Assembly: GCA_018333455.1 (NCBI GenBank)
Contig: JAGXTN010000049.1
Span: 1-63,434 of the forward strand
Reading direction: 5' to 3'
Length of the DNA: 63,434 nucleotides
Source of the DNA: Dethiobacter sp.
Lineage (GTDB): Bacteria > Bacillota > Dethiobacteria > Dethiobacterales > Dethiobacteraceae
Within the stretch, counting starts at the first letter, position 1. Every line of letters begins with the position of its first letter. The notes under the pieces are model-generated. The model ran no database searches. It was not told the DNA's origin and saw nothing but the letters and a program-made list of their open reading frames with translations. The translations under genes and the position numbers were made by a program. This document shows, piece by piece, positions 1 to 63,434 of the stretch.

Positions 1-158
1 CGTACATGTCGGACCAATGTATAGTCTACCGGGACATTTGCTGAGGAGGCTGCCTTACTGTAACGTACAGCTAGGCGAGCAGCTTCCAGCAGAGTAGATT
101 CCGGCGGGTCTGCGCTTTTAATGATCATCATCGGACGGTTTATGTTACAGATTATCCG
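1..158 (-). pseudogene. Truncated RqcH/NFACT (FbpA-like) C-terminal fragment, runs off the left edge
   Basis: Read on the minus strand, positions 131 to 3 encode a peptide with the run TLLEAARLAVRYSKAA followed by VPVDYTLVRHV. This is the C-terminal NFACT-R signature of RqcH, the ribosome quality-control factor that recruits tRNA-Ala to stalled 50S subunits. In the intact family the segment follows a WFH...GSH motif. Here an in-frame stop lies at 159-161 and the preceding codons do not match, so the 5' part is missing. The fragment continues beyond position 1. It could be a decayed gene copy or a contig-end artefact; the family match rests on motif recognition only. Confidence 0.55.
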
Positions 159-195
159 TCATAAGTTCCGAGCAAAACTATAAATTTCAGAAAAG

Positions 196-216
196 AGGGT
201 CGTAGACCCTTTTTTT
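196..216 (+). terminator. Rho-independent terminator-like hairpin
   Basis: A 6-bp stem (AGGGTC/GACCCT, 196-201 and 205-210) with a GTA loop is followed by six T residues. It points rightward, but the next rightward gene starts only at 375, so it either ends a transcript from outside the window or insulates the regulator gene. Confidence 0.6.
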
Positions 217-374
217 GTTCGAGCGAAAATAACATTTTCTTTTGCCAAAAAGAAGGAATTCTGCATTTTAATGTAGAAAGATGTAGCATCAAATTTCATT
301 ACAATTCACAGGCATTTTTTCATGTAGTAAGATTGTAGTTAAATAATTCCTGTCTTTTAAGGGGGACCTGCGGA
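217..374. other. AT-rich intergenic region ahead of the HTH gene
   Basis: No open frame with a ribosome site is visible here. The stretch is AT-rich and presumably holds the promoter of the regulator at 375, but I could not pick a convincing -35/-10 pair. Confidence 0.4.
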
Positions 375-833
375 ATGCAGGAGTACTACACTGTGGCAGA
401 AGTGGCTGAAATAAAAAATGTAAACCCCGAAACTGTCCGTCGCTGGTTGCGTGACGGAAAAATTTCGGGGCAACGTCTGGGCGGCACAAAATCCGGCTGG
501 CGCATTCACCGTAATGAACTTTATCCGGAAGAGCCGCACCTGGAACAGCGAATTGTGGATCTAATTAAAAATATGCTGGAAGACAGAGCCATGTTTAACC
601 AGTTTGCTCGGGATGTCCTTTATCTGCTAAAAAAAACAACTCGCCAACTATTACCGGAAGAAACAACTGAAATGTTTCTCGCCCGAACTAGCGCAAGAGA
701 CCCGGAGCTTACTGCGGTGCTGTGGCGAAGCCGGGTAAGCGAACAGAAAGACATTTTGGAAGATGTGTGTAGCATTCTGGAAAAGAATTATGAAAATTGC
801 AAGAAAAGTTGGCAAACCAGTCTAGGGAAATAA
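375..833 (+). CDS. Helix-turn-helix DNA-binding protein, excisionase/MerR-like
   Basis: This 152-aa protein opens with a winged-helix HTH of the excisionase (HTH_17/MerR-like) type: YYTVAEVAEI at residues 4-13, then PETVRRWLRDGKISGQRL and a WRIHRNEL wing. The remaining roughly 100 residues are predicted helical and charged, with no recognised ligand domain. A GGGGG ribosome site lies 8 nt before the ATG. It stands alone, with a terminator-like hairpin upstream and the 106-bp repeat downstream. It probably binds DNA as a regulator; the target is unknown. A phage excisionase role is possible, but no complete integrase lies nearby. Confidence 0.8.
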   Translation: MQEYYTVAEVAEIKNVNPETVRRWLRDGKISGQRLGGTKSGWRIHRNELYPEEPHLEQRIVDLIKNMLEDRAMFNQFARDVLYLLKKTTRQLLPEETTEMFLARTSARDPELTAVLWRSRVSEQKDILEDVCSILEKNYENCKKSWQTSLGK

Positions 834-887
834 TTGAATCAACGCATAAACAACTCCCTGCAGATAAAATCAACTAGAGTGTGAACG

Positions 888-922
888 GCAAGGTAAGAGC
901 GCTGTCCGCACTTGCTTTTTTT
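888..922 (+). terminator. Weak terminator-like hairpin after the HTH gene
   Basis: GCAAG (888-892) pairs with CTTGC (911-915) and is followed by seven T residues. The intervening 18 nt contain a small AGCGCT palindrome. The outer stem is only 5 bp, so this is a modest candidate. Confidence 0.35.
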
Positions 923-990
923 GTAGCATAGGAAATTATATCGTTCAGGGAAGCTACGATCCTATGCGTTGGGGTTTGTAAGGGGCGTGC

Positions 991-1096
991 CCCTTACGCT
1001 CGCGGGGTGCTCAGAGCCCGCAGGCTCGCCGAAGGGGCGGCAGCCCCTAGCGGACAAGAAAAACGCATCTTTGGATAAAGCGCGAAGCGTTTTTCT
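991..1096 (+). repeat. 106-bp dispersed repeat, copy 1
   Basis: These 106 bases recur without a mismatch, inverted, at 63312-63417. Inside are three potential hairpins: GCGGG/CCCGC, AGGGGC/GCCCCT around 1033-1048, and GAAAAACGC/GCGTTTTTC (about 1058-1095), the last resembling a bidirectional terminator. No coding frame or transposase accompanies it. It looks like a palindromic intergenic element of the REP/MITE kind rather than a gene. Confidence 0.85.
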
Positions 1097-1205
1097 AGTT
1101 CTCCTGTGCTGGGGACGATTCTTTTTGTCAGACTACTTGATTTTATCGCTGCAGTTTCCACTCATCAAGCATGCTTAACAGTAGCAAGAAACCATATCTT
1201 GAATT

Positions 1206-1418
1206 CTAAAGAAAGATATTGAAAAATACCTGCATAATTGCCAACACTACATGAACCACGGCAAAAATCGTACCCCAAATCGCCAGTCGATGATGCCAGC
1301 GTCCCTTAAGCAGCCATCTATGGCGTCGGCCAAAATAGACGGCAGCCACAGCCGCAAAAATCAACAAAGCGGCGAGCAATCCGAACCAAATTATCATTCT
1401 GTATCCAAAGATGAACAC
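1206..1418 (-). CDS. Small two-helix membrane protein with conserved-looking histidines
   Basis: A GTG start at 1418 lies 7 nt after a strong AAGGAGG site, giving 70 aa; an upstream TTG at 1484 in the same frame has no ribosome site. The protein has two hydrophobic helices separated by a basic loop, RRHRWLLKGRWHHRLAIWG, with another His inside helix two (VVHVVLAIMQ). Histidines at helix ends are typical of small b-type cytochrome or ferric-reductase-like domains, so haem binding is possible but unproven. The gene is divergent from the GalT-like gene and followed leftward by the repeat. I do not recognise a named family. Confidence 0.6.
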   Translation of the reverse strand: MFIFGYRMIIWFGLLAALLIFAAVAAVYFGRRHRWLLKGRWHHRLAIWGTIFAVVHVVLAIMQVFFNIFL

Positions 1419-1537
1419 CTTCTTGCCTCCTTCTCTTTGCTTCCTGCGCCTGCCTGCTGTTACCTCATTATTCTTGACCGCCAATGTCAGTTGAGGTAAG
1501 ATTTAAACAAAGACTGTTTAAGTTTCAGGAGGCATGT

Positions 1538-2569
1538 ATGAGTATAATATTTCGCCGCGAAACTGTAATGGCCACACTGCTGGATCCACGCAAAGATTTT
1601 GCGCCTGTAAAACACGAAATGGAGTTTCGCTATGACCCCTTAACGGGACGATCCACACGCCTAGCCCATTTAGGAGCCATCAAGCCACAACCACTGGACT
1701 ACTCTGACTTTGAAGGTGACAATAAAGGATTTTGCCCGTTCTGTCCTCCAAATATAGCTCGCGTCACTTCTATTTTTCCTCAAGAACTGGTTCCGGAGGG
1801 CCGCCTACGCCAGGGAGCGGCTACCCTTATTGCCAATATAGCTCCGTATGATGTTTACAGCGGACTCGTTGTCCTCTCCGACAAGCACATCCTTTCAATG
1901 GCAGAACTTACGGCAGAAGTGCTGTGCGATGCTTTCACGCTGGCAATGAAGTTTTTGGCATCCGTCCGCCTCTACGATAAAAGTATTCCCTACTTTTTTA
2001 TCGGTTGGAACTATATGCCGCCATCCGGTGGTGGATTGGTGCACCCACATATTCAGGTCTTTGGTAGCAACAATCCAGGCAATGTATTTATGGATAACCT
2101 CCATAGCACCCGCCGCTACAAGACAGAGAATAACCGCCTATACTGGCCAGATTATCTTGCTGAAGAGATAAAATTGGGCCAGCGATTTCTTGGTAAGACC
2201 GGCGAGATTTACTGGCTTACCCCCTTTGCCCCACTTGGTGTGCTGGGTGATGTCCTTGGGGTAGGCCCCCACAACTGCACCCCCCGGGAATTACAGGGAG
2301 CATTGTTAGCAAATTTGACAGACGGACTTGTTCGCCTCTTCTCCTATTACAGGAACAACGGCATCTTTAGCTTTAACGCATCTATCTGCTTTAGCCCGGC
2401 AGGCGACGATGAAATTCCCTTGCTAATCCGCTTCTCACCCCGCACCTTCCTAAACACTAAATACTTCCCGCCCGACACTAATTTTTTTCAGGTCATGATG
2501 CAACAACCCGTCTGCGTCGTACGTCCTGAAAAGTTGGCAGACGAGATACGTCCTTTCTTTTTAGCATAA
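1538..2569 (+). CDS. Galactose-1-phosphate uridylyltransferase family protein (HIT superfamily)
   Basis: The product is 343 aa, started at ATG 1538 because AGGAGG ends 5 nt before it; an in-frame ATG upstream at 1484 lacks such a site. The fold is GalT-like: a zinc-type CPFC pair at residues 66-69, His117 (SDKH) and the nucleotidyl-transfer motif HPHIQ at 169-173, in which the second His is the expected nucleophile. GalT exchanges UMP between UDP-glucose and galactose-1-phosphate. No galK or galE neighbour is present, and clostridial relatives of this kind often have unassigned sugar substrates, so the exact substrate is open. Confidence 0.75.
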   Translation: MSIIFRRETVMATLLDPRKDFAPVKHEMEFRYDPLTGRSTRLAHLGAIKPQPLDYSDFEGDNKGFCPFCPPNIARVTSIFPQELVPEGRLRQGAATLIANIAPYDVYSGLVVLSDKHILSMAELTAEVLCDAFTLAMKFLASVRLYDKSIPYFFIGWNYMPPSGGGLVHPHIQVFGSNNPGNVFMDNLHSTRRYKTENNRLYWPDYLAEEIKLGQRFLGKTGEIYWLTPFAPLGVLGDVLGVGPHNCTPRELQGALLANLTDGLVRLFSYYRNNGIFSFNASICFSPAGDDEIPLLIRFSPRTFLNTKYFPPDTNFFQVMMQQPVCVVRPEKLADEIRPFFLA

Positions 2570-2626
2570 ACTTTAACACAATCGGGAAACTAGCTGCTAA
2601 AGCCTTTGGTTTTTGCCTCAATCTGT

Positions 2627-2640
2627 AAAAGTATACTTTT
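2627..2640. promoter_or_regulatory. 14-bp perfect palindrome AAAAGTATACTTTT
   Basis: The self-complementary sequence lies about 47 bp upstream of the SPW-like gene, between it and the GalT-like gene. It could be an operator, but no regulator gene points to it. Confidence 0.3.
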
Positions 2641-2686
2641 TAATAAAAAAGTGCAGATTAATGGCAAAAGGAGGTGCAGCCAAAAG

Positions 2687-2869
2687 ATGACCACGTTTCA
2701 CTGGATACACATTATTGCTGGCGTCTGGTTAGCGTTCGTAAATTTTATGCCCTTTCTGACAACAAACATGCTGATGTTTAACAATGTGACAATCGGCATT
2801 ATTATTGCCATTTATAACGCGTACATGTTATTTGCTCAGAGTAAAATTAATACAAAGAGCAAAAGTTAA
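2687..2869 (+). CDS. SPW-repeat-like small membrane protein
   Basis: The ATG at 2687 follows AAGGAGGTG by 10 nt and gives 60 aa; an upstream in-frame start at 2606 has no site. The sequence HWIHIIAGVWLAFVNFMPF followed by NNVTIGIIIAIYNAYML resembles one SPW repeat (W..IAGIWL...P...WNNI.vGi). Two membrane helices are expected, with a lysine-rich tail. SPW proteins are integral membrane proteins of unknown function. A strong terminator follows within 45 bp, so this is probably a monocistronic gene. Confidence 0.65.
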   Translation: MTTFHWIHIIAGVWLAFVNFMPFLTTNMLMFNNVTIGIIIAIYNAYMLFAQSKINTKSKS

Positions 2870-2912
2870 TTATAGCCACTAGCGGGCTTCTGCTTAGCCA
2901 ATAGTCATCCAA

Positions 2913-2950
2913 CTGTAGACTAGGAAAAATCCTAGTCTACAGCTTTTTTT
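2913..2950 (+). terminator. Strong terminator after the SPW-like gene
   Basis: A perfect 12-bp stem (2913-2924 with 2931-2942), a 6-nt loop, then C and seven T residues. The stop codon of the opposing DUF166 gene lies inside the right arm, so the two convergent transcripts share this hairpin. Confidence 0.9.
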
Positions 2951-3657
2951 AGCGCATTTTCCATTCCCTCATTAAAAATCCGGCCGGAATTGTGCATTAT
3001 TGTATCTATCCCACTGTCGGTCTGCTCAAATTTCATGGAGGCCAAACATGGGTAACTCAAACACATCAAGCCTGAGGTGGGCACCGCTTTGCTGGCATCC
3101 ATCCCCTTTAAAAGACCCACAGTATATTCCGTAGAACCACAGGGTGAACCGCGTAAAACCCGAGCCTCCATAATCTGTCCACTCTCTGTCAGCGTCACGT
3201 CGAGAATCGGTTTCCCAAAATGTCGGCTGAATTCGCAAATTATTTCATTTGCATAAGATTGCACTGCTCCACCAAAACCGACAGTATTCTCATCGAGAGA
3301 GCAAAGCGGCTCAGGGAAAACGATAGTAACACCTTTCAATTCCAGCTCTTTGCGCAATTGATTGCGCAATCCAGCGGGAATCCAAGCAGCGTTGTCGATT
3401 GAGGCAATCACAGCCTTACAGCTAGTAAGTTCTGCGATTGCAGGTAACAATTGTGCAGCTTGCGGTGTTTCAGCTAAATGTAAGAGCAAATCGCAACTAG
3501 GTAGCCTATCAGGCAAAAATAATTCCGGCTCATCCACAATTATTTCCTGAATCAGCGGCACATGAAAAGTATTAACTTGCCAGTTAGGAGCTCTTTTGTG
3601 CAGATTATCCACAACTCGCTGGCCATAACCTCCCTGGACTAAAACTAATATTCTCAT
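2932..3657 (-). CDS. DUF166 family protein
   Basis: This 241-aa protein begins MRILVLVQGGYGQRVVDNL, then has LFLPDRLPSCDLLLHL, the IASIDNAAWIP segment, PEPLCSL and the C-terminal LRGSPCGSTEYTVGLL and LSYPCLASM motifs. These are typical of DUF166, a family best known from archaea and anaerobic bacteria, sometimes loosely labelled thymidylate-synthase-like. Several cysteines (PLCSL, SPCGST, YPCLAS) occur in conserved-looking positions and may bind a metal or cluster, which is inference. AGGAGGG precedes the ATG. It is a single gene, convergent with the SPW-like gene. Confidence 0.8.
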   Translation of the reverse strand: MRILVLVQGGYGQRVVDNLHKRAPNWQVNTFHVPLIQEIIVDEPELFLPDRLPSCDLLLHLAETPQAAQLLPAIAELTSCKAVIASIDNAAWIPAGLRNQLRKELELKGVTIVFPEPLCSLDENTVGFGGAVQSYANEIICEFSRHFGKPILDVTLTESGQIMEARVLRGSPCGSTEYTVGLLKGMDASKAVPTSGLMCLSYPCLASMKFEQTDSGIDTIMHNSGRIFNEGMENALKKAVD

Positions 3658-3764
3658 CTCTCATCCCTCCTAGATTACAAAATTTTAGACATTTTTACTA
3701 AATCTCCTGCTTAGAGAAAAAAATCGCAGCCAAAAAGCCCGCGCTTTTTCTAAAGGTTTTAATA

Positions 3765-3794
3765 AAGAAAAGCGTGGCGATCCACGCTTTTCTT
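3765..3794. terminator. Terminator at the 3' end of the flavocytochrome gene
   Basis: A 13-bp perfect stem, AAGAAAAGCGTGG paired with its complement, with loop CGAT. It overlaps the stop codon of the ferric-reductase-like gene (minus strand). A smaller A5GC/GCT5 hairpin lies at 3732-3749. Confidence 0.75.
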
Positions 3795-5055
3795 AAAACT
3801 CAAACAGCTCATGATGTATCCGTCTACCAGGCACCCCTTTTTCACGGAGTGTTTTCATAATTGCCAAGCTAAGCATAGGCGGCCCGCAGACAAAGAAATG
3901 ACACCTAGCCAGCTCAGGTACATATTTGTCGATCACTTTGCCGCCAATCCTGCCCTTCTCTCCCCGCCAACTCTCTTGTGCCGACATTACGTAGACAACT
4001 TTAATATTTTCCATTTCCCGTGCCATCTTGTCTAACTCTTCTTGAAAACATAATGCCTCTTCATCTTTATTGCCCCAGATAATAGTTACTTGCTTTTCAA
4101 TTCTTTCATCATAAATATAACGCAGCATGCTCATAAAAGGTGTAATCCCGATGCCGCCGGCAATGAAAGCCAGCCTATCACAGTCATAATTTAAAAAGCT
4201 AAAAATCCCATACGGCGCATCGATCAGGGCTAAATCGCCTACTTTGGTGTCTTTAATAGTAGCTGTAAAGTCGCCCAATTCCTTCGGTGTAACGGTAAGC
4301 ATCTCCCAAGTAGGACTGGAGGATATGGTAAAGGGATGCGCAGAGGAAAGTTTTCCGTTTCGCAGCAGCCTCAGATACATAAATTGTCCCGGTTGATAAG
4401 CTAATTGTTTTCCTTTAAAATAAAGGCTCCAGATATCTTTAGATTCCTGCTGAACCTTTACTACTTCATACAGATTTTTGCGGATCTTGATTTCCCGGAT
4501 AATCTTTTCGACTAGCAATAGCGCGAACAGGAGGGTAAGAATCAGCCAAATATAATAAAGCAATGACCCCGGCAGAGCGTTTCCAAAAATATGGATTAGC
4601 GCCACGGGAAACAAGATGTAATTGACTTTATGAATGTTTAGCCACAATTCATATGATAGCTTCAGTTTTTTGTGAAAAGAGGCCACAAAGGCTGTCAGCA
4701 TCAGCATCAGCAACACAGTCAGACCAGCAATGCGAAACGGCGTGCCTGCGCTAAACAAACCTTCATGCATAAACAACAGCAGTGGATGTAAAAGTAAAAA
4801 TATTAAGGCTAAGCGACCGAGCAAGCGATGAGCATGAATCATTCTATTTAATCCAAAGCCAGATTCAATCAACTTCAACCGTGAGCTTAAAACGAACTGC
4901 AAAAAGAAAAACCAAAAACCTAGCGAAGCAAAAAGCCTATTGAGCTGCCTAATAGAGAGCGGACTTTCTCCGCCAAGCAAGGCGCTACTTACCCAGGCAT
5001 AGATAATAACCGCAGTAAAAAAAGAAACTACAAGCCAAAATCTCTCTTTTTTCAA
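3793..5055 (-). CDS. Ferric-reductase-like transmembrane flavocytochrome with FAD/NAD(P) domain
   Basis: The start is TTG at 5055, 7 nt after GGAGGT, giving 420 aa; the next upstream TTG overlaps that site. The N-terminal half has about six membrane helices with paired haem-type histidines (IHAHRLLGR, FLLLHPLLL, LNIHK, ALIHIFGN). The C-terminal half is a ferredoxin-reductase module: FAD motif HPFTISSSP, nucleotide motif AGGIGITPFMSML, VCGPPMLS and a terminal HHELFEF. It should move electrons from NAD(P)H across the membrane to iron or another acceptor. No partner gene is adjacent, and a terminator closes it. Confidence 0.88.
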   Translation of the reverse strand: MKKERFWLVVSFFTAVIIYAWVSSALLGGESPLSIRQLNRLFASLGFWFFFLQFVLSSRLKLIESGFGLNRMIHAHRLLGRLALIFLLLHPLLLFMHEGLFSAGTPFRIAGLTVLLMLMLTAFVASFHKKLKLSYELWLNIHKVNYILFPVALIHIFGNALPGSLLYYIWLILTLLFALLLVEKIIREIKIRKNLYEVVKVQQESKDIWSLYFKGKQLAYQPGQFMYLRLLRNGKLSSAHPFTISSSPTWEMLTVTPKELGDFTATIKDTKVGDLALIDAPYGIFSFLNYDCDRLAFIAGGIGITPFMSMLRYIYDERIEKQVTIIWGNKDEEALCFQEELDKMAREMENIKVVYVMSAQESWRGEKGRIGGKVIDKYVPELARCHFFVCGPPMLSLAIMKTLREKGVPGRRIHHELFEF

Positions 5056-5147
5056 CGAGTCTACCTCCAAACAGTAATTATTCTATTTTTACTAGTTTAA
5101 CCTACGCTTTGCTTATTTTCTTTAACATAATCTTACAACAAAAACTA

Positions 5148-5179
5148 AATAAAAGGATGGCGCGAGCCATCCTTTTATT
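5148..5179. terminator. Strong terminator ending the CoA-ligase/symporter operon
   Basis: A 14-bp perfect stem (5148-5161 with 5166-5179), loop GCGA, with A/T-rich flanks on both sides. On the minus strand it follows the last CoA-ligase-like gene by about 30 bp. Confidence 0.9.
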
Positions 5180-5207
5180 AGTTTCCAACCTGCATAAACG
5201 ACACCCG

Positions 5208-6602
5208 TCAACTTCCGGTAGACGAGTGTGCCACAATCCTCTGTTCGATAGGATATTTTTCAAAGCCTAAGCGATCCGCCAATTCCTTGTAAGAAGTTGG
5301 CTTGATAGTGAGTGTCACGCCTAAAGCAGCTTGCAATTTTGCCTGCAGACTGCCAGACAACTCAGCCGCTTGATTCTTATCAAGAAAAGCAGCATCGATC
5401 CGCAACTGCGCAGGTTCGCCATGCAAGACTGCCTGCCATAACAGCAGGTTAGGCTCTGCTGCCAAAACGGAATATAGACTGCTTAGATTAACTGTGCGTC
5501 CCTGCTCGCCGCCCAGGTTTTTATAATCATCAAGACGCTCAATTTCACCAAGAACACGTGGAAGAGAGCGCTGACAGACAGGGCAGGGCTCATAAGTAAT
5601 ACTCTCAGCTAAGTCACCGGTGCGAAATCTGACTACACACGAACCAAGCGCATTGAGATTAGTCAAAATTAACTCGCCTCTGCCCTCAACCCCAGGCACA
5701 GCATCAAGCTCCAAAAATGCGTGGTCTGGGTAAAAATGATAGCCGCTGCCTGGCGAACATTCTGCCCAGGCAGACTTAGCCTCATTAAGGAAGTAGACTC
5801 GCTTCACCTGCCCATCCGGAGAACCGACCATGCGCAGCAACACTTCCAAACGCTTTACTTGGGCGAGCGGCACCGGACCATAACCAACAATCAGCTTATT
5901 TAAATTGGGAAACTTCAAATTAAAATGAACTGCCGTTTGCAAAAGAAACTCGGCATAACCAGGCGTGGTAAACAAAGTGGATGCTTCCATATTTTCCATG
6001 GCGGTTAAAATCTTTTCTGTGCCCAGGATCCGGCCACCGCCACTTTGCAGCACAGTTGACCCCAACTTGAGTCCCCCATAATAAACCTGCCAGAAAGACA
6101 AGTTGGGTGCGTAAGACATGGCGTTAACAATAGTATCATCCCTCGTTATACCAAGAATCTCCATCATGCGCAGCCCTGTATCACCTAAGTTTTCAATATC
6201 TGCCACCGAATAGACATACGGTGTTATTTTGCCTGTTCTGCCTGCGGAAAAAAGTAATTGATTCGTTGCATACTTTTTAGGAACAATTTCTCCCGCTGAT
6301 TTTCCTTTAAAAAGTCCAAATAAACCTCCGCCCTTAGACGAAACTGACTGTTCAGGCACTTCAAGAACATAGCGCCGGTAACTCTCAAGATTGTCGGGCT
6401 GAGACAATAAATCACTTTTAACGGTAAAAGGCTGTTTTTGCAAATCAGCAGCTGAACGGGGAACACCGGTTTCCCTCCAGCTATCACGATAAAACGGATG
6501 TCGCACAGCCACTTCACCTGCGAAAAAGTCCTGCATTTGCTGTGCCTGAAATTGTTTAATCTGTTCCGGTGTCATACGGCATAATTTTGCAAAATTCTCC
6601 AA
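5208..6602 (-). CDS. Phenylacetate-CoA ligase-like protein, catalytic lysine apparently lost
   Basis: This 464-aa adenylate-forming protein starts at TTG 6602 behind AAGGAGGG. The P-loop SAGRTGK is at residues 119-125, followed by GVPLAQ-type and FRTGDLAES motifs and a zinc-type CPVC knuckle as in PaaK. It pairs with the paralogue immediately upstream (same N-terminal MEN..KL layout). At the C-terminal A10 position, where PaaK and the paralogue have K..R.VD.R, this protein has IEQRIVAHS (about 452-460), so the acyl-adenylation lysine seems replaced by Ile. It may be inactive alone or act as a partner subunit. Last gene of its operon. Confidence 0.8.
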   Translation of the reverse strand: MENFAKLCRMTPEQIKQFQAQQMQDFFAGEVAVRHPFYRDSWRETGVPRSAADLQKQPFTVKSDLLSQPDNLESYRRYVLEVPEQSVSSKGGGLFGLFKGKSAGEIVPKKYATNQLLFSAGRTGKITPYVYSVADIENLGDTGLRMMEILGITRDDTIVNAMSYAPNLSFWQVYYGGLKLGSTVLQSGGGRILGTEKILTAMENMEASTLFTTPGYAEFLLQTAVHFNLKFPNLNKLIVGYGPVPLAQVKRLEVLLRMVGSPDGQVKRVYFLNEAKSAWAECSPGSGYHFYPDHAFLELDAVPGVEGRGELILTNLNALGSCVVRFRTGDLAESITYEPCPVCQRSLPRVLGEIERLDDYKNLGGEQGRTVNLSSLYSVLAAEPNLLLWQAVLHGEPAQLRIDAAFLDKNQAAELSGSLQAKLQAALGVTLTIKPTSYKELADRLGFEKYPIEQRIVAHSSTGS

Positions 6603-6625
6603 GTATGTTTCCCTCCTTGCGGACT

Positions 6626-8083
6626 CTACTTTTGAGGACGATTGTCAACAATTCGCTTTTCTTTTAATTCCGTTTCCATCCCTACGCGAGCCAAAACCTG
6701 TTCCGCAGGAAGAAAGATAATTTGATTGGGCGCCACTTCTGTATCACGAATAACTTTCTGCCGCAAGTCACTTTTTAATTCCTCGATGTTTACCCCGGCA
6801 GCAGGTGCAATATACAGATTAATCTCATCTAAATCAAAGGGATCATTGTTGCGTTTGCAGACTTCTACCTGCCACTCGACAACCTGAGGATGGCCCATCA
6901 TTAAGGGGAAGAAGTTATTCAAATTTACCAATGTACCCTTCACTTTTGTCAAATCAAACTCTTTAAATTCCGACTTGCGCTGCAGATTAGCAGTGATTCG
7001 CGGCACTGTGCGACCACAGTTAGGACAGGGAGTGTAAAGAATCCCGCCTTTAGCCACATCGCCGGTGCGATAACGAAGCAGGCAACTGCCGCGCCAGTCA
7101 AGCGCAGTATAGACAATTTCACCTTCTTCTCCTTCAGCCACATGTTCACCAGTCGCCGGGTCGATCATCTCAATTATCTCGGTATCCGGGTAAGTATGAT
7201 AGCCGTAAGAGTCATGTGAAGGACATTCTCCCCAGGCTAAACGGCTTTCCGTACAAGCGTACGTGGCTAAAACCTGAGGGTTTTTCGCGCCCATTTCCTG
7301 TAAAAGAGCGATAATTTTATCTTTTAGCCCCGGCGGCACACGCTCCCCGCCGAAAAGGACCTTTTGCACAGAAGAATAGTCTCTCTTCTGTTCGGCTGCT
7401 TGACGCAAAAAGTAATACGCATACCCTGGAATAAAGGAAATAACTGTTGCCTTCATCATCTCCACCGCACTCATCAGATTTTGAGTGCCCATTACCTTGC
7501 CGCCGCCGCTATGCAGAGAGGCGACGCCCATGCTATCTGCTGCGAAAAAGGCCTGCCAAAAAGCCAAATGCGGTGCATAGGGAAAAGCATTCACAAGAAT
7601 ATCTTTTTCGCTCAACGCAAAAACGTCCAGCAGACGCCTGCCAGCCTCCCGAATAGTTTCAAGGTCACGCAAGGTGTAGACAAAGGGAGTGGGCTTAGCC
7701 GTCCGACCGGTAGTAAAATGAATATGTGCCGGCTTATAATCATAAATTTTTTCGTCAACCACCTGTTTGCCACCATAAGGGGACAACTTAGCCATGTGTC
7801 CATATTTTTCTGAAACTTCTTCGTCAGGGCGAATAATAAAGTCACGATGTTTGGCTGGCTCTGCGTCTGTGGGCGCGATGTCTTCCTTGTAGGTAAACGG
7901 CAGATGAACTAAATCCTGGACCCCTTTAAACTTATAGGGGTCCAGTTTAAGCTCCTGAAAAATACGCCTATAATGTGGACTGTAGGGATAAATTTGATTC
8001 ACTATGAAGGCCCGCAGTTTGCGATCCTGCATTTGACGAACCTCTGCCCACGGTTTTTTGCTAAGTTTTTCCCAATTTTCCAT
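6626..8083 (-). CDS. Phenylacetate-CoA ligase family protein (AMP-forming)
   Basis: This 485-aa member of the PaaK branch of acyl-CoA synthetases carries the P-loop TTGRTAKPTP at 124-133, YRTGD at 338-342, the CPNC zinc knuckle at 353-356 and an intact A10 segment, LKEKRIVDNR, with the expected lysine near residue 474. Such enzymes adenylate a carboxylic acid and transfer it to CoA. It lies 15 bp downstream of a sodium:solute symporter and 23 bp upstream of a paralogue, suggesting that the imported solute is a carboxylate activated on entry. The acid is unknown; phenylacetate or another aryl acid is only a family default. Confidence 0.85.
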   Translation of the reverse strand: MENWEKLSKKPWAEVRQMQDRKLRAFIVNQIYPYSPHYRRIFQELKLDPYKFKGVQDLVHLPFTYKEDIAPTDAEPAKHRDFIIRPDEEVSEKYGHMAKLSPYGGKQVVDEKIYDYKPAHIHFTTGRTAKPTPFVYTLRDLETIREAGRRLLDVFALSEKDILVNAFPYAPHLAFWQAFFAADSMGVASLHSGGGKVMGTQNLMSAVEMMKATVISFIPGYAYYFLRQAAEQKRDYSSVQKVLFGGERVPPGLKDKIIALLQEMGAKNPQVLATYACTESRLAWGECPSHDSYGYHTYPDTEIIEMIDPATGEHVAEGEEGEIVYTALDWRGSCLLRYRTGDVAKGGILYTPCPNCGRTVPRITANLQRKSEFKEFDLTKVKGTLVNLNNFFPLMMGHPQVVEWQVEVCKRNNDPFDLDEINLYIAPAAGVNIEELKSDLRQKVIRDTEVAPNQIIFLPAEQVLARVGMETELKEKRIVDNRPQK

Positions 8084-8097
8084 GCATCAGCACTCCC

Positions 8098-9738
8098 TTA
8101 ACCAATGACCGAGAAAATGTCATAAAGTGTGAATATCGACAGAATACATAAAATGGAGAGAATAAGAATAGTTATCGGCAAAGCCTTGCCATTATAACGT
8201 TCTTCCCTGTAATCGCCCCAACCATGCATCATATCAACCGTTGCTTTAACCTCAGCCGGCGGCTCCTTCGTGAACCATGAAACAACAATGGTCACAATAA
8301 AAGTAATGGGAATGCTAAAAGCGATAACTTTTACCCAACCCAGCGGACCGTAGAGAAAACGCGAAATCATCGTCGCTTCCCAACCAACAATTTCAATCAA
8401 CACATACGGAATGAAGCTGGTCAAAAAGCCCACAATCATCCCGGCGCCGGCGCCTTCTTTAGTTGTGCGCTTCCACCAAATACCCAGCACCATCGGCACA
8501 CCAAAAGCGGCACCTGCAATTCCAAACGCCCACATAATAGTGACCAGAATAAACTCAGGCGGTCGTAAGGAAAGCAGTGTCACGACAACTCCCACCACTA
8601 ACATCACTTTAGTAGCCATTTTAAGCAATTTCTCAGGACTTGTGTTTGGCCTAAGCGACCCGTACAAGTCATGCACAATACCTGTGCCCATAATCATCAA
8701 TAATCCCGCTACGGTAGAAATGCCAGCTGCCAGCGCGCCGCCCACAGTTATTGCCAGCCAAGCATTGCCCGCAATAGCATCTGTCAGGATAAAAACGAGC
8801 TTATCATAATCAGCTACGGCAACTTGCACGCCTTGGCTCGCCACATAATATACGCCTGCAAAACCCAAGGCGTAGACACTGGTGTTAACAAACCCCACTA
8901 GGAATGTGCAAAATACAGCGCTCCAGCGAGCTTCCCGAGCATCACGCACAGTAAAGAAACGCATTACAAAATGCGGCAGACCAATAATTCCAAAAAAAGT
9001 GCCGAGAAACACAGCAATATACCAAACAGGGTGGACAATGAAGGGGAAGAAGAAATGAGGCGTAACGGCAAGCATGGCCGGCACCATTTCCCCATAACCA
9101 AGGGGCGGGAACCACCAACCTGCAGCGCCTAATGCCCGTAAAATAATCATCACCGGCACAAATATGGCAAAAAGCATAACCACACTTTGGAAGGATTGGC
9201 TATAAGTCACACCGTACATCCCTCCCACCATAACATATAAAGTAACTACTAGGCCACCGATTAAAATTCCGTAAACTTGCGGCAGTCCCAACAAAACTTG
9301 AAAGATAATCCCTATGCCCTTAATGTTAGCGATTAAATAGAGAATGCTAACTATTAACATAATAACTACTGCTAATATGCGCAGGTTCTTACTATAGAAT
9401 CGCTCACCGATGAAAGCCATGGTCGTAAAAGATTTGTGCCTGCGTAAATAAGGAGCAGCCAGCACCAACATGCCAATAAATGATGCGGTAAAAGCCGCAT
9501 ACAGAGCGATTGCCAGATAAAAACCATGGAAAATCAATGCGGTGAGGCCTAAAAATGTGGTCAGGCTCAGCGAGAGCGAAACCATGGCCAAACCATTGTT
9601 TACTGCGCCAATGGAACGACCTGCCACAAAATAGTCCGAGACATTTCTTGTCATCTTCCGTCCCCAAAAACCAAAGAAAACGGAAATCGCTAGCACAAGA
9701 ACGGAAACTATTATTCCCTCAATAAAAATACCAGACAT
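8098..9738 (-). CDS. Sodium:solute symporter (SSS family)
   Basis: This 546-aa protein has about 13 hydrophobic helices. The N-terminus shows VSDYFVAGRSIGAVNNGLA and SLSLTTFLGL, and the middle GVTYSQSFQSVVM and AAGISTVAGLLMIMGT, typical of SSS/PutP-like Na+ symporters. These couple Na+ entry to uptake of organic acids, amino acids or similar solutes. GGAGGTG sits before the ATG. It is preceded by a small two-helix gene 21 bp upstream and followed by two CoA-ligase-like genes, so a carboxylate is the most economical substrate guess. Confidence 0.9.
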   Translation of the reverse strand: MSGIFIEGIIVSVLVLAISVFFGFWGRKMTRNVSDYFVAGRSIGAVNNGLAMVSLSLSLTTFLGLTALIFHGFYLAIALYAAFTASFIGMLVLAAPYLRRHKSFTTMAFIGERFYSKNLRILAVVIMLIVSILYLIANIKGIGIIFQVLLGLPQVYGILIGGLVVTLYVMVGGMYGVTYSQSFQSVVMLFAIFVPVMIILRALGAAGWWFPPLGYGEMVPAMLAVTPHFFFPFIVHPVWYIAVFLGTFFGIIGLPHFVMRFFTVRDAREARWSAVFCTFLVGFVNTSVYALGFAGVYYVASQGVQVAVADYDKLVFILTDAIAGNAWLAITVGGALAAGISTVAGLLMIMGTGIVHDLYGSLRPNTSPEKLLKMATKVMLVVGVVVTLLSLRPPEFILVTIMWAFGIAGAAFGVPMVLGIWWKRTTKEGAGAGMIVGFLTSFIPYVLIEIVGWEATMISRFLYGPLGWVKVIAFSIPITFIVTIVVSWFTKEPPAEVKATVDMMHGWGDYREERYNGKALPITILILSILCILSIFTLYDIFSVIG

Positions 9739-9759
9739 AGCGCACCTCCCCTTTAAGTC

Positions 9760-10020
9760 TTAATTTTCTCGTTTGTCAATCCCGTCAAGCACTAAAGTCC
9801 AGATAGCGCCTAGCAGAGTTGCGCCCAGCCAACTCCCCATAATCAGCAGCACATAATGCAGAGGCAAGCCAAAAATACTAGTATGCGGCGTGAACTGTGG
9901 CGCAGGACCAAAGAAAGCATCTTTACCCAGCACGAAAAAGATACTAATAAAACCACCTGTGAGAGACAGTAGCGTAAAAACAATCCCCGTTACCCAAGCC
10001 TCCCGCTTGTAATCTTTCAT
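9760..10020 (-). CDS. Small membrane protein paired with the symporter
   Basis: The ATG at 10020 follows GGAGGTGA and gives 86 aa; an upstream start at 10056 would include the ribosome site itself. There are two membrane helices (WVTGIVFTLLSLTGGFISIFFVLG and LHYVLLIMGSWLGATLLGAIWTLVL) and a charged tail, DGIDKREN. Position and size match the small subunit that often precedes SSS symporters (DUF4212/DUF3311-like), though I cannot assign the exact Pfam. It probably assembles with the transporter encoded 21 bp downstream. Confidence 0.7.
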   Translation of the reverse strand: MKDYKREAWVTGIVFTLLSLTGGFISIFFVLGKDAFFGPAPQFTPHTSIFGLPLHYVLLIMGSWLGATLLGAIWTLVLDGIDKREN

Positions 10021-10056
10021 TTTCTCACCTCCCTCCTTGAATTTAACTCTTGTCAT

Positions 10057-10345
10057 AATTTAACTATTTTTTGCCTGCTACCTAAGTAGTGCAATTATTC
10101 GTAAAAGTTATTCCATATCAAAAGTAGATATTCCTGCAAGCAAGGTTGACAATTCGAAAAATTTATTAAATATAATTATTTATGATAATAACATTTTACA
10201 GAAGAGTACTTTCCTTAATAATTTTGGCTGTGTGGGCTATATAGTGTAAACCAATTTAGCCAGAATCGAATCACCCTTGGCGTGTGCAGTTAACAATATC
10301 GCTCAGCAACGGTTATTATATACGTGTTAGCATCACACGTTTTTG
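10057..10345. other. AT-rich promoter region between symporter operon and tRNA-Leu terminator
   Basis: About 290 bp without a credible gene. It holds a minus-strand promoter candidate for the symporter operon and, on the plus strand, TTGACA (10146-10151) and TATAAT (10171-10176) separated by 19 bp, with no plus-strand gene before 10626. Confidence 0.5.
10094..10121 (-). promoter_or_regulatory. Candidate promoter of the symporter operon
   Basis: On the minus strand TTGATA is followed after 16 bp by AATAAT, about 70-100 bp ahead of the small symporter gene. Plausible SigA-type, but in AT-rich sequence, so only moderately informative. Confidence 0.35.
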
Positions 10346-10352
10346 CAAAAAC

Positions 10353-10381
10353 AAAAAAGCCGTGGAGCATTGTCCAAGGCT
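10353..10381 (-). terminator. Terminator of tRNA-Leu
   Basis: On the minus strand AGCCTTGGA pairs with TCCACGGCT (one mismatch in nine), then T5GT5. It begins 14 nt after the encoded CCA of the tRNA. Confidence 0.8.
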
Positions 10382-10394
10382 TACAGCGTTAACT

Positions 10395-10478
10395 TGGTGT
10401 CGGGGACGGGACTTGAACCCGTATGTCGTAGACACACGCCCCTCAAGCGTGCGCGTCTGCCAGTTCCGCCACCCCGAC
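10395..10478 (-). tRNA. tRNA-Leu, anticodon GAG
   Basis: The 84-nt minus-strand gene has acceptor arms GTCGGGG/CCCCGAC, a D arm with GGCAGACGC, anticodon stem CACGC/GCGTG around loop TTGAGGG (anticodon GAG, reading CUC/CUU), a long class II variable arm, the T loop GGTTCAAGTCCC and an encoded 3' CCA at 10395-10397. It is monocistronic, with its own promoter and terminator. Confidence 0.95.
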
Positions 10479-10501
10479 ACGATTACAGTTTTCCGAACAT
10501 C

Positions 10502-10530
10502 AGTGTAACATAATCAAAGACAAAACGCAA
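10502..10530 (-). promoter_or_regulatory. Candidate promoter of tRNA-Leu
   Basis: On the minus strand TTGCGT and TACACT are separated by 17 bp. The -10 lies about 24 bp before the mature 5' end at 10478, a normal leader length for a tRNA gene. Confidence 0.5.
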
Positions 10531-10566
10531 GGCAGATTTTACACAATTCGCATCAGGGGTGTCTCC

Positions 10567-10595
10567 TTGACGCTAAAGATATAAAGTGCTATGCT
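10567..10595 (+). promoter_or_regulatory. Promoter of the VapBC-type operon
   Basis: TTGACG and TATGCT with a 17-bp spacer and an extended -10 (TG one base before TATGCT), ending 31 bp before the antitoxin ATG. The 16-nt core AAAGTGCTATGCTCTG recurs at the DUF2975 promoter (29973-29988). Confidence 0.7.
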
Positions 10596-10625
10596 CTGGT
10601 TAGAGTAATTATGGAGGTGTATTTG

Positions 10626-10895
10626 ATGGAATCAAGCAGCACCAAGCAAAAAATCAGTATTTATTTAGATGACCCAGAGTTGCGCCGAAGGTTGAAAGTG
10701 GCTGCAGCAATGCGTGATATCAGTATCAGTGCCTTTTGCGAAGAGGCTATTAGGGAAAAACTGCAAAAAGAAGAAGTAAATACAGCCCTTGAGGCTGCGA
10801 GACGGGCGGCTCGTCGCTTAGACGAGAAGCGGGATAAACTCGGCTCGCTGGACGTGCAAACATGGGAGCTAGTGAAGGAGGGGCGTCGGCGATGA
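10626..10895 (+). CDS. Ribbon-helix-helix antitoxin of a VapBC-like module
   Basis: The ATG at 10626 lies 6 nt after GGAGGTG, giving 89 aa; an ATG at 10611 overlaps that site. The N-terminal KQKISIYLDDPELRRRLKVAAAMRDISISAFCEEAIREKL is a typical Arc/CopG-type ribbon-helix-helix, followed by a basic helical tail (ALEAARRAARRLDEKRDK) that would cap the toxin. Its stop overlaps the toxin start as ATGA, the usual translational coupling in type II systems. It is expected to neutralise the PIN nuclease and repress its own promoter. Confidence 0.8.
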   Translation: MESSSTKQKISIYLDDPELRRRLKVAAAMRDISISAFCEEAIREKLQKEEVNTALEAARRAARRLDEKRDKLGSLDVQTWELVKEGRRR

Positions 10896-11326
10896 AAGGT
10901 GCGGTGGTAGATGCTTCCGTATCCTTAAAATGGCTATTTAATGATGAAGTAGGTGTTTCGCAAGCGCAGGCTTTACGTGATAGCTACCTTGCTGACCCAA
11001 TAAGGTTTCCACTTTTTGCCCCATCCCTCTGGCGATATGAAGTTGCAAATGGTTTAGCGGTTGCCGCCAGACGAGGTCTCTTAGAACATGATTTAGCCCG
11101 AGACGCTCTGATGGATCTTTTGACGCTCGGAGTAAAGGTGGTTGAAACTGAAAGCCTACGTGTTTTAGATCTGGCCTTGACCTATGGCATTGCCGTATAC
11201 GACGCTGCATATTTGGCAGTAGCAGAGGAAACAAGCAGTATTTTATGGACTGCCGACAGGCCGTTTTATGGCGCTATGCAAGGGAAGCGACAAGCTGTCT
11301 GTTGGATTGAGGACTGGACGTATTAA
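10892..11326 (+). CDS. PIN-domain ribonuclease toxin (VapC-like)
   Basis: The start is ATG 10892, behind GGAGGGG and overlapping the antitoxin stop (ATGA), giving 144 aa. Conserved PIN acidic residues are visible: VVDASVSLKWL (Asp6), WRYEVANGL (Glu), VYDAAYLAVAEE (Asp) and TADRPF (Asp near the end). PIN toxins cleave tRNA or rRNA when released from the antitoxin. All four acidic positions are present, so the toxin looks intact. It is convergent with panD, 122 bp away. Confidence 0.87.
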   Translation: MKGAVVDASVSLKWLFNDEVGVSQAQALRDSYLADPIRFPLFAPSLWRYEVANGLAVAARRGLLEHDLARDALMDLLTLGVKVVETESLRVLDLALTYGIAVYDAAYLAVAEETSSILWTADRPFYGAMQGKRQAVCWIEDWTY

Positions 11327-11448
11327 TTTGATTCCTGGATCAGTGTTTCGTCGCGTCAAACAGCTCTTCTTCATTGTTTTATCAGTGTTCACAAAAAGCG
11401 ACTCCACCTTTTATCACGCTCAGATTAGTCTGCTTGCAAACCAGCGTC

Positions 11449-11814
11449 TCACTCGCTGTCTTTGATGGCTATAATTGCGTTTTTTTCATTGACGGAGAGA
11501 ATTCTGGGTTTAAAGGTTCTTGCCTCGCTTTCGGCTACCTGAACGTATGAAATAATAATAATAATATCTCCTGGCTGGACAAGACGGGCAGCAGCGCCGT
11601 TGAGACAGATGGTGCCTGTGCCCCGTTTGCCTTTGATGGTGTAAGTTTCAAAGCGCGCACCATTATTATTGTTGACAATTTGGACTTGCTCATAAGGAAG
11701 CAGGTCAGCAGCATCCATCAAGTCCTCATCAATGGTTATGCTGCCAACATAGTTCAGGTTGGCGTCAGTAACAGTTGCCCTATGGATTTTCGATTTACAC
11801 ATTGTACGTAGCAT
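11449..11814 (-). CDS. panD: Aspartate 1-decarboxylase
   Basis: This 121-aa proenzyme converts L-aspartate to beta-alanine, the second substrate of PanC. It is self-cleaved at Gly24-Ser25 to create the pyruvoyl group; NYVGSITID is present at exactly that position. Other family marks are [34 protein letters not shown] and [23 protein letters not shown] lies 8 nt before the ATG, inside the end of panC, 3 nt away. It is the last gene of the pan operon. Confidence 0.97.
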
Positions 11815-11817
11815 TAG

Positions 11818-12663
11818 TTAAACCTCCACGATGATGTTATCAATTAATCGGGTTTTGCCGAAGCGGACCGCCAAAGCAATGAGTATCCGGCCGCTTATTT
11901 TTTTTACCGGTCTGATTTCTTCTGTATCCACTATACTGACATAATCAATCGTTGCCAAGGGTTCGGAGGAAATTTCTTTGACGATAAAGGCTTGAATAGC
12001 TGAGGCGTCTCGTTGTCCGCCTTGGATTTTTTCCGACACTTGCAGGAGAGTTTGGAAGAGAATGAGTGCTGCCCTCCTTTCTGCCGGAGAGAGGTAGCTG
12101 TTACGGGAGCTCATGGCCAAGCCATCAGCCTCACGAACGGTAGGCATGATGTGCACCAATACATTCATGTTCAGGTCTCTGACCATCCTTTGAATCACTA
12201 ATGCCTGCTGAGCGTCTTTTTGCCCAAAGTAGGCATTGTCTGGAATGACAATGTTAAAAAGTTTTGCTACTACTGTGGTGACACCGCGAAAGTGATGGGG
12301 ACGTGACGCACCGCAGAGCCCTGCCGTTAAGCGTTCCACATCTACATAGGTGGCATATCCTTGAGGATACATTTCTTTAACCGTAGGGGCAAAAATTATG
12401 TGGCCACCGGCTTTTTCAACTTGAACCGCATCACTTTCAAGGTCACGAGGATATTCTTCGTAATCTTCGCCAACACCGAATTGGAGAGGGTTCACAAAAA
12501 TACTAAGGATGGTTAACCCGTTTTCTGCTCTGGCTTTGGCGAGGAGAGCTAAGTGGCCCTGGTGCAGACAGCCCATGGTGGGCACAAGGCCAACCAGTTT
12601 GCCATGAGAGCGGGCTTCTTTTACACGTGCTCTCAGCATGCTAATCTCCCGGATGATTTCCAT
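11818..12663 (-). CDS. panC: Pantothenate synthetase
   Basis: This 281-aa ligase joins pantoate and beta-alanine using ATP. Signatures are VPTMGCLHQGHLALL (the HxGH nucleotide motif), SIFVNPLQFG, the DNAYFGQKDAQQALVI segment and SSRNSYLSPAER (KMSKS-like region). Length is typical. The start ATG shares its A with the panB stop (TAATG), so translation is coupled, and AGGGAG lies in the end of panB. Confidence 0.97.
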   Translation of the reverse strand: MEIIREISMLRARVKEARSHGKLVGLVPTMGCLHQGHLALLAKARAENGLTILSIFVNPLQFGVGEDYEEYPRDLESDAVQVEKAGGHIIFAPTVKEMYPQGYATYVDVERLTAGLCGASRPHHFRGVTTVVAKLFNIVIPDNAYFGQKDAQQALVIQRMVRDLNMNVLVHIMPTVREADGLAMSSRNSYLSPAERRAALILFQTLLQVSEKIQGGQRDASAIQAFIVKEISSEPLATIDYVSIVDTEEIRPVKKISGRILIALAVRFGKTRLIDNIIVEV

Positions 12664-13505
12664 TAGAACTTCTCCCTCAGTCTCTCGATGATGTTTTCGT
12701 CCATGGTAAAGGTATGCTCTGGTGCGGGGAAGGCGGCATCCTTTACTTCTTTAGCATAGGCACGCATTGCGTCTACCATTGGGTGATAAAACTGGCCAAA
12801 TTGTTTTACAAACTTGGGACGAAGCTCGGTTTGCAGACCAAGAATGTCATGGTAGACAAGTACTTGCCCATCACAATATACTCCTGCGCCAATACCAATG
12901 GTGGGAATAGTAATTTTTTCGGTAATAAGTTGGCCTAGCTGCCAAGGGATGCCTTCCAACACCACCGCGCAGGCGCCTGCATCTTCTAATGCTAGCGCGT
13001 CTTTCAGTAATTGTCTGGCCATGCGCTCGTTTTTCCCCTGAACGACAAAGCCTCCCATCTGACCCACCGATTGAGGAGTAAGACCAATATGACCGACTAC
13101 GGGAATACCGGCTCGAACAATTTTTTCAACAGTTTTAGCCATCTCTTCTCCGCCCTCCAACTTCACGGCAGGGGCACCAGTTTCCTGGATTGCCCGGCCG
13201 GCGTTGCGCAGAGCATCTTCTTTTGTAACTTGGTAGGTCATAAAAGGTAAGTCGATAACTACCATGGCCCGTTTGGCAGCTCGCACGACCGCTTTGCCAT
13301 GATGAATCATCTCAGCCAATGTAACGCCAAGCGTATTTTCATAGCCCAACACCACCATACCCAGTGAATCTCCCACGAGGATCATTTCCATACCAGCATC
13401 ATCGGCCACCTTCGCGGAAGCATAGTCGTAAGCTGTGGCCATAGTTATTTTCTCTTTGTTTTCTTTCATGCCGGCAAGCGTCAGAGTTGTTATCCTTTTC
13501 GTCAC
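12663..13505 (-). CDS. panB: 3-methyl-2-oxobutanoate hydroxymethyltransferase
   Basis: This 280-aa TIM-barrel enzyme makes ketopantoate from alpha-ketoisovalerate and methylene-tetrahydrofolate. Motifs include MATAYDYASAKVADDAGMEMILVGDSLGMVVLGYE, VVIDLPFMTY, AVKLEGG, VGHIGLTPQSV and TIGIGAG. The start is GTG at 13505 behind GGAGGTGA and overlaps the stop of the DUF2520 gene as GTGA. The product flows to the reductase encoded just upstream and then to PanC. Confidence 0.97.
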   Translation of the reverse strand: MTKRITTLTLAGMKENKEKITMATAYDYASAKVADDAGMEMILVGDSLGMVVLGYENTLGVTLAEMIHHGKAVVRAAKRAMVVIDLPFMTYQVTKEDALRNAGRAIQETGAPAVKLEGGEEMAKTVEKIVRAGIPVVGHIGLTPQSVGQMGGFVVQGKNERMARQLLKDALALEDAGACAVVLEGIPWQLGQLITEKITIPTIGIGAGVYCDGQVLVYHDILGLQTELRPKFVKQFGQFYHPMVDAMRAYAKEVKDAAFPAPEHTFTMDENIIERLREKF

Positions 13506-14374
13506 TGCATCTCACCTCCAAGATATTGTAATAGCTTTTGGCGCTCTGTGTCGCCAAGTGTTCCTTTAGCAGTCGCCAATTCTACCGTTGCTAAGCCAAG
13601 AAATTTGTAAAACGGCATTAGTTCCGGAAGTTTCTTTTCCAAGGCCGAAAGATGTATTTTTACCGTGGATGCGTCGCCGCGAGCAATAGGACCGGTGAGA
13701 GCCCCGGTTGGACCGACACGTTTGATATTTTTTAAAGTCCCCTCAATCAGGGGATACAGGGCCGGCAGACCGTCATCTCTGCAGACACCGGCGGCTTCCA
13801 TGACCTGCAACGCTTCTTCAATCAAAGTTGCAAAGTAATTGCAGGCGATGCAGGCGGCAGCGTGATAGAGCGGCTTTGCGGCGGTAGGTATCTCAAGCAG
13901 TTTACATCCTAACTCTTCCACCAGTTGACGGGCAACAGGCAACGCTTTCTCATGTCCTTCTACGGCAATATAAGAACCAGGAAGATTCTGAATACCAGCA
14001 TCAGGATTAGCAAATGTCTGTAGTGGATGAAAAGATAACGGGTATGCGCCATTTAAACTGGCGCTCTCCAAGATGGTGGAACTGTGAGCACCACTGGTAT
14101 GCGCGACGATGGCGCCGGCAGAAAAACCGTTTTGGGAAACAATCTGCTCGCAAACTTCCACCACGACTCTGTCTGGAGTGGTAAGAAAAATTACTTCTGC
14201 TTGCCTGGTAAAGGCAAGTAGGTCTGTGCTGTGGGCAACATTCACACGTTGGGCTGCAGAAGCAGCCGAGGCTGCGCTAAAACTGGCAATCCCGGTGAGC
14301 TGATGACCGGCACCCTTAAAGAGAACGGCCAAGGCAGTACCAACATTGCCGGCACCAATAATAGCAATACGCAT
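13502..14374 (-). CDS. Rossmann-like/DUF2520 protein, probable PanG-type ketopantoate reductase
   Basis: ATG 14374 follows AAGGAGG by 6 nt and gives 290 aa. The N-terminus MRIAIIGAGNVGTALAVLF is an NAD(P) Rossmann motif, then VIFLTTPD and the DUF2520-type YPLSFHPLQTFANP, HAAACIACNYFATLIEEA and GPTGALTGPIARGD. This two-domain family was described as the alternative ketopantoate reductase PanG in bacteria lacking PanE (recalled literature, not checked here). As first gene of panB-C-D, where no panE is seen, it is well placed for the ketopantoate-to-pantoate step. Some relatives are only annotated as F420-binding-like oxidoreductases. Confidence 0.85.
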   Translation of the reverse strand: MRIAIIGAGNVGTALAVLFKGAGHQLTGIASFSAASAASAAQRVNVAHSTDLLAFTRQAEVIFLTTPDRVVVEVCEQIVSQNGFSAGAIVAHTSGAHSSTILESASLNGAYPLSFHPLQTFANPDAGIQNLPGSYIAVEGHEKALPVARQLVEELGCKLLEIPTAAKPLYHAAACIACNYFATLIEEALQVMEAAGVCRDDGLPALYPLIEGTLKNIKRVGPTGALTGPIARGDASTVKIHLSALEKKLPELMPFYKFLGLATVELATAKGTLGDTERQKLLQYLGGEMQ

Positions 14375-14572
14375 GGGCCACCTCCTTGTGAAAATTTTCC
14401 CTGGCAATACAGACAATGCCTTCTGACCAAGTCAGAAGGCATTTGCATACATAGTCCCGCCCTTTCTGTCCCGGTCCGGGTCTGGATCCAAGCAGTATTT
14501 GGGAATCTCTAATTTTGCATTAACTTTCAGAAGACACTGAGGTGCGACTCGCCGAAACAATGCCACCCTCAG
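14375..14572 (-). ncRNA. Structured leader of the pan operon, candidate cis-regulatory RNA
   Basis: From the promoter at 14577-14605 about 200 nt are transcribed before the first start. Hairpin 1 (14537-14572) pairs CTGAGG.TG with CACCTCAG around one bulge, with a 19-nt loop. Hairpin 2 (14415-14443) is a 12-bp perfect stem with loop CTTGG. Hairpin 1 contains CACCTC (14544-14539), complementary to the GAGGTG of the ribosome site (14384-14379), so opening hairpin 1 could free an anti-SD strand. No U-run follows hairpin 2, so a translational rather than transcriptional switch is inferred. It may belong to the known pan motif or be new. Confidence 0.45.
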
Positions 14573-14576
14573 CCCC

Positions 14577-14605
14577 ATTGTAACATAAGCTATTCCAGGT
14601 GACAA
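14577..14605 (-). promoter_or_regulatory. Promoter of the pan operon
   Basis: On the minus strand TTGTCA and TACAAT with a 17-bp spacer and an extended TG before the -10. It overlaps the 3' end of the upstream aminopeptidase gene, so the pan operon has its own start site near 14570. Confidence 0.7.
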
Positions 14606-15606
14606 GGAAAGATTTCTCGCATCTCAAGAGGGGCAGACAGAAATGCTTTTAATAATTTAAGCGCATGCTCCAAATCTTCTAAATCAACCATTTCACCTGG
14701 TGTATGGACATAGCGGCAGGGTATGGAAATAACTCCGGCAGGAATCCCTTCTTTTGTCAAGTGGATGGCGCCGGCATCTGTCCCTCCCGCTGTAAGAACC
14801 TCGTACTGGTAGGGGATTTCATTCTTTTCTGCTATTTCACTAAGCATTTCTTTAAGACGTGGATGACAAATGACGGAAGCGTCCTTAATCTTAACGGTGG
14901 GACCCTTGCCGAGAGAAACGCTCATGGTTGGCGCCTCCGGTGTGTCACCCACCATGGTGACATCAACGGCAAGGCCCAAATCAGGGTTAATCCGGTAAGT
15001 AGATACCCGAGAGCCGCGCAAGCCCACTTCTTCCTGAGAAGTAAAGACGGCGTAAACTTCGTTATCCGTTATAGCCAGTTCCTGGATAGCTTTGACAAGA
15101 ACTGCGCAGCCTGCGCGATTGTCCATGGCTTTACCAATCATGCGGTTGCCAACTACTGCCACCTCACGATGATATGTAGCAATATCTCCAACCTTGACGT
15201 ACTTACTGGCCTCCTCTTTGGTTGTGGCACCGATATCAATAAAGAGTTTCTCCAGAGTCAATTTATTAAGCTCCTCAAGTTTTTCCATGCCGATCGTGCC
15301 TTGGCTGCCATTTGCGAAAATCACTCGTTGACCAAGCAGTACATGGGGGGAAAGGCCTCCCACATTGCTAAAGCGTAAAAACCCTTTGTCATCAAGATGG
15401 GTGACAATCATGCCGATTTCATCCATATGGGCGGCTACCATTATTTTAGCGCCGTTTCCTTTTTTCACCGCATAAAGATTACCCATGTTGTCAGTGTAAG
15501 TCTCGTCCACATAGTCTTTGATCTCTTCACGAATAACCCGGGCGATTTGTGCCTCCCTACCTGATGGCCCATATGTTTCGCTCAATTTCTTAAGCAATTC
15601 CTTCAA
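14590..15606 (-). CDS. M42 family metallo-aminopeptidase (paralogue 3 of 3)
   Basis: This 338-aa dinuclear-metal peptidase has the M42 ligand set: AAHMDEIGMIV, AMDNRAGCAVL, TSQEEVGLRG, a VDVTMVGD aspartate and the C-terminal CRYVHTPGE histidine. M42 enzymes form dodecameric tetrahedral aminopeptidases acting on oligopeptides. The start is TTG 15606, behind AAGGAGGG inside the end of the preceding paralogue (17-bp overlap). Third gene of a tandem triplet that would be co-transcribed. Confidence 0.93.
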   Translation of the reverse strand: MKELLKKLSETYGPSGREAQIARVIREEIKDYVDETYTDNMGNLYAVKKGNGAKIMVAAHMDEIGMIVTHLDDKGFLRFSNVGGLSPHVLLGQRVIFANGSQGTIGMEKLEELNKLTLEKLFIDIGATTKEEASKYVKVGDIATYHREVAVVGNRMIGKAMDNRAGCAVLVKAIQELAITDNEVYAVFTSQEEVGLRGSRVSTYRINPDLGLAVDVTMVGDTPEAPTMSVSLGKGPTVKIKDASVICHPRLKEMLSEIAEKNEIPYQYEVLTAGGTDAGAIHLTKEGIPAGVISIPCRYVHTPGEMVDLEDLEHALKLLKAFLSAPLEMREIFPCHLE

Positions 15607-16624
15607 GACGCAACCCTCCTTCTGCTACAGCATTTAAGATTCCTCTGGCCAAGCGCAGTGTGTTTTGCCAATCATCCAGATTGATGATCGATGCGGGAGA
15701 ATGAATATAGCGGCAAGGGATAGAAATTACAGCGCTCAGGATGCCGGCATGAGTCTGTGAGATAATGCCGGCATCGGTGCCGGCTGTAGTTAAGCGCCGA
15801 AACTGGTACGGGATATTCAGCTTCTCTGCCGTTTCCACTACTAAATCCACAATTTGTTGCGGCGCGATATATGTTGAGTCCATCAGAGTAAGGGCAGGGC
15901 CATCACCAAGCTTTGTCACATAAGCCGATTCCTTGCTGCCCACCACATCGGCCGCGGCAGTAGTTTCAATCACCAACGCCAAATCAGGATGAAGGCGATA
16001 GGCGGCCACACCGGCGCCCCTTAAACCCACTTCCTCTTGAACTGTAAACACGGCGTTCAACTCCAAGGCGAACTCTTCTTTCAGCAGCTCCGCGAGAACC
16101 GCGCAGCCTGCGCGATTGTCAAAAGCTTTACCGATCAAGCAATTATCCCCCGCTTCCCTTGCCGTTACAGTAAAGGTGCCATAGTCACCAATTTTTACCA
16201 GCTTTTCCGCTTCCTCTTGGCTGCGCACACCAAGGTCAATGTAGAGGTTGTCAATTTTGATGGCTTTAGTCCGTTCATCTGGCTTTTGCAAATGTACGGC
16301 TTTAGCGCCAATGACGCCCGGGACACGGTCTTTTCCTATGGCCACCACTTTAGACGCCAAGACACGGTCGTCAATGCTACCTACTTTGGCAACTCGCAGC
16401 AAACCGCTTTTCTCATAACCAACCACCATTAGGCCGACTTCATCCATATGGGCGACTACCATCACCCGCGGTTTGCGGCCAATCCCTTTTTTAAAGTAGA
16501 GATTGCCAAGAGCATCGGTTGTGACCTCCTCCGCGTGAAGAGCCAATTCTTCTTTTAAGAGTGAACGCACTTCACCTTCGTCGCCCGAAGCACCGCTTGC
16601 TTCTGAGAGTCGTTTTAGCAACAT
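15590..16624 (-). CDS. M42 family metallo-aminopeptidase (paralogue 2 of 3)
   Basis: 344 aa with the same ligand pattern: VVAHMDEVGLMV, AFDNRAGCAVL, TVQEEVGLRG, VIETTAAADV and CRYIHSPAS. All metal and catalytic residues appear present. GGAGGG lies before the ATG at 16624, within the last codons of the upstream paralogue (10-bp overlap). The replacement of VDVT by IETT at the metal-Asp region, where Glu substitutes for Asp, is the main visible difference from its neighbours and may alter metal or specificity. Confidence 0.93.
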   Translation of the reverse strand: MLLKRLSEASGASGDEGEVRSLLKEELALHAEEVTTDALGNLYFKKGIGRKPRVMVVAHMDEVGLMVVGYEKSGLLRVAKVGSIDDRVLASKVVAIGKDRVPGVIGAKAVHLQKPDERTKAIKIDNLYIDLGVRSQEEAEKLVKIGDYGTFTVTAREAGDNCLIGKAFDNRAGCAVLAELLKEEFALELNAVFTVQEEVGLRGAGVAAYRLHPDLALVIETTAAADVVGSKESAYVTKLGDGPALTLMDSTYIAPQQIVDLVVETAEKLNIPYQFRRLTTAGTDAGIISQTHAGILSAVISIPCRYIHSPASIINLDDWQNTLRLARGILNAVAEGGLRLEGIA

Positions 16625-17673
16625 GACAATCCCTCCACAAATTCCAAATCTACGCTGGCGATGAAATAGGCGAGAAGCCGGCCGGAAAGCTTTAGGTCAT
16701 CCATGTCCAAGAGCTCCACAGACGTGTGCATGTAACGTAGTGGAATGGAGAGCAGGCCGGTGGGAATCCCTCCCCGTGTTACTTGGATAGCGCGAGCATC
16801 GGTTCCGGTAGGCCCCGGAAAGGCTTCCAGTTGATACGGCAGCCGATATTCCTTGGCAACACGAATGATTTCCTCACTGATTTTAGTGTGGATGTTTGGC
16901 CCCACAGTAATGCCCGGACCTTTGCCAAGCTTACATGCTTCATGTTCTAAAACACCGGGCATTTCCCCATGCGTCACATCTACGGCGATGCCAAGATCGG
17001 GGACTATACCATATGTTGCCATGGCAGCGCCGCGGACGCCCACCTCTTCTTGCACCGTAGCCACGGCATACACATCCGCCTCGTGCCGCAAGCGTTCCAA
17101 CTCCTGCAGGCAGGAGAGCAGCACTGCCACCCCTGCTCGGTCATCCATCGCTTTGGCCGCCACAGTGTTGCCGGCAAGCTGAATCAACTCACGGCGAATC
17201 AGCGCCAAATCACCCACTGATACCAGCTTTCTCACTCTTTCTTCCGTCAAAGCGATATCAATATGTAAGTCCTCCATTTTATGTCCTTTGCCCAGTTCCT
17301 CTGCAGGGACCAGATGCGGTGGCTTTACACCGATAACCCCGGGAAGCTTTTCTCTGCCATAGAGAATCACTTCTTGCCCCACAATGGTACGCGGGTCAAT
17401 GCCGCCCACTGCGGAAAAGCGCAGGAAACCGCCTTCTTCTATTTTTGTGACCATTAAGCCGATTTCATCCATGTGAGCAGCCAAAAGAATGCGCGGCCGC
17501 CTCTCGGCACTACTGCTGCCTTTTTTTAAAAAAACCACATTGCCCATCCTGTCTTGTCTTACTTCATCGACATGAGAGCAAAACGCCGCTCTGACAACCT
17601 TAGCCACGTATTCCTCATAACCGGACACGCCCGGCGCTTCGCAAATATCTTTTAAAAATCGCTTGATTTCCAA
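16615..17673 (-). CDS. M42 family metallo-aminopeptidase (paralogue 1 of 3)
   Basis: The start is TTG 17673, 6-7 nt after a GGGGGG site, giving 352 aa; an ATG at 17718 has no ribosome site. The metal ligands are LAAHMDEIGLMV, AMDDRAGVAVL, TVQEEVGVRG, AVDVTHG and LRYMHTSVE, and the substrate-site GPTGTDARAI is present. First gene of the tandem triplet. M42 subunits can form mixed oligomers, so hetero-complexes among the three are possible (inference). Confidence 0.93.
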   Translation of the reverse strand: MEIKRFLKDICEAPGVSGYEEYVAKVVRAAFCSHVDEVRQDRMGNVVFLKKGSSSAERRPRILLAAHMDEIGLMVTKIEEGGFLRFSAVGGIDPRTIVGQEVILYGREKLPGVIGVKPPHLVPAEELGKGHKMEDLHIDIALTEERVRKLVSVGDLALIRRELIQLAGNTVAAKAMDDRAGVAVLLSCLQELERLRHEADVYAVATVQEEVGVRGAAMATYGIVPDLGIAVDVTHGEMPGVLEHEACKLGKGPGITVGPNIHTKISEEIIRVAKEYRLPYQLEAFPGPTGTDARAIQVTRGGIPTGLLSIPLRYMHTSVELLDMDDLKLSGRLLAYFIASVDLEFVEGLSCC

Positions 17674-17797
17674 AGAAGTACCCCCTATTTTGCAAACATT
17701 AACAACAAGCAACTTCAACGTTCTGCCAGTTTTTCCTCTAATTATATTATCCCCATTTTTTTCTCCCTAAAAAGAAGCAGCTCTAACAACAGAAATA

Positions 17798-19564
17798 TTA
17801 TTGCGTTTTTTGTAAAAGATTGCGATATAGTCCCGGCACACTAGCCAGCTCCCGGTGTATACCCTCTTGGGTAATGCAGCCTTCCTCCAGCACAATGATT
17901 TTATCGGCAAACTCCACCGTGGAAAGGCGGTGGGCAATAATAATGGACGTACGGTTTACTAGCAGGATTTTTAAAGCATCCTGTATTTGCGCCTCCGTGC
18001 GTGTGTCTACACTTGCGGTGGCTTCGTCTAAAATCAGGATTGCCGGGTCGCGCAAAAGCGCCCTCGCAAAGGCAATCAATTGCCGCTGACCGGCAGAAAG
18101 CAGGCTGCCCCGTTCATTGACCACAGTATCATACCCCTGAGGCAAAGCCATAATGAAAGGGTGAGCGTGGACTGCTTTGGCCGCCGCAATCATTGCTTCC
18201 TCCGTAGCCTCCGGTTTGCCATAGAGAATATTTTCCCGGACAGTGCCGTTAAACAAAAATGTATCTTGTAATACCAAGCCCATCTGCCTGCGCAGAGAAG
18301 AGATGCTAACGTTTGCGATATCATGCCCATCCAGCAAAATGCGTCCGGATGTGGCAGTATAAAAGCGGCAGAGCAGATTAACAATGGTGGTTTTGCCAGC
18401 ACCGGTTGGACCGACTACCGCCAACGTTTCGCCCGCCTGCAACGCAAAACTGACGCCCTCCAGCACGTCTTGGTCTTTTTCATAGGCAAAGCGCACGGCT
18501 TCAAATTTCAGCTCCCCTTTAACAGCGGGCAATTCGATGGCATGAGGACTGTCCTGCTCCGGTTCTGTGTCAATAACTGCAAAGATTTTTTCTCCGGCTG
18601 CCAAGGCCGACTGGAGGCTATTGTATACTTGAGACAAATCTCGAATCGGCGCATAAAAACGTGCGGTATAATCCAAAAAGAGATAAAGCGTACCAATGGG
18701 AATCATCGCCTGAATCACCTGGTGCCCGCCGTACCAAAGGACAATGGCAATACCAAGAGCCCCGATCACTTCAATAAATGGCAGGAAAACAGAAAATAAA
18801 CGAATAGCATACATATTGGCCGCATAGCTTTCCATGTTCACTTGGTCAAAACGACTTGAATTTTCCTCCTCCCGGGTGAAGGATTGGGTCACACGGACGC
18901 CAGAGATGCTCTCCTGCAAATTGCTGTTCACATCGGCAATTTTTTCCCGCACATTCCTGTAGGCGCGAAGCACCCGGTTGCGAAAGTAGGTGGCGGTAAA
19001 AAACAGTAGCGGCAGTGTGGTAAAAGTAAGCAGCGCGAGCTGCCAGTCCTCACGCAGCATAATCACAATAATCCCAAGCAAAAGCAGCGTATCGCCCACA
19101 ATGTGGGAGATGCCCCCGGAAATCATTTCTGTCAGCGCTTCCGTGTCGTTAGTAACACGGGACATCACCCGTCCGGTCGGTTGTTTATCAAAAAAGCTAA
19201 ACGGCATTCTCTGCAAATGATTAAAAAGTTGCTGCCGCAACGAGTAGATGGCGTTGTGCCCCACTAACGCCATCAAATATTGCTGACCAAACGTTGTGAG
19301 CCAATTTAGAAGATGCGCCAAAAGAAACAAGAACACTAACAGATTAAGGCGGGACAAGTCACCGCCGGCGATGGCGGTGTCAATAGCCACTTTAACAATG
19401 TAGGGTCCGGCCAACGTGGTCAGAGAGGAAAAAGCCATCAGCACCAGCGCTAAAAGTGCTGTGCCTCGAAAAGGAACGATATAGGACAAGAGTCGGCGAA
19501 GAATTTTAGGGTCAATGGGGGCAGCGTGATCAACAGTCTGTGACTGATGAATCATGTGATCCAT
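17798..19564 (-). CDS. ABC exporter half-transporter, consensus ATPase site
   Basis: This 588-aa fused permease-ATPase has six membrane helices in roughly residues 30-320 and a nucleotide-binding domain after about 345. Walker A is GPTGAGKTTIV, the signature LSAGQRQLIAFARAL, Walker B ILILDEATASVD with catalytic Glu, and the switch histidine is in IIIAHRLST. It overlaps its partner by 13 bp. Together they form a heterodimeric (BmrCD/TM287-288-like) multidrug or lipid exporter in which this subunit supplies the catalytic carboxylate of the active site. Confidence 0.92.
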   Translation of the reverse strand: MDHMIHQSQTVDHAAPIDPKILRRLLSYIVPFRGTALLALVLMAFSSLTTLAGPYIVKVAIDTAIAGGDLSRLNLLVFLFLLAHLLNWLTTFGQQYLMALVGHNAIYSLRQQLFNHLQRMPFSFFDKQPTGRVMSRVTNDTEALTEMISGGISHIVGDTLLLLGIIVIMLREDWQLALLTFTTLPLLFFTATYFRNRVLRAYRNVREKIADVNSNLQESISGVRVTQSFTREEENSSRFDQVNMESYAANMYAIRLFSVFLPFIEVIGALGIAIVLWYGGHQVIQAMIPIGTLYLFLDYTARFYAPIRDLSQVYNSLQSALAAGEKIFAVIDTEPEQDSPHAIELPAVKGELKFEAVRFAYEKDQDVLEGVSFALQAGETLAVVGPTGAGKTTIVNLLCRFYTATSGRILLDGHDIANVSISSLRRQMGLVLQDTFLFNGTVRENILYGKPEATEEAMIAAAKAVHAHPFIMALPQGYDTVVNERGSLLSAGQRQLIAFARALLRDPAILILDEATASVDTRTEAQIQDALKILLVNRTSIIIAHRLSTVEFADKIIVLEEGCITQEGIHRELASVPGLYRNLLQKTQ

Positions 19565-21312
19565 CCCGCATCCCCCCTTTCACATTCCACCCTTTTCCCG
19601 CCCAGCTGGATATCGTAAATTTCCCGGTAAAGCAAACTTGTCTCCAGCAATTCTCTATGGGTGCCCCGAGCCACAATCTCTCCGCCGTCCATCACTAGAA
19701 TCAAATCAGCAGCTACTACTGTGGCAATCCGTTGGGCAATAACAAATGATGTCCGTCCTTTCATCAATGTGTTCAATGCCTGCCTGATTAAATACTCTGT
19801 ATGGGTGTCCACATTAGAGGTGTAATCATCAAGAATGAGTATTTTCGGATTCTTGAGCAGGGCGCGAGCGATGGCTAACCGCTGTTTCTGTCCGCCGGAG
19901 AGATTGACGCCTCTTTCCCCCACCATCGTCTCATAACCTTGAGGAAGAGTCATGATAAAGTCATGGATCTGCGCCGCTTTTGCGGCAGACTCAATCGCAT
20001 CGCGCCCGGCTTGGGCATCACCATACCCGATGTTCGTGGCAATAGTTTCTGAGAAAAGGAAAGTTTCCTGTGAAACGAAGCCCACGGCGCGGCGCAAAGA
20101 CTGCAAAGTATAACAGCGGATATCGCTATCGTCAATGGCAATTACGCCGGCGGTAGGTTCATAAAAACGAGGAATCAGGCTTACCAGCGTAGTTTTACCA
20201 GAGCCGGTGCTGCCCACAATCGCCACCGTTTCCCCCGGTGCAACAGTAAAGTAGATCTCTTTCAACGCCTCCACACCTTCTCTGTATGCAAAGCTTACGG
20301 CCTGAAAGTCAATTTTGCCGCCCACTTTGGTTAGTTCCACCGCAGCGGGAGCATCGGCAATATCTGGTTCAGTATCTAACAGTTCAAAAACACGCCGGGC
20401 TGAAGTGAGGGCACGCTGCGACAAGTTAACCACCCAACCAAGCATGCGCAGCGGCATCACCAGCATAAAGAGATAACTGTTAAAGGCAATCAATTCACCC
20501 AATAATAATTGACCTAGAATCACTTCCCGGCCGCCGTACCATAAAATTGCGGCAGCAGACAACCCGGTAAGAAAGCTCAGAAAAGGGAAGTAATAAGCCC
20601 AAATACGCACAGCATGGAGATTCCTTTTTAGAAGCCCGAGATTTTGTCTGTTAAATTTATCACCTTCCTCTGCTTCCCGTCCAAATGATTTAACTACCCT
20701 GATACCGCTGATATTCTCCTGCAACACAGACGTCATGTCAGCCAATTGCTCCGAAATAGCTTGATAAGCTGGCCCCACTTTTCTGCTAAAGCTAAAAATA
20801 GCCATGACTGTAATGGGCAGCGTCAGCACAGTCAACATAGCTAATCGCCAATGCATGGAAAAGATCACAATAGCTACACCCGCAAAAGTAACTATCCCCT
20901 GGAAAAGATGCACAATGCCAAAGCCGTAAAAACGCTTCAGCATATCCACATCAGCAGTAGCGCGGCTCATTATCTGACCGGTTTGTGTAGCTTCATAAAA
21001 AGAAAAGGAAAGCCGCTGCAGATGGACATACAAACGGTTACGCAAAGCATAAATTATATTTTGCGCAACCTTTTCCATCAGATAGCGCTCCAAGAAAGCG
21101 AAAATCCCTTTTACTAATGTGACAAGGACAATGCCCACGGCAATCCAGGGCAAAAGAAAAAACTGTCCCCCTAACAAAGCCTCGTCAATGACCACCCGAA
21201 TTAATTGGGGGATCAATAAGTTTAGCGCCAATACCACTAGGGTAGAAAATGAGGCAACCAGAACTCGCGGCCAATAGGGGACCAGTTCCATTAACAGGCG
21301 CTTAAATCGCAT
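19552..21312 (-). CDS. ABC exporter half-transporter, degenerate ATPase site
   Basis: 586 aa from ATG 21312 (SD GAAGGTG); a GTG four codons upstream is also possible. It has six membrane helices and then a nucleotide-binding domain with Walker A GSTGSGKTTLV and signature LSGGQKQRLAIARAL. Walker B reads ILILDDYTSNVD, with Asp for the catalytic Glu, and the switch His is Gln (VIAQRIATV). This is the hallmark of the degenerate partner in heterodimeric exporters. First gene of the pair; the substrate is unknown. Confidence 0.92.
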   Translation of the reverse strand: MRFKRLLMELVPYWPRVLVASFSTLVVLALNLLIPQLIRVVIDEALLGGQFFLLPWIAVGIVLVTLVKGIFAFLERYLMEKVAQNIIYALRNRLYVHLQRLSFSFYEATQTGQIMSRATADVDMLKRFYGFGIVHLFQGIVTFAGVAIVIFSMHWRLAMLTVLTLPITVMAIFSFSRKVGPAYQAISEQLADMTSVLQENISGIRVVKSFGREAEEGDKFNRQNLGLLKRNLHAVRIWAYYFPFLSFLTGLSAAAILWYGGREVILGQLLLGELIAFNSYLFMLVMPLRMLGWVVNLSQRALTSARRVFELLDTEPDIADAPAAVELTKVGGKIDFQAVSFAYREGVEALKEIYFTVAPGETVAIVGSTGSGKTTLVSLIPRFYEPTAGVIAIDDSDIRCYTLQSLRRAVGFVSQETFLFSETIATNIGYGDAQAGRDAIESAAKAAQIHDFIMTLPQGYETMVGERGVNLSGGQKQRLAIARALLKNPKILILDDYTSNVDTHTEYLIRQALNTLMKGRTSFVIAQRIATVVAADLILVMDGGEIVARGTHRELLETSLLYREIYDIQLGGKRVECERGDAGWIT

Positions 21313-21341
21313 CGTACCACTCACCTTCGGTTCACTGCCGC

Positions 21342-22397
21342 TTATCTTCGATATTGCTTGCTGATTTGCTGCAAAAGAGCATAAACTTTTTCCGCTTGCT
21401 GCTCAGAAAGGGTGCCGGTGCCGCAGCTCGGGGTAAAAAGCAGTTGCTTACGCATCAGCTCAGTATCTACCCCTTTTTTTTCCAGGAGAGAAAAATATTC
21501 TACCAAACGGTCGAGAAGAGTTATTAGCGTTTCATGTTCAATCTGCTCGGAGGTGGGAACTATGCCCCAGGCTAAAGCGCCGCCTCGAGAGAGAAACTGG
21601 TTAAACTCTGAAGCATATAACAGAAGTGAGGTAAAATAATGGTAAACATCAATATTTACAATGTCAAATGGCAACTCAAAGAGCAATGACCAGTCAAGAC
21701 CGGCACAGGCATGAACCCCAATAGCCGCTCCTTCCTGGTGGGCAGCATCAATCAGCGGCAGCAAACTTTCCTGAATAGCATCACGAGAAAGACCCACAAA
21801 AGTGGATTGGCCGTAGCCGTAAATCCCAGGGTCATCAATAAAGAGAATAACCGGCAGGCCATGCGCTTTTAAGGTACGGGCCTGCCAACGAACTTGCAAT
21901 GCCAACGTTCTCACCAGCACATCGCGTAGCTCATCCTGATAAAATGCCGGCTGAAGTTTGTCGTCTGTCACCTGGAAGCCCATAGTTACAGGTCCTACCA
22001 GTTGACCTTTCAGATAGCGAGTCGAGGGCTGGCGCAGGTGCTGCGAAAGAAACGAGTAAAAGCCTGTCGCCACCGCTTCCGGAAAGCCAAAGTCTGCTGA
22101 CGCATCCGGATTAATTTCAGCCAAGACTTCGCTGTAAAAGGCGGTAAGCCGCTCTAGCCAATCGGCAGCATCGGTAGCGAAATAGGGCAAACGAGACGGG
22201 GTTTCCACCACCAACTGCCGCTCTAACAGTGGTCGCAGATACTGGCGGATCAAGCCTTCCTCCTCGCCGGCCGCAGGCAGTTGTGGCCAGTGCGGGATCT
22301 CCGGCAGATGGCGGAAAATGATATCCAGAGCCGGTTTTGCCTCTTTATGCGGCAGACTACCAATCCCTGTAGCCAGTCCCCAGAAATCTTTATCCAT
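21342..22397 (-). CDS. Short MetE-like (cobalamin-independent methionine synthase C-domain) protein
   Basis: 351 aa of the UROD/MetE-like barrel: GIGSLPHKEAKPALDII at the start, LKGQLVGPVTMGFQ, VILFIDDPGIYGYG, then zinc-type ligands in VHACAGLDW and FTPSCGTGTLS. It lacks the N-terminal half of full-length MetE. Such core proteins in anaerobes are thought to methylate homocysteine from a corrinoid protein instead of methyl-folate (family knowledge, uncertain here). It starts 3 nt after citramalate synthase, within the same operon. Confidence 0.75.
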   Translation of the reverse strand: MDKDFWGLATGIGSLPHKEAKPALDIIFRHLPEIPHWPQLPAAGEEEGLIRQYLRPLLERQLVVETPSRLPYFATDAADWLERLTAFYSEVLAEINPDASADFGFPEAVATGFYSFLSQHLRQPSTRYLKGQLVGPVTMGFQVTDDKLQPAFYQDELRDVLVRTLALQVRWQARTLKAHGLPVILFIDDPGIYGYGQSTFVGLSRDAIQESLLPLIDAAHQEGAAIGVHACAGLDWSLLFELPFDIVNIDVYHYFTSLLLYASEFNQFLSRGGALAWGIVPTSEQIEHETLITLLDRLVEYFSLLEKKGVDTELMRKQLLFTPSCGTGTLSEQQAEKVYALLQQISKQYRR

Positions 22398-22400
22398 GAT

Positions 22401-24026
22401 TTACCCTTCCATTCTAAACTGCTGTACCGCTTTGCGCAGTTCTTTCATCTTGATTTTATTGGAGCTTAACAGACCATACTCGACGCTATCCACCAAAGCT
22501 TGCCAGCTGGCTTCGATAATATTTGGCGAGACGCCTACAGTACCCCAAGACTTTTTCTTCCGCTCATCACGCGTTTCAATCAATACTCGCACTCTGGCGC
22601 CGGTGCCATCTTTGCCGTCTATGACGCGCACCTTATAGTCTACCAGCTGAAAATGCTTGATCTCTGGGTACACCAGCTCCAACGCCTTGCGCAGCGCTTG
22701 GTCAAGGGCATGAACCGGGCCGTTTCCCTCTCCTGCCGTAAGAAATTCCTGCTTTCCAATTCGAACTTTTACTGTAGCTTCAGAGAGAATATCTCCATTC
22801 TCGCCCCTTTTCTCCACGATGGTCCGGACACCCAGTGCTTCAAAAAGCGGCTGATGCACTTTAAATGCTTTCCAAATTAACAGCTCAAAAGAGGCTTCCG
22901 CAGCCTCGAACTGGTAGCCAAGATATTCAAGCTCCTTTACCTTGTCCAGAACGGCTTTCGTCTGCGGCGTCTCTTTACAAAGATCTATTTCATTTTCCCG
23001 CGCCTTATAAAGCACACTACTTTTGCCGGAGAGCTCTGAGACCAAAATGCGCCGCTTATTGCCTACTAACTGTGGCTGAATATGTTCGTAGGTATGAGCA
23101 TGTTTTAAGACGGCATCCACATGAATGCCACCTTTATGAGCAAAAGCATTTTCTCCCACATAAGGCTGCTGCTCCTGCGGGGCAAGGTTGGCAAGTTCCG
23201 CCACGTAACGAGACAAACAGGTGAGTTCCTCAAGTTGAGCCGGATGAATAATTACCATATTCAGCTTTAATTGTAGGCTCGGGATAATAGTACAAAGATT
23301 GGCGTTACCACAGCGCTCACCATAACCGTTAATAGTGCCTTGAACCTGTTTAATCCCCATTTCCGCCGCGACTATCGAGTTAGCTACCGCCATCCCCGCA
23401 TCATCATGGGTATGAATACCAAGCTTTGCGCCAATTTCAGCTTTAACCTGACGGAGCACACGTTGGAGCGTAAAAGGCATCAGCCCGCCATTTGTGTCAC
23501 AAAGCACCACAATATCTGCGCCGGCTTCCTCCGCCGCCTTAATGGTTTCCATGGCGTATTCCGGGTTAAAGTGGAACCCGTCAAAAAAATGCTCGGCGTC
23601 ATAAATAACTTCCCGTCCCAAGGATTTCAAATAACCTACGGTGTCACGGATCATATTCAGATTTTCTGCCAGCGTCGTCCCGATGGCATCCGTCACATGA
23701 AAATCCCAAGATTTGCCAAAAATAGTCACTACTTCAGTTTCCGCCGCAAGCAACTCCCGGATATTAAAGTCGTCTTGCACGCGAATATCGGCGCGGCGTG
23801 TGCTGCCAAACGCAGAAATTTTACTATGCTTCAATTCATATTGCCGCACTTTATTAAAGTACTCTATATCCTTAGGGTTGGAGCCGGGCCAGCCCCCTTC
23901 GATATAATCAATCCCGAAAACATCAAGTCTCTGTGTAATTTTCAGCTTATCGTTGACGGAAAACGAGATCCCTTCCCGTTGCGATCCATCTCGCAGTGTA
24001 GTATCATACAATGTCAGCCTGCTCAA
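22401..24026 (-). CDS. cimA: (R)-Citramalate synthase
   Basis: 541 aa from TTG 24026, 6 nt after GGGGGG; an upstream ATG at 24101 precedes the -10 promoter element and cannot be used. The HMGL-like barrel starts LTLYDTTLRDGSQREGISFS with VVLCDTNGG, LGIHTHDDAGMAVANS and NGYGERCGNANL, and the C-terminal LeuA-type allosteric domain includes KVRIGKQEFLTAGEGNGPVHALDQALRK (two segments). It condenses pyruvate with acetyl-CoA to citramalate, the threonine-independent entry to isoleucine. The C-terminal domain normally gives isoleucine feedback inhibition. Confidence 0.93.
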   Translation of the reverse strand: MSRLTLYDTTLRDGSQREGISFSVNDKLKITQRLDVFGIDYIEGGWPGSNPKDIEYFNKVRQYELKHSKISAFGSTRRADIRVQDDFNIRELLAAETEVVTIFGKSWDFHVTDAIGTTLAENLNMIRDTVGYLKSLGREVIYDAEHFFDGFHFNPEYAMETIKAAEEAGADIVVLCDTNGGLMPFTLQRVLRQVKAEIGAKLGIHTHDDAGMAVANSIVAAEMGIKQVQGTINGYGERCGNANLCTIIPSLQLKLNMVIIHPAQLEELTCLSRYVAELANLAPQEQQPYVGENAFAHKGGIHVDAVLKHAHTYEHIQPQLVGNKRRILVSELSGKSSVLYKARENEIDLCKETPQTKAVLDKVKELEYLGYQFEAAEASFELLIWKAFKVHQPLFEALGVRTIVEKRGENGDILSEATVKVRIGKQEFLTAGEGNGPVHALDQALRKALELVYPEIKHFQLVDYKVRVIDGKDGTGARVRVLIETRDERKKKSWGTVGVSPNIIEASWQALVDSVEYGLLSSNKIKMKELRKAVQQFRMEG

Positions 24027-24092
24027 GCTCTTCCCCCCCAAAAAACAAATAAAACAGCTTGATAGTTCGTTAGCCGCGCAAATAATAGCATA

Positions 24093-24121
24093 ATTATACA
24101 CTACGTCAGTTTGCGTGTCTA
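24093..24121 (-). promoter_or_regulatory. Promoter of the cimA operon
   Basis: On the minus strand TAGACA and a perfect TATAAT with a 17-bp spacer. The expected start near 24086 leaves a leader of about 60 nt, too short for a T-box. Confidence 0.75.
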
Positions 24122-24256
24122 GGAAAAGAGCACTCGCTGTGAAAAGAGCCCTCGCTTGTATTTAACGTGACAATGAGTAAATTGCAGGTTTACTTACAGG
24201 GAAAGCTGCAAAAAATATAGCTGTGAGACTATCCCACAGCGAAAAGGAGGAAAACA

Positions 24257-24466
24257 ATGACTGTACAGTCAGACTTAAAGAAGGCTCTTGCGGCCGCGGA
24301 AAATGCCAAAGGAAGTTATGCAACTTTTGCCGCCGCTACTGAAGACCAAATGGCAAAATCCATGTTTATGCAAATGAGTCAGGATATGGACAGCCACATC
24401 CAGCAGTTAAACAGTCGCTTGAGCTATCTAAACTCTGTCAACCCCATGAACCAAAACCGGCAATAA
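24257..24466 (+). CDS. DUF1657-like small protein
   Basis: This 69-aa helical protein, TVQSDLKKALAAAENAKGSY followed by FMQMSQDMDSHIQQLNSRLSYL, resembles DUF1657, whose members accompany spoVA-type genes in endospore formers and are thought to be spore-associated. AAAAGGAGG stands 6 nt before the ATG. No spoVA gene is adjacent here. Function is unknown; a sporulation link is inferred from the family. Confidence 0.7.
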   Translation: MTVQSDLKKALAAAENAKGSYATFAAATEDQMAKSMFMQMSQDMDSHIQQLNSRLSYLNSVNPMNQNRQ

Positions 24467-24489
24467 AAAATAACTTAAAAGAGAGACGC

Positions 24490-24519
24490 CCTCAAGCGGT
24501 AACGGGTTCCGTTTTGAGG
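24490..24519 (+). terminator. Stem-loop after the DUF1657-like gene
   Basis: CCTCAA/TTGAGG outer stem with an AACGG/CCGTT inner stem and a 5-nt bulge. It lacks a clear U-tract, so it is only a weak terminator candidate. Confidence 0.35.
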
Positions 24520-24587
24520 TGAAAAATCAAGAATTCGACCCTGATTGTCCAGTACCGTTTTTCCTTATGCAACCACGTCAGATAGGC

Positions 24588-25526
24588 TTAGTTGATCGTG
24601 TTGGTGTAAAAAGGTCGTTGTTGCGTTGTTGCTGCATTTGGGTTGCTGTTAGGCCAATCGAACCTGGCTGGTGCCCAAGCCCAAGGATAAATGTTTGTGG
24701 CCAGACCACCGCGCATTATGCGAACCAGCCAGTCAACATTTGTATTTGCAGGGTATCTCCCTGTGAAATTAAAGGCAAATACATTTCCAGGTTCAGCGGT
24801 CATAGATCCCCCATCGGTCCAAGCGTTATTAGTCCCGCTTCGCCGGTGAAAAATCCGGACTTCTGCTGGAGGCGGGGAGGTTAGTTGTGTTGTTCTGAAA
24901 TAAGCGGTTACTCTGGCCACGTTGTTGTTCCACGATACTCGGCTGAACGTGTCGACATCCCTGCCTGCTCTCCAAACATCCTCTGCCAGCCATCTGTAAT
25001 GTATTTCATTCCGGAACCATCTAGTGTTGTAAGGCCCGGCAGCAGTTCCGCCCCAATGAATATGGGATTGACCGGTCGTTCCTATTTGATGCCCTCTTTG
25101 GTAATATCCCGGACTAAAAACCGAGTTGGCATGATAGTAATTAATGAACATCGGCGGGTCGTCCACAATACGATTTTGATTCAGATCAAGGCGCTTAGTA
25201 AAGTCTACGCCCATAGCATTGCTCCCTAGGGAGGGTGCCTGTAACCACCCGCACCAAACGGCAAGCAAAGCAAGCCCCGAAACTGTATCCACATCTATTC
25301 CTGGATGGGGATTAGTCCCTACATCTCTTGGTTCGTTCCACTTGCTTGTAATTCCTCGAAAAGTGGGGGTTGGCGAGCCCCAGTTCATAGAGATCCGCGG
25401 AGGCAGATTTTCAAATACATGCTGATAGCGAAAAGGACCGGTGTACGCGGCAGCCATGGGCGGTAAGATCACAAGCGAAAAAGCTAAAAAAACGGCCAGC
25501 GAACGTAACATAGCAAGCTTTTTCAT
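24588..25526 (-). CDS. Secreted M23-type metallopeptidase with a C-terminal beta domain
   Basis: 312 aa with a signal peptide (KKLAMLRSLAVFLAFSLVILPPMAAA). LytM/M23 ligands can be followed: HPGID (His74, Asp78), the YYH at His132, and GTTGQSHIHWGG with His155 and His157. Between them lies a calcium-loop-like DLNQNRIVDD (114-123). Residues about 190-312 look like a beta-sandwich. M23 enzymes cut peptidoglycan cross-bridges; this divergent member may act on the wall or on another peptide. It is coupled to the PD40 gene: the stop and start share TAATG, and AGGAGG lies in the end of that gene. Confidence 0.7.
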   Translation of the reverse strand: MKKLAMLRSLAVFLAFSLVILPPMAAAYTGPFRYQHVFENLPPRISMNWGSPTPTFRGITSKWNEPRDVGTNPHPGIDVDTVSGLALLAVWCGWLQAPSLGSNAMGVDFTKRLDLNQNRIVDDPPMFINYYHANSVFSPGYYQRGHQIGTTGQSHIHWGGTAAGPYNTRWFRNEIHYRWLAEDVWRAGRDVDTFSRVSWNNNVARVTAYFRTTQLTSPPPAEVRIFHRRSGTNNAWTDGGSMTAEPGNVFAFNFTGRYPANTNVDWLVRIMRGGLATNIYPWAWAPARFDWPNSNPNAATTQQRPFYTNTIN

Positions 25527-27064
25527 TATCGCGTTCCTCCTAATTTGTGCAGCCAGGTTGAAAATACTGGCGTTTGGACATAGGTATCTGCGCTGGCGTC
25601 AAAATAACGCTCTCCCCTCATCGTATGAATAAGTATTTGGTCGTCACTGATCCACCTCAGCGTATGTGAAAGGAGCTCCCATGGATCAATGCCAGCCTTT
25701 TCAAGATCAATTTCAAGATCCTTGTTGCGGATAATATCGACTATCTTCAGTATATTGTAACCATATCTGCCGTCTCGGGTTTCGCTATACGAATAAGCAA
25801 GCGTAGTTCCGCTGGGATTAAGCGAAACTTTTTTAAAAGTAGCGGGGGCGGCTTCTGCTGGCAGTGCCCGTTCCACCCCTTTGGGAACAATCGTCAAGGT
25901 CTTGGGGTCGATAGTACCAATGCCGACAGCTGTAGCAACCGCCATAGGGTAGGCGCCTTCCATTTCGAGATAAGGAACATATTGAATAACATAAGAAACA
26001 TAAGCCACTACACCGTTAGGAAGAATTGTTTGCAGACCAATTCCATCGGGAAAAATCACTTCTTTTTTGTTTCCCCGGGCATCGACCAAATAAACTTGAG
26101 CCCTAGCAAAAATATCTTCACCGTCAGACTTTCCCACAAGCATCTGCTCGTCATTTAGCCAGCCGATAACGCCATAGTCATAGCGTCCTCCACCAAACAA
26201 GCGCTTTTCGGTATTCGTCTCCAAGTCAAATATCCATACAGACATGCTATCTCTGGTCTCGAAATCACGGTTAGTGCTATAAACAATTTTTGTGCCATCA
26301 GGGCTAAAGCGGGGATTGTAGTTCCATTCAATCATTTCCCACGCAGTATCTATACCGCGGGCTTGTTGTATTTCCGTCAATTCTTGTTCGAGTTGTCGGC
26401 GGATTTTGTTGTTATGAAGTTCACTGGAAATTTTCCTGGCCTTCTCTAGATTGCCTTCTTCCAGAAGCCACATCCCGCCCATGTTCCATACGACATGATT
26501 TTTCCCGTCGGACGAGGAAGCTATTTTATAAGAAGTTTCCTTAAAATCAGGATCGGCTGGCGACAAAACGGTTTTGCCCTTGACTTTAAAGGAAGCTAAT
26601 TGCACGGTGTGGGAAACTCCATCCTCCTCGTCCTCGATGGTTATGCTGAAGCGGCGGGGAGCGACTGGCTTGAGCTTGTTTTCAGGAGACACTTCGTAAA
26701 ATTTAAGCTCGCTGAAATCAGCGGGTCTTCTTATAGGCCGCAGAGCATTCTCCAGTACCCCTCCCCTGATTTTACGCCGGTCGCTTTCCTGCAGTGCTGG
26801 AAATATTAACGGTATCCCCTCAGTAACAAGCAGGTGGTTTTCTCCGTTCAACAAGACCCAGCTGGCTGAAATGGCCGCCTTTTCCCGCTGCGGAAACAAT
26901 GTAACCCCGGCAATTATTGCTGCCGCGACAAAGGAACAGCCGGTCAGCATCAAGGCAACCCTTTTCCATGTGGTCATTTTCCGCCATAACTTAAGTTTTC
27001 CCGTAAACACGAAAGTTGCACCCCCAATCAAAATAGTCCCGAAAGCAACACAACTCTTTCGCAC
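25526..27064 (-). CDS. Membrane-anchored PD40/TolB-like beta-propeller protein
   Basis: 512 aa. The N-terminus has one or two membrane helices (residues 5-22 and about 34-54), then an extracellular region. PD40/WD40-like repeats are visible: YNPRFSPDGTKIVYSTN, SVWIFDLETNTEKRLF, VIGWLNDEQMLVGK, SLNPSGTTLAYSYSE and LRWISDDQILIHT. Such propellers usually bind peptides or glycans. The GTG start at 27064 has a poor ribosome site; an ATG at 26977, just before the second helix, is an alternative. It forms a two-gene unit with the secreted M23 peptidase, suggesting a surface complex (inference). Confidence 0.65.
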   Translation of the reverse strand: MRKSCVAFGTILIGGATFVFTGKLKLWRKMTTWKRVALMLTGCSFVAAAIIAGVTLFPQREKAAISASWVLLNGENHLLVTEGIPLIFPALQESDRRKIRGGVLENALRPIRRPADFSELKFYEVSPENKLKPVAPRRFSITIEDEEDGVSHTVQLASFKVKGKTVLSPADPDFKETSYKIASSSDGKNHVVWNMGGMWLLEEGNLEKARKISSELHNNKIRRQLEQELTEIQQARGIDTAWEMIEWNYNPRFSPDGTKIVYSTNRDFETRDSMSVWIFDLETNTEKRLFGGGRYDYGVIGWLNDEQMLVGKSDGEDIFARAQVYLVDARGNKKEVIFPDGIGLQTILPNGVVAYVSYVIQYVPYLEMEGAYPMAVATAVGIGTIDPKTLTIVPKGVERALPAEAAPATFKKVSLNPSGTTLAYSYSETRDGRYGYNILKIVDIIRNKDLEIDLEKAGIDPWELLSHTLRWISDDQILIHTMRGERYFDASADTYVQTPVFSTWLHKLGGTR

Positions 27065-27286
27065 TAAAATCTCTTTTGATCCTTTTTAAGAGCATCCTGT
27101 AGCCCTTCTTTATCATTGCCCTTATCAATATTATGATTTTCTTCCGGCAACCACCGCCACAGGCGATACGCCCCCACCAGCCTTTCCGCCCTATGCTTGG
27201 AAGGCATTGCCAGATTGTTCCAATTTTATCATGCCCCCCCGAAACGTCAAGGCATTCAGTTACAAGTTTGAATCCCTGTGAGATAA
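27065..27286. other. Non-coding stretch upstream of the PD40 gene
   Basis: No credible gene. An overlapping minus-strand frame here has no family resemblance. The stretch probably holds the promoter of the PD40-M23 unit, but no clear element was found. Confidence 0.4.
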
Positions 27287-27442
27287 AGCGAAATAAGTAA
27301 AGACATAACAATACATGCTACCCGGCACACATTCGCAACAAGATTATTAGAGGCCGGGGTCAGCATGAAAGAAGCGCAAGAACTTTTGCGGCATGAAAAT
27401 ATTACAACTACAGCAGATATCTATTATCATGTTTTTTCGTAG
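27287..27442 (+). pseudogene. Tyrosine recombinase (integrase) C-terminal remnant
   Basis: The 51-codon frame reads KDITIHATRHTFATRLLEAG, then VSMKEAQELLRHENITTTAD and IYYHVF. It carries the HxxR, the second His (LLRH) and the catalytic Tyr (IYYH) of phage-type integrases. An in-frame stop precedes it at 27284-27286 and no N-terminal half is found. A second piece, QMGTNRAPKLEKH at about 27463-27531, in a shifted frame, resembles the tail seen in some integrases. This is a decayed mobile element. Confidence 0.75.
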
Positions 27443-27513
27443 TAAATAAATTGGATCAGAATTTGCAAATGGGCACCAATCGGGCACCGAAATTAGAAAA
27501 ACACGTTAAAACA

Positions 27514-27548
27514 AATAACCAGGATGGCTGAAAACCACCGTGGTTATT
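27514..27548. terminator. Stem-loop between the integrase remnant and fixX
   Basis: AATAACCA (27514-27521) pairs with TGGTTATT (27541-27548), with TGG/CCA inside. On the minus strand it is followed by TGTTTT and could end the fixC-fixX transcript. Confidence 0.5.
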
Positions 27549-27592
27549 GCTTCTTTAATAAGATGTTGGTTTTTTTGCGCATAACTATTCAT

Positions 27593-27865
27593 TTAAAGAA
27601 AATAAGCAACCCCGAAGCCTCCCCGTGGATGGCGATATTCCACGTTCTCCGGACAAGTCGGTTCGCACACCCCGCATTCCAGGCAGCGTTCCCAAAGAAT
27701 GTCTGGCTTTTGCCGGTCTTCATCCCAGACAAAGACTGCAGACGGACAGACAAATAAACACCTTTTAAGCACACACAATCTACAATGCTTTGCGTCTTTT
27801 ATGGTGATATGGCTTTGATCATCTGGGATAATTTTTAGCAATGGCAAATAATTTTCTCCGCCCAT
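27593..27865 (-). CDS. fixX: FixX-like ferredoxin
   Basis: 90 aa with a degenerate first cysteine group (HCRLCVLKRCLFVCP) and a complete CLECGVCEPTCP group, as in FixX, the ferredoxin partner of FixC. It abuts fixC (stop and start share position 27865). In FixABCX, electrons from bifurcation in FixAB pass through FixC to the quinone pool or nitrogenase. fixA and fixB are not next door, so the electron source is unclear. Confidence 0.85.
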   Translation of the reverse strand: MGGENYLPLLKIIPDDQSHITIKDAKHCRLCVLKRCLFVCPSAVFVWDEDRQKPDILWERCLECGVCEPTCPENVEYRHPRGGFGVAYFL

Positions 27866-29169
27866 TACATCACTCCCCAGCTCTGCATACCTACATAGAG
27901 ATCAAGCATTGTTTTGGCAGATGATTGTTTATTCATAACAAGACTAGTCATTTTTGCTATTTTTTCAGCGTCGGTATCCATCCCGGCGCGAAAAAATTCG
28001 TAAGCCAAATCGTTCACCGTGGTGACCATCAAGTAATCAACATCGCTCTTTTCAGCATAATAGCTGACTGTGTCGGTAGCTTTCTGAATGTTTTTCATAT
28101 AAAAGCTGCCTGCTAATTTTCTTTTGTATGCCTTTAAGATACTAGCCGAAAAGTCCTGCTTTGCGCGGGCGTGGACGGCTGTTTCGGCGGCGGCTTTGCC
28201 GGAGAGCATGGCTAAGTCACTGCCATGACGACCGCTGATCATCACAGCTGCATCGCCGACCACCATCAGCCCGTCTGCATAAAATTTTGGTTGGGCCGAT
28301 TTGCCTCCCAGAGGAATCAGATGCGCAGCATAAGATTCACTTTTGCCGCCGGCAATTAGCCGTCGAACGTAAGGATGTTCTTTAAGACGCGCGAGCAAAT
28401 CCGGCAAAACTAAGTGATTTTGACAAATTTTATCAACCGGCACCCCAAGCAAAAGGGAAACCGACTCCCGATTAGTAAAAATACCAGCCAACCCAATGGT
28501 TTGAGTGGTGGGGTACCCAAGCATTGCTAATACTGCCCCTTCGTTATTTTCCAGGTGAAAGCGATCCTCGATTTTCTCTTTAGGCAGAGAGATTACCTCC
28601 CGCACCCAAAGGCTTAGCTGCTTGGCTGGGATAGGTTTGGCAAGACCCGCCTCTTTTGTCAACATGGCTGACACGCCTTCAGCTAAGATGACCAGATCAG
28701 CCTTCACGCTTGAGCCGTCATCAAGGATTACACCGCAGACAGGTCCACGCCCGACAGTTTTCTTCTCGTAAAGGAGGTGGCGCACCATTGTGTTAGTTTG
28801 CAAGACGGCGCCAGCATCTACTGCTTTTTTTGCCAGCCATCTGTCAAAATGGGGACGCATGGCAGTAACTTTATTGTAGGGTGCCTTACCGAAACGTAAA
28901 CCTGTAAAACCAAGCTCCACCGCTGAATCGTCGGCTAAAAAACAGAGCGTGTCCCGCGTAACAATCCGCTCCACTGGCGCTTCATGCCAGAACTCGGGCA
29001 CAATTTGCGCTGTAGATTCGGTATATAATACTCCCCCGAACATATTTTTACTGCCCGGATAACTGCCGCGCTCTAAGAGAGCCACGCGCAAGCCACTTCT
29101 TGCCATCTGCAAAGCTGCAGCCGAACCCGCCGGACCCGCTCCTACCACAATAGCATCAAAATAATTCAT
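27865..29169 (-). CDS. fixC: FixC-like electron-transfer flavoprotein:quinone oxidoreductase
   Basis: 434 aa. The N-terminal FAD motif is FDAIVVGAGPAGSAAALQMARSG (two parts), with KNMFGGVLY, the AMRPHFDRWLAKKA helix and DGLMVVGDAAVMISGRHGSD. Length and order match FixC of the ETF-QO family. It should take electrons from an ETF (FixAB) and pass them to quinone or ferredoxin. The upstream neighbour is a toxin-antitoxin pair, not fixB. The ribosome site GGAG lies 9 nt before the ATG. A non-FixAB partner, or fixAB elsewhere in the genome, are the two alternatives. Confidence 0.88.
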   Translation of the reverse strand: MNYFDAIVVGAGPAGSAAALQMARSGLRVALLERGSYPGSKNMFGGVLYTESTAQIVPEFWHEAPVERIVTRDTLCFLADDSAVELGFTGLRFGKAPYNKVTAMRPHFDRWLAKKAVDAGAVLQTNTMVRHLLYEKKTVGRGPVCGVILDDGSSVKADLVILAEGVSAMLTKEAGLAKPIPAKQLSLWVREVISLPKEKIEDRFHLENNEGAVLAMLGYPTTQTIGLAGIFTNRESVSLLLGVPVDKICQNHLVLPDLLARLKEHPYVRRLIAGGKSESYAAHLIPLGGKSAQPKFYADGLMVVGDAAVMISGRHGSDLAMLSGKAAAETAVHARAKQDFSASILKAYKRKLAGSFYMKNIQKATDTVSYYAEKSDVDYLMVTTVNDLAYEFFRAGMDTDAEKIAKMTSLVMNKQSSAKTMLDLYVGMQSWGVM

Positions 29170-29257
29170 ATTTATCCACTCCGTTTCGCCATTAGCTTTC
29201 GCAAACGGAGCAAAGAGAATGCGTTAGCGCGCAGCAACGAAGGCAACAAGACTTTGC

Positions 29258-29572
29258 CTATAAAACATTCTGCCACTCTCTGCGATTATAGAGGATACGC
29301 AAAACGTTGACTTCGCGCTTTTCCTCATTGACAACATAGAAAGCAACATAGTTTTCAACCAACAGCTTGCGAACTCCCAATAAGGCATATGGTTGATCCT
29401 GAACTACACTGTGCCGCAAAGGCATTTGACTTAGCGTCAGAATCTGTTCCTTGATTGATGTGTAAATTCGCCTGGCAATCACAGGTTCTTTCAGAACGTC
29501 CGTAAGATAACGGAGAATGCCTTGCAAATCCCTCTGAGCAGGGAGTTCGGCGATAATTTTATAGTGTGTCAA
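29258..29572 (-). CDS. RelE/ParE-family toxin
   Basis: 104 aa from TTG 29572, 7 nt after AAGGAG inside the antitoxin end; an ATG at 29599 has no site. THYKIIAELPAQRDLQGILRYL is the usual RelE/ParE N-terminus, with VRKLLVENYVAFYVVNEEKREVNVLRILYNRREW (core strands) and the terminal R..W. It overlaps the antitoxin by 14 nt. RelE toxins cut mRNA in the ribosome A site; ParE toxins inhibit gyrase; sequence alone does not decide. Confidence 0.85.
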   Translation of the reverse strand: MTHYKIIAELPAQRDLQGILRYLTDVLKEPVIARRIYTSIKEQILTLSQMPLRHSVVQDQPYALLGVRKLLVENYVAFYVVNEEKREVNVLRILYNRREWQNVL

Positions 29573-29831
29573 AGCCAAACTCCTTATCAAGCACGGCAAA
29601 TACTTCCTCCGCCGGACGGCCTGTTCCTTTTTTCATGGATGCCAGACCTTCGTCAATTAGACGGCGCAGTTCATATCTTCCGCTCAAACGCTCATACTCT
29701 GCATTTGACAAAACAACCAAATCGCCTGTTCCATTCTTGGTAATAAAGACCGGTTCATTATATTTGTGGCAAAACTCTGAGATTTCATTGTATTTATTGC
29801 GTAAGTCTGAACTTGGCCTAATAGTCGACAT
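29559..29831 (-). CDS. Phd/YefM-family antitoxin
   Basis: 90 aa from ATG 29831 behind GGAGGG; an ATG at 29861 overlaps the -10 region and is not usable. STIRPSSDLRNKYNEISEFC and EPVFITKNGTGDLVVLSNAEYERL are the Phd/YefM DNA-binding fold, and the acidic C-terminus (EEVFAVLDKEFGFD) would wrap the toxin. It likely autorepresses through the palindrome at 29881-29893. Confidence 0.87.
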   Translation of the reverse strand: MSTIRPSSDLRNKYNEISEFCHKYNEPVFITKNGTGDLVVLSNAEYERLSGRYELRRLIDEGLASMKKGTGRPAEEVFAVLDKEFGFDTL

Positions 29832-29861
29832 TAATAATCCCTCCGTCAATTTTATACTCAT

Positions 29862-29890
29862 ATTCTATCAAAATATTGATACTTTGTCAA
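29862..29890 (-). promoter_or_regulatory. Promoter of the Phd/RelE operon
   Basis: On the minus strand a perfect TTGACA and TAGAAT separated by 17 bp, about 30 bp before the antitoxin ATG. Confidence 0.8.
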
Positions 29891-29893
29891 AGT
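29881..29893. promoter_or_regulatory. Candidate operator ACTTTGTCAAAGT
   Basis: A perfect odd-length palindrome overlapping the -35 box of the toxin-antitoxin promoter. Binding here by the antitoxin would block RNA polymerase. Confidence 0.5.
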
Positions 29894-29956
29894 GAGTATG
29901 TGCAGCGAGCTTCCGTCTATTTATGTAAAAATTTATTGATATTCGATAAAATAGTA

Positions 29957-29985
29957 TTGCTTTGCAATAAAAAAAGTGCTATGCT
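29957..29985 (+). promoter_or_regulatory. Promoter of the DUF2975 operon
   Basis: TTGCTT and TATGCT with a 17-bp spacer and an extended TG before the -10. The -10 surroundings are identical over 16 nt to those of the VapBC-like operon at 10583-10598. Confidence 0.6.
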
Positions 29986-30033
29986 CTGATTAATCACCAG
30001 CAACTTTTTGCTAAATTGAAGGAGGAGTTCGGC

Positions 30034-30483
30034 ATGTGGAATAACCGGAGGTCAGTTTTGCTCAGCCAGTTTTGCGTTCTGCTCTTTTCGGCAGTCCTCC
30101 TGGCTGTTGTTGTTTTTGCTTACTCACTAGTGAGCTGGCTGATTAGTTTTTCGCAGGCAGAATTGCAAGGAACGGAAATATATTTTTATGCAACTATCTA
30201 TCTCGGTAGCATGCCGGCAGCATTACTACTATATAGCTTATTTCGTCTGCTGCAGCGTATTTCCGCCAGGGAAATGTTCTTGCCGAAAAATGTTGACATT
30301 CTGCGCCGTATCTCTTGGAGCTGCTTTGCCGGCTCAGCCGTTTGTTTTGTCTCAACCCTCTACTACTTCCCCTGGCTATTGGTTGCGGTGCCGGCTGGGT
30401 TTATGGGCTTAATTGTGCGGGTCGTTAAAAACGTGGTGGCGCTGGGCGTAGAGCTTCAGCGCGAAGCCGATTATACCGTTTAG
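30034..30483 (+). CDS. DUF2975 membrane protein
   Basis: The ATG at 30034 follows AAGGAGG by about 8 nt, giving 149 aa; a TTG at 30016 lies inside the ribosome site. Four membrane helices are expected, with the DUF2975 pattern of LFRLLQRISAREMFLPKNVDILRRISW between helices two and three. The next gene is a YozG-like XRE repressor, the classical partner of DUF2975. Function is unknown; the pair is often considered a membrane-linked regulatory unit. Confidence 0.85.
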   Translation: MWNNRRSVLLSQFCVLLFSAVLLAVVVFAYSLVSWLISFSQAELQGTEIYFYATIYLGSMPAALLLYSLFRLLQRISAREMFLPKNVDILRRISWSCFAGSAVCFVSTLYYFPWLLVAVPAGFMGLIVRVVKNVVALGVELQREADYTV

Positions 30484-30494
30484 GAGTGAGTAGC

Positions 30495-30704
30495 GTGCCA
30501 ATCATTATTAATCTAGATGTAGTCATGGCCAAACGCAAAATCTCCTCCGGCGAACTTGCCGAAAAAATCGGCATCAGCCAGGCCAATTTGTCCATTCTCA
30601 AAACTGGCAAAGCTAAAGCCGTGCGTTTCTCTACGCTTGAGGCCATCTGCCGTGAACTTGACTGCCAGCCCGGCGATATTCTTGAGTATAGCTCTGATCA
30701 ATAA
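30495..30704 (+). CDS. XRE/Cro-family regulator (YozG-like)
   Basis: 69 aa from GTG 30495, 8 nt after AGGAG. PIIINLDVVMAKRKISSGELAEKIGIS followed by NLSILKTGKAKAVRFSTLEAICRELDCQPGDILEY is the compact single-domain HTH typically encoded after DUF2975. It lies 11 nt downstream of that gene and 17 nt upstream of DUF4173, so it may regulate this operon. Confidence 0.9.
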   Translation: MPIIINLDVVMAKRKISSGELAEKIGISQANLSILKTGKAKAVRFSTLEAICRELDCQPGDILEYSSDQ

Positions 30705-30721
30705 GCATAGGAGGTTTTAAG

Positions 30722-32335
30722 ATGACAATTCATGAGGAAATTCCTGCCGACAACTCCGCAATTTTGAAGGAGCCAGCGCCTAAAAGCAAGGCTTTTCAAC
30801 CGGACAGGGCAGATGAATGCCTAGCCTATGTAGCTTTTCTGCTCGGGTTTCTGTTCATCCGTTGGGTTTTTTTCAGCTGGCAGGGTTGGGGTGTGTCGCT
30901 ATATACAGCTCTGTTCATAACAGTTGTACTCTTCTACTTACGACAAAAAAAGAAGCGCATGACCGGTGAGAGCTGGTTTTGGTTTACCATCTTACTGCTC
31001 ACCGCGCTCAGTTTCTCACTATGGCCGGGGCAAAGCGTCTTTGGCTTACGTGCGTTGCTGTTACTCGGTGTCGCCATCTACTGGGTATGGACGACTGCGG
31101 ACGCGACTTTATACGGCAAAACGAGCGACTGGCTGCCGCATGACCTGCTCAGTAGCATCATTTACACTCCGTTTGAAAATTTCTTTGCTCAATACCGTAG
31201 CCTAGCGGCAGCAAGAAAGAGACAGATCAGGGTCGCGAGCGAACACTGGCCAATAGTGTTCGGCGTATTATTAGCTGCGGCAGTCATCTCCATAGTCGGA
31301 CCCCTGCTTATTCAAGCCGATGCCGGGGGGTTCGCTGCTCTGCTGCGCAACCTGCAGCCACACCTTGATCGGCTGGGAAAGGTCGATCCCGTACTGCTCG
31401 TACAGATACTCTTCTCCATCCCCACTGCGGCCTATATTTTCGGTTTACTGGCCGGCAGCATCCATGGGCGGCGCGTCGAGCTTAAAAGTGCGGAAAATTC
31501 CGTAAATGCGCTGCACAAACTCCCGTACGCCACGGTCTTTACTTTATTGCTGCTATTAAATGGCCTCTACATTGCTTTTATCGCCAGTCAACTGCCCTAC
31601 TTGTTTTCTGCCTTCAGCGGTACTGTGCCGCCCGGCTGGGAGTCGTATGCCGAATTTGCCCGCCGCGGATTTTTTGAGTTGTGCGTCATTGCCGTAATCA
31701 ATTTACTTGTTTTAACCGGTACTCATCTTGGCATTGAGATAACAAAGCGTCAAAGCGCGGCGACCCGAGTGCTCAACTCCTTGCTGGCAGCACTTACGCT
31801 TGTGCTAATCGCTACCGCCTTCAGCAAATTGGCGCTATATATCAGTATCTTCGGACTGACTGTGCAGCGCTTGCTGCCGGGTGTCTTGCTAATCTTTCTT
31901 GCTATTGTGTTCGGAGGCGTGATTGCACGGCAAAGTTTGCGGTTTTCCATCATGCGCCTAGCGGCGTTTACAGGTACAACCTTACTTTGCCTGCTCTTTG
32001 TAATAAATACTGACGCCTTAGTCGTTAACTACAACGCAAACCGCTATCTATCCGGCACTCTTACGGAGTTTGATACGATTGTGCTTTATCGCTCGGGCAC
32101 TGCCGGCTTAGGCGCAGCATTATTGCTGTATGAGCAGAGCGATGATCAGCAATTGCGAGCTGAGCTTGACGAGTATTTTGATTTTATCTACTGGAAAAGC
32201 AAAGCCGACGCCAACACGCTGCGCGACACATTACAAGCTGCTCTGGCCCGGAGACAACTGGAAGAGCATCAGCGAATATTTCCCTCTTCCTCTTCACAAG
32301 TCCCAATAGAGAATACCTATGACATGCAAAATTAA
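30722..32335 (+). CDS. DUF4173 (DUF4153-like) membrane protein
   Basis: 537 aa with about 12 hydrophobic helices and a soluble C-terminal tail. FSKLALYISIFGLTVQRLLPGVLL and the preceding LNSLLAALTLVLIATA match the DUF4173 core. AGGAGG precedes the ATG. It is the third gene of the DUF2975-XRE operon, a recurring association in Bacillota. No transport or enzyme function is established. The 3' end overlaps the opposing accC gene by 4 bp. Confidence 0.8.
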   Translation: MTIHEEIPADNSAILKEPAPKSKAFQPDRADECLAYVAFLLGFLFIRWVFFSWQGWGVSLYTALFITVVLFYLRQKKKRMTGESWFWFTILLLTALSFSLWPGQSVFGLRALLLLGVAIYWVWTTADATLYGKTSDWLPHDLLSSIIYTPFENFFAQYRSLAAARKRQIRVASEHWPIVFGVLLAAAVISIVGPLLIQADAGGFAALLRNLQPHLDRLGKVDPVLLVQILFSIPTAAYIFGLLAGSIHGRRVELKSAENSVNALHKLPYATVFTLLLLLNGLYIAFIASQLPYLFSAFSGTVPPGWESYAEFARRGFFELCVIAVINLLVLTGTHLGIEITKRQSAATRVLNSLLAALTLVLIATAFSKLALYISIFGLTVQRLLPGVLLIFLAIVFGGVIARQSLRFSIMRLAAFTGTTLLCLLFVINTDALVVNYNANRYLSGTLTEFDTIVLYRSGTAGLGAALLLYEQSDDQQLRAELDEYFDFIYWKSKADANTLRDTLQAALARRQLEEHQRIFPSSSSQVPIENTYDMQN

Positions 32336-33747
32336 TGTACTTTCAGCAAACTGGATAACTTTTTATGAATCGCTTCATCTTTAGCAACAAAAATTCTCGC
32401 ATCTTCAAAGAGATGCGTATGCTCCTCGATAAATTTAGTATTTATTTGCCCGCGCTTAAATACTGCGCTGTCCATCACAGCTCTAAGATAAGGAATATTT
32501 GTTTTCGGCCCAATAATAATGTACTCACGCAAAGCGCGCCTCATCCGTGCGATCGCCTCGTCCCTGTCGTTTCCCCAAGCTAAAAGCTTAGAGATCATAG
32601 AATCGTAATGAGTCGGTATTTCATAGTTAAGATGAACGCCCGAGTCGATACGGATCCCAAATCCACCTGGGGAACGATAGCCTTTTATTCTGTGGGGAGA
32701 AGGCGAGAAGCCATTTAAAGGATCTTCTGCGCAAATACGGCACTCAATGGTATGACCGTTAAACTTGATATCCTCCTGTCCGAAAGGCAACGGGTGACCG
32801 GCAGCTATCCTGATTTGCGACTTAACCAAGTCAACGCCTGTCAGCATTTCCGTCACAGGATGTTCTACTTGGATACGAGTGTTCATTTCCAAAAAATAGA
32901 AATCACCGTTACTGTAGATAAATTCAATTGTTCCCGCACCTTGATAATTAACGGCGCGGCCTGCAGCCAATGCTACTTTTCCCATTTTTTGCCTTATTTC
33001 CGGCGTGAGAGCCGTTGACGGCGACTCTTCGATAATTTTCTGATAGCGACGCTGGATAGAACACTCTCTCTCTCCAAGATGGACAATGTTTCCGTGGCTA
33101 TCGGCAAGAAGCTGGAATTCAATATGGCGGGGCTGATCCATATATTTTTCTATAAAAACGGAGGCATCGCCAAAAACAGAGGCGGCCTGCTGTTGAGCCC
33201 TCTCAAGCATAGCTGAAAAATCCTCTTCTTTTTGCACCGCCCGCATCCCCACCCCCCCGCCGCCGGCTGCAGCTTTAATTAAGACGGGATAACCGATTGC
33301 AGCAGCAATTTTCTTAGCTTTTTCAGGGTCGGAAACGGCTTCTTCCGTACCGGGAACGACAGGCACTCCCGACGCGATCATCAGTTTTCTGGCCGCGATT
33401 TTATTACCCATTAAACCGATTACCTTGCTCTCCGGCCCGATAAAGACAATACCCGCTTCCTCACAGGCCTTCGCAAACTCCTCTTTTTCAGACAAAAACC
33501 CATAACCGGGATGAATTGCATCGGCACCGACATTCTTTGCCAACTTAATAATTTTTTCGATATCCATATACGTCTCTATTTCTCTGTCTCCATACAATGG
33601 GTAGGCTAAATCGGCATACAGGACATGCAAACTATCTTTGTCGGAATCTGAGTATACAGCCACCGAAGTGATTTCCAGCTCCCGCAGGGCGCGGATAATA
33701 CGAATGGCAATTTCGCCTCTATTAGCAATTAATACTTTATTAAACAC
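32332..33747 (-). CDS. accC: Biotin carboxylase (AccC or pyruvate carboxylase A subunit)
   Basis: 471 aa, slightly longer than AccC (about 450). The start is GTG behind GGGAGG. Motifs are LIANRGEIAIRIIRA, IHPGYGFLSE, KAAAGGGGVGMR (ATP lid), ERECSIQRRYQKIIEESP, FLEMNTRIQVEHPVTE and IECRICAEDP. It carboxylates biotin using ATP and bicarbonate. No biotin carrier (accB) or carboxyltransferase gene is adjacent, so it could serve acetyl-CoA carboxylase, pyruvate carboxylase or another biotin complex encoded elsewhere. Confidence 0.9.
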   Translation of the reverse strand: MFNKVLIANRGEIAIRIIRALRELEITSVAVYSDSDKDSLHVLYADLAYPLYGDREIETYMDIEKIIKLAKNVGADAIHPGYGFLSEKEEFAKACEEAGIVFIGPESKVIGLMGNKIAARKLMIASGVPVVPGTEEAVSDPEKAKKIAAAIGYPVLIKAAAGGGGVGMRAVQKEEDFSAMLERAQQQAASVFGDASVFIEKYMDQPRHIEFQLLADSHGNIVHLGERECSIQRRYQKIIEESPSTALTPEIRQKMGKVALAAGRAVNYQGAGTIEFIYSNGDFYFLEMNTRIQVEHPVTEMLTGVDLVKSQIRIAAGHPLPFGQEDIKFNGHTIECRICAEDPLNGFSPSPHRIKGYRSPGGFGIRIDSGVHLNYEIPTHYDSMISKLLAWGNDRDEAIARMRRALREYIIIGPKTNIPYLRAVMDSAVFKRGQINTKFIEEHTHLFEDARIFVAKDEAIHKKLSSLLKVH

Positions 33748-33944
33748 ATCTAACCTCCCAGTCTATGATTTTTTACCTGTGTTCTATTGTTTTTGATTTT
33801 ATCATTGGGCAGCGCTAAAAGAAAGCAGTGTTTTGCAAAAAAACTAGTTGCCCAGCTCATTTTTAGCAGGTATAGTAAAATTTAGAAACTTAATGCGCTT
33901 GATATTTTCTAAGGGAGTGATCAGCCCTGACGCGACGTTGCATC

Positions 33945-34352
33945 ATGGTGTTTGTATATAAATGGGAAAAAAACGAACCAAAATATCTTTTATTGAAAAG
34001 GAACCAAGTGTTAGGCGGTTATTGGCAGCCTGTTACCGGTTTTATCGAAGAACCCGAAAAAGACAGGGAAGCTGCCCTACGAGAAATAAGCGAAGAAACA
34101 GGCCTCGAGACTTATGTGCGTCTCATCGACCTAAACTACTACTTTTACTTTGAAATACATGATATTCCGCACTCTGTTTCAGTGCTGGCAATGGAAGTTA
34201 CCGACCCGCCGGCGATAAGCATCTCCTCCGAGCATACAGATCACCGATGGCTGCCCTTTGAAGAAGCAAGACGCACTTTGTACTGGGATAACAATGTGGC
34301 TAGCTTGGACAAACTGCATAAACAACTACACAAGAAAAAAGAGAAAGGCTAA
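33945..34352 (+). CDS. NUDIX hydrolase
   Basis: 135 aa from ATG 33945. The Nudix box is GFIEEPEKDREAALREISEETGL (split here: GFIEEPEKDREAALREI, then SEETGL), complete for the GX5EX7REUXEEXGU pattern. Similar proteins hydrolyse dNTPs or dihydroneopterin triphosphate. GGGAGTG lies too far from this ATG; an in-frame CTG at 33927 sits 8 nt after it and adds LTRRCI, so the true start may be CTG. The gene is convergent with DUF1847, sharing a terminator. Confidence 0.85.
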   Translation: MVFVYKWEKNEPKYLLLKRNQVLGGYWQPVTGFIEEPEKDREAALREISEETGLETYVRLIDLNYYFYFEIHDIPHSVSVLAMEVTDPPAISISSEHTDHRWLPFEEARRTLYWDNNVASLDKLHKQLHKKKEKG

Positions 34353-34376
34353 TTAGTTGTTAGTCTTTCTTTTTTA
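34342..34376. terminator. Bidirectional terminator between NUDIX and DUF1847 genes
   Basis: AGAAAGGCTAA pairs with TTAGTCTTTCT (one G-T pair) around a 7-nt loop, with A-rich and T-rich flanks so that it works in both directions. Confidence 0.85.
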
Positions 34377-34986
34377 TTGCTTCCTTTAGTTTGTTACCAT
34401 AAAAATGACTGGCATAGATGGCGCCCAGTGGATTATGGGCAAGTACCCGATCTTTGACGGCCAACACAGTCACCGGCACTTTAGCATGCTTGAAATACAA
34501 TGTGTCGTGACCCACACAAAGACCCAAGATAATGTGCAGCTGGCACCCGGCTTCTTCCAACAGAGCTGCCTGCGCAATCGGGTTACACATCGCCTCAAAT
34601 TTTACCGAACTAAGCTGATTGCTTACGCCGATAGCTTTTTTCTCCACAGAGCCCGTCTTACAGATGGCTGAACTTACTTCAAAGCCATTGCTCTCAAAAA
34701 TTTTTGTGCAAATGCGCGCTTCCTCACGTAATCCCACGCAAAAGGCCAAACCGATTCTCCGGTAGCCAAGTCGCTCCGCAAACTCCATAATTTCGCGAAT
34801 CCGCGGCCAACCACCATGCCCCTCCATTTCTACAGCTGCCGCCACCCTGGCAATTTCCAAATCTTCTGTATGGTAGCAGTCAAATGCTTTACTTAGCGTA
34901 ACCGATTCGCAAGTGACGGGACAATTAGACGGAAAGTTTTCGCCTTGGCAGCACCTATAGACTTTACATTCTGCGCATTCACTCAT
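34360..34986 (-). CDS. DUF1847 cysteine-rich protein
   Basis: 208 aa. The N-terminus has a cysteine cluster (CAECKVYRCC, NCPVTC), then GWPRIREIMEFAERLGYRRIGLAFCVGLREEA, ICKTGSVEKKAIG, EAMCNPIAQAALLEEAGCQLHIILGLCVGHDTLY and VLAVKDRVLAHNPLGAIY. These are the hallmarks of DUF1847, a putative metal-binding protein of anaerobes. It may carry an iron-sulfur or zinc site; no reaction is known. AGAGGTG lies before the ATG. Confidence 0.85.
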   Translation of the reverse strand: MSECAECKVYRCCQGENFPSNCPVTCESVTLSKAFDCYHTEDLEIARVAAAVEMEGHGGWPRIREIMEFAERLGYRRIGLAFCVGLREEARICTKIFESNGFEVSSAICKTGSVEKKAIGVSNQLSSVKFEAMCNPIAQAALLEEAGCQLHIILGLCVGHDTLYFKHAKVPVTVLAVKDRVLAHNPLGAIYASHFYGNKLKEAIKKKD

Positions 34987-35152
34987 ATCTACACCTCTGT
35001 ATCCTAGAATGAGAAATATATTCTTCGGAAAAAGAGAGAATCCTCCGCCACCATAGGTAAATTTTATGCTTAGCCGGCATAGTAATAGTAATTATATAGT
35101 TTAAAATAGCTGTCAATACTCTTGGCGCGCAGAGAGGCGGTCAGACGAAACA

Positions 35153-35917
35153 TTGATTTTAAATAGCGGCGAATTAATGACAAAAATTTTATACGCCTTA
35201 GAGCACCACCTTCCCTGCCCAGTCGTGTCGTTAGGAGCAACCGAATCCTTTGTCCTAGCCCAGGAAACAGTTTTAACAACTAGGCAAATTATGACACACG
35301 CCGAAGCAGGTGTTGCAAATTTAGGAATTAAAAGAGGTCATAGTCACCGCGGCGTGCGCTTCCCCAATCTTGCAGCCAGAGACGCTTTAGCTGAAGCACT
35401 GCGCGATATAGACATTCTCGGTTGCAATTTACTGATCAATACTCCAGATTCTGGGCAAATCACAAAAAGAGTCATGAAATATCACAAGATAGAGCCACAG
35501 TATATTTTTGAGGCTTATATCAGGCGAGTAATCATGTTTTCTCAAAAACAAAAATTTGAGCAGATGCTGCAAAGCAGAAAAATTCTCATTATTTGCGGCT
35601 ATGCAGATGAGGTTGCTGCCGCGATGAACAAGAATCTAAAAAAATCATTTAATTTCGAAATAGTGGGTGCTATAAAAATTCACGAATTTGAAGAGATTCC
35701 CCGCGCCAAAAAAGAAATCGATGTACTTGATTTTGACCTTGCGCTACTGGCTGCGGGACTCAACGCGAATATCTTAGCTGCATATATTGCAAAAACCAAG
35801 GGCAAAGTAGCCTTCGACCTCGGCCAAGGAATGGAGAGCCTGATTACAGGTCAAATCATTGACGAACACAACTTTCTCAGCCAATCCATCAGTATTATGA
35901 ATTTATTCGATCTGTGA
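35153..35917 (+). CDS. GT-D fold glycosyltransferase-like protein
   Basis: 254 aa from TTG 35153. The N-terminal half, PVVSLGATESFVLAQETVL, then GVRFPNLAARDALAEALRDIDILGCNLL and the QYIFEAYIRRVIMFSQ segment, resembles GT-D fold transferases (RiGDGE..vLaqe pattern), but the usual acidic GDGE reads GATE here. The C-terminal part, KILIICGYADEV and FDLALLAAGLNANILAAYIAKTKGKVAFDLGQGM, is also typical. The start lacks a clear ribosome site. It precedes a GT2 gene by 15 nt, so it probably modifies a surface glycan. Confidence 0.6.
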   Translation: MILNSGELMTKILYALEHHLPCPVVSLGATESFVLAQETVLTTRQIMTHAEAGVANLGIKRGHSHRGVRFPNLAARDALAEALRDIDILGCNLLINTPDSGQITKRVMKYHKIEPQYIFEAYIRRVIMFSQKQKFEQMLQSRKILIICGYADEVAAAMNKNLKKSFNFEIVGAIKIHEFEEIPRAKKEIDVLDFDLALLAAGLNANILAAYIAKTKGKVAFDLGQGMESLITGQIIDEHNFLSQSISIMNLFDL

Positions 35918-35932
35918 GGTGAAAAGAGCAAG

Positions 35933-36763
35933 TTGACTGCAACCATAACTGTCCTTCTTCCCTCTTTTAATGGGGGCAGTTACCTGGCGGAGGCTCTTGC
36001 CAGTGTTTTTCAGCAGACATATCCATACTGGCAGATAATCGTGATTGACGATGCTTCTACAGACAATAGTATCAGTGCTGCCAAACGCTTTTTTACTGAC
36101 TCCCGTGTTGCGCTCATTAGAAATAAACAGAACCTTGGACAATCAAAAAGCCTAAACCAGGGCTTGACCTTAGTCCAGACAGCTTATGCCGTTCAACTTG
36201 ATAGTGATGACTGGTTCCACCCCAGCACATTGGCAGTGCTGTATGCTACGGCTGAACAATTGCCAGAAAAGGTGGCGTTAATCAGCGGCAATCTTCAATT
36301 GGTAATTCAAAATCAGGACGGCAGCATTACTAAAGGCGAAATCTGGCGAAACCGCTCGTTTACCGACCGCTATGATTTTATGTTGGCTGGCTGTTCGCAG
36401 TGGCCGCGCTTTTATCGTACTTCCGCCCTGAGAAATGTAGGCGGATGGCCCACTACCGACCCGTATGAAGGCCGCTATATGGAAGACAAGCAAATCCTTT
36501 TCCGCTTGATTGAAAACCATGAATTTTACTGGGTTGACCAATTATTATATTATCACAGGCGGCACAGCGGGAACCAGACGAAACTAAAGCAAATCTATAA
36601 TGAACTGACCGAATGGGTGATCAGAGACACGTTAAAGCGCTGGGGAAATCTTTACGAGCCTGTCTTTAAAGAAGACTTTCTCGGCCGCACGCGCTTGCTT
36701 CAACTAAACCTTTCTTCCTCCTGCGATAATTTGAATAACCTGCTAACAACTAAAGTTTTATAA
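35933..36763 (+). CDS. Family 2 glycosyltransferase
   Basis: 276 aa from TTG 35933 with GAGGTG upstream. The GT-A fold is clear: TVLLPSFNGGSYLAEALASVFQQTYPYWQIIVIDDASTDNS (in pieces) for nucleotide binding, the DxD-like QLDSDDWFHP at about residue 85-94, and ED at YMEDKQILFRL as the base region. It transfers a sugar from a nucleotide donor to an unknown acceptor. The last 14 bp overlap the opposing dehydrogenase gene. Confidence 0.88.
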   Translation: MTATITVLLPSFNGGSYLAEALASVFQQTYPYWQIIVIDDASTDNSISAAKRFFTDSRVALIRNKQNLGQSKSLNQGLTLVQTAYAVQLDSDDWFHPSTLAVLYATAEQLPEKVALISGNLQLVIQNQDGSITKGEIWRNRSFTDRYDFMLAGCSQWPRFYRTSALRNVGGWPTTDPYEGRYMEDKQILFRLIENHEFYWVDQLLYYHRRHSGNQTKLKQIYNELTEWVIRDTLKRWGNLYEPVFKEDFLGRTRLLQLNLSSSCDNLNNLLTTKVL

Positions 36764-38048
36764 TTTTCTCTTGCGGGAATTTTGCCATGCCATTAGTCAG
36801 GTCAAAAATTAACGGGCTAAAGTCATACAACCACGCCAGATTATACGTGCTATGCGCCACAGCCAAAACGACACAATCTTGTCGTACGACTGTCTGTTCA
36901 TCCAAATAAACCCTCTCTAACCGAGCCGAACTTAAACTGATTTCCGACACATAAGGATCGTAAAAACTAACGTTACAGCCCCTCCTGCGAAGCTCTTTAA
37001 TGAGTTCAATACTGGGAGACTCGCGGAGATCGGCAATGTTTTGTTTATAAGTCACTCCCAAAACCAAAATATTGCTCCCAGCCAGTGATTTTCCCTTGGA
37101 CTGTAAAATTTCGCTGATTCTGCCTGCCAGATACTTGGGCATGGCGTCATTAACCAGCCGAGCATGTTCCGCAAGTTTTGCGGGTACTCCGTTAGCCCTC
37201 GCCCAACAGGAATAGTAGACGCTATCAACGGGAATACAATGCCCGCCCACTCCCGGCCCGGGGTAAAACATCTGAAAACCAAATGGCTTGGTCGCCGCCG
37301 CATCAATCACTTCCCAAATATTGATCTCACAGGCATGACAAACCTGAGCCAGCTCATTGATGAAGGCAATATTGATGTCTCGATAAGTATTTTCTAGCAG
37401 TTTAGCCATTTCTGCAATAGCTAAGGTGCGAACGGAAATCACCTCAATTCCCAGCGCCTGATACATTTGCTGCGCTAAAAACAGGCACCGGTCAGTCAGG
37501 CCAGCCACTAATTTGGCTGTATTTTGCAAACCGCAAGACTTGTTGCCAGGATCAATCCGTTCCGGGGAATAAGCAAGAAAAAAATCCTTTCCGCCTATTT
37601 GCCCTCCTGCCTCGAGTAACGGCAAAACTGTGGATTCAGTAACTCCCGGGGCGACTGTGCTTTCCAAGATCACCAACTGACCCTGACGAAGAACGGCGGC
37701 AATTCCCTTAACCGCCCCTATCAGGCTAGAATAATCCGGTTTATTCTCTGCTGTCAAAGGCGTAGGAACACAAATCACAATCACATCACAACTTAACAGC
37801 TCACTATACTCAGATTGTATCCGGATGTTTCCGGTACAAAGCAGTGCCTGCAAATCCTGATCAGACACATCAGAGACATATGAGCTGCCAGAGAGAAGAC
37901 TGGCAACCTTCTTCTTATCCAGATCTATTCCCAAGACGTCATAGCCTTTAATCCCCGCTAGAATTGCCAACGGTAGACCCACATAGCCTAACCCCACCAC
38001 GCCAATTTTTGCAGACTCCTGCCCATGGCTGATCTCATGCAAAGCCAT
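36750..38048 (-). CDS. Nucleotide-sugar 6-dehydrogenase (WbpA/WecC-like)
   Basis: 432 aa. The N-terminal NAD motif is IGVVGLGYVGLPLAILAG, then VIVICVPTPL, STVAPGVTE, AYSPERIDPG, the NTYRDINIAFINE helix, and the catalytic GPGVGGHCIPVDSVYY with the active-site Cys. The GGHCIPVD form points to UDP-N-acetyl-hexosamine rather than UDP-glucose oxidation. It supplies a uronic sugar nucleotide for surface polysaccharide. It faces the epimerase across a 128-bp divergent gap. Confidence 0.88.
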   Translation of the reverse strand: MALHEISHGQESAKIGVVGLGYVGLPLAILAGIKGYDVLGIDLDKKKVASLLSGSSYVSDVSDQDLQALLCTGNIRIQSEYSELLSCDVIVICVPTPLTAENKPDYSSLIGAVKGIAAVLRQGQLVILESTVAPGVTESTVLPLLEAGGQIGGKDFFLAYSPERIDPGNKSCGLQNTAKLVAGLTDRCLFLAQQMYQALGIEVISVRTLAIAEMAKLLENTYRDINIAFINELAQVCHACEINIWEVIDAAATKPFGFQMFYPGPGVGGHCIPVDSVYYSCWARANGVPAKLAEHARLVNDAMPKYLAGRISEILQSKGKSLAGSNILVLGVTYKQNIADLRESPSIELIKELRRRGCNVSFYDPYVSEISLSSARLERVYLDEQTVVRQDCVVLAVAHSTYNLAWLYDFSPLIFDLTNGMAKFPQEKIIKL

Positions 38049-38176
38049 ACCACTCCGTTTCTGATGGTCTCTTTACATGATATGAACCAGGCCGTTCCTT
38101 TGTCCCCAGCGCAAAGCACCATACTCTCTGCCTAGCAATAAAATATACGAGAAGATTTCTGAAAGGAGCCTCTGGT

Positions 38177-39127
38177 ATGCATTATCTAATAACAGGCGGA
38201 GCTGGATTTATCGGTACACACCTCACAAAACGCCTCCTTGAAAAGGGACAGCAAGTAAGCATCCTTGACAACCTGACTACAGGCCGGGCGGAGCGCTTAA
38301 CAGAATTAAATGCCAACGTCATAGTCGGCTGTGTGACTGACCGAGAATTGGTCTCCCGTTTGGTCGCTGCTTCCGACTATATTATTCATCTCGCGTGTAT
38401 AGTGGGCGTACGACTAGCGATGCACAAAGGAATTGAAACCCTAAAAATCAGTTACTTGGGAACAGAAAATTTGCTGGAAGCAGCAACCCTCCACCAAAAA
38501 GAAATATTTATCGCTTCTTCATCAGCAATTTACGGGAAGATTAGCCAATTATCAGTCACAGAAAAAGACGACTCTCTACTTGGTGCCAGCAGTAAAGCAA
38601 GTTGGCTGTATTCTGTAGGCAAACTGGTGGAAGAGCACTTATCTCTGGCGTATTTCCGGGAGCGCGGCACAAAGATTAAAATTGGCCGCTTTTTTAATGT
38701 AATCGGCTGCTACCAGACAGATAGCTACGGTATGGTTGTCCCCAACTTTGTCAGGCAAGCGCTAAAGGGGTCGCCGCTCACCGTCTACGAGGACGGCTCT
38801 CAAACCAGAACGTTTGGCTATATTGAAGACATCCTAGACGGGGTGGAACTGATAACCGCCAGTGGTGCTCATGGTCAAATTTACAACCTCGGTGGGTTTG
38901 AAGAAATCTCAATTTTAGAACTGGCTTTGAAAATTAAAAGCTTGACCTCCTCTGCTTCGCCAATCGAGTTTATCCCTTATGCTGCCGCCTTCGGCTCAAA
39001 TTTTGAAGAAACAAGGAAAAGAGTTCCTAACATCAGCCGCCTGAGGCAGCTTGGTTATAGCCCGCGTTACTCCCTAGACAATGCGCTGCGTGAAATTATT
39101 GCGCACCATACTCTATGCAAAAATTAG
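38177..39127 (+). CDS. NAD-dependent sugar-nucleotide epimerase/dehydratase
   Basis: 316 aa extended short-chain dehydrogenase. It has YLITGGAGFIGTHLTKRLLEKG at the start, ILDNLTTG, the catalytic SSSAIYG and YSVGKLVEEH (Y-x3-K), and FGYIEDILDGVEL. Similar to GalE/WbpP UDP-hexose or UDP-HexNAc 4-epimerases. GAAAGGAG stands before the ATG. With the dehydrogenase and two glycosyltransferases it forms a small sugar module. Confidence 0.85.
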   Translation: MHYLITGGAGFIGTHLTKRLLEKGQQVSILDNLTTGRAERLTELNANVIVGCVTDRELVSRLVAASDYIIHLACIVGVRLAMHKGIETLKISYLGTENLLEAATLHQKEIFIASSSAIYGKISQLSVTEKDDSLLGASSKASWLYSVGKLVEEHLSLAYFRERGTKIKIGRFFNVIGCYQTDSYGMVVPNFVRQALKGSPLTVYEDGSQTRTFGYIEDILDGVELITASGAHGQIYNLGGFEEISILELALKIKSLTSSASPIEFIPYAAAFGSNFEETRKRVPNISRLRQLGYSPRYSLDNALREIIAHHTLCKN

Positions 39128-39690
39128 ACTCTGAGCAAGCCGCGGAAACCCCTTACGGCAAAATATGAGGGAGCACTGTTGTGATAAACGAAGACATTCC
39201 CGTAGCGGCGATCAGCAAAGAGCGCGCCGCCGAGCTTTCTAATATCTGAAGGTGTTTCCACCCAACTCGACGTTTTCGTATCGAAATTTCCAAGTTTCTG
39301 TAACTCTTGATATTGCTCTTCCGTTAAAATCGAAATGCCCATGGCAGCCGCCATATCAAGAGCGTTATTCTCAGGCTTATGTTCTTTTCTTGACTCCATT
39401 CCTTCACGGTCATAGCTTACATTTCTGCGACCTTTAGGACTTTCCGCTGAACAATCGTAAAAAATATATTCGCCTGTCAACTTATCATAACTAACAACAT
39501 CCGGTTCACCGCCGGTTCTTTCCAATTCATTGAGTGACCAAAGTTTTTCGGTATTAGCCTCCAGCTTTGCTTGTATATCAGCCCACTTAAACTTTCTATG
39601 GCGGTTCATATTTTTCTCAAAACGAACTCTTAATGTTCTCAGCAGTTCTTCACGTTGTACTGGTGACAACTCCTTTTTCTCATTTTTCAT
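39124..39690 (-). CDS. DUF4256 protein
   Basis: 188 aa. RFEKNMNRHRKFKWADIQAKL, TGGEPDVVSYDKLTGEYIFYDCS, RRNVSYDREGMESRKEHKP and GNVFVYHNSAPSYFAVRGFRGLLRV are typical of DUF4256, a cytosolic family of unknown function in Bacillota and others. The ribosome site is weak (GATGAAG). Its stop overlaps the epimerase stop by 4 bp on the other strand. Confidence 0.88.
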   Translation of the reverse strand: MKNEKKELSPVQREELLRTLRVRFEKNMNRHRKFKWADIQAKLEANTEKLWSLNELERTGGEPDVVSYDKLTGEYIFYDCSAESPKGRRNVSYDREGMESRKEHKPENNALDMAAAMGISILTEEQYQELQKLGNFDTKTSSWVETPSDIRKLGGALFADRRYGNVFVYHNSAPSYFAVRGFRGLLRV

Positions 39691-39699
39691 AATATAGCT

Positions 39700-40548
39700 T
39701 CATCTGCCTTTCTTTAAGAGTGACCCCGGTTCCCCTTGGCGCAGCGTAATAATAGTTACTTCACGCCGAGACAGAAAGCGAAAGGCTAACCCGCCTTGTC
39801 CCAGTCCGCGGTTGATGTAAAGCCATCCGTTCCCTTCGCGTGATAACCCCTCTACATGGCTGGGTGGGAAAAGCCGTCCTGAGGCAGTAGTCACCGCTCC
39901 TATGAAGGGCAACCTGACTTGGCCGCCATGGGTGTGGCCGGCTAGTGTCAAGGAAACGCGATGAAGCGATGCAGGCGCTTTAGCGGCGTTCCAAGGCTCG
40001 AACCAAGTAGGAGCATGGGCTAACAACACGATCACCGTATTATCCTGTGCCGGCAGAGTTTGAGTCAGGCAACCGTGTCCCGTATAAGGGTCGCTTACGC
40101 CCGCGAGGATGATTTCCCCGGCTCCACGGTTAAGCCGGATGTGACTGTTTTCGAGAACCATCACACCGGCTTCCCCTAGCCGCCCAGTTATATACGGCCA
40201 ATCCGTCCAGTGGTCGTGATTACCGCTAACTGCATAGACCGGAGCGATTGCCACCAGCGCCTGCATAAAGGGAAGAACTCGATTTATTCCTTCTACGCTG
40301 TTACGGTGCACGTAGTCACCGGTGGCGGCAATCATGTCCACGCCGGCCTTGCGGATTGCCTGCACTTCCGATCCCGCCGGGTCAAAACTCTTCCCGTGCA
40401 GGTCGCTCACCTGAGCGATGCGAAAACCGTTGAACTCCGGCGGTAACCCCTCGATCGGAATCTCTACATATTCTACAGAGAGCGTGACGGTTTCCCAAAC
40501 AATCCAGCCGGCGATGATCGCCATAAAGAAAAATACTGCGCTTAACAT
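39700..40548 (-). CDS. Membrane-anchored metallophosphoesterase (YkuE-like)
   Basis: 282 aa from ATG 40548 behind AGAAGG; an in-frame ATG at 40626 has no site. One N-terminal helix (SAVFFFMAIIAGWIVW) anchors a calcineurin-like domain: QVSDLHGKSF, ATGDYVH, VSGNHDHW, LLAHAPTW and LAGHTHGGQVRLP give all the metal ligands. Relatives act on lipid-linked phosphates at the membrane; the substrate here is unknown. It follows DUF4256 in reverse order, 10 bp apart, but is upstream of it in transcription, so both may be one operon. Confidence 0.88.
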   Translation of the reverse strand: MLSAVFFFMAIIAGWIVWETVTLSVEYVEIPIEGLPPEFNGFRIAQVSDLHGKSFDPAGSEVQAIRKAGVDMIAATGDYVHRNSVEGINRVLPFMQALVAIAPVYAVSGNHDHWTDWPYITGRLGEAGVMVLENSHIRLNRGAGEIILAGVSDPYTGHGCLTQTLPAQDNTVIVLLAHAPTWFEPWNAAKAPASLHRVSLTLAGHTHGGQVRLPFIGAVTTASGRLFPPSHVEGLSREGNGWLYINRGLGQGGLAFRFLSRREVTIITLRQGEPGSLLKKGR

Positions 40549-40694
40549 AAGTGGCCTTCTTTTTCCTGAATTTTTGCAGATATGTACTCTGATAATTTGT
40601 ATGATATCATCGGAATGGGTTCTCAACCATTACCCCCCTAATCACCTGGCCATCGTTTAAGCCTTCTGTCCAAACCTTCTCACAGTGAGCGCTT

Positions 40695-40748
40695 TCAGCC
40701 GCTATGATTATTAAGCAGGATGTTAATATCTAAGAAAACCTTAGACAT
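40695..40748 (-). pseudogene. VapC (PIN toxin) remnant after its antitoxin
   Basis: The ATG at 40748 overlaps the antitoxin stop and reads SKVFLDINILLNNHSG before a TGA at 40695-40697. This is the opening strand of a PIN domain (VFLDTNILL), with the first catalytic Asp, then abrupt loss. No further PIN sequence is seen, so the toxin is dead. Confidence 0.7.
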
Positions 40749-40962
40749 CATAGAGATCCTTCCGTTCCCATTTTAACTCGAAATTCGCATCTACTTGATC
40801 CATCAGAGAAAAACATTCTTCAAGCCAGTCACGGGATGAAGGCAATACAGTCTGAGCTTGTAACCGCCGAATTAAGGCGTTTAGAGAGGTGTTGTGTTTT
40901 TTAGCATACTGGAGTCCAGCCTCAAGGAGCTTATTGTCAAGCGAAATAGTGATGTTCTTCAT
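40741..40962 (-). CDS. Orphan ribbon-helix-helix antitoxin
   Basis: 73 aa. MKNITISLDNKLLEAGLQYAKKHNTSLNALIRRL is a ribbon-helix-helix of the VapB/DUF6364 kind, followed by a toxin-binding tail. AGGAG lies 9 nt before the ATG. The toxin frame downstream is truncated, so this antitoxin survives alone and might still act as a repressor or neutralise other toxins. Confidence 0.75.
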   Translation of the reverse strand: MKNITISLDNKLLEAGLQYAKKHNTSLNALIRRLQAQTVLPSSRDWLEECFSLMDQVDANFELKWERKDLYDV

Positions 40963-41097
40963 AGGATGGTACTCCTTTGTACTCTTTTAATGAAATTATA
41001 TGTGTGCACATATTATGTGTCAAATAAGCATTTGCATTTCCTAGCTACTGGTGGCGGGCAGCAGCCGGAGGACGCTGAGCCACAAAAAGACCGGATC

Positions 41098-42618
41098 CTA
41101 TGCCAGACGGGAAAAGCTTTCACTCTGCCGGTAGCCGATTGCTTCGGCCAAGTGTTTTGCCTGAATTTTTTGCTCTTCATCCAGATCTGCTATGGTTCGA
41201 GCGACTTTAAGAATACGGTCATAGGCGCGGGCACTAAGCTGCAGCCGGGAAAACGCATGGCGCAGCAAATCACGTCCGGCAGTATCCAGTTCACAATAAG
41301 ACTGCAAATGATGCGTGTTCATCTGCGCATTACACGAGATATGCTCTTTAACAAATCGTCGCCGCTGACGTTCTCGGGCAATATCCACTCTTGCAGCCAT
41401 CTCCTTTGAGGATTTAACCTCCTTTTTCGAAGTCAAATCCTCATAACGGAGACGTGCTACTTCAACGTAAATATCTATCCGGTCTAAAAGCGGCCCGGAG
41501 ATTTTGTGGCGGTAACGGCGGACTTGCCCTTCACTGCAAACACATTCCACAGTAGGGTCAGAATACATCCCACAAGGGCAAGGATTCATTGAAGCCAGAA
41601 ATAAAAACCGGGCAGGGTATGTATACGATGCCTGAACCCTTGTTACTGTCACAAAGCCTTCTTCCAACGGCTGACGCAGCACTTCCAAAGTTTCACGGCG
41701 AAACTCAGGCAGCTCGTCCAAAAAGAGGACGCCATTGTGTGAAAGACTTACCTCGCCGGGACGAGGCAGGCTGCCTCCTCCGCACAGCGCCGCAGTCGAA
41801 ATTGTATGATGAGGACTCCGAAAAGGTGGCCTGTTTATCAGAGTAGCCGTTTCTCGCAGGAGGCCGGCTGCACTATAAATTTTTGTCGTCTCCAAGCTCT
41901 CCTCATCACTTAGAAATGGCAGGATTGTTGGCAAAGAACGGGCAAGCATTGTTTTTCCGGAACCGGGAGGGCCGGACATCATCACGCTATGATTCCCTGC
42001 CGCCGCCACTTCCAGCGCACGCTTAGCCCCTTCTTGTCCTTTAATACGACTAAAATCTGCTCCCGTAAGCGGCAGAGAACGAGGCGGCATCACTACCGCA
42101 GGCGCATCAAGCTTGCCACTAAGAATGGCAATTGCTTCAGCTAAAGATGAGCTGCCGAGAATGTCTACACCTCTCACCAATGACCCTTCCGCTGCGCAAC
42201 TAAGGGGCAAAAGAACTGTGTTAACCCCGGTGTCGCGGGCCGCCATCACCATGGGCAGTACGCCTCGCACAGGACGAAGAGCACCATCAAGCGCAAGTTC
42301 CCCCAAAATGGCCAGTGGGAGATTAGTAAGAACTAGCTGTCCGCTGGCAACTAGGATGCCTACAGCCAGCGTCAAATCTAACTGCGGTCCCTCCTTTTTC
42401 AAATCTGCCGGCGCCAAATTTACGACAATTCGCTGCTGTGGAAATTTATACCCGCTGTTCTTTATTGCCGCACGCACACGGTCGCGTGCTTCCCGCACTG
42501 CCGCGTCCGGCAAGCCGACAATATCAAAGCTGGGCAGTTGAGCAGACAAATATACTTCCACTTCTACCATTCTGCCCTCGATTCCCATCACCGTACAGCC
42601 GGTTACACTAGCGAGCAT
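41098..42618 (-). CDS. comM: YifB/ComM-type Mg-chelatase-like AAA ATPase
   Basis: 506 aa. The N-terminal ChlI-like domain has LPSFDIVGLPDAAVREARDRVRAAIKNSG and the Lon-like LAPADLKKEGPQLDL; the AAA core has MMSGPPGSGKTMLARSLP, FRSPHHTIS, GVLFLDELPEF and LFLASMNPCPCG; the C-terminal Mg-chelatase domain ends with GYRQSES. ComM is a hexameric helicase promoting branch migration during natural transformation; many Bacillota keep YifB with a less defined role. Confidence 0.93.
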   Translation of the reverse strand: MLASVTGCTVMGIEGRMVEVEVYLSAQLPSFDIVGLPDAAVREARDRVRAAIKNSGYKFPQQRIVVNLAPADLKKEGPQLDLTLAVGILVASGQLVLTNLPLAILGELALDGALRPVRGVLPMVMAARDTGVNTVLLPLSCAAEGSLVRGVDILGSSSLAEAIAILSGKLDAPAVVMPPRSLPLTGADFSRIKGQEGAKRALEVAAAGNHSVMMSGPPGSGKTMLARSLPTILPFLSDEESLETTKIYSAAGLLRETATLINRPPFRSPHHTISTAALCGGGSLPRPGEVSLSHNGVLFLDELPEFRRETLEVLRQPLEEGFVTVTRVQASYTYPARFLFLASMNPCPCGMYSDPTVECVCSEGQVRRYRHKISGPLLDRIDIYVEVARLRYEDLTSKKEVKSSKEMAARVDIARERQRRRFVKEHISCNAQMNTHHLQSYCELDTAGRDLLRHAFSRLQLSARAYDRILKVARTIADLDEEQKIQAKHLAEAIGYRQSESFSRLA

Positions 42619-42737
42619 CCCATCCCTCCTTTCCTAATTTTTTCCATTTTATCACAAACATTTGTTCGTGTAAATGCTTAAATTGAAAGGTTCTTGTCGT
42701 TCTCCTGCCTGGACGCAAGTCACTGATGGCAAAAGAT

Positions 42738-42766
42738 TTGATTTTCGTGGCTGCCGACACTATAAT
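42738..42766 (+). promoter_or_regulatory. Promoter of yqeY
   Basis: TTGATT and a perfect TATAAT with a 17-bp spacer, ending 35 bp before the yqeY ATG. Confidence 0.8.
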
Positions 42767-42801
42767 GGAAACTGAAATAACCTTTACGGGAGGTTCAGCT
42801 G

Positions 42802-43242
42802 ATGCTTAAACAAATCCAGGCTGATATGAAACAGGCGTTAAAAGCCGGAGAAAAACAGCACCTAAGCACATTACGCATGCTACTTGCAGCTCTCCAAAAT
42901 GAGAGTATAGAAAAACGCACTGAACTTACGGATGAAGATATCTTCACCGTTATTCAGCGCGAAATTAAGCAAAGAAAAAACTCTATAATAGAGTTTAGAA
43001 AAGGCAGCCGTGAAGATTTAATACAAGAAAGTGAACAGGAAATTGCTATTCTTGCAGCCTATCTTCCCCAGCAATTAAGCGATGAAGAGCTGGAAGCACT
43101 TGCTAAGCAAGTCATAAGCGAAGTAAACGCTACATCAGCAAAAGAGCTCGGCCAAGTGATGGGCAAACTAATGCCGCTGATCAAAGGAAAAGCCGCCGGC
43201 AACCGTGTTCAAGCTATGGCAAAAAAACTGCTGGAAAAATAA
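42802..43242 (+). CDS. yqeY: YqeY/GatB-tail domain protein
   Basis: 146 aa. QADMKQALKAGEKQHLSTLRMLLAALQNE, the AAYLPQQLSDEELEAL linker and AKELGQVMGKLMPLIKGKAAGNRV match YqeY, a standalone version of the GatB C-terminal tRNA-binding module. Role uncertain; a link to tRNA quality is presumed. GGGAGG stands before the ATG and a strong terminator follows. Confidence 0.93.
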   Translation: MLKQIQADMKQALKAGEKQHLSTLRMLLAALQNESIEKRTELTDEDIFTVIQREIKQRKNSIIEFRKGSREDLIQESEQEIAILAAYLPQQLSDEELEALAKQVISEVNATSAKELGQVMGKLMPLIKGKAAGNRVQAMAKKLLEK

Positions 43243-43266
43243 CGACTATTCCTCTAATTTTAAGCA

Positions 43267-43301
43267 AAAAAAGTGGGAGCTAAAACTGCTCCCACTTTTT
43301 T
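43267..43301. terminator. Bidirectional terminator between yqeY and sleB
   Basis: A 14-bp perfect stem with A6 and T6 at the base of each arm and a 7-nt loop. It overlaps the sleB stop codon. Confidence 0.93.
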
Positions 43302-44019
43302 ACTTAAAGAAGACATGATTGCCAATAGTTACTGTAACTGGACGGCTTCGTACCCACTGATTACTAGTTTTAGCCGGGTTGTAAAACCCTGTGGCTCCGC
43401 CTGTGGGGTCAGCGCCGCTTAATGCTTCCGCAATAGCTAGTTTGGCAGTTTCTCCGGCGGGTTTATTAATTCGTCCGTCAAGGACAGGACTATATTGATA
43501 TTTGCCGCCTACCACCTGATATACTACGCCGCTCAAGCTGTTAGGGAACGATTCACTGCGAATGCGATTCAGAATTGAGGCAGCCACTGCCACCTGCCCT
43601 GCAAATCCTTCTCCTGACGCTTCCGCATACACAATTCTAGCGAACAGATCCATCTCAGTTGCAGTAAAATTAAATTCGTCGCTCACGGCGGATGAGACAG
43701 CAGTTTCTGCCGCTTTGCTAATCATTTCCTTAATCAGTTCGATAGTTTCTTCATCTGCCAAGCCATCTGCCGGCAAGCCGTTTTCTGCTTGGAAGCGCAT
43801 TAGGCTAGCGCTGGTTAACGGACCGAAAACACCGTCTAGATGACCTTCCCGATAACCTTTTTCATTGAGGAACATTTGCAATTCCAACACATCTTGACCG
43901 CGGCTACCCATCAGGATTGGACGACTTCCGAGAGTTGCGGCCTCTGCCGTCGCACCGACAGTAAATAAGAGAATTAATGTGACAACCAAAAGATTATTCA
44001 CTTTCATTTTGTTAAACAT
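43300..44019 (-). CDS. sleB: SleB-like spore/cell-wall hydrolase
   Basis: 239 aa. A signal peptide (NNLLVVTLILLFTVGATAEAA) leads to a peptidoglycan-binding domain (RGQDVLELQMFLNEKGY, DGVFGPLTSASLMRFQAENGL) and the SleB/hydrolase_2 domain (DLFARIVYAEASGEGFAGQVAVAASILNRI, with the catalytic Glu; VGGKYQYSPV; TGFYNPAKTS). SleB is a lytic transglycosylase acting on spore cortex. AAGGAGG lies 7 nt before the ATG. Expression is probably controlled by the c-di-AMP riboswitch just upstream. Confidence 0.92.
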   Translation of the reverse strand: MFNKMKVNNLLVVTLILLFTVGATAEAATLGSRPILMGSRGQDVLELQMFLNEKGYREGHLDGVFGPLTSASLMRFQAENGLPADGLADEETIELIKEMISKAAETAVSSAVSDEFNFTATEMDLFARIVYAEASGEGFAGQVAVAASILNRIRSESFPNSLSGVVYQVVGGKYQYSPVLDGRINKPAGETAKLAIAEALSGADPTGGATGFYNPAKTSNQWVRSRPVTVTIGNHVFFK

Positions 44020-44035
44020 ACGTATTCCTCCTTTT

Positions 44036-44160
44036 TGCCTCCGGGGTTAGCTGACGGGTTTGGGCAGGAGCGCCCCACCTCTCTAAAAGGTTTCACCCCA
44101 CTATGGTGGGCCCCCCGTACCCCCTCATATGAGAGGGATTCGGCTTGCTACGCATGTGCT
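44036..44160 (-). ncRNA. c-di-AMP (ydaO/yuaA) riboswitch upstream of sleB
   Basis: The minus-strand leader carries the family's conserved blocks in order: GCCGAATCC (44144-44136), GGGGG with CCCACC, GGGGTGAAACC (44099-44089), GGGGCGCTCC, then CCCGTCAGCTAACC (44058-44045) and a closing CCGG. This matches the ydaO pseudoknot consensus. It ends about 20 nt before the sleB start. ydaO riboswitches are off-switches that lower wall-hydrolase and osmolyte-transport expression at high c-di-AMP. Confidence 0.88.
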
Positions 44161-44316
44161 AATAATAACATGTTATGTTAACTAAGGCAAAGAGGGAGAG
44201 CTTGCCCTGCCAGTGCCTAAGTCATTATGCTTTACTGCTGCGGCAGTTAACTGACCGAGAGCTAGAAATTCACTCAAACTCTCTTCAATACCAAAACGTG
44301 CCAAGTAAAACAGGAA

Positions 44317-44339
44317 TAAAAAAAAGCGCCAAGCGCTTT
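44317..44339 (-). terminator. Terminator after yraN
   Basis: On the minus strand AAAGCGC/GCGCTTT with a 3-nt loop runs into a long T-tract. It closes the long operon ending with yraN, 32 bp past its stop. Confidence 0.85.
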
Positions 44340-44370
44340 GCAAAAATAATCCGATAAGTTAGCCTTGCTG

Positions 44371-44709
44371 CTAGAATGCGTTTTTGATAATAGAAATAGT
44401 TTTATCAGTAGCATTGACCGCCACCACGTCAAAGCGATACTTTGCGGCGCCGGTTTTATTTTCATATAGATAATGTCGTGCAACAAGGCGTACTTTTTCC
44501 TGTTTTTTCGCGTCCACCGCCTCTGCCGGAGAACCGCAGAAAGTGGAACTCCTAGTCTTTACTTCGATAAATACGAGCGTATCGCCATCTTTCGCTACTA
44601 TGTCAAGTTCACCACTCTGGCAGCACCAGTTGCGCGCCAAAATAACATAGCCCTGCCCTGCAAGGTAAGTGGCAGCCAGTTCTTCGCCTTTTTTTCCTAG
44701 CGACTTCAT
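44371..44709 (-). CDS. yraN: YraN/UPF0102 nuclease-fold protein
   Basis: 112 aa from ATG 44709 with GGAGG 7 nt away; an ATG at 44757 overlaps rnhB without a site. GKKGEELAATYLAGQGYVILARNW, then GELDIVAKDGDTLVFIEVKTRS with the D...EVK nuclease-like motif. The family has an endonuclease fold with unknown function. It overlaps rnhB as ATGA. Confidence 0.9.
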   Translation of the reverse strand: MKSLGKKGEELAATYLAGQGYVILARNWCCQSGELDIVAKDGDTLVFIEVKTRSSTFCGSPAEAVDAKKQEKVRLVARHYLYENKTGAAKYRFDVVAVNATDKTISIIKNAF

Positions 44710-45491
44710 TTTTTCTCCTCCGGCAGAAGCAGAAATGACCTGCGGTGCATCGTACATGGACCAAGTTTAGCTATTGCCAGGCGGTGCAGTGTTGTGGGAT
44801 ATCCTTTATGCACAGCAAATCCATAGCCAGGGAATAGCTTGTCTATTTCACACATCCAGCGATCCCGCGTAACTTTGGCAATAATTGAAGCGGCCGCGAT
44901 GGAAAGGGAGAGGCTGTCGCCACCGATGATGCCGAGCTGTGGAACAGGCAAACCCTCCAGTTCCAAGGCATCTAACAAAACAAAGTCTGGGGCAACTGCT
45001 AAAGAGACTAACGCCCTAGCCATAGCCAATTTACTTGCTACCAGAATATTATAATTGTCAATTTCAGCCACCTCACCGACTGCAACAGACCAAGCTCTGG
45101 CAGTTTCAGTAATGGCTAGGTAAAGTTCTTCCCTTTTTGCAGGACTTACTTTTTTTGAATCATTCAAGCCGGGCAAATAATAATTTTCAGGGAGAACGAC
45201 GGCTGCGGCCACGACAGGACCAGCCAGCGGCCCCCGGCCTGCCTCGTCAACTCCAGCAATAGTGGTAAATCCGTTCTCCCGGGCCGCACGCTCATAGCTA
45301 AGCATGGCACTGAGGCGCTCCCTCTCACGCCGTTCACGATCGCACCTAGCCTGACAACGTTCAGCTAGGCGTCGCACACCGGTACGCCTGTCTGCAGAGA
45401 GGTGCACAAGCTCTTCTCCGCAGGGAACCGCTTCACTCAGTGAGCAACAAATCTCCTCGACCGTCATCTGGGCAAAGTTCCTTAGCTTCAT
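44706..45491 (-). CDS. rnhB: Ribonuclease HII
   Basis: 261 aa. GVDEAGRGPLAGPVVAAAVVL gives the catalytic DE; LNDSKKVSPAKREEL, DALELEG and SIIAKVTRD follow in order, with GYPTTLH near the end. It removes ribonucleotides from DNA. About 70 residues precede the core, as is common in Bacillota. The ATG at 45491 lies within the end of rbgA (59-bp overlap), with GGGAG upstream. Confidence 0.95.
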   Translation of the reverse strand: MKLRNFAQMTVEEICCSLSEAVPCGEELVHLSADRRTGVRRLAERCQARCDRERRERERLSAMLSYERAARENGFTTIAGVDEAGRGPLAGPVVAAAVVLPENYYLPGLNDSKKVSPAKREELYLAITETARAWSVAVGEVAEIDNYNILVASKLAMARALVSLAVAPDFVLLDALELEGLPVPQLGIIGGDSLSLSIAAASIIAKVTRDRWMCEIDKLFPGYGFAVHKGYPTTLHRLAIAKLGPCTMHRRSFLLLPEEKK

Positions 45492-46323
45492 CTTTCAGTT
45501 CTCCCGGTTTCTCGAATGTTATCCGCCCAAGCCGCCCCTCGCGCAAGTCTTTGACAAGGAGCCGTGACGCCGCTTCTAGGTCTACATTGCCGCCTTTCAG
45601 CAGACAGCCGCGGCGTTTGGCAATCTCAGCTAGGATCTCCTGCGCATCGGCAGTAGCATTTTCTAAATCATAGCGTTGCCGCAGTTGTTCCCCAAAATGC
45701 TGCCGCATGAAGGAGATTAGTTCAATTCCCAGCTCCAACGGATCGAAAATTTCATCTTTAACCGCGCCGGCGGCAGCAAGTCTGAAAGCCTGACTCTTGC
45801 AGTTAATTTTCGGCCAAAGCATACCCGGTGTATCCAGAAGCTCCAAACCTGCCTGCAGGCGTACCCATTGCGGTTGCTTAGTAATGCCTGGCTTATCGCC
45901 GGTCTGGGTAACGCTGCGACCGATCAACCTGTTGATTAGCGATGATTTGCCTACATTAGGGATACCGACAATAATCAAGCGCAAAGGACGTTGCCCGTGC
46001 TTTCGTCGGCGTGGCAAAGTCCTCAACTGCTGCAGTAATTTTTTTATTCCTTCCCCGGTACTGCCATTTACCGCAGCTACGGCAAAATATTCTTCGCGCA
46101 AGCTGTGTAGCCAAGCAGCCGTCTGAACCGGGTCTGCCAGATCCGGGCGAGTCAGTACGGCGACTACCGGGCGTCTTGCTAATAATTCCCTGATATCCGG
46201 ATTACGGCTGGAAACGGGCAGACGGGCATCCAATACCTCAATCACAGCGTCCACCAGTTTTAGGTTTTCACGTAATACTCTTTTGGCTTTGGCCATCTGG
46301 CCAGGATACCATTGCACATCCAT
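45433..46323 (-). CDS. rbgA: Ribosome biogenesis GTPase RbgA (YlqF)
   Basis: 296 aa, a circularly permuted GTPase: VQWYPGQMAKAKR at the start, the G4-like LTRPDLAD, then G1 VGIPNVGKSSLINRL and G3 DTPGMLWP. The C-terminal helical domain binds late 50S intermediates. It is needed for incorporation of L16 in Bacillus. In one operon with rnhB and yraN; lepB is 15 bp upstream. Confidence 0.95.
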   Translation of the reverse strand: MDVQWYPGQMAKAKRVLRENLKLVDAVIEVLDARLPVSSRNPDIRELLARRPVVAVLTRPDLADPVQTAAWLHSLREEYFAVAAVNGSTGEGIKKLLQQLRTLPRRRKHGQRPLRLIIVGIPNVGKSSLINRLIGRSVTQTGDKPGITKQPQWVRLQAGLELLDTPGMLWPKINCKSQAFRLAAAGAVKDEIFDPLELGIELISFMRQHFGEQLRQRYDLENATADAQEILAEIAKRRGCLLKGGNVDLEAASRLLVKDLREGRLGRITFEKPGELKDEAKELCPDDGRGDLLLTE

Positions 46324-46338
46324 GACATAACCTGCCTT

Positions 46339-46863
46339 TTAACGGTGTTCGACAATACGAACACTCTCCAGAGGCCAGAACACCACCATGGCTTTTCCTT
46401 TGATCTGATCCAACGAAACAAGGCCTACGCTGGGATGGCGGCTGTCCATGCTGTTATTGCGGTTGTCGCCCATGACAAAAACTGAGCCATCAGGAACTAC
46501 CACCGGACCGAATGGTTCCCTGGCTCTTTCCAGAACGTATGGCTCCTCGACTAGCTCACCGTTAACATAGACGCCCTCAGGCTCAATGCGAACTTCATCG
46601 CCGGCGGTAGCAATAACGCGCTTGATAAAATCTCTATCATCGGTGGCCTTAAACACAACTATTTCGCCAGATAAAGGCTGGCGGAAATAGTACTGAACTT
46701 TGCTGACAACTAGCCGCTCCCTATCGTGGAGTGTAGGCAACATCGACTGACCCTGCACCAGAAATACTTCGATTAGGAATGCCCGGATAACAAGTGCCAA
46801 AATGACGGCCACAAGAATGGATTTTATCCATTCCCACACTTCCCTCTTCTCAGAATCACCCAT
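46339..46863 (-). CDS. lepB: Signal peptidase I
   Basis: 174 aa. One N-terminal membrane helix (ILVAVILALVIRAFLIEVFLV), then the catalytic Ser in QGQSMLPTL and Lys in DFIKRVIATAGD, and GDNRNNSMDSRHP. It removes Sec/Tat signal peptides at the outer membrane face. GAAGGA precedes the ATG. A terminator separates it from rplS. Confidence 0.95.
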   Translation of the reverse strand: MGDSEKREVWEWIKSILVAVILALVIRAFLIEVFLVQGQSMLPTLHDRERLVVSKVQYYFRQPLSGEIVVFKATDDRDFIKRVIATAGDEVRIEPEGVYVNGELVEEPYVLERAREPFGPVVVPDGSVFVMGDNRNNSMDSRHPSVGLVSLDQIKGKAMVVFWPLESVRIVEHR

Positions 46864-46902
46864 TTTGTCCTTCCTCTCCCGTTGTAAGGCTACCTACACT
46901 CC

Positions 46903-46927
46903 AAAAAAAGGGACTGTAACACAGTCC
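46903..46927 (-). terminator. Terminator after rplS
   Basis: On the minus strand GGACTG/CAGTCC with a 5-nt loop is followed by C and T7. It would separate or attenuate rplS from lepB. Confidence 0.8.
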
Positions 46928-46935
46928 ACTCTTTT

Positions 46936-47280
46936 TTAGTAGCGTTTTTCCTTAATGCGTGCTGCCTTCCCTGTCAGTTTCCGTAAGTAGTACAGTTTTG
47001 CACGGCGCACAACACCGTGGCGCATGACTTCCAGCCTTTCGATTTTGGGAGAATGAAGCGGGAAGGTTCTTTCCACACCAATACCGTAGCTAATCCGGCG
47101 TACAGTAAATGTCTCACGCAGTCCTCCGCCTTGGCGTTTAATAATCACGCCTTCGAACACCTGAGTACGCTCACGAGTACCTTCCACAACCTTAACGTGT
47201 ACACGCACTGTGTCCCCGGGAGCGATCTGCGGCAAATCTTTTTTCATTTGTTCTGCTTCTATCTGACTGATGATATCCAT
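46936..47280 (-). CDS. rplS: 50S ribosomal protein L19
   Basis: 114 aa. [54 protein letters not shown] and [17 protein letters not shown] are invariant L19 segments. L19 sits at the 30S-50S bridge. AAAGGAGG lies before the ATG. Usual neighbour of trmD. Confidence 0.98.
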
Positions 47281-47352
47281 TTTTGTCCTCCTTTCGTCCT
47301 AAAACATTTAATTTCACACGCATTACGAGCATTAAACCATAGCGCCGGCCCT

Positions 47353-48099
47353 TTACAACAAGAGTTCAATGCCAAGACGGATGGCCTCATCAAGAAGTAT
47401 TCGCTTTTCTTCCGCAGAGAGCTTGGCCGCCGGCAAGAGTTCCGGACGGCTGCGTAATGTCTTTAGCAGGGACTGTTCCCGGCGCCAGCGGCGAATTCTT
47501 TCATGATTCCCGGATAATAGCACCTCAGGCACAGACATGCCGCGATACTCGGCCGGCCGAGTATACTGCGGATACTCCAGCAGCCCTTCGCTAAAAGATT
47601 CTTGCAATGTTGACTCTGCAGACAGCACTCCGGGGAGAAGCCGAACCACCGCATCGGCGACAGCCATGGCGGGAATTTCCCCACCGGTGAGCACAAAATC
47701 TCCCAGAGAAATTTCTTCATCCACCAACACATCTTGCACTCGCTGGTCTACGCCTTCATAATGTCCACAAAGCAGAAACAAACGCTCATTTTTTGCCAAT
47801 TCGTAAGCTTTCGCCTGGGAGAACCGTCTGCCCCTGGGTGAGAGCAGGACCACAGGACCCCGCCGCGCATCACTGGCTTGCAAATGTTCCAGTGTCAAAA
47901 AAAACGGTTCGGGCTGCATCACCATTCCCGGGCCTCCGCCGTACGGATAATCGTCTACATGCCGATGTTTATTATTGGCAAAGCTGCGTAAATCCGCAAT
48001 CTCGATTTCTACCTGTCCCGCTTCTACCGCCCGGCCGACTATACTGGATTTTAGAGCTGTAAACATTTCCGGAAAGATTGTAATAATGTCAATGCGCAA
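47353..48099 (-). CDS. trmD: tRNA (guanine-N1)-methyltransferase
   Basis: 248 aa from TTG 48099, 6 nt after GAGGTG, giving the normal N-terminus [12 protein letters not shown]; a GTG three codons upstream is less well placed. The SPOUT knot is clear: [13 protein letters not shown] and [15 protein letters not shown]. It methylates G37 in tRNAs reading CNN codons. It follows rimM closely. Confidence 0.97.
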
Positions 48100-48109
48100 C
48101 CGATTCACC

Positions 48110-48619
48110 TCACAGGAGCCCTTCAGGCGGGTCCACCACCATGCGGCCTAGACGAAGGTCAATTTGTACCACCGTTTTAAGCGCGGGGATCAACGTTTCA
48201 CGCCTTCCCTCTTTCTCATCTTTGACCACGTACACATCGTTACTGCCGGTCTGCAGCACTTCCTGTACACGGCCAAGGTAAACGCTATTTACAGTGTAGA
48301 CCTCCAAGCCAATTATCTGGTCTAGGTAATAGACGTCAATCGGCAGTGGCATTCTCTCAGAGAGGGGGATGGAAATCAACGAGCCAATCAAACGTTCCGC
48401 GCTGTCGCAAGCATCAATCCCACGCAAGAACACTACCCAGAAACGTCCGTGCACAAAAGCGTCAATCACTTCATGCTCTGTCACGTTAGTCCCTTGTTCT
48501 AAAAACACACGACTAAGTGCTTTCAGCCGCTCCGGGAAATCAGAGAGGGGCAGGACTTTTAAACCACCTTTAACCCCATGGGTGTTAATTACCTTGCCGA
48601 CAGCCGCCAATTCTGCCAA
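48110..48619 (-). CDS. rimM: Ribosome maturation factor RimM
   Basis: 169 aa. [25 protein letters not shown], the [12 protein letters not shown] region and the PRC-barrel part [25 protein letters not shown]. RimM binds S19 and assists 30S head maturation. The start is TTG behind AGGTGAAG. Confidence 0.95.
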
Positions 48620-48633
48620 CCAGCTTCACCTGC

Positions 48634-48864
48634 CTACTGGACGATTTCCACCATGACCCGCTTTTTATCGTTGGTCGCCGCCGCGCTGACCACAGTCCGG
48701 ATGGCTTTGGCAATCCGGCCTTGTTTACCAATTACTTTACCCATATCTGCCGGAGCTACATGCAACTCCAGTGTGATGGTGCGACTGTCTTCCAACTGTT
48801 CCACACGGACCTGTTCCGGATGGTCCACCAGGGCCTTGGCGATGAATTCAACCAAATCCTTCAT
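48634..48864 (-). CDS. khpA: KH-domain RNA-binding protein KhpA
   Basis: 76 aa, one type II KH domain with GKVIGKQGRIAKAIRTVV (GxxG loop). In Bacillota KhpA acts with KhpB in RNA binding and cell-division control. Typical location between rpsP and rimM. Confidence 0.95.
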   Translation of the reverse strand: MKDLVEFIAKALVDHPEQVRVEQLEDSRTITLELHVAPADMGKVIGKQGRIAKAIRTVVSAAATNDKKRVMVEIVQ

Positions 48865-48887
48865 CGTTCATCACCATCCATACTTTA

Positions 48888-49133
48888 CTATTTACCGATA
48901 CCCGCTTTTACTAAAAGGGCTCTGACCGTATCGGAGGGCTGTGCGCCCTTTAGCAACCATTCCTGCGCTTTATCACCGTTGATTTTTAATGTGGTCGGCT
49001 CCGTCGTTGGGTTATAGTAACCAATTTCTTCAATAAATGCACCGTCCCGCGGAGAGCGTGAATCTGTTACAATAATACGGTAAAACGGTCGCTTCTTAGC
49101 GCCGACCCTCTTCAGACGAATCTTAACTGCCAT
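48888..49133 (-). CDS. rpsP: 30S ribosomal protein S16
   Basis: 81 aa, [41 protein letters not shown] in two segments, an invariant S16 start. AGGAGGTG precedes the ATG. It lies 37 bp after ffh. Confidence 0.98.
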
Positions 49134-49170
49134 CTTTCTTCACCTCCTTGTTTAGGGTATGCCTTTTCCC

Positions 49171-50517
49171 TTAATTAAAAGGAAACCGGCCTTTCCCCTT
49201 CCCTTTCGCCTTGCCTTTTTCCGCCTTGCCAAACTGCTTCATCATTTTTTGCATCATCTCAAATTGTTTAAGCAGATTATTAACATCCTGAACCTTAGTG
49301 CCGCTGCCGAGGGCAATTCTTCGCCGCCGGCTACTGTTTAGGATGGACGGAAGCTGACGCTCTTTTTTTGTCATAGAGTTGATGATGGCCTCGACTTTGA
49401 CAAATTCTTTTTCGTCGACCGACATGCCTTTTAGCTTTTTCCCCATTCCGCCCATGCCGGGCATCATCTCCAGCAACTGGTTGATTGGACCCATCTTTTT
49501 TAGTTGCTGCAACTGATCTAAAAAATCATCCAAAGAAAACTGCTGGGAGCGTAACTTCTTTTCCATCTCCCGCGCTTTATTTTCATCAAAAGTTGATTGC
49601 GCTTTCTCGATTAGTGTGAGTACGTCTCCCATACCCAGAATTCGCGAAGCCATCCGCTCCGGGTAAAACGGTTCAAAAGCATCAGTCTTTTCACCCAAAC
49701 CGGCGAATTTTACCGGACTACCAGTTACAGCACGGACAGAAAGAGCTGCCCCGCCGCGTGTGTCCCCATCCAGCTTAGTTAACACCACGCCGGTCAGTCC
49801 CAGTTTGTCCCGGAAAGACTGAGCCACATTAACAGCGTCCTGCCCGGTCATGGCATCAACGACTAAAAGTATCTCCTGAGGATTCAAGGCTTTTTCAATG
49901 CGAGCCAACTCATCCATTAATGCTTGGTCTATGTGCAGGCGTCCCGCAGTATCAATAATCAGATAATCATGACGGTACTTCTTGGCATGTTCGAGTGCGG
50001 CTTTCGCCGTCTGCACCGGGTCCTGCTGCCCCAGCTGAAAGACCGGAATACCCAGCTGCTCTCCCAATATTTGTAGTTGCTTAATGGCTGCCGGTCTATA
50101 AATATCGGCCGCCACTAAGAGCGGTGTATTTTGTTTCTTCTTCAATAAATTTGCCAACTTAGCCGCAGACGTTGTTTTCCCCGAACCTTGCAGACCAACC
50201 AGCATAATTATTGTTGGCGGGTTTGGCGCATGGTTCAATTTGGACACAGTGCCGCCCATCAAACTAGTCAGTTCATTGTTCACAATTTTTATAACTTGCT
50301 GGCCCGGTGTCAAACTCTCTAACACAGCGCCCCCGAGGCAGAGCTCCTTCACGCTGGCCACAAAGTCCTTGACAACTTTATAATTCACATCCGCTTCCAA
50401 CAGGGCAAGCCTGACTTCCCGCAGTGCGGCATCAATATCTTTTTCAGTCAATTTCCCTTTCCCCTGCAGACGTCTAAGCGTGTTCTGCAGCTTGGTTGAA
50501 AGGTTCTCAAAAAGCAT
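49171..50517 (-). CDS. ffh: Signal recognition particle GTPase Ffh (SRP54)
   Basis: 448 aa. The N domain is followed by G1 LVGLQGSGKTTSAAKLA, DTAGRLHID, TKLDGDTRGGAALS and GLGEKTDAFEPF, then the methionine-rich M domain (MMPGMGGMGKKLKG) with a GSGTKVQDVN RNA-binding turn. The tail is lysine/glycine-rich. It binds signal sequences on ribosomes and docks to FtsY, also encoded here. Confidence 0.98.
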   Translation of the reverse strand: MLFENLSTKLQNTLRRLQGKGKLTEKDIDAALREVRLALLEADVNYKVVKDFVASVKELCLGGAVLESLTPGQQVIKIVNNELTSLMGGTVSKLNHAPNPPTIIMLVGLQGSGKTTSAAKLANLLKKKQNTPLLVAADIYRPAAIKQLQILGEQLGIPVFQLGQQDPVQTAKAALEHAKKYRHDYLIIDTAGRLHIDQALMDELARIEKALNPQEILLVVDAMTGQDAVNVAQSFRDKLGLTGVVLTKLDGDTRGGAALSVRAVTGSPVKFAGLGEKTDAFEPFYPERMASRILGMGDVLTLIEKAQSTFDENKAREMEKKLRSQQFSLDDFLDQLQQLKKMGPINQLLEMMPGMGGMGKKLKGMSVDEKEFVKVEAIINSMTKKERQLPSILNSSRRRRIALGSGTKVQDVNNLLKQFEMMQKMMKQFGKAEKGKAKGKGKGRFPFN

Positions 50518-50537
50518 TCTTTACTCCTCCAGCCTGC

Positions 50538-50873
50538 TCAGTCCAGCAGTCTTTCCACTATCGCCAGCGCTTCTGTACGAAGTCCATGGGGAATCTCCTC
50601 TGCACTCAGAAGCTCCCGTAGTTTCCGCAAGTCTCTCTCCTGAATAGAAAAACGAGCAACCAGCCCAAGACGATTTTCTGTTTTTTCCAGCGTCCTGACG
50701 GCTCTTTTGATTAAATCGTGCACACCTTGGCGTGAAATCCCGTTACTATCAGCAATCTCTGCCAAGCTCAAATCGTGCTGGTAGTATAACTCCAGACACT
50801 CCCGCTGTCTTCCGGTGAGAAAGTTACCGTAGAAATCGTAGAGCAGATTGACTCGCGTAGTCTCCTCCAGCAT
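50538..50873 (-). CDS. ylxM: YlxM, SRP-associated HTH protein
   Basis: 111 aa from ATG 50873, matching the usual N-terminus LEETTRVNLLYDFYG; a TTG at 50888 has no site. The sigma-70 region-4-like HTH is LTGRQRECLELYYQHDLSLAEIADSNGISRQGVHDLIKRA. It is encoded directly before ffh in Bacillota and modulates SRP. Confidence 0.95.
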   Translation of the reverse strand: MLEETTRVNLLYDFYGNFLTGRQRECLELYYQHDLSLAEIADSNGISRQGVHDLIKRAVRTLEKTENRLGLVARFSIQERDLRKLRELLSAEEIPHGLRTEALAIVERLLD

Positions 50874-50888
50874 TTTACCACATCCCAA

Positions 50889-51218
50889 ACAGGCTGTAAA
50901 GGCTTTTTGCTTTACAGCCCTTATTTATTTCTGAAAATAGCCCCCTAATTCCCCTCCTGGGTGGTGCGCAGCGCCGGGGTGGTCCAATACGGAACAGCTT
51001 CGCCCCCTGAAGGGGCATGAACCACCCCGCCCTGACGGGCACCCCTCGAAGAATGCGACCACCCCGCCCTGACGGGCACCCCTCCAATGGAGGGGAATTA
51101 TTTAGGCTTTTCTGCTCTGCAAATAGCTGCCGCAGTACCCTCTCGCATTTTTGGAGGTCGGTGGTCAGATGTTGGACTCATTAGAATCGGCAAAATAGCC
51201 GACTCCCTCACCCTGCCC
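50889..51218. other. Gene-free stretch between ftsY and ylxM
   Basis: 330 bp without a credible gene. It is mostly the palindrome-rich element at 50946-51100. Next to ftsY is a small hairpin (TCGGC/GCCGA, around 51190-51205) that could end the smc-ftsY transcript, without a U-tract. No 4.5S/SRP RNA pattern was recognised. Confidence 0.6.
50946..51100. repeat. MITE-like palindromic element with 12-bp inverted ends and internal 27-bp direct repeats
   Basis: TAATTCCCCTCC (50946-50957) is mirrored by GGAGGGGAATTA (51089-51100). Inside, a 27-bp unit occurs twice (51021-51047 and 51058-51084), each with a GCCC/GGGC hairpin, and GCCCC/GGGGC lies near 51002-51016. The base composition is much more GC-rich than the flanks. 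No transposase is encoded, so it would be non-autonomous. Confidence 0.75.
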
Positions 51219-52130
51219 TCATTCTAGGCTAAAAAGGCTGTTGACATACTCTGCCGGGTCAAAAGGCTGAAGATCTTCGACTCCTTCGCCAACGCCCACA
51301 AATTTAACAGGCACTTTTAGCTCTTTAGCAATGGCGATAACAATCCCGCCTTTTGCTGTACCGTCCAACTTGGTAAGGATTACGCCGGTAAGAGTGGCTG
51401 CTTCGTTGAAAACTTTAGCTTGAGCCAAAGCGTTTTGTCCGGTAGTGGCATCGAGCACCAACAAAACTTCATGCGGTGCGCCTGGCATGGCTTTTTCAAC
51501 TACACGGCGTATTTTTTTCAATTCTTCCATTAAGTTGGCTTTATTATGTAAGCGTCCGGCAGTATCACACAGCACCACATCCCGCCCTCGTCCCAAAGCA
51601 GCCGTGATGCTGTCGAAAATCACTGCTGAAGGGTCGGCTCCGTGTTGGTGCTTGATAATTTCACTGCCGGCACGGTCAGCCCAGATTTCCAGCTGTTCGA
51701 TAGCAGCTGCGCGGAACGTGTCGCCTGCCGCCAACAACACTTGTTTACCCTCTTTTTTAAAACGGCTAGCCAACTTGCCGATACTAGTAGTTTTACCGAC
51801 ACCGTTAACACCCAGAACGAGAATCACCGCCGGTTTCTCTGCGATGTTAAGGGCAACCCGTTCCCGGCCCAAAATGTCAAGCAGCAGCCCTTTGAGAATT
51901 TCCATCACCCGTACCGCTTCCTTGACTTTTTCTTCTCTTACTTTTTGGCGCAGGGCTGCCACCAAATCAAGCGTAGTAGCTACTCCCACATCGGCGGCCA
52001 CCAGGATTTCTTCTAATTCTTCATAAAATTCATCGTCAAAAGCATTGCGGGCAAATAAACCTTCCATCCGCCCCATAATGCCGCTGCGCGTCTTTTTTAA
52101 GCCCTCTTTAATTTTGCTAAAAAAGCCCAC
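51219..52130 (-). CDS. ftsY: Signal recognition particle receptor FtsY
   Basis: 303 aa from GTG 52130 behind AAGGGA, giving the standard GFFSKIKEGLKKTR start; an ATG at 52172 is less likely. The NG domain has VLGVNGVGKTTSIGKLA, AGDTFRAAAIEQLE, DTAGRLHNKANLM, TKLDGTAKGGIV and FVGVGEGVEDLQPFDP. It is the short form, without an acidic A domain, typical of this phylum. It receives Ffh-ribosome complexes at the membrane. Confidence 0.97.
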   Translation of the reverse strand: MGFFSKIKEGLKKTRSGIMGRMEGLFARNAFDDEFYEELEEILVAADVGVATTLDLVAALRQKVREEKVKEAVRVMEILKGLLLDILGRERVALNIAEKPAVILVLGVNGVGKTTSIGKLASRFKKEGKQVLLAAGDTFRAAAIEQLEIWADRAGSEIIKHQHGADPSAVIFDSITAALGRGRDVVLCDTAGRLHNKANLMEELKKIRRVVEKAMPGAPHEVLLVLDATTGQNALAQAKVFNEAATLTGVILTKLDGTAKGGIVIAIAKELKVPVKFVGVGEGVEDLQPFDPAEYVNSLFSLE

Positions 52131-52207
52131 TCTTTCACATCCCTTTCTGCTGCTTACCCAAGAATCAGGCAAAAAGAAACACTGCGCGCCTTGCCAAAAC
52201 TTCTCAC

Positions 52208-55200
52208 TCAGGCCGTAGATGCCTGCATTTGCGCCTCCTTCAGTCGGACAGAAATAAGCTTGGAAACACCCGCTTCTTCCATAGTAACACCATAAAGAAA
52301 ATCAGCCTGCTCCATCGTTTTTTTGCGGTGGGAAATCAAAATAAATTGCGTTTCCCCGCTCAGTTTGCAGAGATATTCTGTAAAACGTGTAAGATTTGCC
52401 TCGTCCAAAGCCGCTTCAATTTCGTCAAGCATACAAAACGGCGTTGGTTTCACTTTCAAAAATGCAAAAAGTAAGGCAATGGCAGTAAGCGCTTTTTCAC
52501 CACCGGAGAGTAAAGACAAGTGCTGCAGCTTTTTCCCGGGCGGCTGCGCCATAATTTCAATGCCGGCTTCCAAGAGATTGTCTTGGTCGGTAAGGCGTAA
52601 CTGCGCGCGGCCGCCGCCAAACAATTCCTTGAAAACAACCCCGAAATTTTCACTGATTATTGCAAATGCGGCAGCAAACTTTTCCCCCATACGGCTGTCC
52701 ATTTCCCGAATTACTCGCAACAGGTCCTTTTCTCCCTCCAGCAGATCATGTCGCTGCCTAGTAAGAAAATCTACCCGTTCCTGCACACGCTCGTATTCGT
52801 CAATCGCACCTAAGTTTACCATCCCCAAAGCGCTAATGTTTTCTTTCAAATTCTGAACTTCTGTCTGAGCCTGGACACTGTCCACCAGTGGTTGTGCCAG
52901 TTTTTCTGCTGCCGCAAAGTCAAGCTCCCAGCTCTCCAGCAAGCGGTCAAGCACAGCTTGCAGCTCTACTTCTACACGTCCCTGCTCGACGTCAAGACGG
53001 GCTTGCTTTCGCTCCAGTCCCGTAAGAGACTTTTCAAGCTGCCTGATTTGTTCCGCCTCTTCCCGACAGAGCGTGTTCTTTTCCTTAAGTTTTGCTTCGC
53101 GCTTCAACACAGCAGATAAGAGCTTCATCCGTTCCTGGTCCAGCACTGTGGCCTCTTCTCTGCCTTTTTCCACCAGCTCGTCAAGTACCAAGCGTTGACT
53201 TTTAATTGCTTTTATTTCTGTTTCTTTCCCCTTTTTTCTTTCTGCCAGCCGGATACGTTCCTGCCGCAAACGCTCCAGTTCTTCTTGATCATACTCCAAC
53301 TGTTTTTGAATAGATGCCAAGTGCACACGACATTCTGTATACTCATCCTGCAAGCTACGCTTTTCGTGCTCCCTAGCTGATAAGATACCAGCTAAACCGG
53401 CAAGCTCTACCAGTAAACAGTTTTCCTGTTCCTGACAGCTCTCAAGAGTGCCTCTAGCTTTTGTCAGCTCTATTTCCTTTGCCTCACGCCGGGAAATTAT
53501 TACCTCCGCTTCCCGCTCATACCCCTCCAGCGCTCTGGTCGCCGTCTCCTTCTGCCGAGTCAGATAGACTATTTCATTTTCCTTAACGCCTAATGACAAG
53601 TCACCGGCGCGCATTTTTTCTGCCAGTTTCGCCTCTTCAGCAGCCAGGTCATCCCTTTGCATAGTCAGAGCCTTAATACATTGCTGTTCTGCATCAATTT
53701 GGACTAACATTTTATTCACTATTACTTGCAGCGCTTCCGCTTCCCTTCGCCGGGACAGCACTCCTGCCTGTTTCTTTTCCCGGCCGCCCGTCATGGCACC
53801 ACCGGGGAGAATTACATCACCTTCTAGAGTGACTACACGTTCGCGAAATCGAAATAAGCGGGCGACAGATAAGGCCGCGTTCAGATTGCTTGCCAAATGA
53901 ACCCGACCAAGGAGCGACTCAGCCACCGAAGCAAAACGTTCTTCCCGCCCAATCAGGTCTGCCGCCACACCAATATAACCCTGTTGTTCCTTTAAGGCAA
54001 CAGGAATAGAGCCCCGCGGCGGAGCCTCAAGAATATTTAACGGTAAAAATGTGGCTCTGCCCTCTCTCGTCTCTTTTAACCAAGCTATGGCCTCTTTGGC
54101 CACAACGTCGTTATCTGCCACTAAATTTTGCAGGGCAGCCCCCAAAGCTGCTTCCACCGCCGTCACATATTCCGGCGGCACATCAAGCACATCTGCCACT
54201 GTCCCAAAAATACCGGCAAACTGTGCACTCTTTCTTTTGGCTGCCAGCACGGATTTGACTCCCTGGTAATACCCCGCCATGGCATTTTCCAATTCCGCAA
54301 ATAATTGCAGCTTATTTTGCACTACCGCAAGTTCTTTAACCTGGCGCTCTTTTAAAACGTTTGCTTCAAGCAGCTGGGCAGCATTCTGCTCGCGCTTGGT
54401 TCTATTGGCAAGTGCCAAACTGTGCAGCCGCTTTTGTTCGTCCGCCAGTTTTTCTTTTTCCGTTAATAACTCCTGCCCTGTTAACGAGAGAACGGCCAGC
54501 TCCGCCTCTCTCTCTGCATAACCGGCAGAGAGAGAGGCGGCTCTTTCAGTTAATTGTTCAAGCTCCACTTCCAGCCGGCTGTAGTCGGACTGCAGCCGAC
54601 GAATTTCCGGCGAGAGCCTGTCCAGTTCCTTGCGGCAGATTACGGAACGCAAAACTTCGGGAGATGATTCCATATTCTCAATTGCCTGCCTGGCTGCCTG
54701 CAGCTCGTTTTCAGCATTGGCCAGCATTTTATTGGCAGCAGTCACCTCTTCGGAGATACGGATTCCCTCCGTCACAAAAATTTGCTCCTGCCTCTCCAGT
54801 TCAGCTAAGTATGTTACCCCTTCCGCAAGTTGCCGCTCCAGACTGTGAATCCTTTCCTGGTTCACGGCGCCTCCACCCTGAACTTTTTCAAGTTGCGAAG
54901 AAAAGCGCTGAACTTCTCGCTGCATGGCGAGCAAAGCGCTCTGTTCTTCGTCTAAGCTTAGCTGGAGTTCAGTCAGTTCGGTTTCTCGGCGAACCACGCC
55001 CGCCTGAAGCTCTAACAGTTCATCGGCGGCAGCAGTAGCCCTCTGGCTCACATCGTACCATTGTTGCCGCAGCTGCCGTCCCTGGTGAACAAGCAGAGTC
55101 ACATCTCGCTCCCTCAACATCGTTCGCAGTTCAAGATAATGCCTAGCAGCAGCAGCCTGTTCACCCAAAGGCGCTAACTGGCCGGCCAGTTCGTGGATAA

Positions 55201-55780
55201 TATCGCCAACACGCAACAGATTTTCAGCAGTCTCCGCGAGACGACGCTCCGCTTCACGCTTGCGTGTTTTATACCTAAGAATTCCTGCCGCTTCTTCAAA
55301 TATTAGACGTCTCTCTTCCGGCCGTGCATGTAATATTTCATCAACACGCCCTTGCCCAATAAAAGAATAAGCTTCCCTGCCAATGCCTGTATCCATAAAT
55401 AATTCCTGAATATCTTTTAAGCGGCACTGCCGTTTATTTAACAAATATTCGCTTTCTCCGCTGCGATAGAGTCTGCGAGTCACTGTTATCTCCTGAAAGT
55501 CAAGCCCGAGCACTCCGTCGGAATGATCCAGCGTCAAAGATACTTCGGCAAAACTGACCGGTTTACGGCCGTTGGCGCCACTAAAAATAATATCCTCCAT
55601 ACGCAGGCCCCGCAAATGCTTGGCGCTTTGTTCACCAAGAACCCAACGTACCGCATCGGTAAGATTACTTTTACCGCAGCCGTTGGGGCCGACCACCACA
55701 GTTATGCCGTGAGTAAGTTCGATTATCGCCTTATCAGCAAAAGATTTGAAGCCATGCATTTCCAACCGCTTGACAAACAA
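52208..55780 (-). CDS. smc: Chromosome segregation ATPase SMC
   Basis: About 1190 aa. A TTG at 55780, 6 nt after GGGGGAG, gives the usual FVKRLEMHGFKSFADK start; an ATG two codons upstream is too close to that site. The Walker A is VVGPNGCGKSNL, the hinge lies near residues 500-680 (FLPLNILEAPPRGS, VTLEGDVILPGGAMTGG) between long coiled coils, and the C-terminal head has LLSGGEKALTAIALLFA and FCMLDEIEAALDEAN. It forms the condensin with ScpA and ScpB. Confidence 0.97.
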   Translation of the reverse strand: MFVKRLEMHGFKSFADKAIIELTHGITVVVGPNGCGKSNLTDAVRWVLGEQSAKHLRGLRMEDIIFSGANGRKPVSFAEVSLTLDHSDGVLGLDFQEITVTRRLYRSGESEYLLNKRQCRLKDIQELFMDTGIGREAYSFIGQGRVDEILHARPEERRLIFEEAAGILRYKTRKREAERRLAETAENLLRVGDIIHELAGQLAPLGEQAAAARHYLELRTMLRERDVTLLVHQGRQLRQQWYDVSQRATAAADELLELQAGVVRRETELTELQLSLDEEQSALLAMQREVQRFSSQLEKVQGGGAVNQERIHSLERQLAEGVTYLAELERQEQIFVTEGIRISEEVTAANKMLANAENELQAARQAIENMESSPEVLRSVICRKELDRLSPEIRRLQSDYSRLEVELEQLTERAASLSAGYAEREAELAVLSLTGQELLTEKEKLADEQKRLHSLALANRTKREQNAAQLLEANVLKERQVKELAVVQNKLQLFAELENAMAGYYQGVKSVLAAKRKSAQFAGIFGTVADVLDVPPEYVTAVEAALGAALQNLVADNDVVAKEAIAWLKETREGRATFLPLNILEAPPRGSIPVALKEQQGYIGVAADLIGREERFASVAESLLGRVHLASNLNAALSVARLFRFRERVVTLEGDVILPGGAMTGGREKKQAGVLSRRREAEALQVIVNKMLVQIDAEQQCIKALTMQRDDLAAEEAKLAEKMRAGDLSLGVKENEIVYLTRQKETATRALEGYEREAEVIISRREAKEIELTKARGTLESCQEQENCLLVELAGLAGILSAREHEKRSLQDEYTECRVHLASIQKQLEYDQEELERLRQERIRLAERKKGKETEIKAIKSQRLVLDELVEKGREEATVLDQERMKLLSAVLKREAKLKEKNTLCREEAEQIRQLEKSLTGLERKQARLDVEQGRVEVELQAVLDRLLESWELDFAAAEKLAQPLVDSVQAQTEVQNLKENISALGMVNLGAIDEYERVQERVDFLTRQRHDLLEGEKDLLRVIREMDSRMGEKFAAAFAIISENFGVVFKELFGGGRAQLRLTDQDNLLEAGIEIMAQPPGKKLQHLSLLSGGEKALTAIALLFAFLKVKPTPFCMLDEIEAALDEANLTRFTEYLCKLSGETQFILISHRKKTMEQADFLYGVTMEEAGVSKLISVRLKEAQMQASTA

Positions 55781-55829
55781 GGGCATCTCCCCCTATAACT
55801 CGACAATTACCGAAATAGCAGATAAAAAT

Positions 55830-55851
55830 ACCTGCTTGCGTGCAAGCAGGT
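55830..55851 (-). terminator. Terminator after spoVS
   Basis: ACCTGCTTGC/GCAAGCAGGT nearly continuous 10-bp arms with a tight loop; on the minus strand followed by ATTTTTAT. It separates spoVS from smc. Confidence 0.75.
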
Positions 55852-55866
55852 TAACAGATAACCACT

Positions 55867-56127
55867 TTACCGTGGTTCGACAATAAACTTAATCGCCGTC
55901 CGCTCTTCAGAATCGATGAGAATTTCGGCAAAGGCTGGGATGGCAATAAGGTCAATACCGTTTGGAGCTACAAAGCCACGACAAATAGCAATCGCTTTCA
56001 CCGCCTGGTTTACCGCACCGGCACCAACAGCCTGAATCTCGGCTGAACCCTTCTCCCGGACAACGGCTGCCAAAGCGCCCGCCACCGATTTTGGGTTGGA
56101 GTGCGCAGAAACTTTTAACACATCCAT
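55867..56127 (-). CDS. spoVS: Stage V sporulation protein S
   Basis: 86 aa, DVLKVSAHSNPKSVAGALAAVVREKG, AVGAGAVNQAVKAIAICRGFVAPNG and DLIAIPAFAEILIDSEERTAIKFIVEPR (in parts): the Alba-like SpoVS family. In Bacillus it affects spore coat, septation and commitment to sporulation. It is inserted between rnc and smc, with its own promoter candidate and terminator. Confidence 0.97.
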   Translation of the reverse strand: MDVLKVSAHSNPKSVAGALAAVVREKGSAEIQAVGAGAVNQAVKAIAICRGFVAPNGIDLIAIPAFAEILIDSEERTAIKFIVEPR

Positions 56128-56213
56128 GATGCCATAGTTCCCCCTTCATTAGTTCGTCTGACGCTACTGTCATATGCGTCCGGCAGAAGATGGACTTTCT
56201 GTAGTATTGTTAC

Positions 56214-56241
56214 TTATTCGTTACTATGCAAATAAATTCCT
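56214..56241 (-). promoter_or_regulatory. Candidate SigH promoter of spoVS
   Basis: On the minus strand AGGAATT then, after 15 bp, GAATAA. This resembles the SigH consensus (AGGAWWT and GAAT), and spoVS is SigH-dependent in Bacillus. The spacing is one base longer than in spoVG, so confidence is modest. Confidence 0.4.
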
Positions 56242-56258
56242 GCAATTAAAGGAGGAAT

Positions 56259-56960
56259 TTATTCTTTTCTCATCAGAGCTAGATAAGCCTCGCGGGCCGC
56301 CTCCTGTTCTGCTTCTTTCTTAGAGCGGCCACTCCCTTCACCCAGAGCTTTTCCGTGCAAAACCAGTTGTGCCACAAAAATTTTAGAATGATCCGGCCCC
56401 TGTTCGGCCACAATCTGATAATCTGGCGTAATGCCAAAGGCGGCTTGGCAATATTCTTGCATCAATGTTTTGTAATCGTGGCGCAAGCAACCGTTGGCCA
56501 AGCCTTCGAGCAGAGGAGCAAACTGCTTCTCCACCACTTTCCGCACTTCATCAAGACCCAAGTCAAGATAGATTGCACCCAACAGCGCTTCGAAAGCATC
56601 AGCCAACAATGAGGGGCGCTGACGTCCGCCGCTGGCCGCTTCCCCTTTGCCAAGCCTTAAGCAAGCGCCCAGGTGCAGCTGGTTAGCCAACAAGGTCAAT
56701 GACTCCTCACAAACTAAACCGGCACGAAAGCGAGTCAGTTTCCCTTCGGGGAAATCGGGGAAACGGAGATAAAGCGCCTCAGAAACTGCCAGTTCCAATA
56801 CCGCATCGCCCAAAAACTCGAGCCGTTCATTGTGAGCATTGCTGCCAAGGCCATGCTCATGAGCATAGGAAGAATGGGTCATTGCCTGCTGGTAATAGCA
56901 CAGCGCAGCCGGAGTGATCTCTAATTGATCGACTAGAGCTTGGAGAACTTTTCTGTCCAT
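56259..56960 (-). CDS. rnc: Ribonuclease III
   Basis: 233 aa. The nuclease signature NERLEFLGDAVLELAVSEALY and the second acidic motif LLADAFEALLGAIYLD, then a double-stranded RNA-binding domain (DYKTLMQEYCQAAFG...GKALGEGSGRSKKEAEQEAAREAYL, in pieces). It processes rRNA and other duplex RNAs. 16 bp after fabF. Confidence 0.97.
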   Translation of the reverse strand: MDRKVLQALVDQLEITPAALCYYQQAMTHSSYAHEHGLGSNAHNERLEFLGDAVLELAVSEALYLRFPDFPEGKLTRFRAGLVCEESLTLLANQLHLGACLRLGKGEAASGGRQRPSLLADAFEALLGAIYLDLGLDEVRKVVEKQFAPLLEGLANGCLRHDYKTLMQEYCQAAFGITPDYQIVAEQGPDHSKIFVAQLVLHGKALGEGSGRSKKEAEQEAAREAYLALMRKE

Positions 56961-56976
56961 TTTTTCTCACCAGATA

Positions 56977-58215
56977 TTAAATAATTTTTTTAAAGATTAA
57001 ACAGGCGTTTGTCCCACCAAACCCGAAGGAATTGGACATTGCCACAGATACTTCCCTTTTCACCGCAACATTTGGGGTATAATCCAAATCACATTCGGGG
57101 TCAGGATTATCGTAATTGACTGTGGGCGGGATAATTCCTTCCTGAATAGCCATGGCACAGGCAACGGCCTCAATGCCTCCCGCGGCACCAAGCAAATGGC
57201 CAGTCATCGATTTGGTGGAACTGACGGCCAATTTATACGCATGGTCGGCAAACACTCTTTTAATGGCTGCTGTTTCCGTCTTGTCATTCAAATCGGTCGA
57301 TGTGCCATGGGCATTGATATAGTCTACTTCCTCCAAAGCTATGCCGGCATCCGCTACAGCCATCTCCATGCAGCGTATGGCACCAGACCCGTCTGGATCG
57401 GGAGCAGTAACATGATAAGCATCACCGGAAAGTCCATAGCCAGCCACCTCGGCGTATATTTTTGCACCGCGGGCTAAGGCATGCTCCAATTCTTCCAAGA
57501 CTACTACCCCTGCACCTTCTCCCATCACAAAACCGTCACGATCAGCGTCAAATGGCCTTGAAGCCTTAAGCGGTTCGTCGTTGCGGGCAGACATGGCACG
57601 CATGGCACAAAAACCGGCAAAAGAGATGGGTGAAAAAGCGGCTTCTGAGCCGCCTGCCAACATCACATCTGCTACTCCAAGTTGAATAGTCTTAAATGCC
57701 TCACCGATGGAATGAGTTCCTGTGGCACAAGCTGTGACGATGGTTGTATTGGGCCCTTTAAAGCCAAATTCGATGGAAATATATCCCGATGCCATGTTGG
57801 CTATCAGCATCGGCACAAAAAACGGGCTAATCCGGCGCGGACCTTTTTCTTTTAGCACGGCAATCTGTTCTTCAATGGTTATGATGCCGCCGATGCCGGA
57901 ACCGACTGAAACACCTGCCCGGTTGCTATCAATGACGCTTAAATCAATTGCGGAATCCTCCATTGCCAGTTTTGAGGCCGCCAGTGCAAACTGACCAAAG
58001 CGGTCCATGCGGCGCACCTCTTTTTTATCTAAGAATTCATGGGGATCAAAATCCCGGATTTCGGCACCAATTTGAGTTGGGTAATCATCCACATTAAAAC
58101 TGGTAACGCGGGAAATCCCAGATTTACCGGCGCAAAGGCTGGTCCAGAAAGAATCTTTGCCGATTCCCACCGGGGTGACCACACCTAGCCCGGTTATCAC
58201 CACACGTCGTTTCAT
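56977..58215 (-). CDS. fabF: 3-oxoacyl-ACP synthase II
   Basis: 412 aa. Catalytic Cys in [13 protein letters not shown], His in [11 protein letters not shown] and [15 protein letters not shown], with the terminal [14 protein letters not shown]. It elongates acyl-ACP chains with malonyl-ACP. GAGGTGA stands before the ATG. It lies after acpP, with a strong hairpin in between. Confidence 0.97.
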
Positions 58216-58246
58216 ATTTTCACCTCATAACATAGCAGTGTCCCTA

Positions 58247-58277
58247 AAGGAAGCCCTGCAGAGCGCAGGGCTTCCTT
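58247..58277 (-). terminator. Strong hairpin between acpP and fabF
   Basis: A 13-bp perfect stem (58247-58259 with 58265-58277) and a 5-nt loop. The T-tract is short (CCTTTAG), so it may partly terminate or stabilise the acpP message, raising ACP over FabF. Confidence 0.7.
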
Positions 58278-58284
58278 AAACTAT

Positions 58285-58512
58285 TTAGACATGGGTTTCT
58301 ATGTATCTTACCACATCTCCCACCGTCTTAATCTTTTCAACTTCCTCATCGGAGATTTCCAGTTTAAATTCTTCCTCAATGGCCATGACCAGTTCGACTA
58401 TGTCCAAAGAATCGGCGTTAAGCTCCTCAAAAGAAGTGTCTTTGGTCATCTCGCCTTCTTCCGCGCCCAATTGTTCGCTTATAAGCACCTTAACTCTTGC
58501 AAAAAAATCCAT
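58285..58512 (-). CDS. acpP: Acyl carrier protein
   Basis: 75 aa, very acidic. The phosphopantetheine serine is in [20 protein letters not shown] (DSLD). GAGGAGGTGA precedes the ATG. It carries growing acyl chains for the Fab enzymes and PlsX. Confidence 0.97.
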
Positions 58513-58570
58513 TTCCTCACCTCCTCTTCCTAGATAGTAAAAAAAACGTTCGCAAAAGTCAAATCTTTTC

Positions 58571-59329
58571 CTATTGCATAACCAAGCCGCCGTCTATGGC
58601 GATTACTTGGCCTGTGATATAAGCTGCACGCTCTGATGCCAGAAAAACTACTGCTTCCGCGACGTCTTCCGGCAAGCCGAAACGACCTAGAGGAATTTGT
58701 TTTAATATGTCCGACTTTATATCTTCTAGGAGCACCGACGTCATTTCTGTCTCAATATAGCCGGGAGCTACAGCATTAACGGTAATTTGCCGGCTGGCTA
58801 ACTCCTTGGCCAGAGATTTTGTCAAGCCAATCAGCCCAGCTTTAGCGGCTGCGTAGTTAGCCTGCCCTGCCCCACCCGCCTGACCGATGACAGACGAAAG
58901 GTTGATTATCCGCCCGCCCGACTTTTGTTTTAAAAGCGGACGCATTACCGCTTTTGCGCAGTTAAAAGCACCGCTCAAGTTGGTATCAATCACCGACTGC
59001 CATTCCTCAAGCTTCATCCTAGCGACAATATTATCGCGGGTAATGCCCGCATTATTAACTAGTATATCAATTTTGCCGAATATATCAAGGGCAGTCCTAA
59101 CCAGTTTTTCACAATCTGACGCGTCCGCCACATCTGCTCGCACGACCACACCTTGACCACTGGCAGCTTCAACTGCAACCAGCGTTTCATGTGCCGCACT
59201 TTCATTTGCAGTAAAATTAATGACTACTGAAGCCCCTTCTCTGGCCATGGCCACGGCAATAGCCCGTCCGATACCGCGAGACGCGCCTGTGACAATCGCT
59301 ACTTTACCATGCAACAACAGATTAGCCAC
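58571..59329 (-). CDS. fabG: 3-oxoacyl-ACP reductase
   Basis: 252 aa short-chain dehydrogenase: [47 protein letters not shown] (S-Y-K triad) and [10 protein letters not shown]. It reduces 3-oxoacyl-ACP with NADPH. The GTG start overlaps the fabD end. Confidence 0.96.
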
Positions 59330-60269
59330 CTTCTTCCTCAGTAAAAGCTTTCAAAAGTTTTTCCAGTGTTTTGGCATCCTCCACCTGATGAACCAAGGCG
59401 TTCGGGTTGATTTTCCTCATCAATCCGCTTAAAGACTTACCGGGTCCCACTTCCACAAACAGCCGGTAACCGTCCGAGATCATTTTTTCCATTGAATCCT
59501 GCCACATAACTGCGTTACTCACCTGACGAACGAGTGCGTCACAAATCTCGGCGGGTTGGCAGACATAGTCTGCGGAAATATTCGCCACCACCGGCAGGGC
59601 GACTGATGCAACTTTAACGCTTTCCAGTTCCCTGGCTAGGAGCGGTTCGACTCCTTTTAACAGACTACAATGGAAAGAAACGCTGACCGGCAGTTCCATC
59701 GTCCGTTTTGCCCCTAGTTCTTTAGCAATCTCACACGCCCTGCGCATGGCGGCAACTTCACCGGCCACGACAATTTGCTCGGGTGAGTTGTAGTTGGCCG
59801 GCTCCACTACGCCCACTGCCGAAGCCTCTAGGCAAGCCTGCACCACTTTTCCCCGTTCTAAACCGAAAATAGCTGCCATTCCGCCGACACCTGGCGGCAC
59901 GGCTTCCTGCATAAACCGGCCGCGCTTCTGCACCACCGAAAGCGCATCGGCAAAAGGCAACGAACCTGCCGCAACCAGCGCAGCGTATTCACCAAGACTC
60001 AGTCCAGCCACGCCTTGCGGCTCTAGACCGTGTTGCTTTAATACTTCTAAGCAGGCTATACTTGTCGCCAAAATAGCAGGCTGGGTGACTTCTGTCAGCT
60101 TCAACTCTTCCTCACTGCCGGAAAACATTTTCGCTGATAATTTCATCCCAAGCGCTTCATCAGCTTCCGCAAAAACACGGCGCGCCACATGGAAATTCTC
60201 GGCCATGTCCCTGCCCATACCCACATACTGAGACCCTTGACCAGGGAAAATAAAGGCGATTTTACCCAT
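59322..60269 (-). CDS. fabD: Malonyl-CoA:ACP transacylase
   Basis: 315 aa. FIFPGQGSQYVGMG at the start, the nucleophile in GLSLGEYAAL, His in VSFHCSLL and a terminal VEVGPGKSLSGL. It loads malonate onto ACP. GGAGGTAAAG before the ATG. Confidence 0.97.
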   Translation of the reverse strand: MGKIAFIFPGQGSQYVGMGRDMAENFHVARRVFAEADEALGMKLSAKMFSGSEEELKLTEVTQPAILATSIACLEVLKQHGLEPQGVAGLSLGEYAALVAAGSLPFADALSVVQKRGRFMQEAVPPGVGGMAAIFGLERGKVVQACLEASAVGVVEPANYNSPEQIVVAGEVAAMRRACEIAKELGAKRTMELPVSVSFHCSLLKGVEPLLARELESVKVASVALPVVANISADYVCQPAEICDALVRQVSNAVMWQDSMEKMISDGYRLFVEVGPGKSLSGLMRKINPNALVHQVEDAKTLEKLLKAFTEEEGG

Positions 60270-60283
60270 GCTTTACCTCCTGC

Positions 60284-61237
60284 TTAATCTTGACAGAACA
60301 TTTTCTCCAAATCCCTAATCACCCGCAGAGTACTGGCAAGCAAATCATCAATAATTTCTCGGCTAGACTCCGTCTTTACAACCATTGCGGCGATTTGACC
60401 CGCCATAACGGAACCGTTTAGCACATCTCCATCGCGCACCGCAGCCGCCAGTTTGCCCGCACCAAAACGTTCCAGTTCTGCCGGGCTGGCTCCCTCTTTC
60501 TCCAAACGGGCAAATTCACGAGCCAGTTTGTTGTAGAGAACACGCACAGGATGACCTGTAGTTTGGCCTGTCACAAACGTGTCACGATCTTTGGCTTTTA
60601 AAACGGCTTCCTTGTATTTGGGATGAGCGGTACATTCCTCTGCCACAATAAACCTGGTGCCCAGTTGAACGCCTTCCGCACCCAGCGCCAAGGCAGCCGC
60701 CACACCGCGGCCATCGGCAATCCCTCCGGCAGCAATCACCGGTACCTTTACCGCGTCCACAATCTGAGGGACTAATACCATGGTAGTCAGTTCGCCAATA
60801 TGACCGCCAGCTTCCAATCCCTCGGCAATCATCGCATCGACACCCAAACGCTCTAAACGTTTAGCCAGCGCCACCGACGAAACAACAGGAATAACTTTTA
60901 TCCCTTTTTCCCTAAATTGTTCAACATACTTCCCTGGATTACCGGCGCCTGTGGTAACTACCCGCACTTCTTCACGGCAGAGAATATCGACAACTTCGTC
61001 AACAAAAGGAGACAAAAGCATTATATTTACGCCAAATGGCTTTTTCGTCAATTCCTTGGCTTTTTTGATTTCCTTTTCCAGAACAGAAGCAGGCGCATTA
61101 CCCGCACCGATCAATCCCAATCCGCCGGCTTCAGAAACGGCGGCGGCCAGTTCACCGGTGGCTACCCAAGCCATGCCCCCTTGGATAATGGGCACTTCCA
61201 CCCCCAACATATCACACAGCCTTGTTCTCAGAGCCAT
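60284..61237 (-). CDS. fabK: Enoyl-ACP reductase II (FMN)
   Basis: 317 aa nitronate-monooxygenase-like barrel: VEVPIIQGGMAWVATGELAAAVSEAGGLGLIG (in parts), AEGLEAGGHIG, AAGGIADGRGVAAALALGAEGVQLGTRF. Its place in a fab operon supports FabK rather than a nitronate enzyme. It reduces trans-2-enoyl-ACP and is naturally triclosan-resistant. Confidence 0.94.
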   Translation of the reverse strand: MALRTRLCDMLGVEVPIIQGGMAWVATGELAAAVSEAGGLGLIGAGNAPASVLEKEIKKAKELTKKPFGVNIMLLSPFVDEVVDILCREEVRVVTTGAGNPGKYVEQFREKGIKVIPVVSSVALAKRLERLGVDAMIAEGLEAGGHIGELTTMVLVPQIVDAVKVPVIAAGGIADGRGVAAALALGAEGVQLGTRFIVAEECTAHPKYKEAVLKAKDRDTFVTGQTTGHPVRVLYNKLAREFARLEKEGASPAELERFGAGKLAAAVRDGDVLNGSVMAGQIAAMVVKTESSREIIDDLLASTLRVIRDLEKMFCQD

Positions 61238-61255
61238 TGGTTTATCCCTCCAACA

Positions 61256-62242
61256 CTAGTAACGTAAAATTGCTGCGCCCCACGTCAGTCCAGCGCCAAA
61301 ACCTACCAGCGCCAGCAAGTCACCACGTTTAATACGTCCGGCGCTAACCGCCTCATCTAGCGCCACAGGAATAGACGCTGAAGACATGTTACCGTAACAG
61401 TCAATATTGACAATCACACGATCCTCTGGCAAATCAAAGCGTTTGCGTGCCGCCTCAATAATCCGCCAGTTTGCCTGATGAGGAATTAAAAAATCCAACT
61501 CCTCCTTGCTGACCCCTGCTTCATCCAACGCTTGCTGGGTTACTTCACCCATTACACGCACCGCAAACTTAAACACTTCATTTCCAGAGAGCATCTTTAG
61601 ATAATGCTGGCGCAGAGCAACAGTTTCCGAAGCTGCCGGCATCCGCACCCCACCGGCCGGAATAGTAAGCAGGTTGGCATATGTACCATCAGCACCCATT
61701 TTCAAACTAAGCAGCCCCTCTTCTGCTGTGGGGCCAAGCAGTACGGCACCCGCGCCATCACCAAACAGAACACAGGTACTGCGGTCACTCCAGTCAAGTA
61801 TACGGGAAAAAACTTCCGCGCCAATCACCAATACCCGTTTATACGCACCGGTGCGAACAAACTGGCTGCCGACTGATAGTCCATAAATAAACCCGGTGCA
61901 ACCGGCTGCCAGATCAAAAGCAGCAGCATTTACGGCGCCCAGTTTCGTCTGCACATAACAGGCGGTAGCCGGGATCAAGGCATCGGGAGAAGTGGTGGCC
62001 ACGATAATCAAATCCACCTCATCCACGGCAGTTCCCGCTTTTCGTAAGGCGTCTTGCGCCGCCTTAACAGCTAAATCTGAAGTTTGTTCATCCTTTTCCG
62101 CAATTCTGCGCTCACAGATTCCTGTGCGGCTTCGAATCCACTCATCGCTTGTATCCAGTGTTCTCGCTAAGTCGGCATTAGTAACAATTCGGGCAGGCAG
62201 AGCCGTACCTGTACCCAAGATACCCACATTCAGCATCTTCAT
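61256..62242 (-). CDS. fabH: 3-oxoacyl-ACP synthase III
   Basis: 328 aa. Active Cys in DLAAGCTGFIYGLSVG, His in FLIPHQANWRIIEAA and Asn in CYGNMSSASIPVAL. It starts fatty acid synthesis from acyl-CoA and malonyl-ACP. GGAAG before the ATG; 32 bp after plsX. Confidence 0.97.
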   Translation of the reverse strand: MKMLNVGILGTGTALPARIVTNADLARTLDTSDEWIRSRTGICERRIAEKDEQTSDLAVKAAQDALRKAGTAVDEVDLIIVATTSPDALIPATACYVQTKLGAVNAAAFDLAAGCTGFIYGLSVGSQFVRTGAYKRVLVIGAEVFSRILDWSDRSTCVLFGDGAGAVLLGPTAEEGLLSLKMGADGTYANLLTIPAGGVRMPAASETVALRQHYLKMLSGNEVFKFAVRVMGEVTQQALDEAGVSKEELDFLIPHQANWRIIEAARKRFDLPEDRVIVNIDCYGNMSSASIPVALDEAVSAGRIKRGDLLALVGFGAGLTWGAAILRY

Positions 62243-62274
62243 AGGCTACTTCCTTTCTGCAGGTCCAGCGACTA

Positions 62275-63276
62275 TCAGTCTTTTTCTAATTCGGTGAGAA
62301 TCTGCCTGTTAACATCCTGTCGCGCGAAGCGGTAAGCCTGGGTGACGATGGCGCTGCGGATAGCACGACAGTTTGATGAACCGTGGCTTTTGATGATTAT
62401 GCCGTCAATTCCGAGTAAAGGGGCACCGCCATATTCAGCATAGTCAAAGCGCTTCTTTAAACCTCGTAATTCAGGCATCAGCAAAGCTGCCGCCACTTTG
62501 CTTTTAAGATTAACTGTGAATGCCTCTTTTAGCACACTGAAAATTCCTGCCGACAAACCTTCTACCGCTTTCAGCAAAATATTTCCTACAAATCCGTCGC
62601 AAACCACCACATCGGCCGAACCGCTCAAAACGTCACGCGCTTCGATATTGCCATTGAAACTCTCTAGACGTTTCTTAAAAAGTTCATACGCATTACGCAC
62701 CTGCTCGTTACCTTTGCCCTCTTCGGTACCAACATTTAGCAGTGCCACACGGGGTGCCTTTTTTTCCAGTACTTCCCGGGCATAAATATTGCCCATCAGC
62801 GCGTAATGGCATAAGTGTTCCGCTTTGGCATCCATGTTGGCGCCTACATCCAAAATTACCACATTACCTCCGGTAAATGTGGGAGCCACAATTGTCAGCG
62901 CGGGACGCTCAACTCCTCCTAAGCGACCCACCATCAGAAGGCTACCGGCCATTAGTGCGCCCGTATTACCGGCAGATACCACAGCATCTGCCTTGCCTTC
63001 CTTCACCAACCGAATTGCTATCATCATCGAAGATTCTTTCTTGCGGCGAACTGCCAGTACCGGCGCTTCATCCGCCATAATAACCTCCGGTGCATGAATA
63101 ATTTCCAACCTATCTTTTGGGTAAGACTTGCCTGCCAGTTGTTTGAGCAAAACATCTTGTTGACCCACCAGGATAAGATGCAACGAATCCAGTTCGGCTA
63201 ACGCAGCCAGGCCACCCTGCACCACTTCATGGGGCGCATTATCCCCCCCCATCGCATCCAGAGCGACACGGATCAA
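62275..63276 (-). CDS. plsX: Phosphate acyltransferase PlsX
   Basis: 333 aa from TTG 63276 with GAGGTGA upstream. IRVALDAMGGDNAPHEVVQGGLAAL, VSAGNTGALMAGSLL, LLNVGTEEGKGNEQVRNAY and VCDGFVGNILLKAVEG are standard. It converts acyl-ACP to acyl-phosphate for PlsY. It is the first gene of the lipid operon in this window; the usual fapR upstream is replaced by the 106-bp repeat at the window edge. Confidence 0.97.
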   Translation of the reverse strand: MIRVALDAMGGDNAPHEVVQGGLAALAELDSLHLILVGQQDVLLKQLAGKSYPKDRLEIIHAPEVIMADEAPVLAVRRKKESSMMIAIRLVKEGKADAVVSAGNTGALMAGSLLMVGRLGGVERPALTIVAPTFTGGNVVILDVGANMDAKAEHLCHYALMGNIYAREVLEKKAPRVALLNVGTEEGKGNEQVRNAYELFKKRLESFNGNIEARDVLSGSADVVVCDGFVGNILLKAVEGLSAGIFSVLKEAFTVNLKSKVAAALLMPELRGLKKRFDYAEYGGAPLLGIDGIIIKSHGSSNCRAIRSAIVTQAYRFARQDVNRQILTELEKD

Positions 63277-63311
63277 AGAAAATCACCTCACTGAATATCT
63301 ACTTCACAACA

Positions 63312-63417
63312 AGAAAAACGCTTCGCGCTTTATCCAAAGATGCGTTTTTCTTGTCCGCTAGGGGCTGCCGCCCCTTCGGCGAGCCTGCGGGCTCTGAGCA
63401 CCCCGCGAGCGTAAGGG
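63312..63417 (-). repeat. 106-bp dispersed repeat, copy 2 (inverted)
   Basis: Perfect reverse complement of 991-1096. It lies 36 bp upstream of the plsX start. The first 17 bases beyond it reach the window end. It may act as a terminator for an upstream gene, or mark a repeat-bounded assembly edge. Confidence 0.85.
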
Positions 63418-63434
63418 TGAATCCCCCCTACGAC

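Follow-up and report, generated by a model that had tools for sequence, protein, structure and literature searches.

The leader RNA of the pantothenate operon in the window (the whole 63,434-nt stretch of Dethiobacter sp. DNA that was analysed) is a genuine, ordinary member of the known pan motif, and judging from the sequence evidence laid out below it probably serves as a feedback attenuator of this operon, working through a terminator and a competing antiterminator. The covariance model search with the Rfam pan family (RF01749), a check put forward in the initial annotation, placed the leader above the gathering cut-off (Table 1), and this match is the sole one in the window genome. Since the score exceeds the cut-off, the leader is not a new class, and the choice which that annotation had left between the described pan motif and a distinct riboswitch class falls to the former; the annotation was right, too, in taking the leader for a cis-regulatory element of the pantothenate operon. 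As in the pan motif generally, two tandem stems with conserved bulged A residues, the criterion for pan RNAs, are found in the alignment of the window to the model and lie upstream of panB/C/D genes. The first half has bulged A residues at 14561 and 14543 and a local extension (CUGAGG/CCUCAG), with CUGAGG(G)UG pairing with CACCUCAG, while the second half has its bulged A residues at 14487 and 14469 and base pairs formed by CUG (14495-14493) and CAG (14468-14466). The leader fold has a z-score of −2.56, with 1/200 shuffles being equally stable. The pan motif was described by Weinberg et al. (2010; PMC2864571), who suggested a dimeric protein as a partner and whose main text gives no terminator, antiterminator or ribosome-site switch for pan. 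Later transcriptome papers merely list the element, and in the literature searched, which covered few subscription journals, we found no paper on the pan expression platform, nor is a ligand or protein partner of pan published in the searchable papers. In the Rfam model the 3' tail is unpaired and the model ends before the downstream hairpin, whereas the leader as conserved here includes both of them.

The extended -10 promoter that had been proposed to overlap the preceding gene and to leave a leader of about 200 nt was found as stated: it matches the consensus at 10/12 positions, with TG preceding the second hexamer, its -35 box is still inside the 3' part of the M42 peptidase gene before it (14590-15606, minus strand), and the predicted transcript start at about 14571 is approximately 195 nt from the ATG at 14374. 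A -10-like TA(A/C)AAT recurs immediately 5' of the pan motif in the relatives. The operon order behind the window pan RNA is DUF2520-panB-panC-panD. A clear panE was not found in the window genome (assembly 93.5% complete), where the ApbA match considered as PanE turned out to be glycerol-3-phosphate dehydrogenase, and the DUF2520 gene product is likely to be the ketopantoate reductase. Three consecutive M42-type peptidase genes (14590-17718, minus strand; Pfam supports the first, and sequence resemblance the second and third) lie upstream of the pan operon, and an M42-like gene also adjoins the pan RNA of locus L025. Just downstream of panD, on the opposite strand, is a probable toxin-antitoxin pair (10611-11326, plus strand) consisting of a ribbon-helix-helix-like protein and a PIN-domain protein. 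Elsewhere in the window there is a c-di-AMP riboswitch (RF00379, 78.8 bits) at 44021-44155 on the minus strand, and the gene directly behind it (43300-44019) reads as a peptidoglycan-binding cell-wall hydrolase.

Table 1. Features of the pan leader and the pantothenate operon in the window
Feature	Coordinates	Strand	Basis or remarks
Promoter TTGTCA-17-TACAAT, extended -10 (TG)	14577..14605	-	consensus match
-35 box TTGTCA	14605-14600	-	spacer of 17 nt to -10 box TACAAT (14582-14577)
Pan motif RF01749, whole	14462..14569	-	45.3 bits, gathering 36.2, E 1.2e-4 (scan of whole window)
Pan half 1 (hairpin 1 of the initial annotation)	14537..14572	-	RF01749 alignment, fold
Pan half 2 stem	14466..14495	-	RF01749 alignment, fold
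Putative switch strand, pan 3' tail CAGAAAGGGC	14459..14468	-	overlaps base of half 2
Terminator-type hairpin (hairpin 2 of the initial annotation)	14415..14443	-	13 pairs, top terminator-like site
Weak U-tract GUCUGUAUUG after hairpin	14405..14414	-	sequence
Shine-Dalgarno AAGGAGGUG	14379..14386	-	sequence
DUF2520/Rossmann protein, probable ketopantoate reductase	13502..14374	-	PF10728 E 4e-37, PF10727 E 4e-22
panB	12663..13505	-	TIGR00222, 354.8 bits
panC	11818..12663	-	TIGR00018, 351.2 bits
panD	11449..11814	-	TIGR00223, 179.4 bits

The downstream hairpin (AAUGCCUUCUGAC-UUG-GUCAGAAGGCAUU) lies outside the RF01749 model and has a 3-nt loop. The perfect stem noted initially stands, although it is slightly longer than the 12 bp given for it. 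The hairpin is conserved in the window's class, with the consensus GCCUUCYUG(A/C)C-loop-G(U/G)CAGRAGGC, and compensatory changes are found at pair 1 (G-C to A-U), pair 7 (U-A to C-G), pair 8 (G-C to U-A) and pair 9 (A-U to G-C), as counted on folded hairpins which were themselves selected by folding. In most loci of the class U-rich sequence follows 3' of the hairpin, and the terminator scan accepts the window site although its U-tract GUCUGUAUUG is weak, while the U-tract is good in most relatives, such as UUUUUAAUG in L002 from the window's family. In the genus members L001, L006, L008 and L017 the hairpin is perfect in 4/4 and the U-tracts are weak, and the same four have an extra A in the tail which forces a bulge in the pairing of tail and hairpin arm. 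The hairpin sequence is present as a single copy in the 2.26-Mb genome, even when allowing for three mismatches, which rules out a mobile repeat, and a microRNA-like identity was rejected, with the match to mir-378 far under its cut-off. We reinterpret this hairpin, initially taken for a riboswitch part to which no particular role was given, as being of the terminator type; in the window copy, either factor-assisted termination may persist or the mechanism may have drifted.

In the mechanism we propose, the second pan stem would close via the CUG:CAG pairs, with CAG and the following nucleotides constituting a switch strand that would mimic the 3' arm of the downstream hairpin. With the pan fold closed, by a putative ligand or protein reporting sufficient pantothenate or CoA, the hairpin would be free to form and transcription would stop (OFF), whereas with the base of the second stem open the switch strand would pair with GCCUUCUG, the hairpin's 5' arm, while the 3' arm has yet to be transcribed, giving an antiterminator (ON). 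The CUG:CAG pairs that close half 2, together with the bulged A beside them, share nucleotides with the tail, so that stabilising the pan fold is predicted to promote termination, a polarity in keeping with feedback repression of genes for biosynthesis and uptake. For the nascent transcript without the 3' arm, model estimates with constraints set by us put the closed-pan and antiterminator states a median of 0.1 kcal/mol apart in 118 loci, with a difference of +0.6 kcal/mol in the window; such near-equal energies suit a switch, while the finished hairpin wins at equilibrium, and hence antitermination must be kinetic. We infer that termination takes place, that the bound state is OFF and what the nature of the signal is, and also that the window leader continues to act as an attenuator in spite of its weak U-tract. 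As in attenuators and riboswitches with mutually exclusive terminators and antiterminators, the sensor stem of pan overlaps a strand predicted to compete with the terminator arm, the differences being that pan is without a known ligand or protein and that the U-tract in the window is weak.

Pan RNAs scoring above the cut-off were found in 29/80 relatives, 33/98 genomes of the class and 139/398 genomes of the phylum, and the leaders of the 143 pan loci collected were read. Hairpins resembling terminators, with −8 kcal/mol or below, were present within about 80 nt downstream of the pan motif in 122/142 pan loci (86%) versus 12.5% of dinucleotide shuffles, and at −12 kcal/mol in 69% of loci versus 1.6% of shuffles. 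Automatic terminator picking went astray at a small number of loci, among them L006 and L051. Conservation extends to the tail in the Rfam model (GGGACAGAAGG), the last nucleotides of which are unpaired there, and this tail is complementary to the terminator 5' arm. In the window, tail and terminator 5' arm form a duplex of −10.1 kcal/mol with a 2-nt bulge, and no upstream stretch of the leader complements the arm as well as the tail does. When complementarity was profiled along each leader, it was likewise highest at the tail (−10.4 kcal/mol, versus values mostly of about −3 to −6 in the segments upstream), with those that already overlap half 2 reaching −6.9. The tail-arm duplexes had a mean of −10.4 kcal/mol when matched versus −8.8 (sd 0.33) when permuted over 48 families (0/2000 permutations as good), and this was also seen with divergent tails alone (34 families, 3/5000) and with loci outside the window's class (0/5000), bearing in mind that permutation between families leaves shared ancestry partly in place. 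A linker used as control gave no signal, and changed tail/arm pairs can be recognised by eye in L051 (ACGAAUGCG/CGCAUUUGU), L100 (GUGAAGG/CCUUCAC) and L056 (CGGGUA/UACCCG). There was no detectable tail-arm covariation within the window's class (37 loci, 1699/5000 permutations as good), as both strands hardly vary there, nor in f1 alone (2842/5000), and none was detectable in f5. The predicted alternative pairing that excludes the terminator is thus supported by covariation at the level of the phylum, while its presence in the window is suggested by complementarity, conservation and the family-wide pattern.

The same tail appears to have a second partner in the Bacillaceae, for which we used 350 nt upstream of 80 named panB loci (L144-L223), relatives of the Bacillus pumilus-group sequence L052. 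The automatic terminator screen was passed by 54/76 distinct leaders, although in a few of them, such as L198, L199 and L212, the hairpin is doubtful and the tail hardly pairs with it. The Bacillus pumilus group has no recognisable terminator, and in most Peribacillus leaders it is either missing or doubtful. Ahead of the ribosome site lies a conserved CAUCUCCUCU-type block, kept also in the Bacillus pumilus group and in most Peribacillus, which complements both the Shine-Dalgarno sequence and the pan tail. The tail (AGAGGGAUGA...) covaries with this anti-Shine-Dalgarno block (UCAUCUCCUCU) before panB, with duplexes of −18.3 kcal/mol versus −15.2 (sd 0.48) when permuted (26 distinct leaders, 0/5000), and changed pairs are exemplified by L154 (GACAAUAAUC/GAUUAGUUGUC). 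This covariation indicates that a Shine-Dalgarno switch does exist in Bacillaceae pan leaders, albeit not through the pairing proposed earlier. With a terminator and an anti-Shine-Dalgarno sequence that complements the tail, these leaders resemble riboswitch leaders acting on both termination and the ribosome site, from which the window's clade differs in having the terminator-type hairpin only; no CCUCC-type anti-Shine-Dalgarno block was seen by eye ahead of the ribosome site in leaders of this clade. On balance we favour the reading that the pan 3' tail is one general switch strand, directed at the terminator arm across the Bacillota and in the Bacillaceae also at the anti-Shine-Dalgarno sequence, with the bound state being off.

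The translational switch that the initial annotation envisaged, in which opening of the pan fold frees CACCUC of half 1 to pair with the ribosome-site GAGGUG and so block translation, did not hold up and is in our view very improbable. Its starting observation was accurate, as CACCUC (14544-14539) is exactly complementary over six bases to GAGGUG (14384-14379), with a duplex of −10.8 kcal/mol, but the pairing is not conserved even within the genus (L008, AAGGAGGC), nor in the family, where the Shine-Dalgarno sequence reads AAGGAGGUCG in L002, GGAGGCG in L003 and GGAGGAAA in L010, and where L019 lacks the pairing as well. The Shine-Dalgarno side of the pairing is of the ordinary kind and varies freely across genus and family, while CACC is conserved because it is paired inside pan half 1. 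Over 40 families, in some of which start codons are misassigned, 117/2000 permutations were as good as the matched pairs. Judged by the condition that the initial annotation itself had set, a lack of conservation of the CACCTC-GAGGTG pairing in related operons, this proposal is refuted.

A more serious contender, though an unlikely one, is that the terminator has decayed in the window's genus, with pan regulating otherwise and the hairpin now being a factor-dependent terminator or pause site, a stabiliser of the mRNA, or nothing at all. The poor U-tracts in all four genus members, next to the good ones in relatives from the same family, are in line with this, but each of these four has a stem without mismatches and a tail that retains its complementarity to the arm (−10.1 to −12.5 kcal/mol where computed), and neither the intact stem nor the retained complementarity is expected of a vestige. 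The tail may also be conserved for being part of the binding site of pan, with the terminator having evolved a resemblance to it and no antiterminator involved, which would agree with the conservation of the tail in the Rfam model and with the missing covariation inside the class. We consider this improbable given that tail and arm covary across 48 families, and also where the tails are divergent, and given that the same strand independently covaries with the anti-Shine-Dalgarno sequence in Bacillaceae.

Vitamin B5 synthesis in many Firmicutes is under pan RNAs, for which no mechanism has been described in the searchable literature. If the attenuator reading with a general switch strand is correct, an RNA class that has been an orphan since 2010 gains a predicted mechanism and polarity, for transcription as well as translation, and given the predicted switch strand and its polarity, a simple termination assay can be used to address the question of the ligand. 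The genes behind pan RNAs encode DUF2520/Rossmann proteins, PanB, PanC, and ECF, sodium/bile-acid (PanS-like) and BioY transporters, the commonest first genes being Rossmann-like (62/108 scanned) and DUF2520 (40/108), with many of these genes truncated. Pan RNAs also precede genes for PanS-like sodium/bile-acid, BioY, ECF and OPT transporters and for a BirA-type biotin ligase (L082, L089, L098, L109, L118, L125, L132, L141, L048 and L117), which suggests a wider pantothenate/CoA regulon, and the presence of DUF2520 proteins, PanS-like, ECF and BioY transporters and biotin ligase behind pan provides hints to the functions of unassigned proteins. One genome (G026) has two pan RNAs (L028 and L065), the DUF2520 gene being preceded by one and panD, directly, by the other. 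The leader and operon start of L110, from a different family (genome G282), are near-identical to those of the window's genus; the contig carrying this locus is 4.5 kb long and is assigned to a distant genome, which points to either misbinning or a recent transfer.
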